From: Deltaproteobacteria bacterium
Lineage (GTDB): Bacteria > Desulfobacterota > Syntrophia > Syntrophales > UBA8958
Assembly: GCA_026388335.1 (NCBI GenBank)
Contig: JAPLJZ010000001.1
Span: 1-51,003, forward strand
Reading direction: 5' to 3'
DNA length: 51,003 nt
The notes beneath the pieces were generated by a model. It did not search any database. It was not told the DNA's origin and saw only the letters and a program-made list of their open reading frames with translations. The position numbers and the translations under genes are program-made. Below are positions 1 to 51,003 of this stretch, in pieces (the stretch's first letter is position 1; every line of letters begins with the position of its first letter).

Positions 1-42
1 GGCGTCCCCATAAACAGCAGCCTCGACTTGGGCATAGTGCAT
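1..42 (-). CDS. N-terminus of an unidentified protein (partial)
   Basis: An ATG at 40-42 on the minus strand has a strong ribosome binding site (GGGGAGG, 3 to 4 bases upstream of the ATG). The frame stays open to the window edge and gives MHYAQVEAAVYGDA. It follows priA on the same strand after about 80 bases and may share its transcript. Fourteen residues are too few to name a family. Confidence 0.4.
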   Translation of the reverse strand, partial: MHYAQVEAAVYGDA

Positions 43-122
43 GTACCTCCCCAGCACGTAATTATTTCCATATAGTCAAAAATTCCTTGAAAAGGAAATG
101 AAATTGTTGTCTTCCGCTTTTG

Positions 123-2330
123 TTACATGAAGTGGACGGGATCCACGTCTACCTTGATCTGCACGCCCGGGGCGTGAAATCCCGACAGGATATCCCGTGT
201 CAGGGCGTGTAGAAAACGGCTGTCATCCCCTTTCAAGAGCAGTTGCCAGCGGTAACGGCCCCGCAGCCGGAACAGGGGGGCTTCTGCCGGTCCGACGATC
301 TCCACCTTTCCCCTCACCCTGGCCAGCCTGAGCAGCTCCCGCGCCTTTGCGGCGAGCCTATTGATTCCCTCCTCCCCTTTATCTTGATGGATACAAGACA
401 GGCGCAGATGAATCAGCCGTGAAAAGGGGGGGTAGAATAAGGATTGGCGCAGCGAGATTTCCTCTTCGTAGAAACCGTCATAGTCGTGATCTCTGGCCCT
501 CTGGATGGCGTAGTGGTTGGGATTGAAGGTTTGAATGATCACCTTCCCCGGAACATCGCCCCGGCCTCCCCGGCCGGAAACCTGGGTCAGGAGTTGGAAG
601 GTGCGTTCGGCGGCGCGGAAATCGGGCAGGTTAAGGGATGTATCCGCCAGGATCACCCCCACGAGGGTGACATTGGGAAAGTCATGCCCCTTGGAGATCA
701 TCTGGGTCCCTACGAGAATATCGATCCGATCCTGACCGAGGGCGTGGAGTAACTGCTCGTGAGCCCCCTTCCGGTCCATGGTGTCGCTGTCCATGCGCCT
801 GATCCGGGCCGTGGGGAAAAGGTTGGTTATCTCTTCCTCTAACAGCTCCGTTCCCATACCGTAGGCGCCGATATTTGAGCTGCTGCACCGGGAACAAACC
901 AATCCTCCCGCCAGGGTATAATCACAGTAGTGGCATTTCCAGACCCCTTCCTGGGCATGTTGAATCAGGGAAACCTCGCAATTCCGGCACTTCAGGGGCT
1001 GTCCGCAGTCCCGGCAGATCTGGAAGGTATGATAGCCGCGCCGGTTGAGGAGGAGCATGACCTGCTGCTTCCGGTCCAGGGTTTCTCGAATGGCGGCGGC
1101 GAGGCGACGGGAAAAGATGGTGAAGGTATTCTCGCCGTGGATAGCCTTTTCCATTTTCATATCCACAATCTCCACGGGGGGCAAGGGCCGGTCGGCGATC
1201 CGGCCGGGCATGGTCAGGCAGGAAAATTTCCCGGAGCGGGCATTGAAACAGGTTTGTACCGCCGGCGTCGCCGATCCGAGGACAACCGTAGCCCCGTGGA
1301 GACGTCCCTTGACAATCGCAAGATCCCGGGCGCTGTATGGCAGTCGGTCATCCTGCTTATAGGAGGCGTCGTGTTCCTCATCGACAATGATCAACTTGAG
1401 ATCCCGGACCGGCGCAAAGAGGGCGGAGCGGACCCCCACGGCCATGTGTATTTCGCCTCGTCGCAGGCGCTGCCACTGGTCATAGCGGACGGCGCGGGAA
1501 ACGCCGCTGTGGAGAACGGCAATGTTTTCATTCACGAATCTTTCTTTGAGTCGCGTAATGAGCTGAGGGGTAAGGGCGATTTCCGGAACGAGATAGATAA
1601 CCCCCCCCCGGCGCCGGCGTACCTCCTCCATGGCCTGGAAATAGACTTCCGTTTTACCGCTTCCGGTCACACCGTGGAGAAGAACGGTGTGGAATTGACC
1701 GGCCTGGAGATTACCGTGGATTTCTTGTAAGGCCGCCTCCTGGGATGGATTCGCGGCAGGTCTTCCGGAAGGTTCCCCGACGGTGAGAAAAGGCGGTAAT
1801 GGGCAGGATACTCCCTTTTCCGTGATACAGGCGAGTCCCTTCTTTTCGAGGGTCGCAAGAGTGGAACGAACATTTCCCAACCTTTGGCAGAGGTCGGCAA
1901 CAGATACTTCGGTCTCCTCTTGAAGGATTTTCAGGAGGAGACGTTGTTTTTTCGTTAATTTTACAGTGGTTGACGTCGCATTGCCGCTGGCGGCGGCCAC
2001 CTTTTCCGTCCGGGCGCGGCGATCCTTTACACCCGGCAGGATTTCTCCGAGGACCTTTCCGAGAGGATAGAGGTAATAATCCGCCGTCCAACTGTAAAAG
2101 GCGAGATCACGGTCGTCAAACAACGGCTCTTGATCCAGGACCTCAATGATCTCTTTGGGATTTTCAATATCCGTAGCGGTTGTGATCCCGACGATGCATC
2201 CTGTCTCCCGCTTGTTGCCAAAGGGGACAAGCACCCGTTTGCCAATAGCGGCATCCTTCTCCATCTCCGTGGGGACGATATAATCAAAGGATTGGTCTTT
2301 GGGGATAGGGATGGCAACCTTCACAAACAT
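123..2330 (-). CDS. priA: Primosomal protein N' (replication restart helicase PriA)
   Basis: PriA is a superfamily 2 3'-5' DNA helicase that recognises stalled forks and reloads the replicative helicase. The 735 residues match the family length. An N-terminal 3'-end-binding domain covers about residues 1-100. Walker A is GVTGSGKTEVY near residue 220 and the DEEH box is at 317-320. A double zinc-binding insertion lies around 440-490 with paired CxxC motifs (CRDCG, CRNC, CHYC, CSRC). The ATG at 2330 gives the expected N-terminus FVKVAIPIPKDQSFDY, although the upstream ribosome binding site is weak. It is the last complete gene on the minus strand here. The identification is secure. Confidence 0.97.
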   Translation of the reverse strand: MFVKVAIPIPKDQSFDYIVPTEMEKDAAIGKRVLVPFGNKRETGCIVGITTATDIENPKEIIEVLDQEPLFDDRDLAFYSWTADYYLYPLGKVLGEILPGVKDRRARTEKVAAASGNATSTTVKLTKKQRLLLKILQEETEVSVADLCQRLGNVRSTLATLEKKGLACITEKGVSCPLPPFLTVGEPSGRPAANPSQEAALQEIHGNLQAGQFHTVLLHGVTGSGKTEVYFQAMEEVRRRRGGVIYLVPEIALTPQLITRLKERFVNENIAVLHSGVSRAVRYDQWQRLRRGEIHMAVGVRSALFAPVRDLKLIIVDEEHDASYKQDDRLPYSARDLAIVKGRLHGATVVLGSATPAVQTCFNARSGKFSCLTMPGRIADRPLPPVEIVDMKMEKAIHGENTFTIFSRRLAAAIRETLDRKQQVMLLLNRRGYHTFQICRDCGQPLKCRNCEVSLIQHAQEGVWKCHYCDYTLAGGLVCSRCSSSNIGAYGMGTELLEEEITNLFPTARIRRMDSDTMDRKGAHEQLLHALGQDRIDILVGTQMISKGHDFPNVTLVGVILADTSLNLPDFRAAERTFQLLTQVSGRGGRGDVPGKVIIQTFNPNHYAIQRARDHDYDGFYEEEISLRQSLFYPPFSRLIHLRLSCIHQDKGEEGINRLAAKARELLRLARVRGKVEIVGPAEAPLFRLRGRYRWQLLLKGDDSRFLHALTRDILSGFHAPGVQIKVDVDPVHFM

Positions 2331-2477
2331 GGCGGCTCAATCCTTCTCAGGGTGAGGGACAGGGTGGAAGTGGGGCAATAAAGAGATCTGTTAGCGCTGT
2401 AATAGGCACTACCTCAATATATATCGGAAGTTTCATTGTTTAGACGCAAGGATGGAGAGAGGGGGGAAGGGTGAAGG

Positions 2478-2846
2478 CTATTCGCCCTTCATTTTTTCGA
2501 GCTTCTCCTGTTTGGTCTTGCATTCGATGCACTCAGTGGTCACGGGCCTGGCCATGAGCCTTTTCTCTGAGATGTCTCCACCGCAGCCGTTGCAAACGCC
2601 ATAGGTGCCATCGTCGATGCGCTGAATGGCTTCCCGCATCTTGGCGATGAGTTTTCTTTCCCGGTCCCTGATCCGGAGTTCGAAATTACGGTCCGATTCC
2701 AGGGATGCCCGATCATTGGGGTCGGGATAGTTCTCCTTGCCGTTGGTCATTTCCGATACGGTTTTTTCCGCATCCAACAGCAATTCGCTTATCTTCTGAT
2801 TCAACATGAATCTAAAAAACTGAAGTTTGTCGGGCTTCAAGGGCAT
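2478..2846 (-). CDS. dksA: RNA polymerase-binding transcription factor, DksA/TraR family
   Basis: DksA binds the RNA polymerase secondary channel and works with ppGpp to adjust rRNA and amino-acid promoters. The 122-residue protein has the coiled-coil tip motif DPNDRA at 42-47, fitting the functional DxxDxA pattern. It also has a C4 zinc finger, C85-x2-C88 and C106-x2-C109. It is shorter than E. coli DksA (151) but normal for deltaproteobacterial members. The start has a good ribosome binding site (AAGGTGGTGAG). The gene stands alone between rfaE2 and priA, with 147-184 bases on each side. Some organisms have several DksA-like paralogues, so this copy's exact role is inferred. Confidence 0.9.
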   Translation of the reverse strand: MPLKPDKLQFFRFMLNQKISELLLDAEKTVSEMTNGKENYPDPNDRASLESDRNFELRIRDRERKLIAKMREAIQRIDDGTYGVCNGCGGDISEKRLMARPVTTECIECKTKQEKLEKMKGE

Positions 2847-3030
2847 CTCACCACCTTATACTTCATACTTGTATCATGACATTCGGATAGAGGGACATAC
2901 ACGATCCGCAGGTGTTTGTAAAGAAAAAAAATGAACGGTCAAGGGGGAATACAAGACAGGGCTTTCCGGCATAATATATCAATAAATTTAAGCATATGGA
3001 TTGTAAGAGCTTTGAATTTATCCCTGTATG

Positions 3031-3507
3031 TCAACCATAAATCTGCCGGATCTTTTCCACGATGTTGGTTGTCGAACGACCCTCGGTAAGGGGGATGGTG
3101 ATGACCCTGCCCCCCGAAGCCTTCACGAAGTCAGCGCCGGCAATTGCCGCTTCGGTCCAGTCACCTCCTTTGACGAGGATGTCGGGCTGAAGATATTCAA
3201 TCAACCGTTGGGGAGTCGGATCATCAAAAAGGATCACGTAATCGATGGATTCCAGAGCAGCCATGATGTCCGCCCGCTCATCTTCCGGGACCAGGGGACG
3301 TTTTTCCCCCTTAATAGCGCGGACGGAGACGTCGCTGTTCAATGCCAAAACAAGGATATCCCCAAGCTTTTTCGCTTCTCGCAGGTAACGGACATGGCCG
3401 ACGTGGAGAATGTCGAAACAGCCGTTGGTAAAGACAATGGTTTCCCCTGCCTGGCGTAAACCGTTTAATTGTTCTTTCAGCGTCTCTTTAGGAACGATTT
3501 TGTTCAT
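3031..3507 (-). CDS. rfaE2: D-glycero-beta-D-manno-heptose 1-phosphate adenylyltransferase
   Basis: This enzyme makes ADP-heptose from heptose 1-phosphate and ATP for the lipopolysaccharide inner core. It corresponds to the C-terminal half of E. coli HldE. The 158 residues form a nucleotidyltransferase fold with the signature FTNGCFDILHVGH (HxGH at 35-38) and a later GRSTTNIVEKI segment. It stands as a separate single-domain gene, as in many non-enteric bacteria. The kinase half is not in the window. The ATG at 3507 is preceded by GGGGAG. Presence of the gene supports an LPS-bearing Gram-negative host. Confidence 0.93.
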   Translation of the reverse strand: MNKIVPKETLKEQLNGLRQAGETIVFTNGCFDILHVGHVRYLREAKKLGDILVLALNSDVSVRAIKGEKRPLVPEDERADIMAALESIDYVILFDDPTPQRLIEYLQPDILVKGGDWTEAAIAGADFVKASGGRVITIPLTEGRSTTNIVEKIRQIYG

Positions 3508-3549
3508 TTTCTCCCCATTTCACAATCGGATTTATTTAAGGTATCCCTA

Positions 3550-4056
3550 TCATGATGTCTCTCTTTCTTTAAGAACATCTAAAAAGAAATTCAACAGGGC
3601 AGTTGTAAATTCAGACATATTTTCAATTCTGTCAGATTTTCCGGTTTCGATTGACTTAGCCCGGTTTATAGGACCTGCTACAGCAAGAGCTGTGTAGCCT
3701 GCATTGTGGCCGTAATGACTTTTCGAAGGGCCTGCCGCTCCACCTTCACCAATCACCCAGTCCGTTCCGATTTTTTCTCTGAATTTAAGCGCTATTTCCA
3801 GAATCAATTCCGGAGTTGAACCTCCGTAAATCCGATGTTCTTCCTTGCCCATACCCACAATTTCTTTGCGTATCTGATAACTGTACAATACGGAGCCACC
3901 GACAAAAAATGAAGATGCACCCGGTATTGACAATAAACAGGCGGATATCAGACCACCAGCGCTGGATTCCGCCACGGACAATGTTTCTTTAGCCCTTGTC
4001 AGGATAGCGGCGATATCTTTTACCAGATTCATTTGTTCCACAGTAACGAAACTCAT
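3550..4056 (-). CDS. CinA C-terminal domain protein (PncC-like amidohydrolase)
   Basis: The CinA C-terminal family includes nicotinamide-nucleotide amidohydrolases (PncC) that recycle NMN to NaMN. The 168 residues contain AESSAGGLISA, a variant of the usual AES-C/S-TGG active-site segment, and a later GxAGPxG-like stretch (GGAAGPSKSHYG). The N-terminal molybdopterin-binding domain of full-length CinA is absent, as in stand-alone PncC. The DNA looks more AT-rich than its neighbours. The family is confident, but the changed motifs (SAGG for TGG, GGSVLYSY for a GGxVTYS-type segment) mean that NMN deamidase activity is only an inference. Confidence 0.8.
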   Translation of the reverse strand: MSFVTVEQMNLVKDIAAILTRAKETLSVAESSAGGLISACLLSIPGASSFFVGGSVLYSYQIRKEIVGMGKEEHRIYGGSTPELILEIALKFREKIGTDWVIGEGGAAGPSKSHYGHNAGYTALAVAGPINRAKSIETGKSDRIENMSEFTTALLNFFLDVLKERETS

Positions 4057-4182
4057 AACAATAGGCCCCTTTCTTTATTTCTTCGTAATCTATTAAAACC
4101 GAATAGCATAACTAATTGTTATGTCGCCCTAATTCACGTCTCCCGCGCTTCGCGGGGAACGCGTTGTGCCTGAAAGCCCTTT

Positions 4183-5361
4183 TCAATGGTGGAACAGGCG
4201 CAGGCCGCAAAACGCCATGGCAATGCCGTATTTGTTGCAGGTATCGATCACCTGCTGGTCGCGGATAGAACCGCCGGGCTCGACAATGACGGTCACGCCG
4301 CTACGATGGGCGCGCTCGATGTTATCGCCGAAGGGAAAGAACGCGTCACTGCCAAGGGCAACGCCGGTCACCTTGCTCAGCCATTCCTTCTTCTCAGCTG
4401 CCGTCAAAGGTTCGGGACGGCGGGTGAATGTTTCGGCCCATAAGTCGTCACCGATCACGTCCTCCGGGGTATCCCCGATGTAAATATCGATGGCATTGTC
4501 GCGGTTGGGCTTGGAAACATCGTTGCGGAAAGGCAGATCCAGCACTTTGGGCATATGGCGCAGCTGCCAGTTGTCGGCCTTCTGGCCAGCCAGGCGGGTG
4601 CAGTGGATACGGCTCTGCTGACCGGCGCCGACACCGATTATCTGGCCGTCCTGCACGTAGCACACGCTGTTGGACTGCGTGTATTTCAGGGTAATCAAGC
4701 TCAGCACCAGGTCGCGCTTCTGCACATCGGTCAGGATCTTGTTCTCCGTCACCATATTTTCCAGCATGCCGTTGTCGATCTTCAGGCTGTTGCGGCCCTG
4801 CTCAAACGTAATGCCAAACACCTGCTTGTGCTCGACGGGGTCGGGCACGTAGTTGGGGTCGATGGCAACCACGTTGTAGTTGCCGTTCTTCTTGGTCTTT
4901 AAAATTTCCAGCGCTTCCGGTTCATAGCCCGGGGCAATGATGCCGTCGGTAACCTCAGGCTTGATGATCTGCGCGGTGGTAACGTCGCACGCGTCGGAGA
5001 GCGCAATCCAGTCGCCGAAGCTGCTCATACGATCGGCTCCGCGGGCGCGGGCGTAAGCACAGGCAAGCGGAGAAAGCTTCATATCGGCGTTGATGTGATA
5101 CATCTTGCGAAGGACGTCGTCCAGTGGATAGCCCAGGGCAGCGCCGGCGGGGGACACATGCTTAAAAGAGGCCGCGGCAACCACGCCGGTATTCTCTTTC
5201 AGTTCCTTCACCAGCTGCCAGCTGTTCAGGGCGTCCAGAAAGTTGATGTAACCAGGCTTGCCGTTCAATACGACAACAGGCAGGTTGCTGCCGTCCGCCA
5301 TAAAGATTCTGGCAGGCTTCTGGTTAGGGTTGCAGCCGTATTTAAGTGCTAATTCGTTCAT
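4183..5361 (-). CDS. purH: Phosphoribosylaminoimidazolecarboxamide formyltransferase (stand-alone)
   Basis: It transfers a formyl group from 10-formyl-THF to AICAR, the ninth step of purine synthesis. The 392 residues contain the AICAR transformylase motifs FKHVSPAGAALG (equivalent to the catalytic Lys-His loop), SNSVCYVQDGQIIGVGAGQQ and VEPGGSIRD. The usual N-terminal IMP cyclohydrolase domain of bifunctional PurH (about 520 residues) is missing. That activity is supplied by the next gene, whose stop lies 3 bases before this ATG. Ribosome binding site GGAGG precedes the start. The split arrangement is best known in Clostridia, so transfer from that group is plausible. Confidence 0.93.
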   Translation of the reverse strand: MNELALKYGCNPNQKPARIFMADGSNLPVVVLNGKPGYINFLDALNSWQLVKELKENTGVVAAASFKHVSPAGAALGYPLDDVLRKMYHINADMKLSPLACAYARARGADRMSSFGDWIALSDACDVTTAQIIKPEVTDGIIAPGYEPEALEILKTKKNGNYNVVAIDPNYVPDPVEHKQVFGITFEQGRNSLKIDNGMLENMVTENKILTDVQKRDLVLSLITLKYTQSNSVCYVQDGQIIGVGAGQQSRIHCTRLAGQKADNWQLRHMPKVLDLPFRNDVSKPNRDNAIDIYIGDTPEDVIGDDLWAETFTRRPEPLTAAEKKEWLSKVTGVALGSDAFFPFGDNIERAHRSGVTVIVEPGGSIRDQQVIDTCNKYGIAMAFCGLRLFHH

Positions 5362-5364
5362 TCC

Positions 5365-6096
5365 TTATTCCTCCACCGTTTCGTATTTGTTAATGATGAC
5401 ATCCTTGTATGCCTGAGTCGCCAGGTCAATGGCACGCACAAACAGGCTTACCTGGTTATCCTTGTTCAGGGCCTCCCAGAGCTTGCCGGCGTATTTGTCA
5501 GGGTCTTCCTCATCCATGGCCACGCGCAACGGCTCGCCCACAAAACTGGGAATCGGAGCGCCGTTGCACTTGTAAGTACTGATAAAGTGCCCTTCTCCGG
5601 CAAGGGGCTGGGGATAATCAAAGGTAAAGCGCTGAATGCTGTTTTCATTGCCGTCGTCGCTCTTCAAAATGCTCATTTTATAGCCACCAATGCGCATATC
5701 CACTACGCCGGAAATGCGGGGCGTCCAGTTGGGGCCGTCGTCCTCAAAAGTGCGGGTATTCAGCGCGGCCTCAAAGCCATAGCCGGAGCAAACATTACGG
5801 GCGATAAAATCGCGGATGGTGTCGGTCTGGTCGCCGTTGGTCACAATCGTGGTGTCGTCCAGAGTCAGCACGGGGTTGTATATAATCAGGTGCGAATCTG
5901 TCATCTTGGAAGGGTCGGCAGCCATGGTGCGGATGCCGCCGTCAATGGGGTCAAACACACGGTTACGGCTGTTTACACTGCGGCCCATAATAAAGTAGGC
6001 AATCATGGCTTTCTTGCCATCGGGCGTTTTTCCGATACAGATGCCACGGCCCGGATACTCGTTGCCGGCCAGATATTCGTATAAGTTCTCTTTCAT
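5365..6096 (-). CDS. IMP cyclohydrolase, PurO-like
   Basis: It probably closes the inosinate ring (FAICAR to IMP), the last step of de novo purine synthesis. The 243-residue product resembles the PurO/IMP_cyclohyd family rather than the N-terminal domain of PurH. Recognisable segments are NEYPGRGICIGKTPDG and YFIMGRSVNSRNRVF. The start is set at the ATG at 6096 because AGGAGAG sits just upstream; a further in-frame ATG at 6126 lacks this. It lies 3 bases before the AICAR transformylase gene, so the two are surely co-transcribed and together replace a fused PurH. Confidence 0.87.
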   Translation of the reverse strand: MKENLYEYLAGNEYPGRGICIGKTPDGKKAMIAYFIMGRSVNSRNRVFDPIDGGIRTMAADPSKMTDSHLIIYNPVLTLDDTTIVTNGDQTDTIRDFIARNVCSGYGFEAALNTRTFEDDGPNWTPRISGVVDMRIGGYKMSILKSDDGNENSIQRFTFDYPQPLAGEGHFISTYKCNGAPIPSFVGEPLRVAMDEEDPDKYAGKLWEALNKDNQVSLFVRAIDLATQAYKDVIINKYETVEE

Positions 6097-6296
6097 TTTA
6101 CTTCTCTCCTGTAGATAAGGCATCAATTTTTTAGGCTGGGAGTGTATGAAGATAAAATTCCCATGTCAACTAGATTTAGCGGAATATTAATTTTCACAAC
6201 AATATGTGCGGTGAGATGTTAGTGATGTTTGTCAGACATGAATCTTGTTTCTAACGGATTGAAATGTTGTATAAAAATGCGGGTAGCCAATATTTA

Positions 6297-7031
6297 TCAA
6301 GCATCCTTTACCGCCCTGGCCAAGGTGAGAACACCAACCTGGGCCGCGCCGCAATTCAACAACACCCGGGCGCACTCGGCGAGGGTGCTTCCCGTCGTGT
6401 AAACGTCATCAATCAATAAAACATGCTGTTTCCTGACCCTTTCTTTATCGGCAATACCGAAGGCCCCTTTGATATTGGTCTGCCGCTCTTTGCGTCCCAT
6501 CATCGTCTGGGGCGGCGTGTCTCTTTCGCGCCTCAGAGTGACAAAATCCAGGGGGATGGCATACCTTGCGGAAAGTACTTTTGCCAGGAGCAGGGACTGG
6601 TTGAATCCCCGTTCCCGCAGACGCCGGATGTGGAGCGGAACCGGCATGATCATCGTGTAGCCCTGCATGTCCATGCCGGGATAGGAATCACCGGTCATCA
6701 TCCTTCCCAGGCCGGATCCCATGCCGGTTTTGTTGTGGTATTTAAAGGCATGAATAGCTTCAAGCAGAATGCCTTCGAAGGCGGCGACGGATCGGGCGAC
6801 GGCGAAAGGCTTGGGTGCCGTCAGACAGTCTCCGCACAGATGGTCCGATCCTTCGGAATCGGGAAATGGGGCCCCGCAGGCCGGACAGAGAGGGGTGCGA
6901 ATGTATCGAATCTTCTCTTCACAGACGGCGCAGAAAAGATCATTGGTCAATTTTTCTGCAACCGTCCGGCAGGACTGGCAACGGGGAGGAAACAATACAT
7001 CGGCCAAATCCCGGAGCACTTCCTTCAACAC
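6297..7031 (-). CDS. comF: ComF family protein (phosphoribosyltransferase fold)
   Basis: ComF-type proteins carry a PRPP-binding fold and are linked to DNA uptake in competent bacteria; their biochemical reaction is unsettled. The product has N-terminal zinc-finger pairs (CQSC, CAVC, CPAC, CGDC) and the C-terminal PRPP loop LLIDDVYTTGST. The start is taken as GTG at 7031, one base after the rsfS stop, because GAGGG lies 8 bases upstream. An in-frame TTG at 7058 would overlap rsfS and has no ribosome binding site. Translational coupling with rsfS is likely. No other competence genes are in the window. Confidence 0.9.
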   Translation of the reverse strand: MLKEVLRDLADVLFPPRCQSCRTVAEKLTNDLFCAVCEEKIRYIRTPLCPACGAPFPDSEGSDHLCGDCLTAPKPFAVARSVAAFEGILLEAIHAFKYHNKTGMGSGLGRMMTGDSYPGMDMQGYTMIMPVPLHIRRLRERGFNQSLLLAKVLSARYAIPLDFVTLRRERDTPPQTMMGRKERQTNIKGAFGIADKERVRKQHVLLIDDVYTTGSTLAECARVLLNCGAAQVGVLTLARAVKDA

Positions 7032-7032
7032 A

Positions 7033-7413
7033 TCACAAGCCCTCGGCAAGTTCCTCAATCAGGGAGGCATCGTCGGAGATGAACATCCTGGGGGCATCCG
7101 CCCAAAGGCGCTCGATATCGTAAAATTCCCGGAGTGGTTCCAAAAAAACATGAATGACGACATCATCGTAATCCATGAGGGCCCACCTCCCATGCTTTTC
7201 TCCTTCAATGCCGAGGGGGGCCATGCCGACCTTTTTCAGGCTCTCCTCGATGGAGGAGCACAGGGCCTTGACCTGGCGGTCCGAGGCGCCGCTACAGATG
7301 AGAAAATAATCAGTAAAAGATGATATTTCCGCAACTTTCATGACCACAAGATTATGAGCTTTCCGGGTCAGGGCGGCATTTATGCAACATAACACCCTTT
7401 CCCTGGCGTCCAT
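7033..7413 (-). CDS. rsfS: Ribosomal silencing factor RsfS
   Basis: RsfS binds ribosomal protein uL14 and blocks subunit joining when nutrients are short. The 126 residues fit the family length and show the typical segments KVAEISSFTDYFLICSG, SDRQVKALCSSIEE, and EGEKHGRWALMDYDDVVIHVF. It heads a two-gene unit with comF, whose GTG start follows the rsfS stop by one base. The usual neighbours nadD and obgE are absent. A 222-bp divergent region separates it from the plus-strand isomerase gene and must contain both promoters; no clear promoter boxes were recognised there. Confidence 0.95.
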   Translation of the reverse strand: MDARERVLCCINAALTRKAHNLVVMKVAEISSFTDYFLICSGASDRQVKALCSSIEESLKKVGMAPLGIEGEKHGRWALMDYDDVVIHVFLEPLREFYDIERLWADAPRMFISDDASLIEELAEGL

Positions 7414-7635
7414 GGGTGGTGAAGCGACGGCCTCACTATTGGCGGTTTTGGATAGGCTTGTGGAGATGGTTGAAGGTCCCCCTTTCTTGATAAATTGTAA
7501 TAACCTGTTGTTTTCAGTAACAGATTAAGTCTTTATTGTCAATATGAAATGTATTTTTCATTGTCTTAAGCCGACATCATGTGCTAAAAACCGCCTGTCT
7601 TTCAAGGGTTCCTTTCACAACCTTCAGGAGGAGGC

Positions 7636-8454
7636 ATGGAGAAGATTGCATTATTCCCGATATTGAAAAAAGTTCAGGTCCATATCCCTTTTCATTTTCT
7701 CTACGAGCAGTATCTTCCCAGGGTCCTGCAATACGGAATGAATCCGGAAATCAGCTTTAACAGCGATATCCTGGATACCTATCGCGAGGCTGATTACCGC
7801 CATGTTGCCGACAAACTCAGGGACGCCGGCCTGAGGGTTACCTTTCATGCCCCCTTTATGGACCTCCGGCCTGGCGCCATTGATCCGCAGATTCGCCGTG
7901 TCTCCGAGGAGCGGATCATGCAGGTATTGGCCCTTGCCGACTATTTTCGGCCCGTCTCCATCGTTTGCCATCCCTCCTTTGACGACCGGTATTATGTTTC
8001 CACGGAGGACCAGTGGCTGGAAAACAGTCTCCGTACCTGGGGCGCCCTGCTGTCTCGCGCCGGAGATATCCCAGTCCTGATAGTCCTGGAAAATGTCTAT
8101 GAGAAAGGCCCGCGCCAACTGCACCGGCTCCTGACATCCCTTTCCTCGCCTCATTGCGGATTTTGTTTTGACACCGGCCATTTCAACGTGTTTGCCCGGG
8201 AACCGCTTACCGACTGGATTGATACCTTGGCTCCCTTTCTCAGGCAGGTACATCTCCATGACAATCATGGTCAGGCGGACGAACATCTCGCGGTGGGGGA
8301 CGGGAGCTTTCCCTTTGGGGAGTTTTCCCGGATGCTGAGGGAGAAAGGTCTTTGCCCTATCGTCACCATCGAAGCCCACAATGAAAGTAATCTCTTGAAA
8401 TCGCTTGAAAATATGCAGCATCTGGCCATCCACGGGGAGGGATTTCCTTGCTGA
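7636..8454 (+). CDS. Sugar phosphate isomerase/epimerase (AP endonuclease 2-like TIM barrel)
   Basis: The 272-residue protein has the xylose isomerase-like TIM-barrel fold. Metal-binding residues are visible in the usual strands: [36 protein letters not shown] and TIEAHN. Such proteins isomerise or epimerise sugars or inositol derivatives; the substrate cannot be told from sequence. The ATG follows a strong AGGAGGAGG. Its end overlaps the next permease gene by 7 bases, so it is translationally coupled to transport. This suggests it acts on something the transporter brings in, which is an inference. Confidence 0.8.
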
Positions 8455-9422
8455 GCTATATCCTCAAGCGCATTGGCTTTATGATCCCCATGCTGGTCGG
8501 GATTACGATAATCTGTTTTGCCGTCATGCATCTTGCCCCCGGTTCCCCGACGGACCTTCAAACCCAGATGAATCCACGGGCGTCGGCGGAACTAAAGGAA
8601 CGCCTGCGGGCGATGTACGATCTGGATAAGCCCCTCCATGTCCAATACGGATTGTGGGTAAAGCGCCTGATGGTCATGGATCTTGGCAAATCATTTGCTA
8701 CCGATCGCCGTCCCGTGGCGGACAAGATCATGGAACGTCTGCCCATTACCATTATCCTGAATATCCTCTCCATGCTCCTGATTTTGGCAGTGGCCATACC
8801 ACTGGGGGTGCTCTCGGCGGTCCATCAGGATTCCTGGTTTGATCGGGTCGTCAGTGTCTTTGTCTTTGTGGGTTTTGCCATTCCGACCTTCTGGCTTGCC
8901 CTGCTCCTGATGATCTTCTTCGGGGTGGATCTGGGCTGGCTGCCCATATCGGGGATCCGGTCCCTGAATTATGAGTATCTTGCTCCGGGGGCCGCGTGCT
9001 TGGATCTTGTCAAGCACCTGATCCTGCCCGTAGGGATAGCCGCCTTCGGAGGTTTAGCCGGCCTGTCCCGATACATGCGGGCCAATATGCTGGAGGTTAT
9101 ACGCCAGGATTATATCATGACGGCGCGGGCCAAGGGGTTGAGCGAATTTCAGGTCGTCTACAAGCACGCCCTCCGCAACGCCCTCCTGCCGGTCATCACT
9201 ATTCTCGGCCTTTCGATTCCCGGGCTTATCGGCGGCAGCGTCATCTTCGAGACGATATTTGCCATTCCCGGCATGGGGCAACTTTTTTACATGTCTGTAA
9301 TGGCTAGGGATTATCCAACCATCATGGGGATTTTGTTCATCGGCGCCATTCTGACCCTCCTGGGGAACCTGATTGCGGACGTTGCTTACGCCGTAGCGGA
9401 CCCCAGGATTAGAGTGTCTTAG
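8448..9422 (+). CDS. ABC transporter permease, DppB/OppB type
   Basis: This is an inner-membrane permease of the peptide/nickel/oligosaccharide ABC family. The 324 residues begin with the classic N-terminus [18 protein letters not shown] and carry the EAA loop ([20 protein letters not shown]), which contacts the ATPase. About six hydrophobic segments are seen. The start is TTG at 8448, supported by GGGGAGGG seven bases upstream, and it overlaps the isomerase gene. It forms a heterodimer with the next gene. No binding protein or ATPase gene is present in the window, so those subunits must be encoded elsewhere and the substrate is unknown. Confidence 0.9.
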
Positions 9423-9432
9423 AGGATCAGCC

Positions 9433-10272
9433 ATGCTTTCTGAGTTCTGGAAACGTTTTTTGCGAAACAAGATGGCCGTCGCCGGCGGCATCATCGTCTT
9501 GCTCCTTTTTGTTGTTTCCCTGCTGGCGCCCTGGCTTTCCCCCCATGATCCCCTCGCCATCGATCTGAAAAAGATTCTTGCCCCTCCTTCCATAGAGCAC
9601 TGGTGCGGAACAGATCAGTTGGGTCGGGATGTCCTGAGTCGAATGATCTGGGGGGCGGGCATTTCCCTGAAGGTCGGATTTGTGGCGACTGGTATCGCCG
9701 TAATAATCGGCGCCCTGCTGGGGGCTCTTGCCGGCTATTACGGAGGTTGGTGGGACGCCGTCATCATGCGGTTTGTGGACATGATGCTGTGCTTTCCCAC
9801 GTTTTTCCTTATCTTGGCAGTCATCGCCTTCTTGGATCCCTCCATCTGGAATATTATGATCATCATCGGGGCAACAGGCTGGATGGGCATCACCCGGCTG
9901 GTCCGGGCCGATTTCATGTCTCTGAAGGAAAGGGACTTTGTAATGGCGGCGCGAGTCTTGGGGGCCGGCGATGCCCGCATTATCTTCCGTCACATCCTCC
10001 CCAATGCCATGACCTCCATTCTCGTGGCGGCGTCGCTGGGGGTGGCAGGGGCGATTCTCACGGAATCGGCGCTGAGCTTTCTGGGAATTGGCGTCCAACC
10101 GCCAACGCCGAGTTGGGGCAATATCCTGACCGCAGGGAAAGATAACATCGATATTGCCTGGTGGCTGTCCCTTTATCCCGGCCTGGCCATCCTGATCACG
10201 GTGCTGGGATATAATCTCCTGGGAGAAGGCATCCGGGATGCCCTTGATCCACGGCTCCGTAGGGGCAGATAA
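9433..10272 (+). CDS. ABC transporter permease, DppC/OppC type
   Basis: This is the second membrane subunit of the same importer. The 279 residues start with the OppC-type leader FWKRFLRNKMAVAGGII, then APPSIEHWCGTDQLGRD, a segment diagnostic of DppC/OppC. The EAA loop is VMAARVLGAGDARIIFRH. The gene follows dppB by 10 bases with AGAGGA upstream of the ATG. It ends just before a strong hairpin terminator, so the operon is isomerase-dppB-dppC only. The missing ATPases and binding protein leave the transporter incomplete in this region. Confidence 0.92.
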   Translation: MLSEFWKRFLRNKMAVAGGIIVLLLFVVSLLAPWLSPHDPLAIDLKKILAPPSIEHWCGTDQLGRDVLSRMIWGAGISLKVGFVATGIAVIIGALLGALAGYYGGWWDAVIMRFVDMMLCFPTFFLILAVIAFLDPSIWNIMIIIGATGWMGITRLVRADFMSLKERDFVMAARVLGAGDARIIFRHILPNAMTSILVAASLGVAGAILTESALSFLGIGVQPPTPSWGNILTAGKDNIDIAWWLSLYPGLAILITVLGYNLLGEGIRDALDPRLRRGR

Positions 10273-10278
10273 TATAAT

Positions 10279-10313
10279 AAAAAAGGCCCCTGGTATCAGG
10301 AGCCTCTTTTATT
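10279..10313. terminator. Bidirectional intrinsic terminator
   Basis: A stem built from GGCCCCTG and CAGGAGCC with loop GTAT is flanked by an A run on the left and a T run on the right. It can therefore end the plus-strand permease operon and the convergent minus-strand Lys-rich gene, whose stop codons lie 7 and 23 bases away. Confidence 0.85.
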
Positions 10314-10335
10314 AGAGCTAAAGATGGGAAGGTTT

Positions 10336-10587
10336 TTACTTCTTGTCAGCAGCAGCCGGAGCCTTATCGTCGGCCTTCACGTCAGCCTTCTTGTCAGCCT
10401 TCTTAGCCTTCTTAGCCTTCTTAGCCTTCTTGTCAGCCTTCTTCTTGTCAGCCTTTGCAGGGGCCTTCTCGTCGGCAGCCTTTACGGGCTCAGGAGCGGG
10501 CGCGGCGGGTTTCGCCTGTGCAAACGCCAAACCGGACAGGGAAAGTGCGAAAAGAATCGAAACGATGATCGAGAGCAGTTTCTTCAT
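10336..10587 (-). CDS. Secreted Lys/Ala-rich low-complexity protein
   Basis: The 83-residue product begins with a clear signal peptide, MKKLLSIIVSILFALSLSG followed by LAFA-Q. The mature part is almost entirely Ala, Lys, Asp and Pro, with repeated AKK/DKK units, and is strongly basic. It has no recognisable enzyme domain; it could bind polyanions such as LPS, DNA or cell wall, but this is only inference. The start at 10587 is chosen because the perfect site AGGAGGTGA lies about 9 bases upstream; an ATG at 10599 would overlap that site. A possible sigma-54 promoter and two palindromes lie upstream. The gene ends at the shared terminator. Confidence 0.8.
   Translation of the reverse strand: MKKLLSIIVSILFALSLSGLAFAQAKPAAPAPEPVKAADEKAPAKADKKKADKKAKKAKKAKKADKKADVKADDKAPAAADKK
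10396..10431. repeat. Four tandem copies of a 9-bp unit
   Basis: The 9-mer AGCCTTCTT is repeated four times without interruption, with further isolated copies on both sides (for example 10435-10443). It lies within the Lys-rich secreted gene and encodes AKK units. Because the unit is a multiple of three, slippage would change protein length without breaking the frame. Confidence 0.9.
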
Positions 10588-10625
10588 TTGTGGTGTCACC
10601 TCCTTTCATTTTTTCTTCTTTAGTA

Positions 10626-10640
10626 ACAAGAAGCATGCCA
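10626..10640 (-). promoter_or_regulatory. Possible sigma-54 (-24/-12) promoter
   Basis: On the minus strand, TGGCATG-CTTC-TTGT matches the sigma-54 consensus TGGCACG-N4-TTGC with two transitions and the exact spacing. Transcription would begin near 10614, about 27 bases before the ATG of the Lys-rich gene. The match is by eye only. Confidence 0.4.
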
Positions 10641-10726
10641 GAAATGAATTTTTTGTAAACGCTAATAATATCGGATTGTTGCAAGGTAAGGATCATAAAG
10701 GTTGATTTTTTACACCCCCTAATGCT

Positions 10727-10762
10727 GGGGAAATATTCCCCTTTTTATGAGGAAATATTCCC
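10727..10762. promoter_or_regulatory. Twin palindromes, candidate activator binding sites
   Basis: GGGGAAATATTCCCC at 10727-10741 is a near-perfect palindrome. A second copy, GAGGAAATATTCCC, lies at 10749-10762. The shared core is offset by 22 bp, two helical turns. Relative to the putative sigma-54 start near 10614 they sit at about -120 and -142, the usual distance for enhancer-binding activators. Confidence 0.45.
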
Positions 10763-10785
10763 GCCGACGGGGCGTTCAAGGATAT

Positions 10786-11466
10786 TTATGGCGGCGGGGA
10801 ATGCTTGTCTTTCAGGAAATTGTGCAACTTATCACGGAAAAAATAGGCGATAATGACGGAACTGATGCTGATGGCTGCAAGAACCCAGAGCGCGCCGTGT
10901 TGATTGTTCCGTAAACAGTTGCCGCTGACGGAAAGCATGGCTGTTCCCAAGAGGCGACCGACGGTGGAAATGACAAGAAACAGCCGCGTCCGCATATGGC
11001 TCAATCCCATGATATAACAGAGGGCGTCCTTGGGAAATCCGGGAATTAGAAACAGAATAAAGGTGACGAGCGTCCCCTTATGTTCCATGAAGTAGTCATA
11101 TTTTTTAAGGATCGCCGGACTGACGGCCTTTTCCACGAAAGACAGTCCCAGCCAACGCGCCAGGACGAAGGCGAGCCAGGAACCGATGGTAAGCCCGATG
11201 GTGGAATACAGCGTCCCCAGGACGGACCCGTAGATGTAACCACCGATGAATCCTGTCGCCTCGCCGGGAACGGGGGCGAAAAGAACCTGGAGGATCTGGA
11301 GGCCGATAAAGACCACCACCGACAGGGCTCCGAAGGAATTGATAAACTCGATGGCCTTCTTCCTGTCCGTGAAGAATTGAATAAGATCGTAATGGATAAA
11401 GAGCCAGGTCCCGCCGCCGAAAAGGATGGCCAGACAGAGAATTTTTAACACGGTGCTTCTTTTCAT
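10786..11466 (-). CDS. TVP38/TMEM64 family membrane protein
   Basis: This is an inner-membrane protein of the DedA/VTT superfamily, proposed to scramble or carry lipids. About 226 residues with five or six hydrophobic segments contain the family signatures PVPGEATGFIGGYIYG (reentrant loop) and FLIPGFPKDALCYIMGLS. The start at 11466 (MKRSTVLKILC) is preferred, with AAAGGGA upstream; an in-frame ATG at 11487 would add seven residues. It is a single gene, flanked by the twin palindromes on its 3' side and a 175-bp gap on its 5' side. Substrate is unknown. Confidence 0.88.
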   Translation of the reverse strand: MKRSTVLKILCLAILFGGGTWLFIHYDLIQFFTDRKKAIEFINSFGALSVVVFIGLQILQVLFAPVPGEATGFIGGYIYGSVLGTLYSTIGLTIGSWLAFVLARWLGLSFVEKAVSPAILKKYDYFMEHKGTLVTFILFLIPGFPKDALCYIMGLSHMRTRLFLVISTVGRLLGTAMLSVSGNCLRNNQHGALWVLAAISISSVIIAYFFRDKLHNFLKDKHSPPP

Positions 11467-11640
11467 GGATCGATTTTCCCTTTGCATCGCCTGCTACTCA
11501 TCTGCACGAATCAATAATCCTCAGCGGCGAGAGGATCATACGTAAGAAAGTCTATGATCGTCAAGGACAAAGTATGGACAGTCTGGATAAATATTTCCGA
11601 CCGTGGAGGATATCTGTCAGGAAATAGCGGGACAAATTCT

Positions 11641-12330
11641 TTAATAGCTCATTAAATCCGGATAGTTGGTAAACACGCCATCAACACCCATATCCTGCAT
11701 CCGTTTCAGATCTTCCCCGGTATTCACGGTATAGACAAAGAATTTCAGCCCCCGGCGGTGGGCGTTGGCGACAAACCTCCTGTTGACGATATTCATCCCG
11801 GCGTGAACGGCGTAAGCCCCCATTTTCTCGGCAAACCGGACATTGCGCCAAGGGACGCCGGAGGCTAGGGCACCAAGCCTTATTTCGGGATGCATGGTCT
11901 TGAAGCGGAGCAATTCCTTGTGGTTAAATGAGGAGACAATAAACTGTTCCGCCGTCATCCGGCGCTCTGTGATCGCGGCGGCGATAAGGGCGGAGGCCAG
12001 AGTGGCGGTTTTCGGTCCTTTCAATTCGATATTGATCCCGGCTCGATCACTAACTAAATCAAAAACTTCTCTGAGCAATGGTATTTTTTGCCCCTTTCCG
12101 GCGTCGAGGGTGCGTAGATAAGAAAGGCCTTTGTCCATTACGAACCCCGTGCCGTTGGTGGTCCGCTCCAGGCAATCATCGTGGATGACCACCAGCTCTC
12201 CATCCACGGCATAGACATCCAATTCAATCCACCGCGCCCCCATCGCCAAGGCCAGTTCAAAGGCCGAGCGGGTGTTTTCCGGTTCATAACCGCTCGCCCC
12301 GCGGTGGGCAAATAAGATAAATTCACTCAT
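11641..12330 (-). CDS. Glycerophosphodiester phosphodiesterase
   Basis: It hydrolyses glycerophosphodiesters to glycerol 3-phosphate and an alcohol. The roughly 229 residues form a GDPD TIM barrel with the catalytic HRGASGYEPENT at the N-terminus, the metal-binding WIELDVYAVDGE and VVIHDD, and the C-terminal FFVYTVNTGEDLKRM and GVDGVFTNYPD. The ATG at 12330 places HRG at the usual distance from the start; an in-frame GTG at 12363 would overlap the upstream GNAT gene. There is no signal peptide, so the enzyme is cytoplasmic and likely acts in phospholipid turnover. Confidence 0.92.
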   Translation of the reverse strand: MSEFILFAHRGASGYEPENTRSAFELALAMGARWIELDVYAVDGELVVIHDDCLERTTNGTGFVMDKGLSYLRTLDAGKGQKIPLLREVFDLVSDRAGINIELKGPKTATLASALIAAAITERRMTAEQFIVSSFNHKELLRFKTMHPEIRLGALASGVPWRNVRFAEKMGAYAVHAGMNIVNRRFVANAHRRGLKFFVYTVNTGEDLKRMQDMGVDGVFTNYPDLMSY

Positions 12331-12344
12331 ATACAAACACAACC

Positions 12345-12881
12345 TTAAAACGATTTCCTCCACACTGGGGAGAGGCTGCCGGGAAAAAAGAAATCATCAA
12401 TAGTTCCGGTATGATTCCCGGCCATAGCAGTGTAGAATTTCCAGGCTGTTTCCCGATAGCGCGGATTGCTCGACCAGATTACTTCCGTACAACCGGATGT
12501 GCTTGCCCTATGAAAGACCTCGGTAATCAGGACCTTGCCCAGTCCCTGGCCACGGTAATCAGGAGAAATGAAGGCCGTCAAGAGTCCCGCCGCCTTGGCG
12601 TCTGTTGAAGATCGGTATGGGAGAAAACGCGCATCGAGGCAGCCGAATCCCATTACGCCTGCAGGAGAACCTCCGGCGCGGTCTCGGGCCACAATATAGA
12701 CGTCATCATGGGCATCCCTGATGCTTGCCCGCATCCGCTCTTTGGTTACCCGTACCTCTTCTTCCCTAACCTGACCCTGCTCGGACATCCACCATCTCAG
12801 GGTAGGATCAAGCAATTCAATGTCCTCTTCTTTCAGGTCATCGACAGAAAAGAACTTCTCCATTTTTAGACAATCAGTCAT
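12345..12881 (-). CDS. GNAT family N-acetyltransferase
   Basis: The 178-residue protein has the GNAT acetyl-CoA binding motif, AFISPDYRGQGLGKVLITEV (motif A, with Q/RxxGxG/A), followed by a motif B-like region. The acceptor substrate cannot be inferred. The ATG follows GAGGTG. It lies 8 bases after the alpha/beta hydrolase gene and directly before the GDPD gene on the same strand, so the three may be co-transcribed. Confidence 0.8.
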   Translation of the reverse strand: MTDCLKMEKFFSVDDLKEEDIELLDPTLRWWMSEQGQVREEEVRVTKERMRASIRDAHDDVYIVARDRAGGSPAGVMGFGCLDARFLPYRSSTDAKAAGLLTAFISPDYRGQGLGKVLITEVFHRASTSGCTEVIWSSNPRYRETAWKFYTAMAGNHTGTIDDFFFPGSLSPVWRKSF

Positions 12882-12889
12882 AATTCACC

Positions 12890-13600
12890 TCAGTGTCCGG
12901 CGAAGGACAGAAGGATGCGGGCGAGTTCCTCCGGGGCCGTCTGCATGGGGTGGTGGCCGGTTTTTATTTCATAAAAGGGCCATCCGGCGGCGCGGACCCG
13001 GGCGGCGGTTTGAATGATTCCCTGGTGCTGGGGACCGGCGTCTCCCTTGTCGGTGCAATAAATATAGGCCCGGGGGATGCTCCGGGCGCGGGGATTGGCG
13101 AGGGTCAGCGGTTCAAACATGGTCCGGGCGGGATGATCGGCGAAACGGGGATCTCCCTTGGGTTCCGGGGGCGGATAGCGCCAGCCGTCACCCTCGGTTT
13201 TGACATATTGAGAAAGTAATTCTGCAATATCGTGTGGATAAAGATTTATGACGGCCTGGCCGTCCTCCGGAATCAGGGCATCCAGATAGACGAGCTGCCT
13301 GATCCGCTCGGGGATCCTTTCCGCCGCCCCGGTGACAACGGCGCCGCCGTAACTGTGGCCTACAAGAATGACGTCCCGCAGGTCTTCGTATGTAAATACG
13401 CCAACAATATCATTGATATGGGTGTTAAGGCCAATGTCCGGGCTTATGAGGTGGGCTCGCTCCCCCAGCCCGGTCAGGGTCGGCGTATAGACTTTGTGCC
13501 CGGCCTGGCGCAGCATGGCGGGCACGGGAGGCCAGATCCAACCCCCTGCCGTCGCCCCGTGCACAAGTACGTAAGTTACTGTTTTTCCGCTACTTTGCAT
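12890..13600 (-). CDS. Alpha/beta hydrolase
   Basis: The 236 residues show the fold of small esterase/hydroxynitrile-lyase-like hydrolases. The oxyanion-hole segment is VLVHGATAGGW, the nucleophile elbow GHSYGG, and a late catalytic His lies in KTGHHPMQTAPEE. An acidic residue is expected near YIYCTDKGD. It lacks a signal peptide and is probably a cytoplasmic esterase; its substrate is unknown. It heads a tight minus-strand run with the GNAT and GDPD genes. Confidence 0.85.
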   Translation of the reverse strand: MQSSGKTVTYVLVHGATAGGWIWPPVPAMLRQAGHKVYTPTLTGLGERAHLISPDIGLNTHINDIVGVFTYEDLRDVILVGHSYGGAVVTGAAERIPERIRQLVYLDALIPEDGQAVINLYPHDIAELLSQYVKTEGDGWRYPPPEPKGDPRFADHPARTMFEPLTLANPRARSIPRAYIYCTDKGDAGPQHQGIIQTAARVRAAGWPFYEIKTGHHPMQTAPEELARILLSFAGH

Positions 13601-13627
13601 TAGTATCAGCCTGCCGCCTTGTCATTT

Positions 13628-14434
13628 TCATGCCTGGATCTTCAGGACCGAACGGATCAGGTTTTCCGTCGTGTACTGGCCATTGGTCATCTGGGCGAAG
13701 AGGTGCTCGCCGCCAAAGATGTCCTGGATGATTTCCGCAACGCTGCGCCCCTGCTTATGAAGCCCCTGCGCCTTCGCCGCCAGCTCCTGCAAATAGCGGA
13801 TGTTTTCCGCCAGGGCCTCCCGCCCGTTTTCCACGATCCTGCCGATGGAGGTAAACAAAGTAAACTGGGGGGGCATTGCCGCCAGAATTTGTGCTAACGA
13901 GCGTATTGTTGCTCCCATGTCCTCTTCCGGGCGGATAAACTTGGGCTTCTCCCTGGCAAAGATGTCCCCGGAGAAACACCAGCCGCGCTCCTTTTCCAGT
14001 AGGACAATGTGCCCTGCCGAGTGGCCCGGTGTCGCCAGGACGCCGAAGGTGTGGTGGTCGGTCCGGATGAATGGAGGAATCGATTTTGCTGTCGAAGGCG
14101 CCGGATACCCCCAGACTATTTCCTGATAGGGATAGAGGAAGGGCTTATGGCCGATGATAGGGATGGATGCGGGCGGCGCATAGATAGAAACCTGAAACTG
14201 CTTCTGGATCAGGGCATTGCCGCCGACATGATCCTCGTGAAAATGGGTGTTGACCACCAGATCAAGTTTTTTGCCCTTCAGGAAGGCGACCAGCTCCGCA
14301 GCGGTATAGTCACAACCAGTATCGATGAGGATACCGTCGACGAGATACGCGGCTACCCAGTAGAGGGGCTTGCCGTCCAACTCCCTACTCACTCTGATCT
14401 GGGTGACGTCCCCATGATTATTGATTTCAATCAT
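13628..14434 (-). CDS. MBL fold metallo-hydrolase
   Basis: This 268-residue metallo-beta-lactamase-fold hydrolase has the zinc motif NTHFHEDHVGG and further ligands in TPGHSAGHIVLL and CFSGD. Relatives include glyoxalase II and thioesterases; the substrate is not clear. The open frame extends upstream, but the start is taken at the ATG at 14434 because AGGAGAGG precedes it and the added residues do not resemble the family. The C-terminal part (residues about 190-268) looks helical and may gate the active site. Confidence 0.86.
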   Translation of the reverse strand: MIEINNHGDVTQIRVSRELDGKPLYWVAAYLVDGILIDTGCDYTAAELVAFLKGKKLDLVVNTHFHEDHVGGNALIQKQFQVSIYAPPASIPIIGHKPFLYPYQEIVWGYPAPSTAKSIPPFIRTDHHTFGVLATPGHSAGHIVLLEKERGWCFSGDIFAREKPKFIRPEEDMGATIRSLAQILAAMPPQFTLFTSIGRIVENGREALAENIRYLQELAAKAQGLHKQGRSVAEIIQDIFGGEHLFAQMTNGQYTTENLIRSVLKIQA

Positions 14435-14621
14435 AAAAACCTCTCCTAACTGATCGCCTCTTTGTACCGGGCGCTGAATTGCCCGAAGGCTAACCTTTCG
14501 TCTCTTTGCTGTCAAGGAAGAACCGGCACCTCCCGCAGAAAGCGGGAAAAGAAGTTGACAGGAGCGATACTTTTCATTAGGAAACAACGTTCCTATCAAG
14601 ACAAATTCAAGGAGATTATTT

Positions 14622-15617
14622 ATGTTCAAAACAGCCATTACAGAAATGTTTGGCATCAAATATCCCATAATCTGCGGGGCCATGATGTGGCTTTGCAAGC
14701 CCCGGTTCTGCGCCGCCGTCTCCAGTGCCGGCGGGATGGGCAACCTGACGGCGGGTAATTATGAAACTGAAGCTGACTTCCGTGCGGCCATCGGAGAAAC
14801 GCGGAAACTTACGGATAAGCCATTCATGGTAAATATTACCCTGCTGCCCTCGGTCCGGATTACCCCGGAGCATCATAAAATGTACATCCGGGTCTGTACC
14901 GAGGAAAAGGTTGCCGGGATCGAGTTTTCCGGCACACCCGTAGACAAGGTGGCCGGCATGGCCGCAATTGAAGCCCTCAAGGGGGCGGGCGTGAAACTCT
15001 TTCATAAGGTCGGGTCTGTCCGTCATGCCCTCCATGCCGAAAAGGTCGGTTACGACGGCATTTACGCCGCCGGCATCGAAGAGGGCGGTCATCCCCTCGA
15101 CGACGACGTCACAACCATGGTCCTGACGCCCCGGATTGCGGAATCCGTAAAAATCCCCGTAGTCACCGTGGGCGGCATTGCCGATGGCCGTGCCCTGGCG
15201 GCGGCGCTGGTGTTAGGGGCACAGGGGGTCATGATGGCCAGCCGGTTTGTGGCCACCCGGGAGTGCGAGGTCCATGAAAACATCAAGCAGGAACTGATCC
15301 GGCGGCAGGAGTATGAGACCGTCATCTATGGAAAATCCCTGGGCCTGCAGGGTCGGGGCCTGAAAACGAAGATACTGGAAGAGGTGTGCGCCATCGAGAA
15401 GCGGGGGGGCGGCTTTGAGGAACTCATTCCCCTTCTTTCCGGACAGAAGGTAAAGCAGGCATGGGAAACGGGAGACGTGGATTACGCTCCCCTCATGGTC
15501 GGACAGTCCATCGGGTTCATCAGGGATATCCCCACCTGTGTGGAACTCCTTGACAGGATGGCGGCAGAGGCGGTAGTGCATATCGAGAAGGCAAAGAAAA
15601 TGCTCCGGGAGGGTTAA
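14622..15617 (+). CDS. NAD(P)H-dependent flavin oxidoreductase (nitronate monooxygenase / FabK-like)
   Basis: The 331-residue FMN TIM-barrel protein belongs to the nitronate monooxygenase/2-nitropropane dioxygenase family, which also includes enoyl-ACP reductase II (FabK). Typical segments are SSAGGMGNLTAG, AAGIEEGGHPLDDD and VVTVGGIADGRALAAAL, with a phosphate loop GAQGVMMASRFVAT. Substrate specificity is unclear. The ATG has AAGGAGA upstream. It is followed 9 bases later by a 58-residue gene and then tatD. Confidence 0.87.
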   Translation: MFKTAITEMFGIKYPIICGAMMWLCKPRFCAAVSSAGGMGNLTAGNYETEADFRAAIGETRKLTDKPFMVNITLLPSVRITPEHHKMYIRVCTEEKVAGIEFSGTPVDKVAGMAAIEALKGAGVKLFHKVGSVRHALHAEKVGYDGIYAAGIEEGGHPLDDDVTTMVLTPRIAESVKIPVVTVGGIADGRALAAALVLGAQGVMMASRFVATRECEVHENIKQELIRRQEYETVIYGKSLGLQGRGLKTKILEEVCAIEKRGGGFEELIPLLSGQKVKQAWETGDVDYAPLMVGQSIGFIRDIPTCVELLDRMAAEAVVHIEKAKKMLREG

Positions 15618-15626
15618 AAGGAAGAC

Positions 15627-15803
15627 ATGGCTAAACAGATATACAATGGCAGCACTGACAAGAGGATCATCGGGATGAAAATCATGAATGGGGAGTTGAA
15701 AGAAGAAGACTTGAAGGACTATCTGGAAAGTCTCCCCGATGTTTCCGCTAATGCGGATAAGGTTACCGTCGTCATGGAAAAAAAGGATCGTCCCGTTTCA
15801 TAA
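15627..15803 (+). CDS. Small 58-residue protein of unknown function
   Basis: An ATG at 15627 opens a 58-codon frame ending TAA at 15801, with GGAAG upstream as a ribosome binding site. The product starts MAKQIYNGSTDKRIIGMKIM and is charged, with an acidic helix-like middle (ELKEEDLKDYLESLPD) and a strand-like end (KVTVVMEKKDR). It fills the gap between the flavin oxidoreductase and tatD exactly, with only 9 and 6 base spacers. Tight packing and sensible codons suggest a real gene. No family is recognised. Confidence 0.6.
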   Translation: MAKQIYNGSTDKRIIGMKIMNGELKEEDLKDYLESLPDVSANADKVTVVMEKKDRPVS

Positions 15804-15809
15804 AAAGAT

Positions 15810-16592
15810 ATGCTTATCGATTCCCACGCCCATCTCGAAATGAGAGAGTTCGACCGTGATCGGGATGATGTTGTCCGCAGGGCCACGGAGGGGGGGGTCG
15901 ACTATATCGTTACGGTGGGGACAACTCCCGGGGAATGCCGCAAGGCGGTGGAGATCGCCCGCGCCCATCCCTCCGTCTACGCCGCCGTCGGTATCCACCC
16001 TCACGACACGAAAGGCATCGACGATCAGACCTATGTCTTGCTGAAGAAGCTGGCCCTGGAAGAAAAGGTGGTGGCCTATGGGGAGATCGGCCTGGATTTC
16101 TTCCGCAACCTGTCGCCTCCGGAGACCCAGACCCGGTGTTTTGAAGAACAGCTTGACATTGCCACCGACCTGGGCTTGCCGGTGATCATTCATGACCGGG
16201 ACGCCCATAGCCAGACCGTTGCCATCCTGAAGGGCTGGAAGGGATCGACGGGCGGCGTGATCCACTGTTTTTCCGGTGATGCGGCAATGGCCATGACCTG
16301 CCTGGAAATGGGTTTTTATATTTCTATTGCCGGTCCGGTAACCTATGCCAAATCAGACCGGTTATGGGAGGTCGTCCGCCAAGTCCCCCTGAACCGGCTC
16401 CTGATCGAAACAGACGCCCCGTATCTGACGCCCCTGCCCCATCGGGGCAAACGGAACGAACCTGCGTATGTTGCCTTCACAGCGAAAAAGGTGGCGGAAT
16501 TGAAGGGCTTATCCGTCCCGGAGGTGGGGCGGGCGACTGCGGATAATGCGATTAAACTGTTTGGAATTCGAAGGAAATCGGCTCAACTATGA
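15810..16592 (+). CDS. tatD: TatD family metal-dependent hydrolase
   Basis: TatD-type enzymes are metal-dependent DNases or exonucleases, and some are D-aminoacyl-tRNA deacylases. The 260 residues contain all usual ligands: DSHAHLEM at the N-terminus, GEIGLDFF, IIHDRDAH, IHCFSG and ETDAPYL. Length fits the family. The gene overlaps the next one by four bases (ATGA), showing translational coupling. The upstream ribosome binding site is poor, so translation may depend on the preceding small gene. Confidence 0.93.
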   Translation: MLIDSHAHLEMREFDRDRDDVVRRATEGGVDYIVTVGTTPGECRKAVEIARAHPSVYAAVGIHPHDTKGIDDQTYVLLKKLALEEKVVAYGEIGLDFFRNLSPPETQTRCFEEQLDIATDLGLPVIIHDRDAHSQTVAILKGWKGSTGGVIHCFSGDAAMAMTCLEMGFYISIAGPVTYAKSDRLWEVVRQVPLNRLLIETDAPYLTPLPHRGKRNEPAYVAFTAKKVAELKGLSVPEVGRATADNAIKLFGIRRKSAQL

Positions 16593-17479
16593 TGGGTGAA
16601 CTTTTATATTTTGCCTATGGCTCCAATCTGAATGCGACAGATCTGAACCGCTGGTGTAAAGAGAGAGGTCATTTTTATCCCCTCGGAGAAAAGGTGGCAA
16701 ACGCCTACCTGCCCGACACCCGTCTGATTGTCAATTATTCCTCATCTTTCCGCCGGGGCGGTATCCTGAATATCAAGTACCAGCTTGGGCAGACGACCCC
16801 GGGAGCGCTTTTCCGCGTCCTTCCCGGCGGCTGGAATGTTCTTGACGCCAAGGGGGATACGGAGCACATGTACAAGCATCTCAACATCGTGGCCCTGACC
16901 GATGACGGCAGGGAACACGTCGCCGTTGCCTATCAGATCGATGCCTCTAAAACCTCCAAGACATTTGTTCCTCCCCATCCGGATTATCTCCGCATCGTCC
17001 GGGAAGGAATGGCGGCCCACCAGATCAATGAACGGATGCTCGCGTCGGTGACGAAGGGGAAGGAACCGGACTTCTACATTGAGCATCTCTTTGTTTACGG
17101 AACCCTGATGAGCGGCTGTCCCCGTCACTATATATTAGCAGCCTGGGCCGATTTGGACTCGCGAGTAGAGGCCCAAGCACACGGGTCACTCTATAACAGT
17201 TGGAAGGGCTTCCCCTGCATGATCCCTGATGTGACGGGACGCCAGATCGTGAATGGCGAGCTCTACACATTGAAAGACCCGAAAAAGGCCTTTGAAGTAC
17301 TGGATATTATTGAAACAGCCAAGCGTTATGCAACAACGGGGACCTTCTTCCGCAGGGCGATCATTCAGGCAAGGAGGGCCGACGGGGCGCCTTGCCTCGC
17401 CTGGACCTATTTTGTGGATATGAGCGTCGAAGGAATGCCCCGCATACCGTCGGGAAGCTGGCGGGTTGTTATCGCCTAA
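16589..17479 (+). CDS. Tandem gamma-glutamylcyclotransferase-like protein
   Basis: The 296-residue protein carries two GGCT/AIG2-like domains. The first opens with YFAYGSNLNATDL near residue 7 and contains GALFRVL and GWNVLDAKG. The second opens with LFVYGTLMSG near residue 167 and contains AHGSLY, GFPCMIP and GELYTL. Each YGS/YGT loop is the substrate-binding signature of the fold, which releases 5-oxoproline from gamma-glutamyl amines. Two domains in one chain are less usual than one. The ATG overlaps the tatD stop. Substrate is unknown. Confidence 0.8.
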   Translation: MMGELLYFAYGSNLNATDLNRWCKERGHFYPLGEKVANAYLPDTRLIVNYSSSFRRGGILNIKYQLGQTTPGALFRVLPGGWNVLDAKGDTEHMYKHLNIVALTDDGREHVAVAYQIDASKTSKTFVPPHPDYLRIVREGMAAHQINERMLASVTKGKEPDFYIEHLFVYGTLMSGCPRHYILAAWADLDSRVEAQAHGSLYNSWKGFPCMIPDVTGRQIVNGELYTLKDPKKAFEVLDIIETAKRYATTGTFFRRAIIQARRADGAPCLAWTYFVDMSVEGMPRIPSGSWRVVIA

Positions 17480-17578
17480 AAAATCCTTGCTTTTCCAAAA
17501 ATAGACTCGTAGGATTGTTCATCACCTTTTGTGGCCGGGCACCGATGCTTCATGCATCGTGGTCATGTCCATGAATGA

Positions 17579-17653
17579 TTGACAGGGGCGCCGCTAAGGC
17601 TGAGAAGATACCCTTTGAACCTGACCTGGGTAATGCCAGCGTAGGGAGTGGCA
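17579..17653 (+). promoter_or_regulatory. TPP riboswitch (Thi box)
   Basis: The classical THI element is seen: an ACAGGGGCGCC segment, then the invariant CTGAGAAGATACCC, ACCTGACCTGGGTAATGCCAG and CGTAGGGAGTGGC. It binds thiamine pyrophosphate. The terminator hairpin right after it indicates control by transcription attenuation of the thiN-thiD-thiC genes. Confidence 0.96.
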
Positions 17654-17675
17654 GAAAGATGATCAGTATTTTTCA

Positions 17676-17715
17676 GGGGCCATATCCCGGTGGGGTATGG
17701 CCCCTTTGAATTTTT
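17676..17715 (+). terminator. Riboswitch-controlled terminator
   Basis: A 13-bp stem (GGGGCCATATCCC pairing with GGGGTATGGCCCC, loop GGT) is followed by TTTGAATTTTT. It lies 22 bases after the aptamer and immediately before the first thiamine gene, fitting a TPP-promoted terminator. Confidence 0.88.
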
Positions 17716-17717
17716 GA

Positions 17718-18389
17718 ATGAAGATAGTGATAGGCGAAATGGCAAAAATAGTCGTTGTAATTATTGCGGGATCCGGCATCGAGGATATGAATTTCCTCCA
17801 GCGGCGAATCGAGGCGGCAGCCCCGGAGGCCATTCTGTGTGCCGACGGCGGGGCCCGTTATGCCCATGCCCTCGGTCTTGCCCCCGATCTGATCATCGGG
17901 GATATGGATTCTCTGGACGATGAGTTGTTGCGGGTTTTTGAAGAAAAGGGGGTCGCCGTTGCCCGCTATCCAGTCCGGAAGGACGAAACGGATACTCAGT
18001 TAGCCCTCATACAGGCGCTGGCGATGAATCCCGAAGAAATCCTGATTTTTGGGGCGATGGGAAAACGCCTGGATCATACCCTGGCCAATCTCGGGCTCCT
18101 GATGATGGGTCTGGAAAAGGACGTTCCCATAAAACTTCTCGATGAAGATTGTGAAGTATTTGTCATGGGGGGAGCTGCAACCGTCAGCGGGGAAAAGGGA
18201 CAGATGGTATCCATCTTTCCCTGGGGAGGGGAGGCCCGTGGTATTACCCTGGAAGGCTTCGAATATCCTCTGGAAGATGCGACCATGACCATGGCCCGTC
18301 CTTGCGGGATCAGCAACCTGTTGGTGGCGGAGGTGGGGCGGATCAAGGTCGATCTGGGATATTTACTCGTGATTCATTACCTAAAGTAG
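17718..18389 (+). CDS. thiN: Thiamine pyrophosphokinase
   Basis: It converts thiamine and ATP to thiamine pyrophosphate. The product (223 residues from the first ATG) has the family motifs CADGGARYAHALG, IIGDMDSL, VRKDETDTQLAL and FGAMGKRLDHTLANL, and a C-terminal GISNLL thiamine-binding segment. The first ATG directly follows the terminator and lacks a ribosome binding site; the ATG at 17739 with AGGCGA upstream may be the true start. It is the first gene under the TPP riboswitch, so the salvage enzyme is feedback controlled together with synthesis genes. Confidence 0.93.
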   Translation: MKIVIGEMAKIVVVIIAGSGIEDMNFLQRRIEAAAPEAILCADGGARYAHALGLAPDLIIGDMDSLDDELLRVFEEKGVAVARYPVRKDETDTQLALIQALAMNPEEILIFGAMGKRLDHTLANLGLLMMGLEKDVPIKLLDEDCEVFVMGGAATVSGEKGQMVSIFPWGGEARGITLEGFEYPLEDATMTMARPCGISNLLVAEVGRIKVDLGYLLVIHYLK

Positions 18390-18396
18390 CCCTGTT

Positions 18397-18417
18397 CCTC
18401 CCCCTTCAAGGGGGAGG
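18397..18417. repeat. GC-rich palindrome of the CCTCCCC family
   Basis: CCTCCCCCTT and AAGGGGGAGG are perfectly inverted around a single central C. The palindrome is followed by TTAGGAGGGGGATGGGGTTA. Related palindromes occur at 30979-30999 and 34236-34269. It sits between thiN and thiD, inside the operon. Confidence 0.7.
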
Positions 18418-18468
18418 TTAGGAGGGGGATGGGGTTATGCGTCGGGGCATAATCGAAAGGAATTTGTT

Positions 18469-19278
18469 TTGACCAATATAAAGAGAGTATTAACCATTGC
18501 CGGTTCCGATTCCGGCGGCGGCGCTGGAATCCAGGCGGATCTGAAGACTATCACCATCCTGGGCGGATTTGGCATGAGCGTGATCACGGCCCTGACGGCC
18601 CAGAATACCATTGGCGTCCATGCCATCCACGAGGTACCGCCGGCGTTTATCGCCGCGCAGTTTGACGCCGTGGCGACGGATATCGGCGTTGACGCCGCCA
18701 AGACGGGGATGCTCGCTTCTCCGGCGATCATGAAGATCGTTGTGGAAAAGATCAGGCAATATGACATAAAGATGCTTGTTGTCGACCCGGTCATGGTTGC
18801 CAAGGGAGGGGCGGCCCTCATGGATCCCGGAGCCCGTCAAGTATTGGTTAAGGAACTCTTGCCCCTGGCCCTTGTGGCAACACCGAACATCCCGGAGGCC
18901 GAGATTCTCACCGATGTGATCATTGCTTCGGTGTCCGACATGAAGGCGGCGGCTAAAATCATCTATGATCTGGGTGTCCCGAATGTGATTGTCAAAGGGG
19001 GTCACCTCCTCGGGGCTGCGGTAGATGTCCTGTATGACGGACGGGATTTTTATGAATTCCCTTTTGAACGGATCATGACGAAGGACACCCACGGGACGGG
19101 ATGTACCTTCTCCGCCGCCCTTGCTACGAGCCTTGCCAAAGGCATGACGGTGCAGGCAGCGGTTGTCGAAACGGAAGCTTACATGGCCGCTGCCATTCGT
19201 CATGCCCTGCGCCTCGGCGCCGGTCATGGTCCCACTAATCATCTGGCGTATCTTTATAAACAAGACAACGAAAAATAA
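18469..19278 (+). CDS. thiD: Hydroxymethylpyrimidine/phosphomethylpyrimidine kinase
   Basis: ThiD phosphorylates HMP twice to give HMP pyrophosphate for thiamine synthesis. The 269 residues start with ribokinase-fold motifs VLTIAGSDSGGGAGIQADLK and TALTAQNT, have VVDPVMVAKGG, and end with the anion hole and catalytic Asp region KDTHGTGCTFSAALA. The start is TTG at 18469 with AAAGGAA six to seven bases upstream. It is the second gene under the TPP riboswitch. The thiamine phosphate synthase (thiE) is not in the window. Confidence 0.95.
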   Translation: MTNIKRVLTIAGSDSGGGAGIQADLKTITILGGFGMSVITALTAQNTIGVHAIHEVPPAFIAAQFDAVATDIGVDAAKTGMLASPAIMKIVVEKIRQYDIKMLVVDPVMVAKGGAALMDPGARQVLVKELLPLALVATPNIPEAEILTDVIIASVSDMKAAAKIIYDLGVPNVIVKGGHLLGAAVDVLYDGRDFYEFPFERIMTKDTHGTGCTFSAALATSLAKGMTVQAAVVETEAYMAAAIRHALRLGAGHGPTNHLAYLYKQDNEK

Positions 19279-19337
19279 CTTTGTACCCGGCGGGGAATGG
19301 TTTTCAAAACGAAGGATAATGAAGAGGTAAAGGAAAT

Positions 19338-20621
19338 ATGATGACTCAGATAGAACAAGCGCGACAAGGCGTTATCACCGAGGAAATGAAGATCTGCGCG
19401 GGGCAGGAGGGGCGCGACCCCGAATTTATCCGCGCCGGGGTGGCGGACGGAACCATCGTTGTCATCCGTAATAACGGGCACGGAAAGATCCCACCTATCG
19501 CCATCGGCAAGGGCCTGCGGACCAAGATCAACGCCAATATCGGGACTTCCAAAGACCGGGTGGATGTGCAGGCAGAGCTGGAAAAGGTGCGGGTCTGCGT
19601 CGCCGCCGGGGCGGACACGATCATGGATCTCTCCACGGGAGGCGATATCCGGGCTATCCGTCAGGCCATCGTTGCGGCGTCGCCCCTGATAATTGGCACC
19701 GTCCCCATTTATCAGGCAGCAGTGCGCTTGCTCGCTCAGGGCAAGGCCATTGTGGAGATGACCGCCGATGACATGTTTCAGGTAATCGAGGAAAACGGCC
19801 AGGATGGCGTGGATTTCATCACCGTCCACTGCGGGGTGACCCGGCGCAGCGTCGCCGCCATTGAGGCGCAGGGCCGTCTGCTGGGGATCGTCAGCCGGGG
19901 AGGTTCCTTTACCGCCCACTGGATGGCCTGCAATGACAAGGAGAATCCCCTGTATGAACAATACGACCGCCTGCTGGAGATTGCCCGGAAATACGAGATG
20001 GTTCTGAGCCTGGGAGACGGCCTGCGGCCGGGGTGCCTTGCCGACGCCACGGACCGGGGGCAGCTCCAGGAACTGATCCTCCTGGGAGAACTGGCAAAAA
20101 GGGCAAAGGACCGGGGCGTCCAGGTAATGATCGAAGGGCCGGGACATGTGCCCCTCAAAGATATTGAAAGCAACATCCTGCTGCAGAAAAGAATCTGCGA
20201 AGGGGCCCCTTTCTACGTCCTCGGGCCTCTACCGACGGACATTGCGCCGGGGTACGATCATCTCACTTCCGCCATCGGCGGCGCCATTGCGGGGGCGGCG
20301 GGGGCGGATTATCTCTGCTATGTCACCCCCGCCGAGCATCTCCGCCTGCCGACGCTGGCGGATGTCCGGGAAGGGGTCATTGCCTCCAAAATCGCGGCCC
20401 ATATCGCCGATTTAGCCAAGGGACTGCCGGGGGCGATGGACAAGGACCGACGCATGGCGACGTACCGGAAGGAATTCAATTGGCAGGGGCAGGTGGATGT
20501 GTCCATCGATCCGGAACGAGTGACGGCGCTTCTCGAAAAGAGCGCCAGCGCCAATGAAGAAGGCTGCACCATGTGCGGCGACTTGTGCGCCATTAAAATC
20601 GGCAAGATGAAAAATTCATGA
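19338..20621 (+). CDS. thiC: Phosphomethylpyrimidine synthase ThiC
   Basis: ThiC is a radical SAM-type enzyme that rearranges aminoimidazole ribotide into HMP phosphate. The 427 residues correspond to the short ThiC form, which lacks the N-terminal extension of enteric ThiC. Seen motifs are NANIGTS, DTIMDLSTGGD, SRGGSF and EGPGHVP. The 4Fe-4S cysteines near the C-terminus are C410-x2-C413-x3-C417 (GCTMCGDLCAIK). The third spacing is one residue shorter than the CX4C of E. coli, which I believe is normal for short ThiC. Ribosome binding site AAAGGAAA precedes the ATG. It is third in the riboswitch-controlled operon. Confidence 0.97.
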   Translation: MMTQIEQARQGVITEEMKICAGQEGRDPEFIRAGVADGTIVVIRNNGHGKIPPIAIGKGLRTKINANIGTSKDRVDVQAELEKVRVCVAAGADTIMDLSTGGDIRAIRQAIVAASPLIIGTVPIYQAAVRLLAQGKAIVEMTADDMFQVIEENGQDGVDFITVHCGVTRRSVAAIEAQGRLLGIVSRGGSFTAHWMACNDKENPLYEQYDRLLEIARKYEMVLSLGDGLRPGCLADATDRGQLQELILLGELAKRAKDRGVQVMIEGPGHVPLKDIESNILLQKRICEGAPFYVLGPLPTDIAPGYDHLTSAIGGAIAGAAGADYLCYVTPAEHLRLPTLADVREGVIASKIAAHIADLAKGLPGAMDKDRRMATYRKEFNWQGQVDVSIDPERVTALLEKSASANEEGCTMCGDLCAIKIGKMKNS

Positions 20622-20657
20622 CGGATAGCCGTCACAGATGAATAAATGGAGGACTAA

Positions 20658-20855
20658 ATGATTCAGGCTACGTGGGCGTTCATCGTTGTCTCGGTAATTT
20701 TCTTGGCTATTTTCTTTCTCCGGCCTCCCTGGACGGTGGAAAATGTCATTATGGGTGGGATACCCTTGGTGTTTGTCCTCTTCTTCGGATACCGGTTCTG
20801 GAGAGCGAGAAAGGAAAACCCGCAGGCCTTGTCTGATGATCACGATGACTACTGA
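20658..20855 (+). CDS. Small two-segment membrane protein
   Basis: The 65 residues have two hydrophobic segments (about 6-20 and 31-45) joined by a short PPWTVENV loop, and a charged C-tail ending in DDHDDY. TGGAGG precedes the ATG. It lies between thiC and cca on the same strand with short gaps (36 and 35 bases). A transport role in the thiamine operon is conceivable but unsupported; no family is recognised. Confidence 0.7.
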   Translation: MIQATWAFIVVSVIFLAIFFLRPPWTVENVIMGGIPLVFVLFFGYRFWRARKENPQALSDDHDDY

Positions 20856-20890
20856 TATATTTATAGGAAAACGGCAAGGGGCAATGCGCG

Positions 20891-22270
20891 ATGACGGCGG
20901 CGATACCTGATAGCTTAACCGGGATGGGTCAAGGCGCCCTCCGCATTGTGCGCACCCTGCGCAACGCGGGCCATGAGGCGTTTTTTGTCGGCGGCTGTGT
21001 TCGGGATCTCTTCCGGGGTGAGGCCCCCGAGGATTACGATATCGTAACCTCTGCCCGTCCGGATGCGGTCCAGGCCCTTTTTCCCCGGACCTATCCCGTG
21101 GGGGTCAGTTTCGGCGTGATCCTCGTCAACGAGGGCGACCATGCCCATGAGGTCGCCACCTACCGGAAAGAGGCGGAATATGAGGATGGCCGGCATCCCT
21201 CTCAGGTTTCCTTTGCCACGGCAAAAGAGGATGTTTACCGCCGTGACTTTACCATCAACGGTCTCCTCATGGATCCCGAAACGGGGGAGATCGTCGATTA
21301 TGTGGGCGGTGTTGCGGATATAGAAAGACGGGTGATCAGGACTATCGGCAATCCGGAAGAGCGATTTGCCGAAGATCATCTGCGAATGCTCCGGGCCGTC
21401 CGTTTTGCCGCCAATCTCGGTTTTCTCATCGACACGGAAACCTTAGGGGCGATCAAACGGCATTCGGCGGACATTGCCCGGGTCAGCGCCGAACGGGTCC
21501 GGGAGGAAATGACCAGGATTCTCACCGGCCCCGGTCCCCGCCAAGGCCTGGAATGGTTGCAGGCCACAGGACTATTATCGCAGCTCCTTCCCGAAATCGA
21601 GGCCATGCGGGGGGTTAGCCAGCCGCCCCAGTTTCATCCCGAGGGAGACGTCTGGGAGCATACCCTGAGCATACTCGCCCTGCTGCCCCAGGAAAGACGA
21701 CCTGACACGGAGGCCAATGGCCGGTTAGCCTGGGCGGCCCTCCTCCATGATGTAGGCAAGCCGGCAACACGGACGGAGAGCGAGACGGGGGTTCATTTCT
21801 ATGGACACGTGAAAAAAGGGGCAGAGATCGCCGCCGCCATCATGAGGCGTCTGAAGTTTTCCAAGGCGGATCAGGACGTCGTCCTGGCCCTCCTCGAGAA
21901 CCACATGCGCTTCATGCATGTTCAGGATATGCGGCCCAACACGGTGAAGAAGTTCCTGAGAATGCCGGATTTCGACCTCCATCTGGCCCTCCACCGCCTC
22001 GATTGCCTGGGGAGCCACGGTCATCTCGACAATGACGTCTTCTGCCGGGGAAAGCTCAAAGAACTGACGACGGAAGACCTGCATCCTCCCCGTCTTCTGA
22101 CGGGCCACGATCTGCAGGCCCTTGGTTTCCAGCCTGGCCCGCTGTTCCGGGAGATTTTGAGCACGATTGAAGACGCCCAACTCAACGGCGAAATTGCCAC
22201 CGCCAAGGAAGCACGGCAGCTTGTTATTTCGCGGTTTTTATCAGGGTCTGCCGCAGACGGTCATGAATAA
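20891..22270 (+). CDS. cca: CCA tRNA nucleotidyltransferase with HD domain
   Basis: It adds or repairs the 3' CCA end of tRNAs, or acts as one half of a split CC/A-adding pair. The 459-residue class II enzyme begins with the nucleotidyltransferase head FFVGGCVRDL and the catalytic EDYDIVTSARPDAV (two Asp), then YRRDFTINGLLMDP and the tRNA-binding RFAEDHLRMLRAVRFAANL. A C-terminal HD phosphohydrolase domain is marked by ALLHDVGKP and LLENHM. Its 3' end overlaps the convergent lipoprotein gene by 47 bases. Confidence 0.93.
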   Translation: MTAAIPDSLTGMGQGALRIVRTLRNAGHEAFFVGGCVRDLFRGEAPEDYDIVTSARPDAVQALFPRTYPVGVSFGVILVNEGDHAHEVATYRKEAEYEDGRHPSQVSFATAKEDVYRRDFTINGLLMDPETGEIVDYVGGVADIERRVIRTIGNPEERFAEDHLRMLRAVRFAANLGFLIDTETLGAIKRHSADIARVSAERVREEMTRILTGPGPRQGLEWLQATGLLSQLLPEIEAMRGVSQPPQFHPEGDVWEHTLSILALLPQERRPDTEANGRLAWAALLHDVGKPATRTESETGVHFYGHVKKGAEIAAAIMRRLKFSKADQDVVLALLENHMRFMHVQDMRPNTVKKFLRMPDFDLHLALHRLDCLGSHGHLDNDVFCRGKLKELTTEDLHPPRLLTGHDLQALGFQPGPLFREILSTIEDAQLNGEIATAKEARQLVISRFLSGSAADGHE

Positions 22271-22631
22271 GCTGAGAGGCGATATTGCTTCCCCCCATGC
22301 CGACCAGAATTGACACGTCGGTCTTGCTTTGTTCCTTGAACTCCACCTCAAAGGTAACCTTTTCACCCTGGAGCGTGGCAATTATGCTCGCTTTGCCGAT
22401 CTTGACATGCTTTTCGTTGGTTACGGCCTTCATGTCCTTGAGGGTGTCGTCGATTCCCTGACAGACCGCATCAAAAGGATAAGGGTACGAGCCAACCATA
22501 TAACCGCTGGAACGAACAAATTGCCCGTCCTGCACGCCCATGGATTTTCCTCCGACAACGACGCCGCCTTCACAGCCCGCCAGAAGCCCGATGATGAAAA
22601 TCAAGGTGATGATAAAAGAATACTTCTTCAT
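22224..22631 (-). CDS. Putative lipoprotein
   Basis: The 135-residue product starts with a type II signal peptide, MKKYSFIITLIFIIGLLAGC, with the lipobox LLAG-C. The mature region is about 115 residues and resembles the DUF3568-type deltaproteobacterial lipoproteins in pattern (DAVCQGIDDTLKDM, then IIATLQGEKVTFEVEFKEQ), but the match is by eye. The start at 22631 has the site TAAGGAGGAA upstream; an in-frame ATG at 22679 lacks one. The last 47 bases overlap cca antiparallel. Confidence 0.8.
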   Translation of the reverse strand: MKKYSFIITLIFIIGLLAGCEGGVVVGGKSMGVQDGQFVRSSGYMVGSYPYPFDAVCQGIDDTLKDMKAVTNEKHVKIGKASIIATLQGEKVTFEVEFKEQSKTDVSILVGMGGSNIASQLIHDRLRQTLIKTAK

Positions 22632-22682
22632 TTTGCTTTCCTCCTTAAAGATAAAAGTACATCTGGTCCACCCATGCAAAAA

Positions 22683-23558
22683 TCATTTCCCATCCGTTAT
22701 CCTCTGTTCCCTCAGCGGAAATACGCCATGTACTGAAAAAGCTGGTAAAATGCCGACAGGGCAGCCCAGATCAGCACTCCGGCGGTTCCGAAGATGCAGA
22801 ATGCGGTGAAATGACGTTTCCTTGTGCCGATCCTCATAACCGAGGATGAATGCCGATGCAACCCCCACAACCAGGCCGCCTCCGTGAGCCCAGTTGTTGA
22901 TGCCGGGAATGAGGAGCCCGAAGAGGACGAGGCCGACGACCCAGCCCATGGCCTGACGGTACATCGCATCCCCATAAAAACCGCCCCGGCTCTTGGCGAA
23001 GTAGAGAATGGCCCCGATGAGGCCGCAGATGCTTGCCGAGGCGCCGATGGTGAAGGGAATCCCGGCCAGATAGGACAGGAAAAAGCCGGCGATTCCCGTC
23101 ACGGTATAGATGACGGCGAAACGATGAACGCCGAACTCGGCAACGACAAAGGGCCCCAATTGATTGAGGGCCATCATGTTGAAGAAGATGTGGAGAAGGC
23201 CGCCATGTAGAAAGGAGGCGGTGATCAGGGTCCACCAGCGATGAAACTGGGTAATCGGCAGAGTTCCCGTGGCCCCCATGAGGAACAGGCTGCTTTCCGA
23301 GGGGGAAAAGAGCATGAGCGGGTTCATGGTGATGCCCATTCCGGCGGGATTAATGAGGATGGACAGGAGATAGAAGGCGGCATTGGTGTAGATGATCAGC
23401 CGGACGAGATCGAGATTACCGCCTGTCCAGCGGCTCAGGAAAGACATGCGCCAGCGCGACCCCGGGTTGGCGATGCCGCAATAGGGGCACGCCGGTTCAT
23501 CGAGACTGATCAGTTTGCGGCAATTGGGACAAAGGCCGGAGGTTCTTGGGGAAGCCAT
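22683..23558 (-). CDS. Rhomboid family intramembrane serine protease with zinc-ribbon N-terminus
   Basis: Rhomboids cut membrane proteins inside the bilayer. From the ATG at 23558 (AAGGTG upstream) the protein has 291 residues. A cytoplasmic zinc ribbon comes first (C10-x2-C13, C24-x2-C27), then about six or seven transmembrane segments. The HGG...HxxxN element around 118-127, the nucleophile S174 in IGASASICGLIGA and the catalytic H225 in NWAHGGG are all present, so it should be active. It starts one base after the TraB stop, so the two genes are translationally linked. Substrates are unknown. Confidence 0.92.
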   Translation of the reverse strand: MASPRTSGLCPNCRKLISLDEPACPYCGIANPGSRWRMSFLSRWTGGNLDLVRLIIYTNAAFYLLSILINPAGMGITMNPLMLFSPSESSLFLMGATGTLPITQFHRWWTLITASFLHGGLLHIFFNMMALNQLGPFVVAEFGVHRFAVIYTVTGIAGFFLSYLAGIPFTIGASASICGLIGAILYFAKSRGGFYGDAMYRQAMGWVVGLVLFGLLIPGINNWAHGGGLVVGVASAFILGYEDRHKETSFHRILHLRNRRSADLGCPVGILPAFSVHGVFPLREQRITDGK

Positions 23559-23559
23559 G

Positions 23560-24729
23560 TTACACCTTGGCAAAAAAGTATTTCATGACCACGGGAATGG
23601 CCACCAGCGTGCCGACGGAGGTGGTCAGATTCACAAACGCCACCAGGAGCAATAACCTGGTAATCTTGTTGCGAAAAAATCCCCGTACTGAACTGATGTC
23701 ATCCTTCAGGGCCAGGAAATCCCGGACCTGGGGTTTCCGCAAAGTCGCCTCGACAAGACCGGCGATCCAGCCCGTAGCAATCAGGGGATGGATGGTGGCA
23801 ATAGGGGCGGACAGGGCGGAGGCGAGAATCGTCAAGGGATGGGCCAGCATGATCAGGGCGCCGACGCCGGCGCAGGCCGCGGTGATGGCCGACCACATGA
23901 TGATCATGTCCACGCTTGTCTTGCCGCCGGAGTAAAAGAAACCGGCAATGAACATCAAGACGATAACGGCGGAAAATCCCCAGCCGGCGTATCGCGTCCA
24001 GAGGCCCGGCGGCGGGATCTGGTTGATGGCATCCATGTCCACAAAATGGCCGATGTGCGTTTTGATGCCAGGTATATGTCCGGCGCCGATGATAGCGACT
24101 ATCTTCTTCCCGTCGGCGTGGCTGATGGTATGGGACAGATACTCGTCCCGCTCGTCGATGAGGGTCGTCTTCAGGGACGGCAATTTTTCCCCGAAGGTCT
24201 GAAGGGCCACTTCGAGAACGTCCTGCTGCTTGAGCTTCTCTATTTCTTCTTCCGTGATGTCTTCGGTGTAGAAAAGGGAGACGATCATCTCGGGGAGGAC
24301 CCGGATCTTTGTCCAGAAACCCATCTTCCGCCAGGCCCGCAGGAGGGTGACCCGGATTTCCCGGTCCGCGAGGACGACTTCGGCCCCCACTTCCTCCGCC
24401 TTGGCGACGGCCCTGATCATCTCTTCACCGGGAGTAATCCCGAACTTCTCGGCAATCTTCTTCTGGAAAGAGGCCAAAAGCAACTGAAACAGCAGGACCG
24501 AGGTCCGCTTTTCCCTGATCACCTTGACAATATTCATTTCCTGCCATTTATCACGCTGCTTGATGGCCTCATAGCGGGATTTGCAGAGTTCTACGCAGAC
24601 GGCGTCGGGACGTTCTGCGGCGATAACCGCCTCGGCCAATTCGGCGCTCTCCCGGGAAACATGAGCGACGCCGACGAGAATCAATTCTTTGCCTTCATAA
24701 GTCAGGCGGTGTATATTGGGATTGTCCAA
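23560..24729 (-). CDS. TraB/PrgY family membrane protein
   Basis: TraB/PrgY proteins are known from pheromone shutdown in Enterococcus and relate to the Tiki/EreA-like fold. The 389 residues have an N-terminal soluble domain with VGVAHVSRESA, AVCVELCKSRYEA, GAEVVLADREIRVT and IIGAGHIPGI, matching the conserved GxxH/ExR/GAGH pattern. Several transmembrane segments follow (about residues 245-389). It is coupled to the downstream rhomboid gene. The function in this organism is unknown; a membrane proteolysis or inhibitor role is an inference from the fold. Confidence 0.88.
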   Translation of the reverse strand: MDNPNIHRLTYEGKELILVGVAHVSRESAELAEAVIAAERPDAVCVELCKSRYEAIKQRDKWQEMNIVKVIREKRTSVLLFQLLLASFQKKIAEKFGITPGEEMIRAVAKAEEVGAEVVLADREIRVTLLRAWRKMGFWTKIRVLPEMIVSLFYTEDITEEEIEKLKQQDVLEVALQTFGEKLPSLKTTLIDERDEYLSHTISHADGKKIVAIIGAGHIPGIKTHIGHFVDMDAINQIPPPGLWTRYAGWGFSAVIVLMFIAGFFYSGGKTSVDMIIMWSAITAACAGVGALIMLAHPLTILASALSAPIATIHPLIATGWIAGLVEATLRKPQVRDFLALKDDISSVRGFFRNKITRLLLLVAFVNLTTSVGTLVAIPVVMKYFFAKV

Positions 24730-24847
24730 AGTATTGTACTCCGATAACTATTGACTTGATGGCGGGTCATTAGCAGCAATCGGAAGGATTGTAAAGTGAA
24801 ACAAAAAATAGGGGCTGGCGTCCTTTTTTTGCCAAGGATGATTCGTT

Positions 24848-26215
24848 ATGAATATCACACAGAAAGTTTCCCTCCTCAGGGAGGGGATGATAATACCTGT
24901 TGTCATTGAGAATATCGCCTTCGGCGGCGAAGGCGTCGGCCGTTATCAAAATCAGGTTGTCTTTGTCCCCTATACCGCCCCGGAGGATGAGGTATTGGTG
25001 AAGGTCACTGAGGTTAAGAAACGGCATGCCCACGGAATCATACACGAACTTGCCAAGCCTTCCCCGCTGCGGATTGCCCCCCGGTGCTCCCATTTCACCC
25101 AATGCGGAGGCTGCGATTATCAGCACCTATCCTATCCGGAGCAATTAAGGATCAAAAAGGCGCAGGCAGTGGAAACTTTCCGGCGTATCGGCGGCTTTCC
25201 CGACCCGCCGGTAGCGGACGTGATCCCCTCACCCCGTCCTTTTATCTACCGGGGGAAGGCGGATTTCTGGATCGGGAAACGGGACGGGCAGGATGGCGTG
25301 GCCGGTTTTCTCCGCTCGAAAAGCCGGGACATTGTTGATGTAGGGCGCTGTGAAATTATTGCCGAATCTCTTAATCAGGCCCTTCAGGGGCTTCATAAGC
25401 AAGGCGGGGAATCCCCTGTCATCGTCAGCAGGCGGCAGGTTACGGCCTGGTCCTGGGGGAGGGAGATCGGGGCGGATGTCCCGGCTGCGGCTCTGAATGA
25501 TCCCGTGTTGGAAGAGGCGCTTCGCAGTCGGTCGTTGCCCCCGGACCTTTCCCATTCTGCCGCCGGTGGCAGTAATTTTATTGACCTTCTGGGCCTCTGG
25601 CCCATCCATACCGCCGGCGACCTTGTCTTCTGCGGCGAGAATATCCCCCGGATCGTCAAGGGCAGGACATTTCTTGTTCCGGCCTACGGGTTTTTTCAGG
25701 CCAATCTCTTTCTGGTAGAGCAGTTGGTGGATGCCGTCGTCGCGATGTGCGCCCTGACGGGCCGGGAGTCGGTCCTCGACGCCTACTGCGGATCGGGATT
25801 ATTCTCCATGTTCTTAGCCCCTGCCACCCGCCAAGTCTTCGGCATCGAGCTATGGGGAAAAGCAATAACCTGCGCCCGGGAAAACTTAGAGCGGGCGGGT
25901 CATGACAACGCCGACTTCATTATCGGTGATGCGGGGGAAGTTATGCAGAACCAGTTTGTTGCCAGGCAGCAATTTCTTGATGTCCTGGTCCTCGACCCAC
26001 CCCGTACAGGTTGTCCCGGCAAAGTCCTCTCATCTGTCAATAGGCTGAGACCCAAACGGATTGTCTATATTTCCTGCAATCCCGCCACCCAGGCCCGGGA
26101 TTGCCGCTTCTTTGCCAATCATGGCTACACGCTGCAAAGCCTGCAGCCCTTCGACATGTTCCCTCAGACCAGTCATATAGAGGTTGTCGCCCTCCTCCTG
26201 TTACAAGAAAAATGA
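24848..26215 (+). CDS. Class I SAM-dependent RNA (uracil-5-) methyltransferase, RlmD/RumA family
   Basis: It methylates uracil C5 in 23S rRNA or tRNA. The 455 residues begin with a TRAM domain (about 14-70, IENIAFGGEGVGRYQNQVVFV). A cysteine cluster follows (CSHFTQCGGCDYQHL) that, with a later Cys, would hold a 4Fe-4S centre. The SAM motif is VLDAYCGSGLFS, and the catalytic pieces are VLDPPRTGC and YISCNPATQARD with the nucleophilic Cys. The exact site modified (U1939, U747 or tRNA U54) cannot be told. An ATG without a strong ribosome binding site is used. Confidence 0.9.
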   Translation: MNITQKVSLLREGMIIPVVIENIAFGGEGVGRYQNQVVFVPYTAPEDEVLVKVTEVKKRHAHGIIHELAKPSPLRIAPRCSHFTQCGGCDYQHLSYPEQLRIKKAQAVETFRRIGGFPDPPVADVIPSPRPFIYRGKADFWIGKRDGQDGVAGFLRSKSRDIVDVGRCEIIAESLNQALQGLHKQGGESPVIVSRRQVTAWSWGREIGADVPAAALNDPVLEEALRSRSLPPDLSHSAAGGSNFIDLLGLWPIHTAGDLVFCGENIPRIVKGRTFLVPAYGFFQANLFLVEQLVDAVVAMCALTGRESVLDAYCGSGLFSMFLAPATRQVFGIELWGKAITCARENLERAGHDNADFIIGDAGEVMQNQFVARQQFLDVLVLDPPRTGCPGKVLSSVNRLRPKRIVYISCNPATQARDCRFFANHGYTLQSLQPFDMFPQTSHIEVVALLLLQEK

Positions 26216-26352
26216 TTGGTAAAACCACAAAACCGATGTTATCTACTCAACAGATGCACATCGCCAGAATTACCGAAAAAAGGGCATCGCCATTAAAATC
26301 GGCCGATGAGGGTTTTCTCTGTTCCTTTGCAAACTTGTAAACATTTGTGACC

Positions 26353-27954
26353 ATGATTAAAGCTTTTTTGCTCCTCTGCGCCGGGATAACCCTGTTCCTC
26401 TTCGGCATGATGAAGCTCAGCGCCGGGATACAGAGTCTTTTTACCGCCCGGATCCGGGATTACATCAAGTACGCCGTCCAGCGCCCCTTTTTCGGACTGC
26501 TCACGGGGGCGGCAGCGACGGTCCTTTTTCAGAGCAGCTCTGCTACTACCGTCATCGCCGTGGGGATGGTCAGCGCCGGACTGATCAGCTTTTATAACTC
26601 TCTCGCCATTTTCCTCGGCGCCGACCTCGGCACTACGGTCATCGTCCAACTTGTCGTCTGGAAGATAACCGATGCCTCGCCCCTGTTTATTATCATGGGC
26701 GGGATTCTCTGGTTTACAGGTAAAGAAAAGTGGCAGGGAATAGGTGAATCGATCTTCTATTTCGGCCTTCTTTTTTTTGGATTGAGCCTGGTGGGCGATG
26801 CGACATTGCCCTTGAAGAATCATCCGGAAATCGTGGGGTTTTTCCGAAATACTCAACATCCTCTGACGGGGTTTGCCTTGTCCGCTCTCTTTACCGCCCT
26901 CGTGCATGCCTCGGCCATACCGATAAGCATTCTCGCCATCCTCGCCCAACAGGATCTGATCAGCCTCGACAACGCCCTGCCCATGGTGATCGGAGCTAAC
27001 GTCGGGACCACCGTCACGGCCCTCATGGCCGGGATGGTATCCGGCATCGGCGGGAAGCGAGCCGCCCTCTCCCATTTGTTTTTCAAGGCGGCGGGGGCCG
27101 TAGTCTGTATGGCCGCGTTGCCGGTCCTGATGAATGTGCTCAGGAACCTCTCGCCTAATGTGGCACAGCAGATTGCCCTGGGACATTTTATCTTTAATCT
27201 TATCATCGTGATCCTGTTCTTTCCCTTTATCCGCAATATTGCCCGTCTTCTGGAGAGACTCATTCCCGGCAAGGAAGAGGTGCTGCCCCTCTGGCCGGAG
27301 TTCTTAAGAGAAGAAATCCTCGCAGAACCGACGGCGGCCCTGGGAACCGTCGAAAAGGAATTGGCGCGGGAGATCCTGCTGGCAGAAAAGATGTTCGCCC
27401 TGACCACCCCTCTCTTACATGCCTACCACGAAGGCCGGAGAAGGGATGTCCTCTATATAGAGATGGTTGCCAATCATCTTCGTCACGAGATTGTCGAATA
27501 TCTGAGGAAGATATCATGCAATGAGCTGTCAGAAACCCTTTCCCAGAAGCTCTTTGCCTACACGGCCATGGCGGACGACATCGAACGGATGGGTAACCAT
27601 ATTGTCAGTTTCGTTGATCTTTCCCGGGAAAAATACTACCGGGAAATCGAGTTCACCCATGCTGCCGAGGAAGAGTTGGCGGACATCGAAAAACAGGTAA
27701 CCGCCAATATCACCGACGCGGGATCATTGATCCGGAAATATGATGGGGACAGAACGGCGGATGTATACCGCCGGGAAAATGATATTGACAACGCCGTCAA
27801 GGAGGCACGGGAAAAACATCTGGTCCGGTTTCATAAACGCCTTTGTCCGGCCGAGTCCGGACCGATTTTCATCGAGATGCTCATCCATCTGGAGCGGATT
27901 TCCGATCATTGCCAAAATATCGCCGAACATGTCGAAGATCTGCCGGTGAAATGA
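26353..27954 (+). CDS. Na/Pi cotransporter with C-terminal PhoU-like domain
   Basis: This is an inner-membrane phosphate transporter of the NptA/PNaS family. The roughly 533 residues contain the duplicated signature QSSSATTVIAVGMVSAGLI and IGANVGTTVTALMAG, and about eight or nine hydrophobic segments up to residue 310. A PhoU-type helical domain follows (about 340-530, with EMVANHLRHEI and HLERISDHCQNIAEHVED). An in-frame GTG at 26347 is an alternative start; neither has a clear ribosome binding site. No Pst genes are nearby. Confidence 0.92.
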   Translation: MIKAFLLLCAGITLFLFGMMKLSAGIQSLFTARIRDYIKYAVQRPFFGLLTGAAATVLFQSSSATTVIAVGMVSAGLISFYNSLAIFLGADLGTTVIVQLVVWKITDASPLFIIMGGILWFTGKEKWQGIGESIFYFGLLFFGLSLVGDATLPLKNHPEIVGFFRNTQHPLTGFALSALFTALVHASAIPISILAILAQQDLISLDNALPMVIGANVGTTVTALMAGMVSGIGGKRAALSHLFFKAAGAVVCMAALPVLMNVLRNLSPNVAQQIALGHFIFNLIIVILFFPFIRNIARLLERLIPGKEEVLPLWPEFLREEILAEPTAALGTVEKELAREILLAEKMFALTTPLLHAYHEGRRRDVLYIEMVANHLRHEIVEYLRKISCNELSETLSQKLFAYTAMADDIERMGNHIVSFVDLSREKYYREIEFTHAAEEELADIEKQVTANITDAGSLIRKYDGDRTADVYRRENDIDNAVKEAREKHLVRFHKRLCPAESGPIFIEMLIHLERISDHCQNIAEHVEDLPVK

Positions 27955-28044
27955 AGCTACTTGACCTGTTCAAGGGAAAGATGTTATTTCTCTTGCGAAA
28001 AGTCCACTAAGCAAGCTTGAATATACCACCGAAAGGAGATAGCC

Positions 28045-28563
28045 ATGAAAGATCGTTTGAACGCCCTGGATGTTGCCCTGAATAACGAAATGAGAGAGCA
28101 TGAGTTCTACATGAAGAACGCGGCGCGGACAAAAAATCCCGTCGGCAAGGTCATGTTCCAGCAGATCGCTGCGGAGGAACTGGAGCATTACGAACGGCTC
28201 AAGCAGCTTCACGAAAACTGGGCCAAAGACAAGAAGTGGCCCGATACGGTCCCCCTGAAGGTCAAAGAAACCATTGTTAAAGATATCCTGAAGGATGTCG
28301 TCAAGAAAGCGGCCAACGCCCCGGCGGGGGACGCCGACGATCTGAAGGCCTTAGAGGAGGCCATTGATTTCGAGGGACAGGGGGCTACCTACTATGCCCA
28401 GCTCCGTGACACCGTTACGGACCCCAAGGAAAAGGCATTTTTTGAGCTATTGGCCAATATTGAACACGAGCATTACGTTTCCCTCAAGGACACGGAAGAA
28501 TATCTAAAGTATCCGGCCTCCTGGTTCCGGAAGGCGGAAAGGTCGGGTCTCGACGGTGCATAA
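28045..28563 (+). CDS. Ferritin-like (rubrerythrin-type) diiron protein
   Basis: The 172 residues form a four-helix ferritin-like protein with the diiron ligands expected in NEMREHEFY, AEELEHYERL, AIDFEGQGATYY and IEHEHYVSLKD. The C-terminal rubredoxin domain of true rubrerythrin is missing, so it needs an external electron donor if it reduces peroxide. AAAGGAG precedes the ATG. In an anaerobe a role in peroxide defence or iron handling is likely, though inferred. The stop codon is at the left boundary of a long palindromic repeat. Confidence 0.85.
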   Translation: MKDRLNALDVALNNEMREHEFYMKNAARTKNPVGKVMFQQIAAEELEHYERLKQLHENWAKDKKWPDTVPLKVKETIVKDILKDVVKKAANAPAGDADDLKALEEAIDFEGQGATYYAQLRDTVTDPKEKAFFELLANIEHEHYVSLKDTEEYLKYPASWFRKAERSGLDGA

Positions 28564-28688
28564 TTCCGCTTCCAAATCAAAGCGCTATCTTCGTTGGCTT
28601 CGTCATCGGCTCCTCGACGTATTTCCATATACGCCTGCGTCGCCTCTTCCTCGCCGCCTTGATTTCATCTTTGATTTAGAAGCGGAAT
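28563..28688. repeat. Long palindromic repeat, copy 1
   Basis: A 126-bp element is bounded by 20-bp inverted arms that match at 19 of 20 positions (left starts ATTCCGCTTC, right ends GAAGCGGAAT). The inner part contains a second inverted pair, CGACGTAT and ATACG...CGTCG, around a short loop. Its central ~105 bp is nearly the same as 33150-33258. It lies between the convergent ferritin-like and pyk genes, where it could also end transcription from both sides. Confidence 0.88.
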
Positions 28689-28698
28689 ATGGATAGTT

Positions 28699-30105
28699 TT
28701 ATAGTTTTTTCACCCGGAGCATATTAGTCGTTCCCGCGCCGGTGACGGGGTGTCCCACCGTCATGACCACAAGATCGCCGGGTGCGGCCGCGCCGCTGTC
28801 CAAGGCGGCCCGGGCAGCGAGTTCGATCAAGTCATCTGTCCCCCGGGCTGCCCTGATCCGCATGGGGAGGCAACCCCAGACCAGGGCCAGACGGCGGAGG
28901 GTTCCCTCATTGGGCGTGAGGGCCACGATGGGCTGCCTGGGACGGAAACGGGAGATGTTCAGGGCGGTCAGCCCCGACTGCGTATGGGCGACAATGGCCC
29001 GGGCATCCAGGTGATCGGCGAGGATGCAGGAGGCATGGGCCACCGAATCGGGAACATCCCGCCGGGGCGTCTTTTTGAGATAGTCATTGTGGGGAAAGTT
29101 CCCCTCAGCCACCAGGGACAGTCGGTTCATGAACTGGACTGCCGCTAACGGATACCGCCCCGAGGCTGTCTCTTCGGAGAGCATAATCGCATCGGCGCCG
29201 TCGAGAATCGCATTTACCACATCCGTCACCTCGGCCCGGGTAGGGCGAGGTGAGTCCACCATGGATCGTAACATCTGTGTCGCCGTAATGACAGGTTTCC
29301 CGGCGGTATTGGCCATGTGGATTAAGCGTTTCTGAACCAGAGGGACTTCTTCGAGGGGAATCTCCACGCCCAGATCCCCCCGGGCCACCATGATTCCGTC
29401 GGCAGCGGTGACAATCTCTTCAATGTTCACCAGCGCCTCGTGCCGCTCGATCTTGGCGATAATCGGTGTTTGTTTGCCCCGTTCCGTAATCAATTCCCGG
29501 ACCCCTCTTATCTCCTCGGCGCTTTTCACGAAGGACAGGGCTACATAATCCACCCCGGCTTCCAGGCCGAAAAGGAGATCCACCCGGTCCTTCGCCGTAA
29601 AGGCAGGCGCCCGGATCGTCCCCGTGGGGAGGTTGATCCCTTTGTGAGATGTGAGGAGGCCGCCGGTAATGACGGTGCAGGTAATATCCGTGCCATCTGT
29701 TTCTTCCACAACCAGTTCCATTAGTCCATCCGCTAACATGATTCGGTCCCCTTTGTGTACCTCACGGGCCAGTTCGGGATAGGTCACTGAGACCCCTTCG
29801 CCGCCCTGGGCAACGGAACGGGCGGTAAGGATGAATGAACGACCTGCCTCCAGACGGATTCCCGGCTCGGGAACGAGGCCGATGCGGATCTTCGGCCCCC
29901 CCAGATCCTGGAGAATGGCCACCGTCCGTCCCTGTCGGCGGGCAGCGGCACGAATCCGGCGGATAAGGGTTTTGTGTTCCCCGTGAGTACCGTGGGAAAA
30001 GTTAAGGCGGGCCACATCCATGCCGGCGGCGATCAGGGCTTCCAGTATCCCGGGGGCCGCGCTCGCCGGCCCGATGGTGGCAATTATCTTTGTGCGACGC
30101 ATCAT
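28699..30105 (-). CDS. pyk: Pyruvate kinase
   Basis: It makes pyruvate and ATP from phosphoenolpyruvate and ADP, the last glycolytic step. The 468 residues contain the family motifs TKIIATIGPAS, ARLNFSHGTHGEH, LQDLGGPKIRIG, IIAKIERHEALVNIEEI and IMVARGDLGVEIP, then KPVITATQML and AIMLSEETASGRYP. The C-terminal domain is present but short, as in many bacterial forms. The start is one of two adjacent ATGs with CAGGTG upstream. The gene follows the acetolactate decarboxylase gene by 23 bases on the same strand, so they are probably an operon. Confidence 0.96.
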   Translation of the reverse strand: MMRRTKIIATIGPASAAPGILEALIAAGMDVARLNFSHGTHGEHKTLIRRIRAAARRQGRTVAILQDLGGPKIRIGLVPEPGIRLEAGRSFILTARSVAQGGEGVSVTYPELAREVHKGDRIMLADGLMELVVEETDGTDITCTVITGGLLTSHKGINLPTGTIRAPAFTAKDRVDLLFGLEAGVDYVALSFVKSAEEIRGVRELITERGKQTPIIAKIERHEALVNIEEIVTAADGIMVARGDLGVEIPLEEVPLVQKRLIHMANTAGKPVITATQMLRSMVDSPRPTRAEVTDVVNAILDGADAIMLSEETASGRYPLAAVQFMNRLSLVAEGNFPHNDYLKKTPRRDVPDSVAHASCILADHLDARAIVAHTQSGLTALNISRFRPRQPIVALTPNEGTLRRLALVWGCLPMRIRAARGTDDLIELAARAALDSGAAAPGDLVVMTVGHPVTGAGTTNMLRVKKL

Positions 30106-30128
30106 TTTAGCACCTGTAAATAAAGGAC

Positions 30129-30947
30129 TTACCGCGGCAAGTTTGCCGTTAGATAATCAAGGGTCATGGGAAGATCTAATTTAAGCCGGTGAATGAACTG
30201 GATACCAATCTGCACGCGCTCGGTCTGACATTCATGGAGATGGCCGCCGTACTCGCGGCTGTCCGTGAGAAAATGCAGATGAAACCCGGGGAAATTCAGG
30301 GCACGGATGAATTTCGGCGTATAAAAACCGGCTAAAACACCATTGATATTTTCGTATTCAAAGACGGGACGGTTCTGTTCATCTTCGACAAGAGGTTGAT
30401 AATTCGGCTGTCTAGCGACGGACCATACCTTCACTTGTTTGAACAAGCCGTCGACGCGAATGGCATAGAGCATGTTATCTGAGGGCAGCAGGCGGTTCAA
30501 AATGGCATTGAACGCATTGAAATCGAGATTCTCCTCTATTTCTTCCACAACAGAAGGGCTATAGAAGGTCACGCAGGCAAAGGGGGTCTGAACATGATCA
30601 TCCACGGGATAAGTTTTTCCGTCGGCGTGCAGTTGATAGATGACGCCGTCAAGCATAACCATTTCCCCATCCAGGTTATTGAAGGTGCCCAGACCAAAAT
30701 CACCATGCTTCCTTAGATCCCCAAGAGTAGTGTTTTCTTCGTAAAAACCTTTCAGCATGGCATTGACCGGCGCGGAGAGATAGACCGAATTTATGCCCCG
30801 CTCATCTTTCATGTACTGAACCAGGGCTTTCTCTGTGAGTTGGGAAACGGAGTGGCCTGATTGCTGGGCAACGTGAAGAAGATCTCCGGCTAGCGGCCGA
30901 GGTATTGAAATATTCAGATTTTCGTAGTCCTTGCCATAATCCGGCAT
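30129..30947 (-). CDS. Acetolactate decarboxylase with ribbon-helix-helix-like N-terminal extension
   Basis: The enzyme converts alpha-acetolactate to acetoin. Residues about 52-272 match the BudA/AlsD family: GINSVYLSAPVNAMLKGFY, GDLRKHGDFGLGTFNNLDGE, DGVIYQLHADGK, and the zinc site GFHLHFLTDSREYGGH with H223, H225 and H236. That His spacing equals the family's. Residues about 9-48 are an added segment, a strand (NLNISIP) followed by two helices, which looks like a ribbon-helix-helix DNA-binding or dimerisation unit. The start has AAGGGGGG upstream. It precedes pyk by 23 bases. No acetolactate synthase is in the window. Confidence 0.85.
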   Translation of the reverse strand: MPDYGKDYENLNISIPRPLAGDLLHVAQQSGHSVSQLTEKALVQYMKDERGINSVYLSAPVNAMLKGFYEENTTLGDLRKHGDFGLGTFNNLDGEMVMLDGVIYQLHADGKTYPVDDHVQTPFACVTFYSPSVVEEIEENLDFNAFNAILNRLLPSDNMLYAIRVDGLFKQVKVWSVARQPNYQPLVEDEQNRPVFEYENINGVLAGFYTPKFIRALNFPGFHLHFLTDSREYGGHLHECQTERVQIGIQFIHRLKLDLPMTLDYLTANLPR

Positions 30948-30978
30948 GATTCCCCCCCTTAACCCATCCTCACCCTGG

Positions 30979-30999
30979 CCCTCCCCTTGAAGGGGAGGG
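30979..30999. repeat. GC-rich palindrome of the CCTCCCC family
   Basis: CCCTCCCCTT and AAGGGGAGGG are inverted around a central G. TTAACCCATCCTCACCCTGG precedes it, similar to the reverse complement of the sequence beside the 18397 copy. It lies upstream of the acetolactate decarboxylase gene and downstream of the ABC-F gene, both on the minus strand. Confidence 0.65.
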
Positions 31000-31079
31000 A
31001 GAAAATTACTTTTTACGAACGCGTCACTCTCGAAAACTGGAAGTTTATAAGACGAGCAGTATACAAAATCTGATTGATG

Positions 31080-33080
31080 TCAAGATAATATATTATCTTC
31101 CATGGCCATCGTCAGCTCGTGCCAACGGTCGTACGACTGTTCGATTTCCTTCTCCAGATCTTTGAGGTCCCGGTGGGTCTGTTTGATTCTTTCCGGTTCC
31201 CGGTGGCTGAGGGGATTGCAGAGAAACGATTCTCCCTCCGCCTTCCTGCCTTCCAGGGCGGCGATGCTCTTTTCTACGGCGTGAAGCTCTTTTTTCAGTC
31301 CCTGATTGATCCTGGCCAGGCGCTGGCGCTCTTCCGCCTCCCGGCGCTTGTCTTCCCTGGTCTTGTAGGCGCTTTTGCCCTCCGCCGCCGGGGTATCCGG
31401 TGGTTTTTCGTTCTGCCCTGCTGCGGCCCTTCTCTCCTCCGCCAATGATTGCCGCTTCTCGATAAAATAGGAATAATTACCAGGATATTCAATACATTCG
31501 CCGTCCCTCAGTTCAAAGACGCGATTGACGAGGTGGTCAAGGAAATAACGGTCATGGGACACGAGGACAACGGTTCCTTGATAGGACAGCAAGGCATTCT
31601 GGAAAATATCTTTGGTTTTGAAATCCAGGTGATTGGTAGGTTCGTCGAGGATTAAGAGGTTTGTTTCCTGGAGAAGGATCTTCAGCAGGGCCAGCCGCGA
31701 CTTTTCTCCTCCCGAGAGGACGGAGACGGGCTTGTGGATGTCATCGCCGGAAAAGAGAAAGGCCCCGAGGAGGTTGCGCCTTTCCCGGTCATTGCTCCGG
31801 GAGGCGACCTCCATCGTTTCTTCCCAGATCGTCCGGTCATAACGAAGATTTTCCGCGCTTTCCTGGGAAAAGAATGCCATGTGCACATTGAGACCGGAGC
31901 GGATTTCCCCTGCCGAAGGCGCTTCCACCTGGCCGAGAATCCGGGACAGCGTCGATTTACCCGAGCCGTTGACGCCGACGAGGGCTACCCGCTCTCCCCG
32001 CTGGAGGGAGAAGCTGACCTCCCGGAAAATCTCCTGGGTTCCGTAAGATTTGGCAAGCTTATTGACAAAGAGGACCTCTTTCCCGCTTTTCGGCCCGGCG
32101 GGGAAACGGATCTTGACCGTTTTACCATGTCCTTCGGCACGCAGGGGGGCGAATTTTTCGAGCATCCGGACCCGGCTCTGCACCTGTTTGGCTTTGGTGG
32201 CCTTGAAGCGGAACCGTTCGATGAATTCCTCGGTCTTTTTGATCTCCCCCTGCTGGAGGAGCCGTTCTTTTTCCAGGGCCGCCAAGCGCTTTTCCTTCTC
32301 CAGGAGATAATAGGAGTAGTTGCCCTTGTAGACCGCCAAACGACCCTGGGAGATTTCCGCGATGGTTGTTGCCATCTTGTCCAGGAAAAAGCGATCGTGG
32401 GCGACGGTGATCAGGGTCCCCGGATAGTCTTTCAAATAGCTTTCCAGCCATTCCATGCTTTCCGTATCGAGGTGGTTCGTCGGTTCATCGAGGAGCATGA
32501 TGTCGGGTTGAGACAGGAGAATGACGGCCAGGAGGATGCGCATCTTCCACCCTCCGGAAAACTCGTCGCACTGCTTGAGAAAATCCTGTTCCCCGAATCC
32601 GAACCCCTTGAGAACCTGTTTGGCCCTCGCCTCGAAGGCGTAGCCCTCTTTGGCCTGATAGACGGCGACAATCCGGTCATATTCCCGCAGGAGCTTTTCG
32701 CGCCTCGCTCCGGTCTCGGATAATCCTTCCCCTTCTGGGGGGTGGGCCGGCAGAGCGGCGACCAGTTTTTCGCAATTACGCATCCCGTTTTCTAATTCCG
32801 TCAGGCCGCAACGGTTTTTCAGATATTCCATGAGGGGAACAGGTTCGATTTCCACGAGATCCTGGGGGAGATAGGCGATGGCTCTGTTTTTCCGGTCCGG
32901 GATATCGATCGTCCCCCCGTCCAACTCCACCATGCCGAGGATTGTCTTCAATAAGGTGGTCTTTCCGGCGCCGTTGTCACCCACCAAGCCAATCCGGCTC
33001 CGTTCCGTAATTGGCCAGGTCCAATCCTCAAACAGGGTACGGTCGCCGAAGGCCAGACTGATATTTTTCAGATAGATCAA
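31080..33080 (-). CDS. ABC-F family ATP-binding protein
   Basis: ABC-F proteins are soluble ATPases without membrane domains that act on ribosomes in translation control or antibiotic protection. The 666 residues hold two nucleotide-binding domains. The first has GDNGAGKTTLLK, FSGGWKMR and MLLDEPTNHLD; the second has GVNGSGKSTLSR, LSGGEKSRLAL and LILDEPTNHLD. The inter-domain linker (about 245-310) is the P-site contacting region. A C-terminal coiled coil (about 570-660) follows a Pro/Ala-rich hinge, as in Uup/YheS-like members. The subfamily is not certain. Confidence 0.94.
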   Translation of the reverse strand: MIYLKNISLAFGDRTLFEDWTWPITERSRIGLVGDNGAGKTTLLKTILGMVELDGGTIDIPDRKNRAIAYLPQDLVEIEPVPLMEYLKNRCGLTELENGMRNCEKLVAALPAHPPEGEGLSETGARREKLLREYDRIVAVYQAKEGYAFEARAKQVLKGFGFGEQDFLKQCDEFSGGWKMRILLAVILLSQPDIMLLDEPTNHLDTESMEWLESYLKDYPGTLITVAHDRFFLDKMATTIAEISQGRLAVYKGNYSYYLLEKEKRLAALEKERLLQQGEIKKTEEFIERFRFKATKAKQVQSRVRMLEKFAPLRAEGHGKTVKIRFPAGPKSGKEVLFVNKLAKSYGTQEIFREVSFSLQRGERVALVGVNGSGKSTLSRILGQVEAPSAGEIRSGLNVHMAFFSQESAENLRYDRTIWEETMEVASRSNDRERRNLLGAFLFSGDDIHKPVSVLSGGEKSRLALLKILLQETNLLILDEPTNHLDFKTKDIFQNALLSYQGTVVLVSHDRYFLDHLVNRVFELRDGECIEYPGNYSYFIEKRQSLAEERRAAAGQNEKPPDTPAAEGKSAYKTREDKRREAEERQRLARINQGLKKELHAVEKSIAALEGRKAEGESFLCNPLSHREPERIKQTHRDLKDLEKEIEQSYDRWHELTMAMEDNILS

Positions 33081-33140
33081 GTGTTGTTGCTCCCCGTAAA
33101 ATGGCCGTTCATATACAATGATTAGCGGCCCCTGACAAGT

Positions 33141-33267
33141 TATTCCAATCCTTAATCAAAGCGCTATCTTCGTTGGCATCGTCATCGGCTCCTCGACGTA
33201 TGAACAATACGCTTGCGTCGCCTCTTCCTCGCCGTCTTGATATCATCTTTGATTAAGAACCGGAATT
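33141..33267. repeat. Long palindromic repeat, copy 2
   Basis: This is a second copy of the 28563-28688 element. The core from ATCAAAGCGCTATCTTCGTT through CATCTTTGATT differs from copy 1 at only a few positions. Its outer arms (ATTCCAATCCTTAATC and GATTAAGAACCGGAAT) differ from those of copy 1 but still pair with each other at 17 of 20 positions. It lies in the divergent region between the ABC-F and binding-protein genes. Confidence 0.88.
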
Positions 33268-33375
33268 ATGAATCCGGCCGCTGACCATGCTGCAAATTCA
33301 CATTGACACCCCGCCTTTCGTTGTTTAAGATACCGTAGATTTCACGTCCACCAATAAGAATTGAGGAGAACAGTT

Positions 33376-34176
33376 ATGAAGAGATCGTTTGTCAGTTTAT
33401 GCATCACCCTTGTGCTCATCCTGTGCTTTACCGCCGTAGCCTCGGCAGGTCCAACCATCGATGGGATTCTGAAGAAAAAGGTGCTTGTCATCGGAACCTC
33501 GGCCAGCTATCCGCCCCTGTCATACAAGACGAAAAACGGCACAGTTTTAGGTCTTGATATCGACCTGGCCAAGGCCATGGCCTCGGCTATGAAGGTCAAG
33601 CTAAAGATAGAAGTCATCCCCTTTGATGAGCTAATTCCCGCCCTTGAAAAAGGAAAAATCGACATGATCCTGTCCTGCATGACCATTACCCCGGACCGGA
33701 ACCTCCGCATCGCCTATGTGGGGCCTTACTTCCTTTCCGGTCAGGCCCTGCTGACGACCAAGGACATTGCCTTAAACATAAACGGTCCGGCGGATGTGAA
33801 CAACCCGAATTTCAGCATCGCCATACCCCGGGGAACGACGACGGAGATGATTGCCAAGAAGATGCTACCCCTGGCAAAACTGGTAGTTGTCAAATCCAAC
33901 GATGAGGCCCTGGATCTCCTTAAATCAAAGTCCGTCAAGGCCATGATGTCGGATTATCCCTATGTCGTGGTCGAGGCATTCCGATACAAGGATAAGGGTT
34001 TTGTCGCGAATCAGCCTTTCAGTACCGAGCCGATCGGTATTGGTGTACGCCAGGACGACCCCCTCCTGATCAACTGGATTGGGAATTTCCTGAACATGCT
34101 CAAAGGCGACGGGCTCCTAAATCTCCTGACTCAGCGCTGGCTCAACGATTCCTCATGGATGGCGGATCTTCCATAG
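33376..34176 (+). CDS. Amino-acid ABC transporter substrate-binding protein
   Basis: This is a periplasmic solute-binding protein of family 3 (amino-acid/polar type). The 266 residues start with a signal peptide (MKRSFVSLCITLVLILCF, cleavage likely after ASA). The mature protein shows the family signature GTSASYPPLSYKTKNGTVLG, GLDIDLAKAMA, IDMILSCMTITPDR and the ligand-binding YVGPYFLSG. GAGGAG precedes the ATG at 33376; an in-frame TTG at 33361 is less likely. No permease or ATPase gene is adjacent, so it is an orphan or serves as a receptor. Confidence 0.92.
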   Translation: MKRSFVSLCITLVLILCFTAVASAGPTIDGILKKKVLVIGTSASYPPLSYKTKNGTVLGLDIDLAKAMASAMKVKLKIEVIPFDELIPALEKGKIDMILSCMTITPDRNLRIAYVGPYFLSGQALLTTKDIALNINGPADVNNPNFSIAIPRGTTTEMIAKKMLPLAKLVVVKSNDEALDLLKSKSVKAMMSDYPYVVVEAFRYKDKGFVANQPFSTEPIGIGVRQDDPLLINWIGNFLNMLKGDGLLNLLTQRWLNDSSWMADLP

Positions 34177-34235
34177 ATATTGATTGGGCAATTATATTTC
34201 GGCTCAACTGTGACAAATATTTTTTATCCCACCAG

Positions 34236-34269
34236 CCCCTTACCCTCCCCTGAGGGGGGGGGTAAGGGG
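34236..34269. repeat. GC-rich inverted repeat
   Basis: CCCCTTACCCTCCCC and GGGGGGGGGTAAGGGG pair around TGA to give a roughly 15-bp stem. It lies 60 bases after the binding-protein stop. It may act as a terminator (TTATTTTC follows) and resembles the CCTCCCC palindromes at 18397 and 30979. Confidence 0.6.
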
Positions 34270-34358
34270 TTATTTTCATAAACTTTGTTGTGCCCGCCTC
34301 GGGCATGGTTGTTAGTCTTTAAGGAAAGCGGGGCAGTATTTCATTGCGGGAGGCGTCC

Positions 34359-34739
34359 ATGAAGAAACGAGCGATTACAACCGATGATGTTCCGGCTATC
34401 GGGCCCTATTCCGCCGCCGTTGAAGCGGGCCCTTTTGTCTTTGTCTCCGGACAGATTCCCCTCCGGGCGGAGACAGGACAGCTTGTCGACGGCGATATAC
34501 GAGCGGCGACCGAACAGGCCATGAAGAACCTGGAAACCGTCCTGGCGTCGGCAGGTTTGACGATGGAGCACGTAATTAAAACAACTATTTATCTTGCCGA
34601 TATGGCCGATTTCCCCGCCGTGAATGAGGTCTATGGCCGCTATTTCAAGGCTGATTTTCCGGCCCGGGCCACGGTCCAGGTCGCCGCCCTGCCCCGGGGG
34701 GCGAAGATCGAGATCGACGCCATCGCCCTCAAGGCCTGA
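34359..34739 (+). CDS. ridA: RidA family protein (enamine/imine deaminase)
   Basis: RidA hydrolyses reactive enamines such as 2-aminoacrylate released by PLP enzymes. The 126-residue product has the typical IGPYSAAVEAG, FVSGQIPL, NLETVLASAGLTMEHVIKTT and VNEVYGRYF, and the catalytic-Arg segment PARATVQVAALPRGAKIEID. The ATG at 34359 has GGGAGG upstream; an in-frame TTG at 34344 is rejected. It is a single-domain homotrimeric type protein. Confidence 0.94.
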   Translation: MKKRAITTDDVPAIGPYSAAVEAGPFVFVSGQIPLRAETGQLVDGDIRAATEQAMKNLETVLASAGLTMEHVIKTTIYLADMADFPAVNEVYGRYFKADFPARATVQVAALPRGAKIEIDAIALKA

Positions 34740-34750
34740 TATGTCGAGCT

Positions 34751-35023
34751 ATGAAGGGCTGTTTTAACTGTCTTAACACACTGGATATATCAGCTAAGGT
34801 CGGTAGAAGGGAGATCTGCCCATTCTGCGGGAAAGACCTGCACGTCTGCCTCAACTGCCGCTTTTACGACCCGCAGTCCTACAATGCCTGCCATGAACCC
34901 CAGGCGGAAAGGGTCATCGACAAGGACCGGAGTAATTTCTGCGAGTATTTTTCCTTCCGGGAAGCGGCGCTGGAGACGGATAGGCCGTCGGCAAAAGAAA
35001 AGCTGGCGACGCTGTTCAAATAG
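34751..35023 (+). CDS. Small cysteine-rich (zinc-binding) protein
   Basis: The 90-residue product has eight cysteines, arranged C-x2-C near the start (GCFNCLN), CPFCG, CLNC, and then single Cys in NACHE and FCEYF. This suggests two zinc sites. The C-terminal third is charged (SAKEKLATLFK). It resembles conserved hypothetical proteins of delta- and gammaproteobacteria with no known role. It starts 11 bases after ridA and overlaps the convergent J-domain gene by 8 bases. Confidence 0.75.
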   Translation: MKGCFNCLNTLDISAKVGRREICPFCGKDLHVCLNCRFYDPQSYNACHEPQAERVIDKDRSNFCEYFSFREAALETDRPSAKEKLATLFK

Positions 35024-35750
35024 TGGCTTTCGGCAGAGGCTGGACCCACTTTTTCTTGTCCCCGTCGTAGAACCACTTGTCCGGGAAGCCGCGGCGCCTG
35101 ATGAAGGTGGGGTTCCTTGACCAGGAAATCATATCCTCATAGGCCTGATGGAGTTTTCTGAAGATTTCCGAGTCTCCCCCCACATCAGGATGGTGGATCT
35201 TGGCCTGCTGGCGGAAGGAGTTCTTGATGAGCTGTTTCAGAGCCGGTGAAAAGAGATCGGAGCGTTCGAGGTTCAGGATCAGGAGCGACGTTTTTTTTAC
35301 GGATGAAAAGGTGGTAATGATCGGCTTGACCGATGTGAGGGGCTTGTAATTCCGCACCGCCTGCTCCAGGACGTGTTTCGAAGCCAGAAAGCGCTTGTTG
35401 GTTCTCCTCTTTTCCGCCCACCACTGCTCCCCCAGGATGTCGGCCATGCGGCTGAAATCGTCGGCCGGTTTTTTACCCGGCGAGCGGGGATACAGAAAAC
35501 TGAATATCTCCGAAGTTCCATAGGGCAGAATATCCATCATGATCAGGGTCTCGGAGAAGGAAAAGGTTCCGCAACGGGTATTCAGCACCTCAACGAGGCC
35601 CATCCGGGCATCGAGTCTCAAGCGGAGTTTCTGGCGGCACTCTACGGAACAATAGCGGCGTCTTCCCATGTTTTCCGTGGTTCCGCAGGACAGACAGCGG
35701 TATCTGATCCGTTTGTGTTCGTGGGGAATGAGGGCGGTTGCTTTGATCAT
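35016..35750 (-). CDS. J-domain protein with N-terminal zinc finger
   Basis: The 244 residues have an N-terminal zinc-binding region (C19-x2-C22 and C34-x3-C38), a middle region without recognisable domain, and a C-terminal J-like domain (about 165-212) with the HPD motif at 187-189 in KIHHPDVGGDSEIFRKLHQA. The J-domain stimulates DnaK-type ATPases. The chaperone's client is unknown. The tail ends convergently within the cysteine-rich gene by 8 bases. No dnaK is nearby. Confidence 0.75.
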   Translation of the reverse strand: MIKATALIPHEHKRIRYRCLSCGTTENMGRRRYCSVECRQKLRLRLDARMGLVEVLNTRCGTFSFSETLIMMDILPYGTSEIFSFLYPRSPGKKPADDFSRMADILGEQWWAEKRRTNKRFLASKHVLEQAVRNYKPLTSVKPIITTFSSVKKTSLLILNLERSDLFSPALKQLIKNSFRQQAKIHHPDVGGDSEIFRKLHQAYEDMISWSRNPTFIRRRGFPDKWFYDGDKKKWVQPLPKATI

Positions 35751-35843
35751 TTGTACATCATATCATAAATCAGCGTGCCTTCAACCAGCGAATGATTCTG
35801 GTCGTCAGATTGGCGCGGATTTTTCCCGGCGGGATAAATAGCA

Positions 35844-36008
35844 ATGGATATCAAATTCTTGTCCTTAACAGGGAGGAGTGTCTTCTGGTTCATGATCGCT
35901 CTTTTGGGTGTTTTTATGATTGCCAAGGCTTATGCCCCAAGCATTGCCGACTGTCAACAGGAAAGCTGTATGAAAATGAAAATTTGTGATAGTCTATATG
36001 TAAGATGA
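35844..36008 (+). CDS. Possible small exported peptide
   Basis: An ATG at 35844 opens a 54-codon frame. The product has a positive N-terminus and a hydrophobic core (VFWFMIALLGVFMIAKAYA), then a 25-residue tail with three cysteines (DCQQESCMKMKICDS). AKAYA would suit signal peptidase. The ribosome binding site is weak (GGCGGGA, about 12 bases upstream) and the codons are plain, so this may be chance. It lies in the gap before the cyclic-nucleotide-binding gene. Confidence 0.35.
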   Translation: MDIKFLSLTGRSVFWFMIALLGVFMIAKAYAPSIADCQQESCMKMKICDSLYVR

Positions 36009-36036
36009 GCGTTTTGGAAAAGGAGGGCTCAATAGC

Positions 36037-36405
36037 ATGTTCCAGATTGCTTCATACGAAACGTATCAGGACGGCCAGGTCATTATCGAAGAAGGAAGTT
36101 ACGGGGACTGGATCTATCAGGTCGATGAAGGGGCTATCGAGATTTCCAAAATGATTGACGGCAAAAAGGTGGTCATCGATATCCTGCAAGAAGGGGAAAT
36201 CCTGGGCGAGCTGGCCTATATCACCAAACTGCCACGGACGGCCACCGCCACTGCTATGGGCCGGACGGTGGTCGGGATTATTGACCGCAATTTCTTCGAT
36301 CATGAGTTCAATAAGCTTTCCGCTGATTTCCAGAATATTTTTAAGGCCGTCGCCTTGCGTCTCAAACGAACAACGGAGATGATTGCCAAAGCGAAGGTGA
36401 GCTGA
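36037..36405 (+). CDS. Single-domain cyclic nucleotide-binding protein
   Basis: The 122 residues form a cNMP-binding beta-barrel of the CRP type: GQVIIEEGSYGDWIYQVDEG, then GEILGELAYITKLPRTATATA with the phosphate-binding cassette GEL...RTATA. No DNA-binding domain follows. Such stand-alone domains may regulate partners by protein contact, so an effector role is inferred. AGGAGGG lies about 10 bases before the ATG. It stands between the possible small peptide and the MarR unit. Confidence 0.87.
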   Translation: MFQIASYETYQDGQVIIEEGSYGDWIYQVDEGAIEISKMIDGKKVVIDILQEGEILGELAYITKLPRTATATAMGRTVVGIIDRNFFDHEFNKLSADFQNIFKAVALRLKRTTEMIAKAKVS

Positions 36406-36457
36406 AATTCCTAAATCAGGGCTATAGGACAAGGGAACTCCCTGTTACAGATTTTTC

Positions 36458-36495
36458 TTGACACTTCGGAATGATCAATATATTTAGTATACGAA
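36458..36495 (+). promoter_or_regulatory. marR promoter with overlapping operator
   Basis: TTGACA at 36458-36463 and TATTTA at 36481-36486 are 17 bases apart, a near-consensus housekeeping promoter. The palindromic TTAGTATACGAA at 36484-36495 overlaps the -10 box and start point. The same 12-mer returns at 36952-36963 before the next gene, so it is the likely MarR site and implies autorepression. Confidence 0.75.
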
Positions 36496-36512
36496 CTATA
36501 CAGGAGTGACCC

Positions 36513-36932
36513 ATGGCAAAAAAAGCATACGAAGACTGCATCTTGTTTCTTCTCTCCAAGGCCTTTCAAAAGGCCCATGGAAAATTCAAGAAACGCTTTC
36601 AGGCGTATGGACTGACGCCGATGCAGGGCCTTGTGCTCACGGCTGTTTCTGAAGAAGAAGGATTGTCGGCGGGAGAGATCGGAAAGATGCTGGTCCTGGA
36701 TCAGGCCACCCTTTCCGGTGTCCTGGAACGCCTCGCGGAGGCGGGGTGGATTATCAAAGAAATTGCGGAGGAGGACAAAAGGTACCTGCGCATTTACCTT
36801 ACTCCCAAGGCCAGAGAGTTGACCGGCGCCATCATCAGGGAGCGGGATGAGGCTAATGAGGAAATCATGAGCGGCCTCCGGATTGAAGAAAGGTTGCTCC
36901 TGAAGCGGATGCTTACGGATCTCCAGCGGTAA
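36513..36932 (+). CDS. MarR family transcriptional regulator
   Basis: The 139-residue winged-helix regulator has the MarR pattern: helix RFQAYGLTPMQGLVLTAVSE, recognition region GEIGKMLVLDQATLSGVLERL, and the wing with EEDKRYLRIYLTPKARE. MarR proteins act as dimers on palindromic sites and release DNA on binding small molecules. It has its own promoter with an operator copy, and the same operator lies before the downstream 4Fe-4S gene, which it probably also controls. The inducer is unknown. Confidence 0.92.
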   Translation: MAKKAYEDCILFLLSKAFQKAHGKFKKRFQAYGLTPMQGLVLTAVSEEEGLSAGEIGKMLVLDQATLSGVLERLAEAGWIIKEIAEEDKRYLRIYLTPKARELTGAIIRERDEANEEIMSGLRIEERLLLKRMLTDLQR

Positions 36933-36951
36933 TATTTTTTTAGCTTAATGC

Positions 36952-36963
36952 TTAGTATACGAA
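36952..36963 (+). promoter_or_regulatory. Second MarR operator copy
   Basis: The 12-mer TTAGTATACGAA, the same as in the marR promoter, lies 15 bases before the start of the 4Fe-4S reductase gene and ends just before its ribosome binding site. It indicates control of this gene by the same MarR protein. Confidence 0.75.
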
Positions 36964-36977
36964 ACATAGGAGGGGTT

Positions 36978-37751
36978 ATGAGCAAGGAAGACATCAGAAA
37001 TTACGCCATGAATTTAGGGGCCGATGCGGTCGGCTTCGCTGCAATCGAGGATTACCGGTCGAATAAATCGCCGGACCCCAAGATGATCCTACCGACGGTG
37101 AAATCCATGGTGGTGGTGGGATACCGGGAACTTGACGGTTCTGTGGAAAGCGCAAACACCCGGACCTGCATGTCCGGGCGCATGGCCATCATGGAGCTTT
37201 CCCAGAAAAACGTCTATCTTTTGGGCCGCTATGTGGAGGACAAGTATCACGTGAAAACGGCGCCCGTCCTCCTATCCTATCCCCTCGACATGGGATCGGG
37301 GGTCATGGGACTGATCGGGGACATATCGCTGCGTCACGCCGCCATCGCCGCCGGCCTGGGGGTCTTTGGCCGCCATAATCTCGTTATCCATCCCCGCTTC
37401 GGGACCAGGCTTCTCTTCACGGCCCTCCTGACGGAACTGGATCTTCCCTCCGATCCCCCGGTGACAGAGGAACTCTGCAACGACTGCGGCCTGTGTGTCG
37501 ATAACTGCCCCGCCAAGGCCCTGGAGGTGGAAGGTCAGACGGATGCGATGAAGTGCCTGCGCATCTCCCAGCCCTGGGGCATTGGAGGAGCCATCGGCTT
37601 CATCCGCAAGTTTATGAGCGCCCCACCGGAAAAACAGAAGGAAATGCTCCTGGACCCCCAGTTCCTGAAACTCTACCAAGCATCGTTTATCGGCTTCCAG
37701 TACGACTGCTTCAATTGCCTGGCCAGTTGCCCCGCCGGTAGCCGACTGTGA
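36978..37751 (+). CDS. 4Fe-4S epoxyqueuosine reductase-like protein
   Basis: The 257-residue protein resembles the N-terminal part of QueG/reductive-dehalogenase-like corrinoid proteins. A GADAVGFAAIEDYR segment near the N-terminus and AAGLGVFGRHNLVIHPRFG are followed by a ferredoxin motif CNDCGLCVDNCPAKALE and a second Cys cluster, CFNCLASCP. That predicts two 4Fe-4S centres. It lacks the C-terminal HEAT region of QueG. AGGAGGGG precedes the ATG at 36978; an upstream in-frame ATG at 36948 would span the operator. MarR control suggests a stress or detoxification role rather than tRNA modification. Confidence 0.8.
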   Translation: MSKEDIRNYAMNLGADAVGFAAIEDYRSNKSPDPKMILPTVKSMVVVGYRELDGSVESANTRTCMSGRMAIMELSQKNVYLLGRYVEDKYHVKTAPVLLSYPLDMGSGVMGLIGDISLRHAAIAAGLGVFGRHNLVIHPRFGTRLLFTALLTELDLPSDPPVTEELCNDCGLCVDNCPAKALEVEGQTDAMKCLRISQPWGIGGAIGFIRKFMSAPPEKQKEMLLDPQFLKLYQASFIGFQYDCFNCLASCPAGSRL

Positions 37752-37792
37752 ACGGTCGACTGAGGAAATGATCAGCGCCCGGGGGCGGTAGT

Positions 37793-37904
37793 CTACGACT
37801 GGATCGTTTTACCCTGTAGATTGTTCCAGGTGTTTTCCGAGTACCAGATATCGACGAATTCCAGGAGCGAGTCTCTTTCCCGTTTCTTGATCTCGTCTGC
37901 CAGG
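37793..37904 (-). pseudogene. 3' remnant of an enoyl-CoA hydratase gene
   Basis: The minus strand encodes LADEIKKRERDSLLEFVDIW and continues to the stop, the last 36 codons of an enoyl-CoA hydratase. It matches the C-terminus of the intact gene at 42462-43214 except for one Lys-to-Arg change. The DNA of the matched 114-base stretch (37791-37904 versus 42460-42573) differs at 5 positions. Similarity stops abruptly at 37904, where the coding part is lost. No start codon or other part of the gene is nearby. Confidence 0.9.
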
Positions 37905-38029
37905 AATACGCCCCCGACGGCTGGCCACTCAACAAGGCGTGCTGAACGCGCTGGTTTCGCCATTAGCACCGGCCGTCAGGACCTCTGTAATGGTCTACGA
38001 ACATCATGAATAGTCGCGCATCGGCAACG

Positions 38030-38590
38030 TTATTTTTTGCACACGGTCTTTCCTGCATTGTAAGCCTTTTCCATCGCCTCCTTATTTTTGAGGACATCAT
38101 CCGGTTTATACGTGCCGGCGGAGACAATCGTGTCCTGAACCTTTAATCCGAGGAACGACAGCACGCCTTTGTTCAGGTCGAAGGATGACTGAAATGTACC
38201 CGGGTCGGACTGCCCCTGCGTGTACACCATGAGCGTTTTCTTTCCCTCACCAAGCTTGTGCGTAAAATCGTCATTGAGAAACGTATAGAGTCGGTCCACA
38301 AAAAGCTTGGTCTGACCTGTCATCTGAAACATATAGACAGGTGTACCGACCACAACGGCGTCCGTATTCCTTATTTCGTCGTATAGCGGCGCCATGTCGT
38401 CCTTCTGGATGCAAACCCCTTCCGGTTTCTTGCAGGCTCGGCATCCCTGGCACCCCTTGATGTTCATCTCGTTCAAAAAATACACCTTCGTTTCCGCCCC
38501 GCTTTCCTGCGCCCCCCGCAACACCTCATTTACAAGCCTGGCCGTATTCCCTTTCTTTCTGGGACTTCCTACAAAACCGACAACTTTCAT
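38030..38590 (-). CDS. Iron-sulfur flavoprotein / NADPH-dependent FMN reductase-like
   Basis: The 186-residue flavodoxin-fold protein starts with the FMN phosphate loop FVGSPRKKGNTARLVNEVL. It then has CQGCRACKKPEGVC, a C-x2-C-x2-C-x6-C arrangement like the 4Fe-4S site of archaeal iron-sulfur flavoproteins, and VVVGTPVYMFQMTGQTKLFVDR. It may reduce quinones, oxygen or peroxide. The ATG at 38590 has AAGGAGG upstream. A TetR operator lies just before it and the tetR gene is directly upstream on the same strand, so TetR probably represses it. Confidence 0.87.
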   Translation of the reverse strand: MKVVGFVGSPRKKGNTARLVNEVLRGAQESGAETKVYFLNEMNIKGCQGCRACKKPEGVCIQKDDMAPLYDEIRNTDAVVVGTPVYMFQMTGQTKLFVDRLYTFLNDDFTHKLGEGKKTLMVYTQGQSDPGTFQSSFDLNKGVLSFLGLKVQDTIVSAGTYKPDDVLKNKEAMEKAYNAGKTVCKK

Positions 38591-38610
38591 TTTCCTACCT
38601 CCTTGATTAT

Positions 38611-38625
38611 TAGACTGGTCGTCTA
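38611..38625 (-). promoter_or_regulatory. TetR operator before the flavoprotein gene
   Basis: TAGACTGGTCGTCTA is a palindrome (TAGAC-N5-GTCTA) repeated as TAGACCGGTCGTCTC at 39277-39291 before tetR. On the minus strand it lies between a -35-like TTGTCA and a -10-like TAATAA or TCTAAT. Confidence 0.75.
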
Positions 38626-38643
38626 TAGTTGTGACAAAAAAAA

Positions 38644-39231
38644 TTATTTTTTTGGCGAAAGCATATTCTTTATCGTCGTAATTGCATTTTCCAATGGTTC
38701 CATGTCCTGATCGATCTGTTTCCGAACCGATGCCCCTTGCCATAGATCATGGATAAATGCCGCAGCACTATGTGCGTCGATCTCGCTGTCTATGACCCCC
38801 ACCGCCTGTCCCTCTCTGATGCATGCCTCGTATATGTCCAGCCACTTCCTGATACCTTCACTCTGCGTTCTTCGTATGGTTTCACTCAAATCCGATACCT
38901 CCGCTCCCAGTTTGGCGATCAGGCAAAGCTGCTGGCAGCCTTTCTGCTTATGATACATAAGGATCGTATCGAATAATGAGGCCATTCGCTCATAAGGATT
39001 CACATCGGGATTCGTCAAATGCTGTCGGAGAAATTCCTCGTGTTCCCTAAGAAAGTTCTTCATCAACTCTACGCCAAAATCCTCCTTAGACTTGAAATAG
39101 TGGTAGAACGAGCCCTTCGGTACACCGGCTGCCGATAGAATTTCATTCAGACCGACCGCCGTATACCCTTTGGCGAGGATGATTGATTTGGCAGTCTCGA
39201 GGATAATAGCCTTGGTGTCTCTCTGGGTCAT
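38644..39231 (-). CDS. TetR/AcrR family transcriptional repressor
   Basis: The 195-residue regulator has an N-terminal HTH (KSIILAKGYTAVGLNEILSA followed by GVPKGSFYHYFKSKEDFG) and a C-terminal ligand domain with a conserved-looking helix (GCQQLCLIAKLGAEVSDL). It resembles the AcuR/TetR_C-type group controlling reductases. Its own promoter (39270-39298) and the promoter of the downstream flavoprotein gene carry the same palindrome, predicting autorepression. The inducer is unknown. Confidence 0.93.
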   Translation of the reverse strand: MTQRDTKAIILETAKSIILAKGYTAVGLNEILSAAGVPKGSFYHYFKSKEDFGVELMKNFLREHEEFLRQHLTNPDVNPYERMASLFDTILMYHKQKGCQQLCLIAKLGAEVSDLSETIRRTQSEGIRKWLDIYEACIREGQAVGVIDSEIDAHSAAAFIHDLWQGASVRKQIDQDMEPLENAITTIKNMLSPKK

Positions 39232-39758
39232 ATCTCACAGTCCTTTTCTATTCCTTGGAACTGCCGGGTACCATATTAGACCGGTCGTCTCTTGTCAATA
39301 AATATTTCACCATGTAATGATGCCGGGTCGGAATCATGGGAAATCCGTAGTAACGCCCCATTTGCTCGCCCCGGTTGCACATACTTGATGCGGCAAGCCG
39401 TGTTTTCCTGGACAATGGTGCCGGATGTGATGCTGCGATCCAGGCCGAGACGAGCATACAAAACGGCGCTTGGCTGGTTGCTTACATCCGCTCGTCGTTC
39501 AAAGCTAATCCTGAGCGGGACAGGATTAACCATGAATTCCAAAAGGATTATAATTGGCACCTCTGCGGCAACCGCGATTGCCGGCATGACATACTGGATT
39601 ACGGTGTTTTCAGGCGTCTTCCCCGTTGTTATGATCTTGTAATATTTTGATTTTGGGGAATACCGTCAAGTATATGGTTTCTTTCTTTAATACGTGGATT
39701 CCGCGGTTCGATTCAAAAAATAAATTTTTAATTGAGGAAGATCGATTGTAAAAAAAGC
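39232..39758. other. Gene-poor stretch with possible decayed coding sequence
   Basis: This stretch has the tetR promoter at its left end and no convincing gene in the rest. A plus-strand frame at 39375-39650 begins HILDAASRVFLDNGAG, which looks like a TetR first helix, but then drifts and lacks a proper HTH. Another frame ends with a hydrophobic 36-residue segment from 39532. The pattern suggests worn-out remains of one or more genes. The DNA before the tautomerase gene is markedly AT-rich. Confidence 0.4.
39270..39298 (-). promoter_or_regulatory. tetR promoter with operator in the spacer
   Basis: On the minus strand TTGACA (39293-39298) and TATGGT (39270-39275) are 17 bases apart. The palindrome TAGACCGGTCGTCTC (39277-39291) fills the spacer, so a bound TetR would block RNA polymerase. 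Confidence 0.75.
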
Positions 39759-39813
39759 TTGATACAAAAACTGTAGTGTGCTACAAAATACGTAGCGCGC
39801 TACAAAATATGTA
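39759..39813 (+). promoter_or_regulatory. Tautomerase-hxlR promoter with tandem operators
   Basis: TTGATA (39759-39764) and TACAAA (39782-39787) are 17 bases apart. Two palindromes, GTAGTGTGCTAC (39773-39784) and GTAGCGCGCTAC (39792-39803), each followed by AAAATAYGTA, repeat at a 19-base offset. They overlap the -10 box and the start region, a plausible binding pair for the HxlR regulator encoded next. Confidence 0.7.
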
Positions 39814-39827
39814 TTAAGGAGGAGGTT

Positions 39828-40022
39828 ATGCCTGTAATCAGCATTACAATGGGTCCATCGACGGAAGAGCAGAAAAAAATGCTTATTGAACGTTTGACAG
39901 CCGACGCTATGGATATTACTCACATAGGAGCAGAACATTTCACTGTTCTGCTCAATGAACTCCCTTATGAAAATCTGGGTGTTGGAGGACGAACAGTCAA
40001 AGAAATAAGGGCTGGCAAATAG
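39828..40022 (+). CDS. 4-oxalocrotonate tautomerase-like protein
   Basis: The 64-residue protein belongs to the 4-OT superfamily; after Met removal the catalytic base would be Pro1 (M-PVISITMG). The next segments STEEQKKMLIERLTADAMD and HFTVLLNELPYENLGVGG fit the family fold, which keto-enol tautomerises or dehalogenates small acids. AAGGAGGAGG precedes the ATG. It is the first gene of a unit with hxlR, separated by a hairpin. Substrate is unknown; related genes near HxlR or YodB regulators occur in quinone or electrophile stress. Confidence 0.88.
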   Translation: MPVISITMGPSTEEQKKMLIERLTADAMDITHIGAEHFTVLLNELPYENLGVGGRTVKEIRAGK

Positions 40023-40032
40023 TAACGAACAT

Positions 40033-40065
40033 AACAGACAAGAGAGCGCTATCTCTTGTCTGTTT
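40033..40065 (+). terminator. Hairpin between tautomerase and hxlR genes
   Basis: A perfect 13-bp stem (AACAGACAAGAGA with TCTCTTGTCTGTT) and a six-base loop GCGCTA end in TTTAAA. It may partly terminate transcription so that hxlR is made at a lower level than the tautomerase. Confidence 0.7.
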
Positions 40066-40087
40066 AAACCAACAAAGGATAAAAAGC

Positions 40088-40417
40088 ATGGCTATTCCAA
40101 AACCGGGGAAACCGGTCAGAGGTTCAAAGTCGGGTGCGCCGATCATGGCTCTCTTCGATTTGCTGGGACGACGCTGGGCGATGGGAATTATATGGCAGTT
40201 GAGAGAAGGACCGCTTCCTTTCGGGGAATTACAGAAAAGATGCGATTCAATTTCGCCGACGATCCTGAGCAGCAGAATCAAGGATTTATGCGACGCTGCA
40301 CTGATAGAACGAACGCTTGAAGGATATACATTAACAGGACAGGGCGTGGAATTATTCAGAATACTGGAACCTTTCAAGGAATGGTCATTTGTTTGGGCAA
40401 AAAGGATTAAGGATTAG
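40088..40417 (+). CDS. HxlR family transcriptional regulator
   Basis: The 109-residue winged-helix protein has the HxlR pattern LLGRRWAMGIIWQLREGPLP, FGELQKRCDSISPTILSSRI and a wing with LEGYTLTGQG. HxlR relatives such as YodB and HypR sense aldehydes, quinones or disulfide stress through Cys; this protein has two Cys (RCDS, LCDA) that could do so, which is inference. It likely autoregulates through the tandem palindromes before the tautomerase gene. Confidence 0.92.
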   Translation: MAIPKPGKPVRGSKSGAPIMALFDLLGRRWAMGIIWQLREGPLPFGELQKRCDSISPTILSSRIKDLCDAALIERTLEGYTLTGQGVELFRILEPFKEWSFVWAKRIKD

Positions 40418-40519
40418 TTTCTCGAGGTTATGGAATTTGTAATGTACTTCTGATGGTTTCGTGAATTTGTTTAATTTTTTTAATAAGAGAAAAATTTATT
40501 CCCGAAAGGAGTTATTCAC

Positions 40520-41524
40520 ATGAAATGCGAATCAGTAACTCAAAGTAGGAGCTTCAGAATAGTGCTGTTTAGCGCCCTGTTGCTGTTAGGTTTCCTTCCA
40601 TCTGCCCGGGCTGAAGCACCCATGATCAAGACCCAGGCGCCGGGATACTATCGTATGATGGTGGGGCAATTTGAGGTGACGGCCCTTTACGACGGCTTCG
40701 TCGAGATGGATACCAATATGCTGCGGAATGCCTCGGAAAAAGAAACTCAGGATCTCCTGTCCCGGATGTTTGCCGGTGGTCCCAAAATACTGGCGTCGAC
40801 GAATGCCTATCTCGTCAATACGGGCTCGAAGCTGGTGCTCGTGGATGCCGGAGCGGGCAAGGTATTCGGCCCGACCCTCGGCGGATTGATTACCAACCTC
40901 AGGGCCGCCGGCTACGATCCGGCCCAGGTGGACGCGGTCGTGATCACCCATATCCACGGCGATCATGTCGGCGGCTTGCTGGACCCGGCGGGCAAACCCG
41001 CCTTTCCCAATGCCGTGGTCTATGCGGCCAAGCTGGAGTCCGACTTCTGGCTCTCCGTTTCCGTGGCGGAAAAGGCCCCGGCGGAATACCGGAAGTATTT
41101 CCAGATGGCCCGGGACCTGGCCGCGCCTTATCTCGCCTTGGGGAAGTGGAAGACCTTCGCAGGCGGGGAGACGCCGGTGTCGGGTATCAAAACGATCCTG
41201 ATTCCGGGGCACACGCCCGGACATACGGCCTTTGAAGTCAGCGACGGCAAAGAGTCGCTCCTGATCATCGGTGATATGGTGCATTCCCTGGCGGTCCAGT
41301 TCCCCCGTCCTGACGTGGCTTTTGAGTACGATACCGATAAGAAGCAGGCCGTCACCGTACGGGAGGCGCTGTTCAAGAGCGCCGCGCAACGTAAGGTATT
41401 GGTTGCCGGCATGCATCTGCCTTTTCCAGGTATCGGTCGCATCCGGGCGGATGGAAACAACGCCTATACCTGGGTGCCTGTCGAGTTTTCATCCATAAAG
41501 GGGAGTAAGGGGGGAGCATACTGA
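40520..41524 (+). CDS. Exported MBL fold metallo-hydrolase
   Basis: The 334-residue protein starts with a signal peptide (FRIVLFSALLLLGFLPSARA-E) and carries the metallo-beta-lactamase motif ITHIHGDHVGG, PGHTPGHTAFEV and the later GDMVHS and GMHLPFPG. It belongs to the broad periplasmic MBL group, related to lactonases and hydrolases of unknown substrate. GAAAGGAG precedes the ATG. It comes after the hxlR gene by about 100 bases and may be a separate unit. Confidence 0.88.
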   Translation: MKCESVTQSRSFRIVLFSALLLLGFLPSARAEAPMIKTQAPGYYRMMVGQFEVTALYDGFVEMDTNMLRNASEKETQDLLSRMFAGGPKILASTNAYLVNTGSKLVLVDAGAGKVFGPTLGGLITNLRAAGYDPAQVDAVVITHIHGDHVGGLLDPAGKPAFPNAVVYAAKLESDFWLSVSVAEKAPAEYRKYFQMARDLAAPYLALGKWKTFAGGETPVSGIKTILIPGHTPGHTAFEVSDGKESLLIIGDMVHSLAVQFPRPDVAFEYDTDKKQAVTVREALFKSAAQRKVLVAGMHLPFPGIGRIRADGNNAYTWVPVEFSSIKGSKGGAY

Positions 41525-41568
41525 TTCATGAAGAGAGTTGTTGTTAAAACTAAGGGAATCATAAACTT

Positions 41569-42444
41569 ATGCATGAACGATTGATTTCTTCCGGAAATCC
41601 GCCTTCCGCGAAGGTCGCACCGGCCTTGTGGTTCATATTCGCAGCGCAAAAGCTGCTGGTCCTGGAGGAGGGTGCATCGGTGTCCATTCCTCGGATCGTC
41701 GCTCCGGCATCCCTCGGCATCTCGCCGCTCCGGGAGCGGTACCTGGGAACCCTGGCGGGACTTGACTGCTACTGTGCCGCCGTTCCGGAAGACGGCCCCA
41801 TCCCTCCGAAGATGGGTTTTTACGGATTGCGGTATCTATTCGGGCGCCTTGCCGAACCGCTTTTTACCATTGCCCTGAAGGCGGTGCACCTTCTTGAGTG
41901 GGAGGCAACTACCCGCTACTGCGGCCGCTGCGGCAGGGAGATGGCGTCCGCAAAGGAAATAAATGCCCGTGAATGCGTGGGCTGCGGGATGGTGGCTTTT
42001 CCCCGCATCTCTCCGGCCGTGATTGTCCTGGTGGAAAGAGACGGTCAGGTGCTTCTGGCCCGGTCAACGAGGTTCACGGCGGATTTTTACAGCGTCCTGG
42101 CCGGTTTTGTGGAGCCGGGGGAGACGCTGGAGGATACGGTACACCGGGAAATCGAGGAAGAGGTGGGCATCAAGGTGAAGAATGTCCGCTATTTCAGCAG
42201 CCAGGCATGGCCGTTTCCTGATTCCCTGATGATCGGCTTTACCGCGGAATACGCAAGCGGCGAGATCAGGATCGACAAAACGGAGATTGTCGAGGCGGGC
42301 TGGTTCGATCCCGATAAATTGCCGACCGTTCCCGGCAAGATCAGTATTGCCCGGCGGCTGATCGACTGGTTCGTCGAGACCAGATTGCCGGAGAAAGCAC
42401 CTACCGCGCCGGCGGCGGAAAGGAGCTACGATCCGGGTGAATAG
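41569..42444 (+). CDS. nudC: NAD(+) diphosphatase NudC-like Nudix hydrolase
   Basis: NudC cuts NADH or NAD to NMN and AMP and can remove NAD caps from RNA. The 291 residues have a zinc ribbon in the middle (CGRCG and CVGCG) and the Nudix box GFVEPGETLEDTVHREIEEE, then VGI, fitting GX5EX7REUXEEXGU. The SQAWPFPDSLM segment is the SQPWPFPxS signature that specifies NADH pyrophosphatase. The ATG at 41569 lacks a strong ribosome binding site. It lies just left of the intact enoyl-CoA hydratase, which is transcribed convergently. Confidence 0.93.
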   Translation: MHERLISSGNPPSAKVAPALWFIFAAQKLLVLEEGASVSIPRIVAPASLGISPLRERYLGTLAGLDCYCAAVPEDGPIPPKMGFYGLRYLFGRLAEPLFTIALKAVHLLEWEATTRYCGRCGREMASAKEINARECVGCGMVAFPRISPAVIVLVERDGQVLLARSTRFTADFYSVLAGFVEPGETLEDTVHREIEEEVGIKVKNVRYFSSQAWPFPDSLMIGFTAEYASGEIRIDKTEIVEAGWFDPDKLPTVPGKISIARRLIDWFVETRLPEKAPTAPAAERSYDPGE

Positions 42445-42461
42445 GCGGACCTCCGGCAGGT

Positions 42462-43214
42462 CTACGACTGGATCGTTTTCCCCTGCAGATTGTTCCAAGT
42501 GTTTTCCGAGTACCAGATATCGACGAATTCCAGGAGCGAGTCTTTTTCCCGTTTCTTGATTTCGTCTGCCAGGGGCTTTCTCAGAAGATGTTTGATGCTT
42601 CTGAAGGCAACGCCATCTTTGGCGGCAAATTGTTTAGCGATGCCCCTCGCATTCGCCTCCAGGTCGGCCTCCGTGCAAACCTGATGAATCAGGCCAAGCT
42701 GAAAGGCCTCCTCGGCGGTATACATGGCGCCGTTGTAAACAGCCGTTTCCGCATTCTTCTGTCCCAGCCAGAGCTTGATGATCTCGACGCTGCCGGCGAA
42801 CAATGAAGATCCGAAGTTGATCTCATTGAGGGACATCTTCGCTTTTCCTGAAACCATGATCCGGTAATCACAGGCGATGGCGATCATGCAACCGCCGGCC
42901 ATCGTATGACCGTTGAGGGCGGCAATGACCGGTTTCGGAAACAGGAAAACGTCGCCATAGAAATCTGTGAATTTGGTGAGGTAACGAAGGAATTCGTCTT
43001 TCTTGTAGTTTAAAAACTCCGGGATATCGAAACCGTAGGTAAAGAATTTCCCCTGCCCGGAAATGATGACCGCCCTGGTTTGGGCGTCACCGGCAAGCTC
43101 TTTGAAGCAGGCGGTCAATTCGTCGATGACGAATTCATTGATCGCGTTCACCTTTCCCCGCGAGAGAATAACCTTCGCAATGCCATCTGTTTTTTCAACC
43201 CTGACGAACTCCAT
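42462..43214 (-). CDS. Enoyl-CoA hydratase/isomerase family protein
   Basis: The 250-residue crotonase-fold protein has the oxyanion-hole segments KFFTYGFDIPEF and ALNGHTMAGGCMIAIACDYRIM, and EINFGSSLFAGSVEIIKLW. In typical hydratases two Glu are catalytic; here the expected positions look partly changed, so isomerase or other crotonase activity is possible. It likely acts in CoA-thioester beta-oxidation, as in syntrophic acid degraders. AAGGAGGAGGG precedes the ATG. Its 3' end is duplicated at 37791-37904. It is followed upstream by an M24 peptidase gene on the same strand. Confidence 0.88.
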   Translation of the reverse strand: MEFVRVEKTDGIAKVILSRGKVNAINEFVIDELTACFKELAGDAQTRAVIISGQGKFFTYGFDIPEFLNYKKDEFLRYLTKFTDFYGDVFLFPKPVIAALNGHTMAGGCMIAIACDYRIMVSGKAKMSLNEINFGSSLFAGSVEIIKLWLGQKNAETAVYNGAMYTAEEAFQLGLIHQVCTEADLEANARGIAKQFAAKDGVAFRSIKHLLRKPLADEIKKREKDSLLEFVDIWYSENTWNNLQGKTIQS

Positions 43215-43234
43215 AATCCCCTCCTCCTTGTTTT

Positions 43235-44410
43235 TTATACTTCAAATAGTTTCCTGGGACTGGTCGTCAGAATTTCGTTTCCAGTCCTCTTGATCAGGAT
43301 CATATCCTCCAGCTTAACGACACCCAACCCCTCATCCAGCATATGCAGATCCAAAGCAATGACATAACCTTCCTCCACCGGGGAATGATCGTACTCGGAG
43401 GGGATGGGGGGTTCGTTCAACTCCAGGCCGATGCCGTGACCGATCAACCGGGATCGCTTGCCGCCGCCGAAATGCTGGAACTGGTCTTGTCGTCCCAGTT
43501 CATCGGCTTTATTAACGGCCATCCGGTAAATGTCATGGCAGGCCGTTCCGGGCCGGATGTTGGCGATGAGATGATCGGCGATCGCCTGCAGATCGTCGTA
43601 CATGGAATGAATTTCTTTTCCGGCCTTTCCCACACAATAGGTCCGTGTCTGATCGGCATGATAGCCGTTTACGAGGGTAGGAATATCAACAATGACGATG
43701 TCCCCGGCATTTATTATTCTTTGCGAGGGACCCGCCGGAACGGCGGGGCTCAATCCCACGCCGGTAATGGTGTAAACGACGCCGCTGATCTTGAAAAGAT
43801 TGGGACCTGAGGTGATGGGGCCGCGGCTCATGAAAAAATCGGGCTGGCGGATGAAGAAGATGCCCTCATGACCGGCAAGGCGGTGGGCGTTTTCCACGGC
43901 GGCGGCAAGCTCCAACTCCGTTATCCCGTCCTTTAAGGACGAAAGGACCGCTTCATGACCGGCGTGAATGGCCTGGCAGGCTTTTCTGATCTGCTCAATT
44001 TCGCGGGGAGCCTTTGTCTTTCGCTGTTCCAGAACAAACGGCGAGATATTGACAAAATCGCATCCAGGAAAGAGTTTCTTGATGTTCAGGAATTGCTCCG
44101 CCGTCAAAATATCCAGTTCTACACCGATCTTGCCGCCAGATGGTTGCATCCTCTTTAAGAAAGCCTCGGAAATCTTGTCCAGACGTCTTTCTTCTTTCAC
44201 CCTTTCTTTCGGGATGAAAATATCGTTGAGGGCGAAATCCAGACCGCTCCGAACATACAGGGTGTATTCGTCCGGCAGTACGACAAGATAAGAAGGCTGG
44301 GCCGTCCCGGTGTAGTAGAAGATATTCCGGGAATAACCGATCAGGGCGCCCCCTAATCCCTGAGCGGCGAGCTGCTTTTGCAGGATCTCTATCCTTTTTT
44401 CCTGTTCCAT
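43235..44410 (-). CDS. M24 family peptidase-like protein (Xaa-Pro type)
   Basis: The 391 residues have an N-terminal creatinase-like domain (about 1-130) and the pita-bread domain. Metal ligands are seen as D242 in IVDIPTLVNG, D253 in HADQTRTY, H325 in IGHGIGLELNEPP and E368 in KLEDMIL. The fourth position, normally the Glu of IEPG, is D354 (IALDLHML). The exchange keeps an acid but may change metal or activity. It precedes the enoyl-CoA hydratase by 20 bases on the same strand. GGAGGCGA precedes the ATG. Confidence 0.85.
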   Translation of the reverse strand: MEQEKRIEILQKQLAAQGLGGALIGYSRNIFYYTGTAQPSYLVVLPDEYTLYVRSGLDFALNDIFIPKERVKEERRLDKISEAFLKRMQPSGGKIGVELDILTAEQFLNIKKLFPGCDFVNISPFVLEQRKTKAPREIEQIRKACQAIHAGHEAVLSSLKDGITELELAAAVENAHRLAGHEGIFFIRQPDFFMSRGPITSGPNLFKISGVVYTITGVGLSPAVPAGPSQRIINAGDIVIVDIPTLVNGYHADQTRTYCVGKAGKEIHSMYDDLQAIADHLIANIRPGTACHDIYRMAVNKADELGRQDQFQHFGGGKRSRLIGHGIGLELNEPPIPSEYDHSPVEEGYVIALDLHMLDEGLGVVKLEDMILIKRTGNEILTTSPRKLFEV

Positions 44411-44616
44411 AATATCGTCGCCTCCTGTGCATTAAAAAGAAGTGGATCGTTATGGCCCATTATATCAGACCGTCAATATGCCTCTTCCTGGGGTTATATT
44501 TATTGGCAATGTTACCGGAGGGAAAAATCGGATGGATAGGGGGGATCGGGATATTGAAACATGAGCATTCTGCGGAGATGGGTGACTTATATGCATGGGA
44601 TAGGTTGGGTAGGAGC

Positions 44617-45993
44617 TTATACGTCTTCGTTTTCACCGGCTTTCCTCCGGAAGAACGCTAGCGATTTTGCTACACAAGGGGCCGTGATTTTACAGACGCC
44701 CCTTTCATACCTGGACAAGGTTTGACGTGTGATGCCCAGGGCTTCGGCAAGATCTTGCTGACGCAGATAAAAGCGGGAGCGCAGTGTTTTCAAGATAGCC
44801 GGATTTGCCATCAGGACGCTTGCATCCGGGGAAACGCAAGCGCTCTCGATCGACTCCTTTTGACGGCGAATAAGTTCTTTGACAGATCCTTTCACCTTCT
44901 TTGCAGATATCCTTTTCGCCATTTTCCAGAGTTTTTCGGAAAGCTTGACGGTAATGGGCGTTTCCAGCCACTCCGTCATATATCCCCTGGTCCGGCTGAC
45001 GGGCTCCCGCAAATCATCGTCTTCGATGATCCCAATTTCCATGAGTCGTTCATGGGCTTTGAAAAAGGCATCCACGGTGTGGCCGGGATGGCGCCAATTC
45101 ACGTCGTCGCCACAGAAATCGAGGATGCTCCGGGGCGTTGCCTTGGGTAAGGCCCCTTTTTTACCGGCAACCGTTCCGATCAGGGTCCAGTAAGTGCCCA
45201 ACTTTTTTGTGAAGGCTTCATGGTATGGGCTGAGGTGAAGAAGGGATTTGCTGTAATAGCCTATCCAGAAGAGTCCGTCCACATTAAGGAAGTGAGACAA
45301 TGCCTGACCGCAACGGAACCGGAATGCGGTCCAGGCACCTTCCTGCTGCCGGTATTCCACGTCAAGAATATCCAGAAGCCTGTCCGGCCTTTCTTTACCA
45401 AAGGTGACCACTCCCCCGGTTTGATAGTTCTTCCAGGTCATGGACAAACGAAGATCGGCAAGGCGCAGCACTTCCTGCTTGAGATCAGTGTACAGGTTTT
45501 GCGATCTGCCGTGGCGGATACGGACATCCCGTATCCCCGCCATTTCCTCCAGCGTGATGCGGGCAATCCCCGTCCGGGGGTCATCCAACTGGGCAATATA
45601 AGACATGAGAATCAGGAACACATCTGCCGATTCCACCGACAGGTTTCGCACCGTATTCCTCAAACTGCCGGAATAGATAAAACCGAGGCGGGGGGCATAG
45701 TACATGGCGATGGTCGGATGAAAGCGGCTGGAATAATCGGGTGGGGGCTCACAAAAAAAGGTGATGCTGCCCGCTCTTGTTTCGTATGGATAAAAGGGGC
45801 GGCCAAAGTTGTCCGATTGCCATCTGGATTTTGGTCCACCGGCATAAATAGCCCGCAGAGTGGAGTGAATAACGGGACTGACGGGGAAGGGAAGCTTATC
45901 CCTGATGATTGGAGGACTTACGATTCTGCCCTTGGCAGGATATTCCTGAGAATGATTAATGCCTGGTGCCCGGAAAGATGTCTTTTTCTCCAT
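44617..45993 (-). CDS. Large helix-turn-helix protein of unknown function
   Basis: The 458-residue protein has a C-terminal XRE/Cro HTH (about 404-452, LRQQDLAEALGITRQTLSRY). Two middle stretches look like winged helices: one around 125-215 (SADVFLILMSYIAQ, then ITLEEMAGI) and one around 280-350 (TKKLGTYWTLIGTVAG, then FFKAHERLMEIGII). That layout recalls plasmid replication initiators of the two-winged-helix type, but I see no diagnostic motif. It could instead be a transcription factor. It follows the FBP aldolase gene by 77 bases on the same strand. Confidence 0.6.
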   Translation of the reverse strand: MEKKTSFRAPGINHSQEYPAKGRIVSPPIIRDKLPFPVSPVIHSTLRAIYAGGPKSRWQSDNFGRPFYPYETRAGSITFFCEPPPDYSSRFHPTIAMYYAPRLGFIYSGSLRNTVRNLSVESADVFLILMSYIAQLDDPRTGIARITLEEMAGIRDVRIRHGRSQNLYTDLKQEVLRLADLRLSMTWKNYQTGGVVTFGKERPDRLLDILDVEYRQQEGAWTAFRFRCGQALSHFLNVDGLFWIGYYSKSLLHLSPYHEAFTKKLGTYWTLIGTVAGKKGALPKATPRSILDFCGDDVNWRHPGHTVDAFFKAHERLMEIGIIEDDDLREPVSRTRGYMTEWLETPITVKLSEKLWKMAKRISAKKVKGSVKELIRRQKESIESACVSPDASVLMANPAILKTLRSRFYLRQQDLAEALGITRQTLSRYERGVCKITAPCVAKSLAFFRRKAGENEDV

Positions 45994-46070
45994 TTACTAT
46001 CCCCGTCATTCCTGATTGCAGATACCTCCGGTCGTCACTATTACGATAAAGACCCATTTATGTTAAATAA

Positions 46071-47123
46071 TCAGGCGATGGTCACCTCCGGGCAGAGATA
46101 GACGTCCTGAATAGCCTGGAGAATTGCGGCGCCCTCTTTCATCGGACGCTGGAAGGCCTTGCGACCGGAGATAAGGCCCATACCCCCGGCCCGTTTGTTT
46201 ATGACCGCCGTCCGCACTGCTTCGGCCAGGTCGTTTTCCCCTTCCGAGGCCCCACCGGAGTTAATCAGCCCCGCCCGGCCCAAATAACAGTTGATGACCT
46301 GGTAACGGGTCAGGTCGATGGGATGGGGTGTGGATAGCACGTTATAAACCCTGGGATCTGTCTTACCGAATTTGACCGCCGGATAGCCGCCGTTGCAGTC
46401 CGGCTGTTTCTGTTTGACGATGTCGGCCTGGATGGTGGCTGCCAGGTGATTGGCCTGTCCGGTCAGATCCGCGGCTGTATGGTAATCCTTCCCGTCCTTG
46501 ATGAAGGCGGGATTGCGGAGATAGGCCCAGAGAACCGTGACCATTCCTAATTCGTGAGCCAGGGAGAAGGCCGCGGAGATCTCCCGAAGCTGCCGACTGC
46601 TCTCCTCGGAACCGAAATAGATGGTTGCCCCGATCGCGGCGGCCCCCATGTCGAAACACTGCTTCACGTTGGCAAAAAGAAATTCATCATACTTGGCAGG
46701 ATAAACAAGCAGATCGTTGTGGTTGACCTTCACGATGAAGGGAATCCGGTGGGCGTACTTTCTCGACACCGCCCCCAGAACGCCGAGGGTCGAGGCGACG
46801 GCGCTGCATCCTCCCTCGATGGCGAGCTTGACGATATTTTCCGGATCGAAGTAGATGGGATTCGGGGCAAAGGACGCGGCGGCACTGTGTTCGATCCCCT
46901 GATCAACGGGCAGGATGGACAGATAGCCAGTGCCGGCGAGGCGGCCGTGATCGAAGAGAAGCTGCATGTTCCGCAGCACGTTAATCGGTCTGTCCGTGGG
47001 AATGAAGATCCTCTCGATGAAGTCAGGACCGGGAAGATGCAGATTTTCCTTAGGGAAAACACACTGGTGGCCAAGCAGCGGCTCGGCGTCTTTACCCAAC
47101 AAATTCAGAATTTTTGCGTACAT
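46071..47123 (-). CDS. fbaB: Class I fructose-bisphosphate aldolase, FbaB/DhnA type
   Basis: It splits fructose 1,6-bisphosphate into two triose phosphates through a Schiff-base Lys. The 350-residue protein has [48 protein letters not shown] and the later [17 protein letters not shown], all typical of this archaeal-type group. AAGGAGAT precedes the ATG. It is probably the main aldolase of glycolysis or gluconeogenesis here. It is transcribed away from dapF. Confidence 0.93.
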
Positions 47124-47401
47124 GGTCTATCTCCTTAGAATACGGATAGTTAAAGATAAAAAATAGTCAATATTCCCGAGGGCAGAGTTTAAATCTACCC
47201 ACCCGGTGGTATCTATGTTAGGGAGATAAGAGAGGGATGTCAAGCAGGAATATGTGCCACTTACTTGTTTTTCTGATGGTTATCGTTAAGGTGAGATGTG
47301 GATGAAAAAAGGCAGGCAGTGCCAGGGTATTCTTTTTGCTTCACCTTTTTGACAAGATCGTTTAAGGAGGAAGGTATCAATTCAAGAGGGACGAAAAAGG
47401 C

Positions 47402-48235
47402 ATGATTGAATTCTGTAAAATGAGCGGCAGCGGCAATGATTTCATCCTCATTGACAACCGGCAGCGCCAGGTGGAAGCGGCCATCGGCGCCATGTCCGTC
47501 GTGGACTTCGTGCAGGAGGTCTCCACACCCAAGATCTCCGTCGGGGCCGACGGACTGATCCTGATCCAGGAGTCGGCAAAGGCCGATTTCGGCTGGCGTT
47601 TTTTCAACGCCGACGGCTCGGAAGTGGAAATGTGCGGCAATGGTGGCCGTTGTGCCGCCCGCTTTGCCAATCTCAAGGGGATTGCCCCGAAGAAGATGTC
47701 CTTTGAGACGGTGGCGGGGATCATTGACGCCGAAGTCAAAGGGGACGTTGTCAAGCTCAGACTGACAGACCCTTTCGACCTGCGGACCGATGAAACCATC
47801 CGCATCGACAGCCGGGATTATACCGTAAACAGCATCAACACCGGCGTTCCCCATGTCGTCTTTTATGTGGAGGATCTGGACGCCTTTGACGTGTTTTACA
47901 TCGGTAGGAACATCCGCTACCACGATCAATATCAGCCCCGGGGGACCAATGCGAACTTTGTCAAATCCCTGGACCGTCGTAACATGATGGTGCGGACCTA
48001 TGAGCGGGGAGTGGAAGACGAGACCCTGGCCTGTGGCACCGGTTCCGTGGCGTCGGTGCTCATTTCCGCGGCAAAAGGGCTGGTGGACTCCCCAGTCGCT
48101 GTCCAGGTAAAAAGCGGAGAGAAATTAAATATATATTTTGAAAAAACCTCCACGGGCTTTGAAAAAATATACCTTGAAGGTAAAGCGAAAGTTGTCTATG
48201 AGGGGCGTCTTTGGGACGAAGCCTACAACAAATAA
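47402..48235 (+). CDS. dapF: Diaminopimelate epimerase
   Basis: DapF interconverts LL- and meso-diaminopimelate for lysine and peptidoglycan. The 277 residues include both catalytic cysteines: MCGNGGRCAARFA and TLACGTGSVAS. The N-terminus IEFCKMSGSGNDFILIDNR is typical. The ATG at 47402 follows a weak purine stretch (AAGAGGG about 11 bases upstream). The next gene, dapL, begins 13 bases later, so substrate and product enzymes of one pathway are co-transcribed. Confidence 0.97.
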   Translation: MIEFCKMSGSGNDFILIDNRQRQVEAAIGAMSVVDFVQEVSTPKISVGADGLILIQESAKADFGWRFFNADGSEVEMCGNGGRCAARFANLKGIAPKKMSFETVAGIIDAEVKGDVVKLRLTDPFDLRTDETIRIDSRDYTVNSINTGVPHVVFYVEDLDAFDVFYIGRNIRYHDQYQPRGTNANFVKSLDRRNMMVRTYERGVEDETLACGTGSVASVLISAAKGLVDSPVAVQVKSGEKLNIYFEKTSTGFEKIYLEGKAKVVYEGRLWDEAYNK

Positions 48236-48248
48236 AAGGAGAGAGACT

Positions 48249-49418
48249 GTGCAAATTGCCGACCGCTTGACGAAAATCCCCCCCTACCTGTTTATGGAGC
48301 TGAGAAAGAAGATCGCCAAGGCCAGGGCCGAAGGTGTCGATGTCATCAGCCTGGCCATTGGCGATCCCGTCGAAGCGACGCCGGATGCCATAATCGATGA
48401 ACTCTGCCGGACGTCCCGGGATCCCCGGAACCACCGTTATCCGACAGACGAGGAGAAAGGGATGCTCTCCTTTCGCCAGGAGGTGGCCCGGTGGTACCAG
48501 GACCGTTACGGCGTCACCCTGGATCCGGCCAGTGAGATCCTGGGGCTCATCGGCTCCAAAGAGGGTTGCCATCATTTTATTTTAGCCTGCATCAATCCCG
48601 GGGATATTGTCCTCATGACCGATCCCGGCTACCCGGCCTACCGGTCCAGTATTCTCATGGGGGGAGGGGAGCCGTACAATGTTCCCATCCTCGCCAAAAA
48701 CGACTATCTCCCCGTTTTGGAAGACATTCCGACGGACATCGCCAAAAAGGCCCGGGGCATGTTTCTCAATTATCCCAACAATCCCACGGGGGCCTGCGCC
48801 ACAAAGAAATTTCTCAATGACCTGGTCGCCTTTGCGAAACAGTACGGTATCGCCATCTGTTATGACAATCCCTACAGCGAAATCCTCTTTGCCGGCCAGG
48901 AGCGCATCAGCTTCCTCATGGCGCCAGGGACTAAGGACATCGGCATCGAGCTGAATTCCCTCTCCAAGCCCTTCAACATGTGCGGCTGGCGGTTGGGGAT
49001 GGCCTGCGGCAACGCCAACCTGATTGCCGCCATCAGCAAGGTGAAGGAAAACACCGATTCCGGCATCTTCAACCCCATCCAGTTTGCCGGCATCCATGCC
49101 CTGAAGGAAGAGGCTTCCTTCATCGATCACATGATCGAGGTGTATGGCAAGCGCCGGGAGCTGGTACTGGCAACCCTCAAGAAGATCGGCATCTTTTTTA
49201 CACCGCCCAAGGGAACCTTCTACCTCTGGGTGCCCGTGCCGGAAGGGATGACCTCGCTGGAATTCACGAATCGCCTGTTTGACAAGACGGCCATCGTCGT
49301 GGCGGCGGGAACGGCTTACGGTAAATACGGGGAAGGATATGTCCGGATTTCCCTCACCGTGCCCGACGACCGCCTGGCCGAAGCTATGGCCCGAATCGAA
49401 AAGGAATTTGCCCGCTAA
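48249..49418 (+). CDS. dapL: LL-diaminopimelate aminotransferase
   Basis: DapL is a PLP enzyme that makes LL-DAP from tetrahydrodipicolinate and glutamate, bypassing DapD-DapC-DapE. The 389 residues are fold-type I and contain the NYPNNPTGA, DNPYSEILF and SLSKPFNMCGWRLGMACGN segments (Schiff-base Lys in SLSK). The start is GTG at 48249 with AAAGGAGAG upstream; an in-frame upstream ATG at 48138 would overlap dapF by 98 bases and is rejected. Pairing with DapF supports the single-step DAP route, common in Deltaproteobacteria, Chloroflexi and archaea. Confidence 0.94.
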   Translation: MQIADRLTKIPPYLFMELRKKIAKARAEGVDVISLAIGDPVEATPDAIIDELCRTSRDPRNHRYPTDEEKGMLSFRQEVARWYQDRYGVTLDPASEILGLIGSKEGCHHFILACINPGDIVLMTDPGYPAYRSSILMGGGEPYNVPILAKNDYLPVLEDIPTDIAKKARGMFLNYPNNPTGACATKKFLNDLVAFAKQYGIAICYDNPYSEILFAGQERISFLMAPGTKDIGIELNSLSKPFNMCGWRLGMACGNANLIAAISKVKENTDSGIFNPIQFAGIHALKEEASFIDHMIEVYGKRRELVLATLKKIGIFFTPPKGTFYLWVPVPEGMTSLEFTNRLFDKTAIVVAAGTAYGKYGEGYVRISLTVPDDRLAEAMARIEKEFAR

Positions 49419-49466
49419 CTGACAGGCTGCTTGTAGATATGGATGCATTACCATCCATCGCTTCGC

Positions 49467-49568
49467 TTACATTACATGCGGGTTGGCATACTCTTGAGAA
49501 GTCTGAGCAATATAGTTGAAGATGGCATCGAGATGCCTTTCAGCATTATTTGTCCAATGAACCTTCAT
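49467..49568 (-). pseudogene. Truncated ParE/RelE-type toxin
   Basis: The minus-strand frame from the ATG at 49568 reads MKVHWTNNAERHLDAIFNYI, the start of a ParE/RelE toxin, then diverges and stops after 33 codons; intact toxins have about 95. No antitoxin is recognised upstream, and nothing of the toxin's second half lies downstream. The rest of the roughly 310-bp gap between dapL and the PAS gene holds nothing else I can name; a weak hairpin without a T run is at 49439-49458. Confidence 0.7.
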
Positions 49569-49732
49569 TCCTGCCTGCCCCAGAGCTCCGATCTGCACCC
49601 TTACATCCGCGTCTTGAAAATCCTGTATTTCATGTTCCTGTCTCGTCAACACAGCCCTGAAATCGAGAGGTGTCGTGACGGCATAAAATGAGGCTTGGCT
49701 GCTATGTCAAAAAAATTACAAACGCGCTTATG

Positions 49733-50851
49733 CTACTTATCTATTTTATATAATTCCGGATACAGTTTTTTCGCACAATCGGGACAAATACCATGGCTGA
49801 ATTCGGCTTCTGAGTGACCTCTTATATAAGATTCTATCTGTTCCCAGTACCCATTGTCATCACGAATCCTTTTACAGGACGCGCATATGGGAAGCATTCC
49901 ACTCAATTTCTTGACTTCCGAAAGGGCATTTTGCAGCTCCGAGATAAGCTTCTCACGATCTTTCTCTGCCAACTTGTGGTCGGTGATGTCTTGGTATATT
50001 ACTTGATACTGTGATTCACCGTCCCACAATATTTCTTTGCGGAAGACCCGGAGATGGCGGACTGCACCATCTTTCCTGACAATGCTTACTTCATATTCGG
50101 ACGGGAGATAATCACCTTGTTTTCTTTTTTCCCGTCTTATCTGGAACTCAGCAACGCTCTCCGGGGTATAACGCTTCATTACAGGGGTTGTTTTCAGTTC
50201 TTCAATGCCCTCGTAGCCGTAAATATCCAGAATAGCCTGGTTGGCATAAATTGTCTCTCCCTCCTTGCTCACGATGCGCACCCCCAAAGGGGAGTCATCC
50301 AGAGAACGGCGGAAGTTCTCTTCCGTCCTAAGCAGCGCCTCTTCCGCTCGCTTGCGGTCGATTACGCGACCCAGGCGTTCGGCGACGGCGTTGAGGAGCT
50401 TGTCTTCTTCCGGAATGAAAGGTTCTTGGCCATCAACAGTTGGTTCTTTCCGATAAAAAACCTCCGCCATCCCGGCCGACTCACCCTGAACTCTAATCGC
50501 GCAGGCCATCCGCCATGGGCTTTCCTGAAAATTGGCTGTCTCGTAGGTTTTATCTTTCAAGACTATACGCGCACAGGCCAGGTAAGGGTATTGCATTGCC
50601 GGGGGCAAGAGTTCCACAGCTCCGCACAAGATCCTTTCTATCGAGATGTCCGACTTTTCGATTAGATTAGAGATGTCATAGATGCAATCCAGTTCCTTGA
50701 CTCGCTTGGTTAGTCTGCGCGCCTGTTGTTTCATTTCCTCTTCCCTGAGCTTATTTTCAGGAAATTCTTGTTTCTCAAGGGCGGCTAATTGAAGGTGCAT
50801 CTCTTTGAGTTCTTCGATTAGTTGTTCTTTGGTCTTTTTTTCATCTTCCAT
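49733..50851 (-). CDS. PAS-domain sensor protein with GAF-like region and C-terminal Cys module
   Basis: The 372 residues begin with a coiled-coil (about 1-55), followed by a GAF-like segment (about 60-165) and a PAS domain with PAC part (about 170-300, GETIYANQAILDIYGYEG). They end with a module holding C323-x2-C326 and C356-x2-C359 (CASCKRIRDDNGYW). No histidine kinase, GGDEF or HTH output follows. That Cys module ends many PAS proteins of Deltaproteobacteria and may bind zinc. The partner is unknown. GAGGG precedes the ATG. Confidence 0.8.
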   Translation of the reverse strand: MEDEKKTKEQLIEELKEMHLQLAALEKQEFPENKLREEEMKQQARRLTKRVKELDCIYDISNLIEKSDISIERILCGAVELLPPAMQYPYLACARIVLKDKTYETANFQESPWRMACAIRVQGESAGMAEVFYRKEPTVDGQEPFIPEEDKLLNAVAERLGRVIDRKRAEEALLRTEENFRRSLDDSPLGVRIVSKEGETIYANQAILDIYGYEGIEELKTTPVMKRYTPESVAEFQIRREKRKQGDYLPSEYEVSIVRKDGAVRHLRVFRKEILWDGESQYQVIYQDITDHKLAEKDREKLISELQNALSEVKKLSGMLPICASCKRIRDDNGYWEQIESYIRGHSEAEFSHGICPDCAKKLYPELYKIDK

Positions 50852-50871
50852 AGTAAGCCCTCAGTCAATGA

Positions 50872-50890
50872 CCACCGCCTGAGGCGGTGG
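50872..50890. repeat. Perfect hairpin, possible insertion-sequence end
   Basis: CCACCGCC and GGCGGTGG pair around TGA. It lies 41 bases beyond the stop of the partial minus-strand gene at the right edge and 20 bases before the PAS start codon. Such GC-rich hairpins close IS200/IS605 elements, but it may equally be a terminator. Confidence 0.45.
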
Positions 50891-50931
50891 CTTGTATTTA
50901 GTCCTGGAAGGTACCATGGGTTTCTACTTAT

Positions 50932-51003
50932 TTAATCGAACAAGCCTTTCTGAACCTGTTCAACTTCCTTCTCTTTCTTCTCCTGCCATTTCACATACTT
51001 TCT
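50932..51003 (-). CDS. C-terminus of an unidentified protein (partial)
   Basis: The minus strand reads through the window edge as RKYVKWQEKKEKEVEQVQKG, then LFD and a TAA at 50932-50934. It is charged and helical. The hairpin just downstream suggests a small transposase of the IS200 class might lie beyond the edge, but 23 residues do not prove it. Confidence 0.4.
   Translation of the reverse strand, partial: RKYVKWQEKKEKEVEQVQKGLFD

Follow-up and report, generated by a model that had tools for sequence, protein, structure and literature searches.

A ribbon-helix-helix domain joined to an acetolactate decarboxylase fold: a possible PutA-like regulator in Syntrophales

PutA is the textbook case of an enzyme that contains a ribbon-helix-helix (RHH) domain and is the repressor of its own genes. 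Its N-terminal RHH domain dimerises the enzyme and also binds DNA, so that the enzyme acts as repressor of its own regulon (PMC5293562); RHH proteins use their strands to read major-groove bases, and place the N-terminus of helix B on the phosphates (PMC2812701). The combination of an enzyme with an RHH domain therefore has a precedent in PutA. The gene described here lies in a Syntrophales genome, on contig JAPLJZ010000001.1, within the window, by which we mean the whole stretch of 51,003 nucleotides that was analysed. Its product resembles PutA in bearing an N-terminal RHH segment on a metabolic-enzyme fold, and RHH chains of PutA are among the structure matches to this segment; it differs from PutA in that both the enzyme and the fold are other ones, and in that its catalytic residues are altered.

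Three further groups of proteins invite comparison. With the acetolactate decarboxylases (ALDCs) AldC, AlsD and BudA (PF03306, TIGR01252) the window protein shares the fold (6inc, 5xne, 4bt2), the zinc histidines and the first Glu, whereas the additional RHH segment, a Trp in place of an active-site Arg and the missing C-terminal Glu tail set it apart. With RHH proteins of the CopG/Arc/EndoAI type it has in common the strand-helix-helix order, the hydrophobic alternation and a G-x-S turn before helix B; in contrast to these proteins, its RHH is fused to a metabolite-enzyme fold of 220 residues and has no toxin partner, and across the family of such fusions (RHH-ALDCs) the DNA-contact strand is not conserved. 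Plant PPC/DUF296 proteins carry an AT-hook, and thus also join a similar fold to a DNA-binding element. Proteins of this PD1-like group give a weaker fold match to the catalytic domain (2dt4, E 1.8e-4; 3hwu, E 3.1e-4), but their DNA-binding element is a different one and their identity to the window domain is only 11-13%. The initial annotation knew of no described case; in the literature we found, with subscription journals thinly covered, no published account of an ALDC joined to an RHH, CopG or other DNA-binding domain, so that the fusion is apparently undescribed.

The fusion gene and its N-terminal domain

The RHH-ALDC gene, whose product has 272 amino acids, occupies the minus strand at 30129-30947; it coincides exactly with the open reading frame reported initially and has matches in both Pfam and NCBIfam. 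A pyruvate kinase gene (pyk, 28699-30105, minus strand; Pfam PK) follows in the same direction, 23 nt past the RHH-ALDC stop. Upstream, again in the same direction, lies a gene at 31080-33080 (minus strand) that was named by its sequence as an ABC-F type ATPase, with 132 nt between its end and the start of the RHH-ALDC gene. The order ABC-F, RHH-ALDC, pyk is retained in two congeneric genomes (L023 and L024), and in the L024 orthologue an AGGAGG motif immediately precedes the same ATG, indicating that the annotated start M1 is probably real.

Further out, a Na/Pi cotransporter with a PhoU domain is encoded at 26347-27954, close to the RHH-ALDC gene, and homologues of it occur near the RHH-ALDCs of L025, L035 and L051 and near none of the RHH-free loci among those examined. 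At five loci (L030, L034, L035, L044 and L051), from delta-, zeta- and gammaproteobacteria, the ALDC gene is adjoined by partner-switching genes, namely a STAS antagonist, a HATPase_c_2 anti-sigma-like kinase and a SpoIIE phosphatase. STAS genes are also found near some RHH-free ALDCs (L045, L056, L071), and we rejected the partner-switching genes as RHH-specific neighbours because they are in part also found near RHH-free ALDCs. In all, the neighbourhoods of RHH-bearing and RHH-free ALDC loci yielded no single conserved neighbour tied to the RHH segment.

The segment that precedes the catalytic domain had been described as RHH-like and estimated at about 40 residues. The length is closer to 55, since the Pfam AAL_decarboxy match covers residues 56-270. 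Within the segment, residues 11-50 or thereabouts (30798-30917, minus strand; strand 11-15, helix A 17-30, helix B 34-50) are, judging by profile searches, Pfam RHH_1/RHH_5 matches, an AF2 model, Foldseek and codon substitution rates, a true RHH domain. Taken alone, the window segment matches RHH_5 weakly (E 0.028, below the Pfam cut-off). In a set of 29 sequences, comprising this segment and 28 homologous ones, 14 individually match RHH_1, with a best E of 1.1e-6, and a search with the profile built from all 29 is topped by solved RHH proteins, namely the EndoAI antitoxin (1.5e-5), StnY (7e-4), CopG (1.2e-3) and MazE6 (1.5e-3), with PutA lower in the list of matches. The AF2 monomer model is extended or coil over residues 1-16 and shows the helix pattern typical of RHH dimers, with helices at 17-30 and 34-50 (pLDDT about 75-85 there); the strand appears as coil in the monomer, as expected without the partner subunit. 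Foldseek retrieves mostly RHH proteins with this model, among them Arc, ORF56, StnY, CopASO, CopG and PutA, many at an rmsd of 0.8-1.4 Å and all, for so short a chain, with E above 0.2. The model thus resembles RHH chains such as those of Arc, CopG and PutA, which bears out the RHH reading of the initial annotation. Among the three closest orthologues, dN/dS is 0.19-0.27 over the RHH codons, 0.08-0.10 over the catalytic codons and about 0.9-1.5 over the first nine codons, indicating that both the RHH and the catalytic part are maintained.

The decarboxylase domain and its active site

The acetolactate-decarboxylase-like domain (residues 56-270; 30138-30782, minus strand) exceeds the curated cut-offs of both PF03306, which it matches with an E of 7e-72, and TIGR01252, for which it scores 229.7 bits against an equivalog cut-off of 180.65 bits. 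We compared its residues with those of the B. brevis enzyme (4bt2, whose chain numbering was verified for E65, R145, H194, H196, H207 and E253) in an alignment of 122 rows, some of them near-duplicates. The zinc site H223, H225 and H236 (30240-30281, minus strand), previously noted as intact, is present and invariant in relatives, and Glu95 (30663-30665, minus strand), the equivalent of Glu65, is kept as well. Two departures from the family had gone unnoticed in the initial annotation: Trp175 (30423-30425, minus strand) replaces the near-universal active-site Arg equivalent to Arg145, and an early stop (30129-30137, minus strand) leaves the protein, like the rest of its clade, without the C-terminal tail that contains the near-universal Glu253. 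We take Arg145 and Glu253 to be active-site residues of the B. brevis enzyme. The complete set E-R-H-H-H-E is retained in 106 of the 122 rows, and the Arg by itself in 107. The combination E-W-H-H-H without a tail is found in 13 rows, two of which are one and the same sequence, and all 13 fall into a single clade, that of the window protein (support 99/96). L006, truncated by a contig end, was assigned to this clade by its residues. Two members of the clade (L037/L103 and L104) have no RHH segment, so the altered ALDC domain works without RHH too.

The same genome encodes a second ALDC (L019, on contig 19), which has all six catalytic residues and no RHH segment. Given this normal, RHH-free paralogue and the exchange of Arg for Trp together with the loss of the tail, it is probably the paralogue, and not the window protein, that serves the cell as ordinary acetolactate decarboxylase, although purifying selection on the window domain is strong. 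The earlier description of the window protein as a metabolic enzyme is doubtful, its intact zinc site notwithstanding. As the clade passes the equivalog cut-off, its members would be annotated as acetoin-making, perhaps wrongly.

A separate departure from the canonical active site is seen in two triple fusions of a SulP sulfate permease, a STAS domain and an ALDC (L176, G593:C32; L177, G559:C196), from gammaproteobacterial genomes of the Chromatiaceae order. Their ALDC parts have none of the zinc histidines and no Arg (D-S-Q-S-R-G and D-C-Q-Y-R-G at the six positions) and thus look like pseudoenzymes, perhaps serving as a sensor on the transporter.

Distribution and history of the fusion

An HMM of the RHH segments separates ALDCs without overlap into those with an RHH segment (at least 26 bits) and those without (at most 10.5 bits). 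The initial annotation had raised the question of whether related genomes contain the same fusion, and we find 40 RHH-bearing relatives, spanning Thermodesulfobacteriota, Gamma- and Zetaproteobacteria and Cyanobacteria. The fusion occurs in Syntrophales, Syntrophobacteraceae, Syntrophorhabdus, Chromatiaceae, Thioalkalivibrio and one zetaproteobacterium, and in 11 of 11 cytoplasmic cyanobacterial ALDCs examined. L085 and L089 were rejected as RHH-bearing, their N-terminal matches having crossed stop codons; L090 proved RHH-plus on recheck, though its apparent N-terminal match crossed stop codons as well.

A tree built from the catalytic domains of 120 rows places every one of the 40 RHH-bearing proteins in a single clade (support 100/98), which comprises 98 cytoplasmic ALDCs, and none of the exported, signal-peptide-bearing ALDCs sampled outside this clade carries an RHH segment. 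For these reasons, a single old fusion followed by repeated loss looks like the simplest history. The presence of RHH on the tree requires at least 8 changes, 6 of them forced by well-supported branches, compared to 33.7 when the character is shuffled; repeated gain of RHH by ALDCs would be a conceivable alternative.

A candidate operator and possible functions

The upstream region contains a perfect 18-bp palindrome, AAGATAATATATTATCTT (31082-31099), which overlaps the last codons of the ABC-F gene. Within the window no other perfect palindrome reaches 16 bp, the expected count for 18-bp palindromes being 0.21 per shuffled window, and the 18-bp sequence is present in a single copy in each of four congeneric genomes when up to two mismatches are allowed; at the same tolerance, no further copies that would point to a regulon were found in the genome. 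At this end of the ABC-F gene the palindrome runs through three consecutive rare codons, ATA-TTA-TCT (usage 6-10% within their families), and it is situated in coding sequence where close relatives are highly conserved anyway. A weak promoter-like match, CTGACG-17-TATATT (31087-31115, minus strand; 9 of 12 positions), has its -10 element inside the palindrome. The palindrome is absent at the next sister locus, L025. Comparing the best palindromes of 30 RHH-plus with those of 35 RHH-minus upstream regions, we found no operator common to RHH-bearing genes and no clear enrichment, and so rejected a shared operator across the RHH-bearing lineages. Within the window genus, the palindrome is a good candidate operator, and a factor other than the RHH-ALDC protein could also be its user. 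The strongest inverted repeat directly upstream, the near-perfect 10-bp repeat CCCTCCCCTTCAAGGGGAGGG at 30979-30999, lies between the ABC-F gene and aldC and occurs once in the window; it looks like a small inserted repeat, and we discarded it as an operator because L023 and L024 both lack it upstream.

In one congeneric genome (G007), the operon is decaying and the palindrome is identical. The locus there (L016, G007:C262) has its ALDC catalytic domain deleted, leaving an RHH remnant of 64 codons with a proline in helix B, and the reading frames of pyk and ABC-F are broken too; this may reflect an assembly error.

Our best explanation, which we put forward tentatively and at slightly less than an even chance, is that in the window lineage the PutA-like enzyme/RHH fusion is a dimeric regulator that responds to a ligand and acts on its own aldC-pyk operon. 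An old fusion would have combined a CopG/Arc-type RHH domain with a cytoplasmic ALDC fold, and pairing of the RHH segments of two subunits would yield a dimer with the ALDC-fold lobes on either side. Since the ALDC part of the window lineage lacks both the Arg on the substrate side and the C-terminal Glu while keeping the zinc site, we infer a loss of catalysis: most likely the domain binds, but does not normally turn over, a small metabolite that is either acetolactate-like or a different 2-keto or hydroxy acid. The bound ligand would then alter how the RHH dimer is spaced or ordered, causing its release from the upstream 18-bp palindrome and thereby switching transcription of aldC-pyk. That the protein is a decarboxylase turned one-component transcription factor, in which the disabled pocket, still containing zinc, senses a ligand and so governs how the RHH binds the palindrome of its own operon, is possible, if on the doubtful side.

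The main rival, which we consider somewhat unlikely, assigns to the RHH segment a role in dimerisation or stability only, DNA binding having been lost from a cytoplasmic enzyme with changed activity. The contact strand bears on both readings. In the window protein it comprises residues 10-16 (N-L-N-I-S-I-P; 30900-30920, minus strand), and alignment with CopG and EndoAI marks N10, N12 and S14 as the would-be DNA-contact positions. All three are polar, the strand has no basic residue, and the net charge of the RHH segment is -2. Against a role confined to dimerisation, the strands of the window clade and of the Cyanobacteria alternate hydrophobic with polar or basic residues (N/N/S, S/R, H/N, R/K, H/R), as they do in DNA-binding RHH proteins, the cyanobacterial residues being H/N, R/K, H/R, H/K or R/N; the conserved palindrome, which in the window genus sits where an operator would be expected, points the same way. 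Such a role is favoured by the contact positions of sister lineages, which read E/E/L in Syntrophorhabdus, K/E/F in L027, T/A/F in L030 and elsewhere G/P/M, by the Thioalkalivibrio proteins, in which the strand is lost and both helices are kept, by the neutral or acidic character of most RHH segments across the family, and by the lack of an operator common to the lineages. In PutA, moreover, the RHH suffices by itself for dimerisation (PMC5293562). Because the contact residues differ in this way and RHH strands read the major groove, DNA binding seems credible in some RHH-ALDC lineages and unlikely in others; a purely dimerising role, the alternative named in the initial annotation, is likelier in sister lineages with Glu, Leu or Phe at the contact positions or without the strand, while DNA binding by the window protein is plausible.

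We regard it as distinctly improbable that the protein is a true bifunctional enzyme-repressor in the manner of PutA, that is, a working decarboxylase, perhaps for another substrate, which at low substrate levels represses its own gene. The invariance of the zinc site and Glu95 and the very low dN/dS of the catalytic domain would suit such a protein, as would the 31 rows outside the window clade that combine the full residue set with an attached RHH, some of them adjoining an acetolactate synthase gene (L030, L036); the adjacent pyruvate kinase gene fits pyruvate metabolism. The exchange of Arg for Trp and the loss of the Glu tail, however, occur together and in exactly the window clade.

That translation starts at M46, the N-terminal segment being an in-frame extension without meaning, is scarcely credible: the weak Pfam score of the segment alone and the paralogue without it would agree with such a late start, which had been considered in the initial annotation, but residues 10-50 are under purifying selection, the segment is conserved down to orthologues at 55% identity and beyond, M46 is a Leu in orthologues and a good ribosome site stands ahead of M1 in L024.

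If the ligand-responsive regulator proposed for the window lineage is real, it would constitute an independent, older and wider example of the PutA style in acetoin and acetolactate metabolism, meaning that this design arose more than once. The lineages with a full catalytic set and the window clade would then provide a natural series that starts with an enzyme, passes through an enzyme-repressor and ends with a pure sensor.
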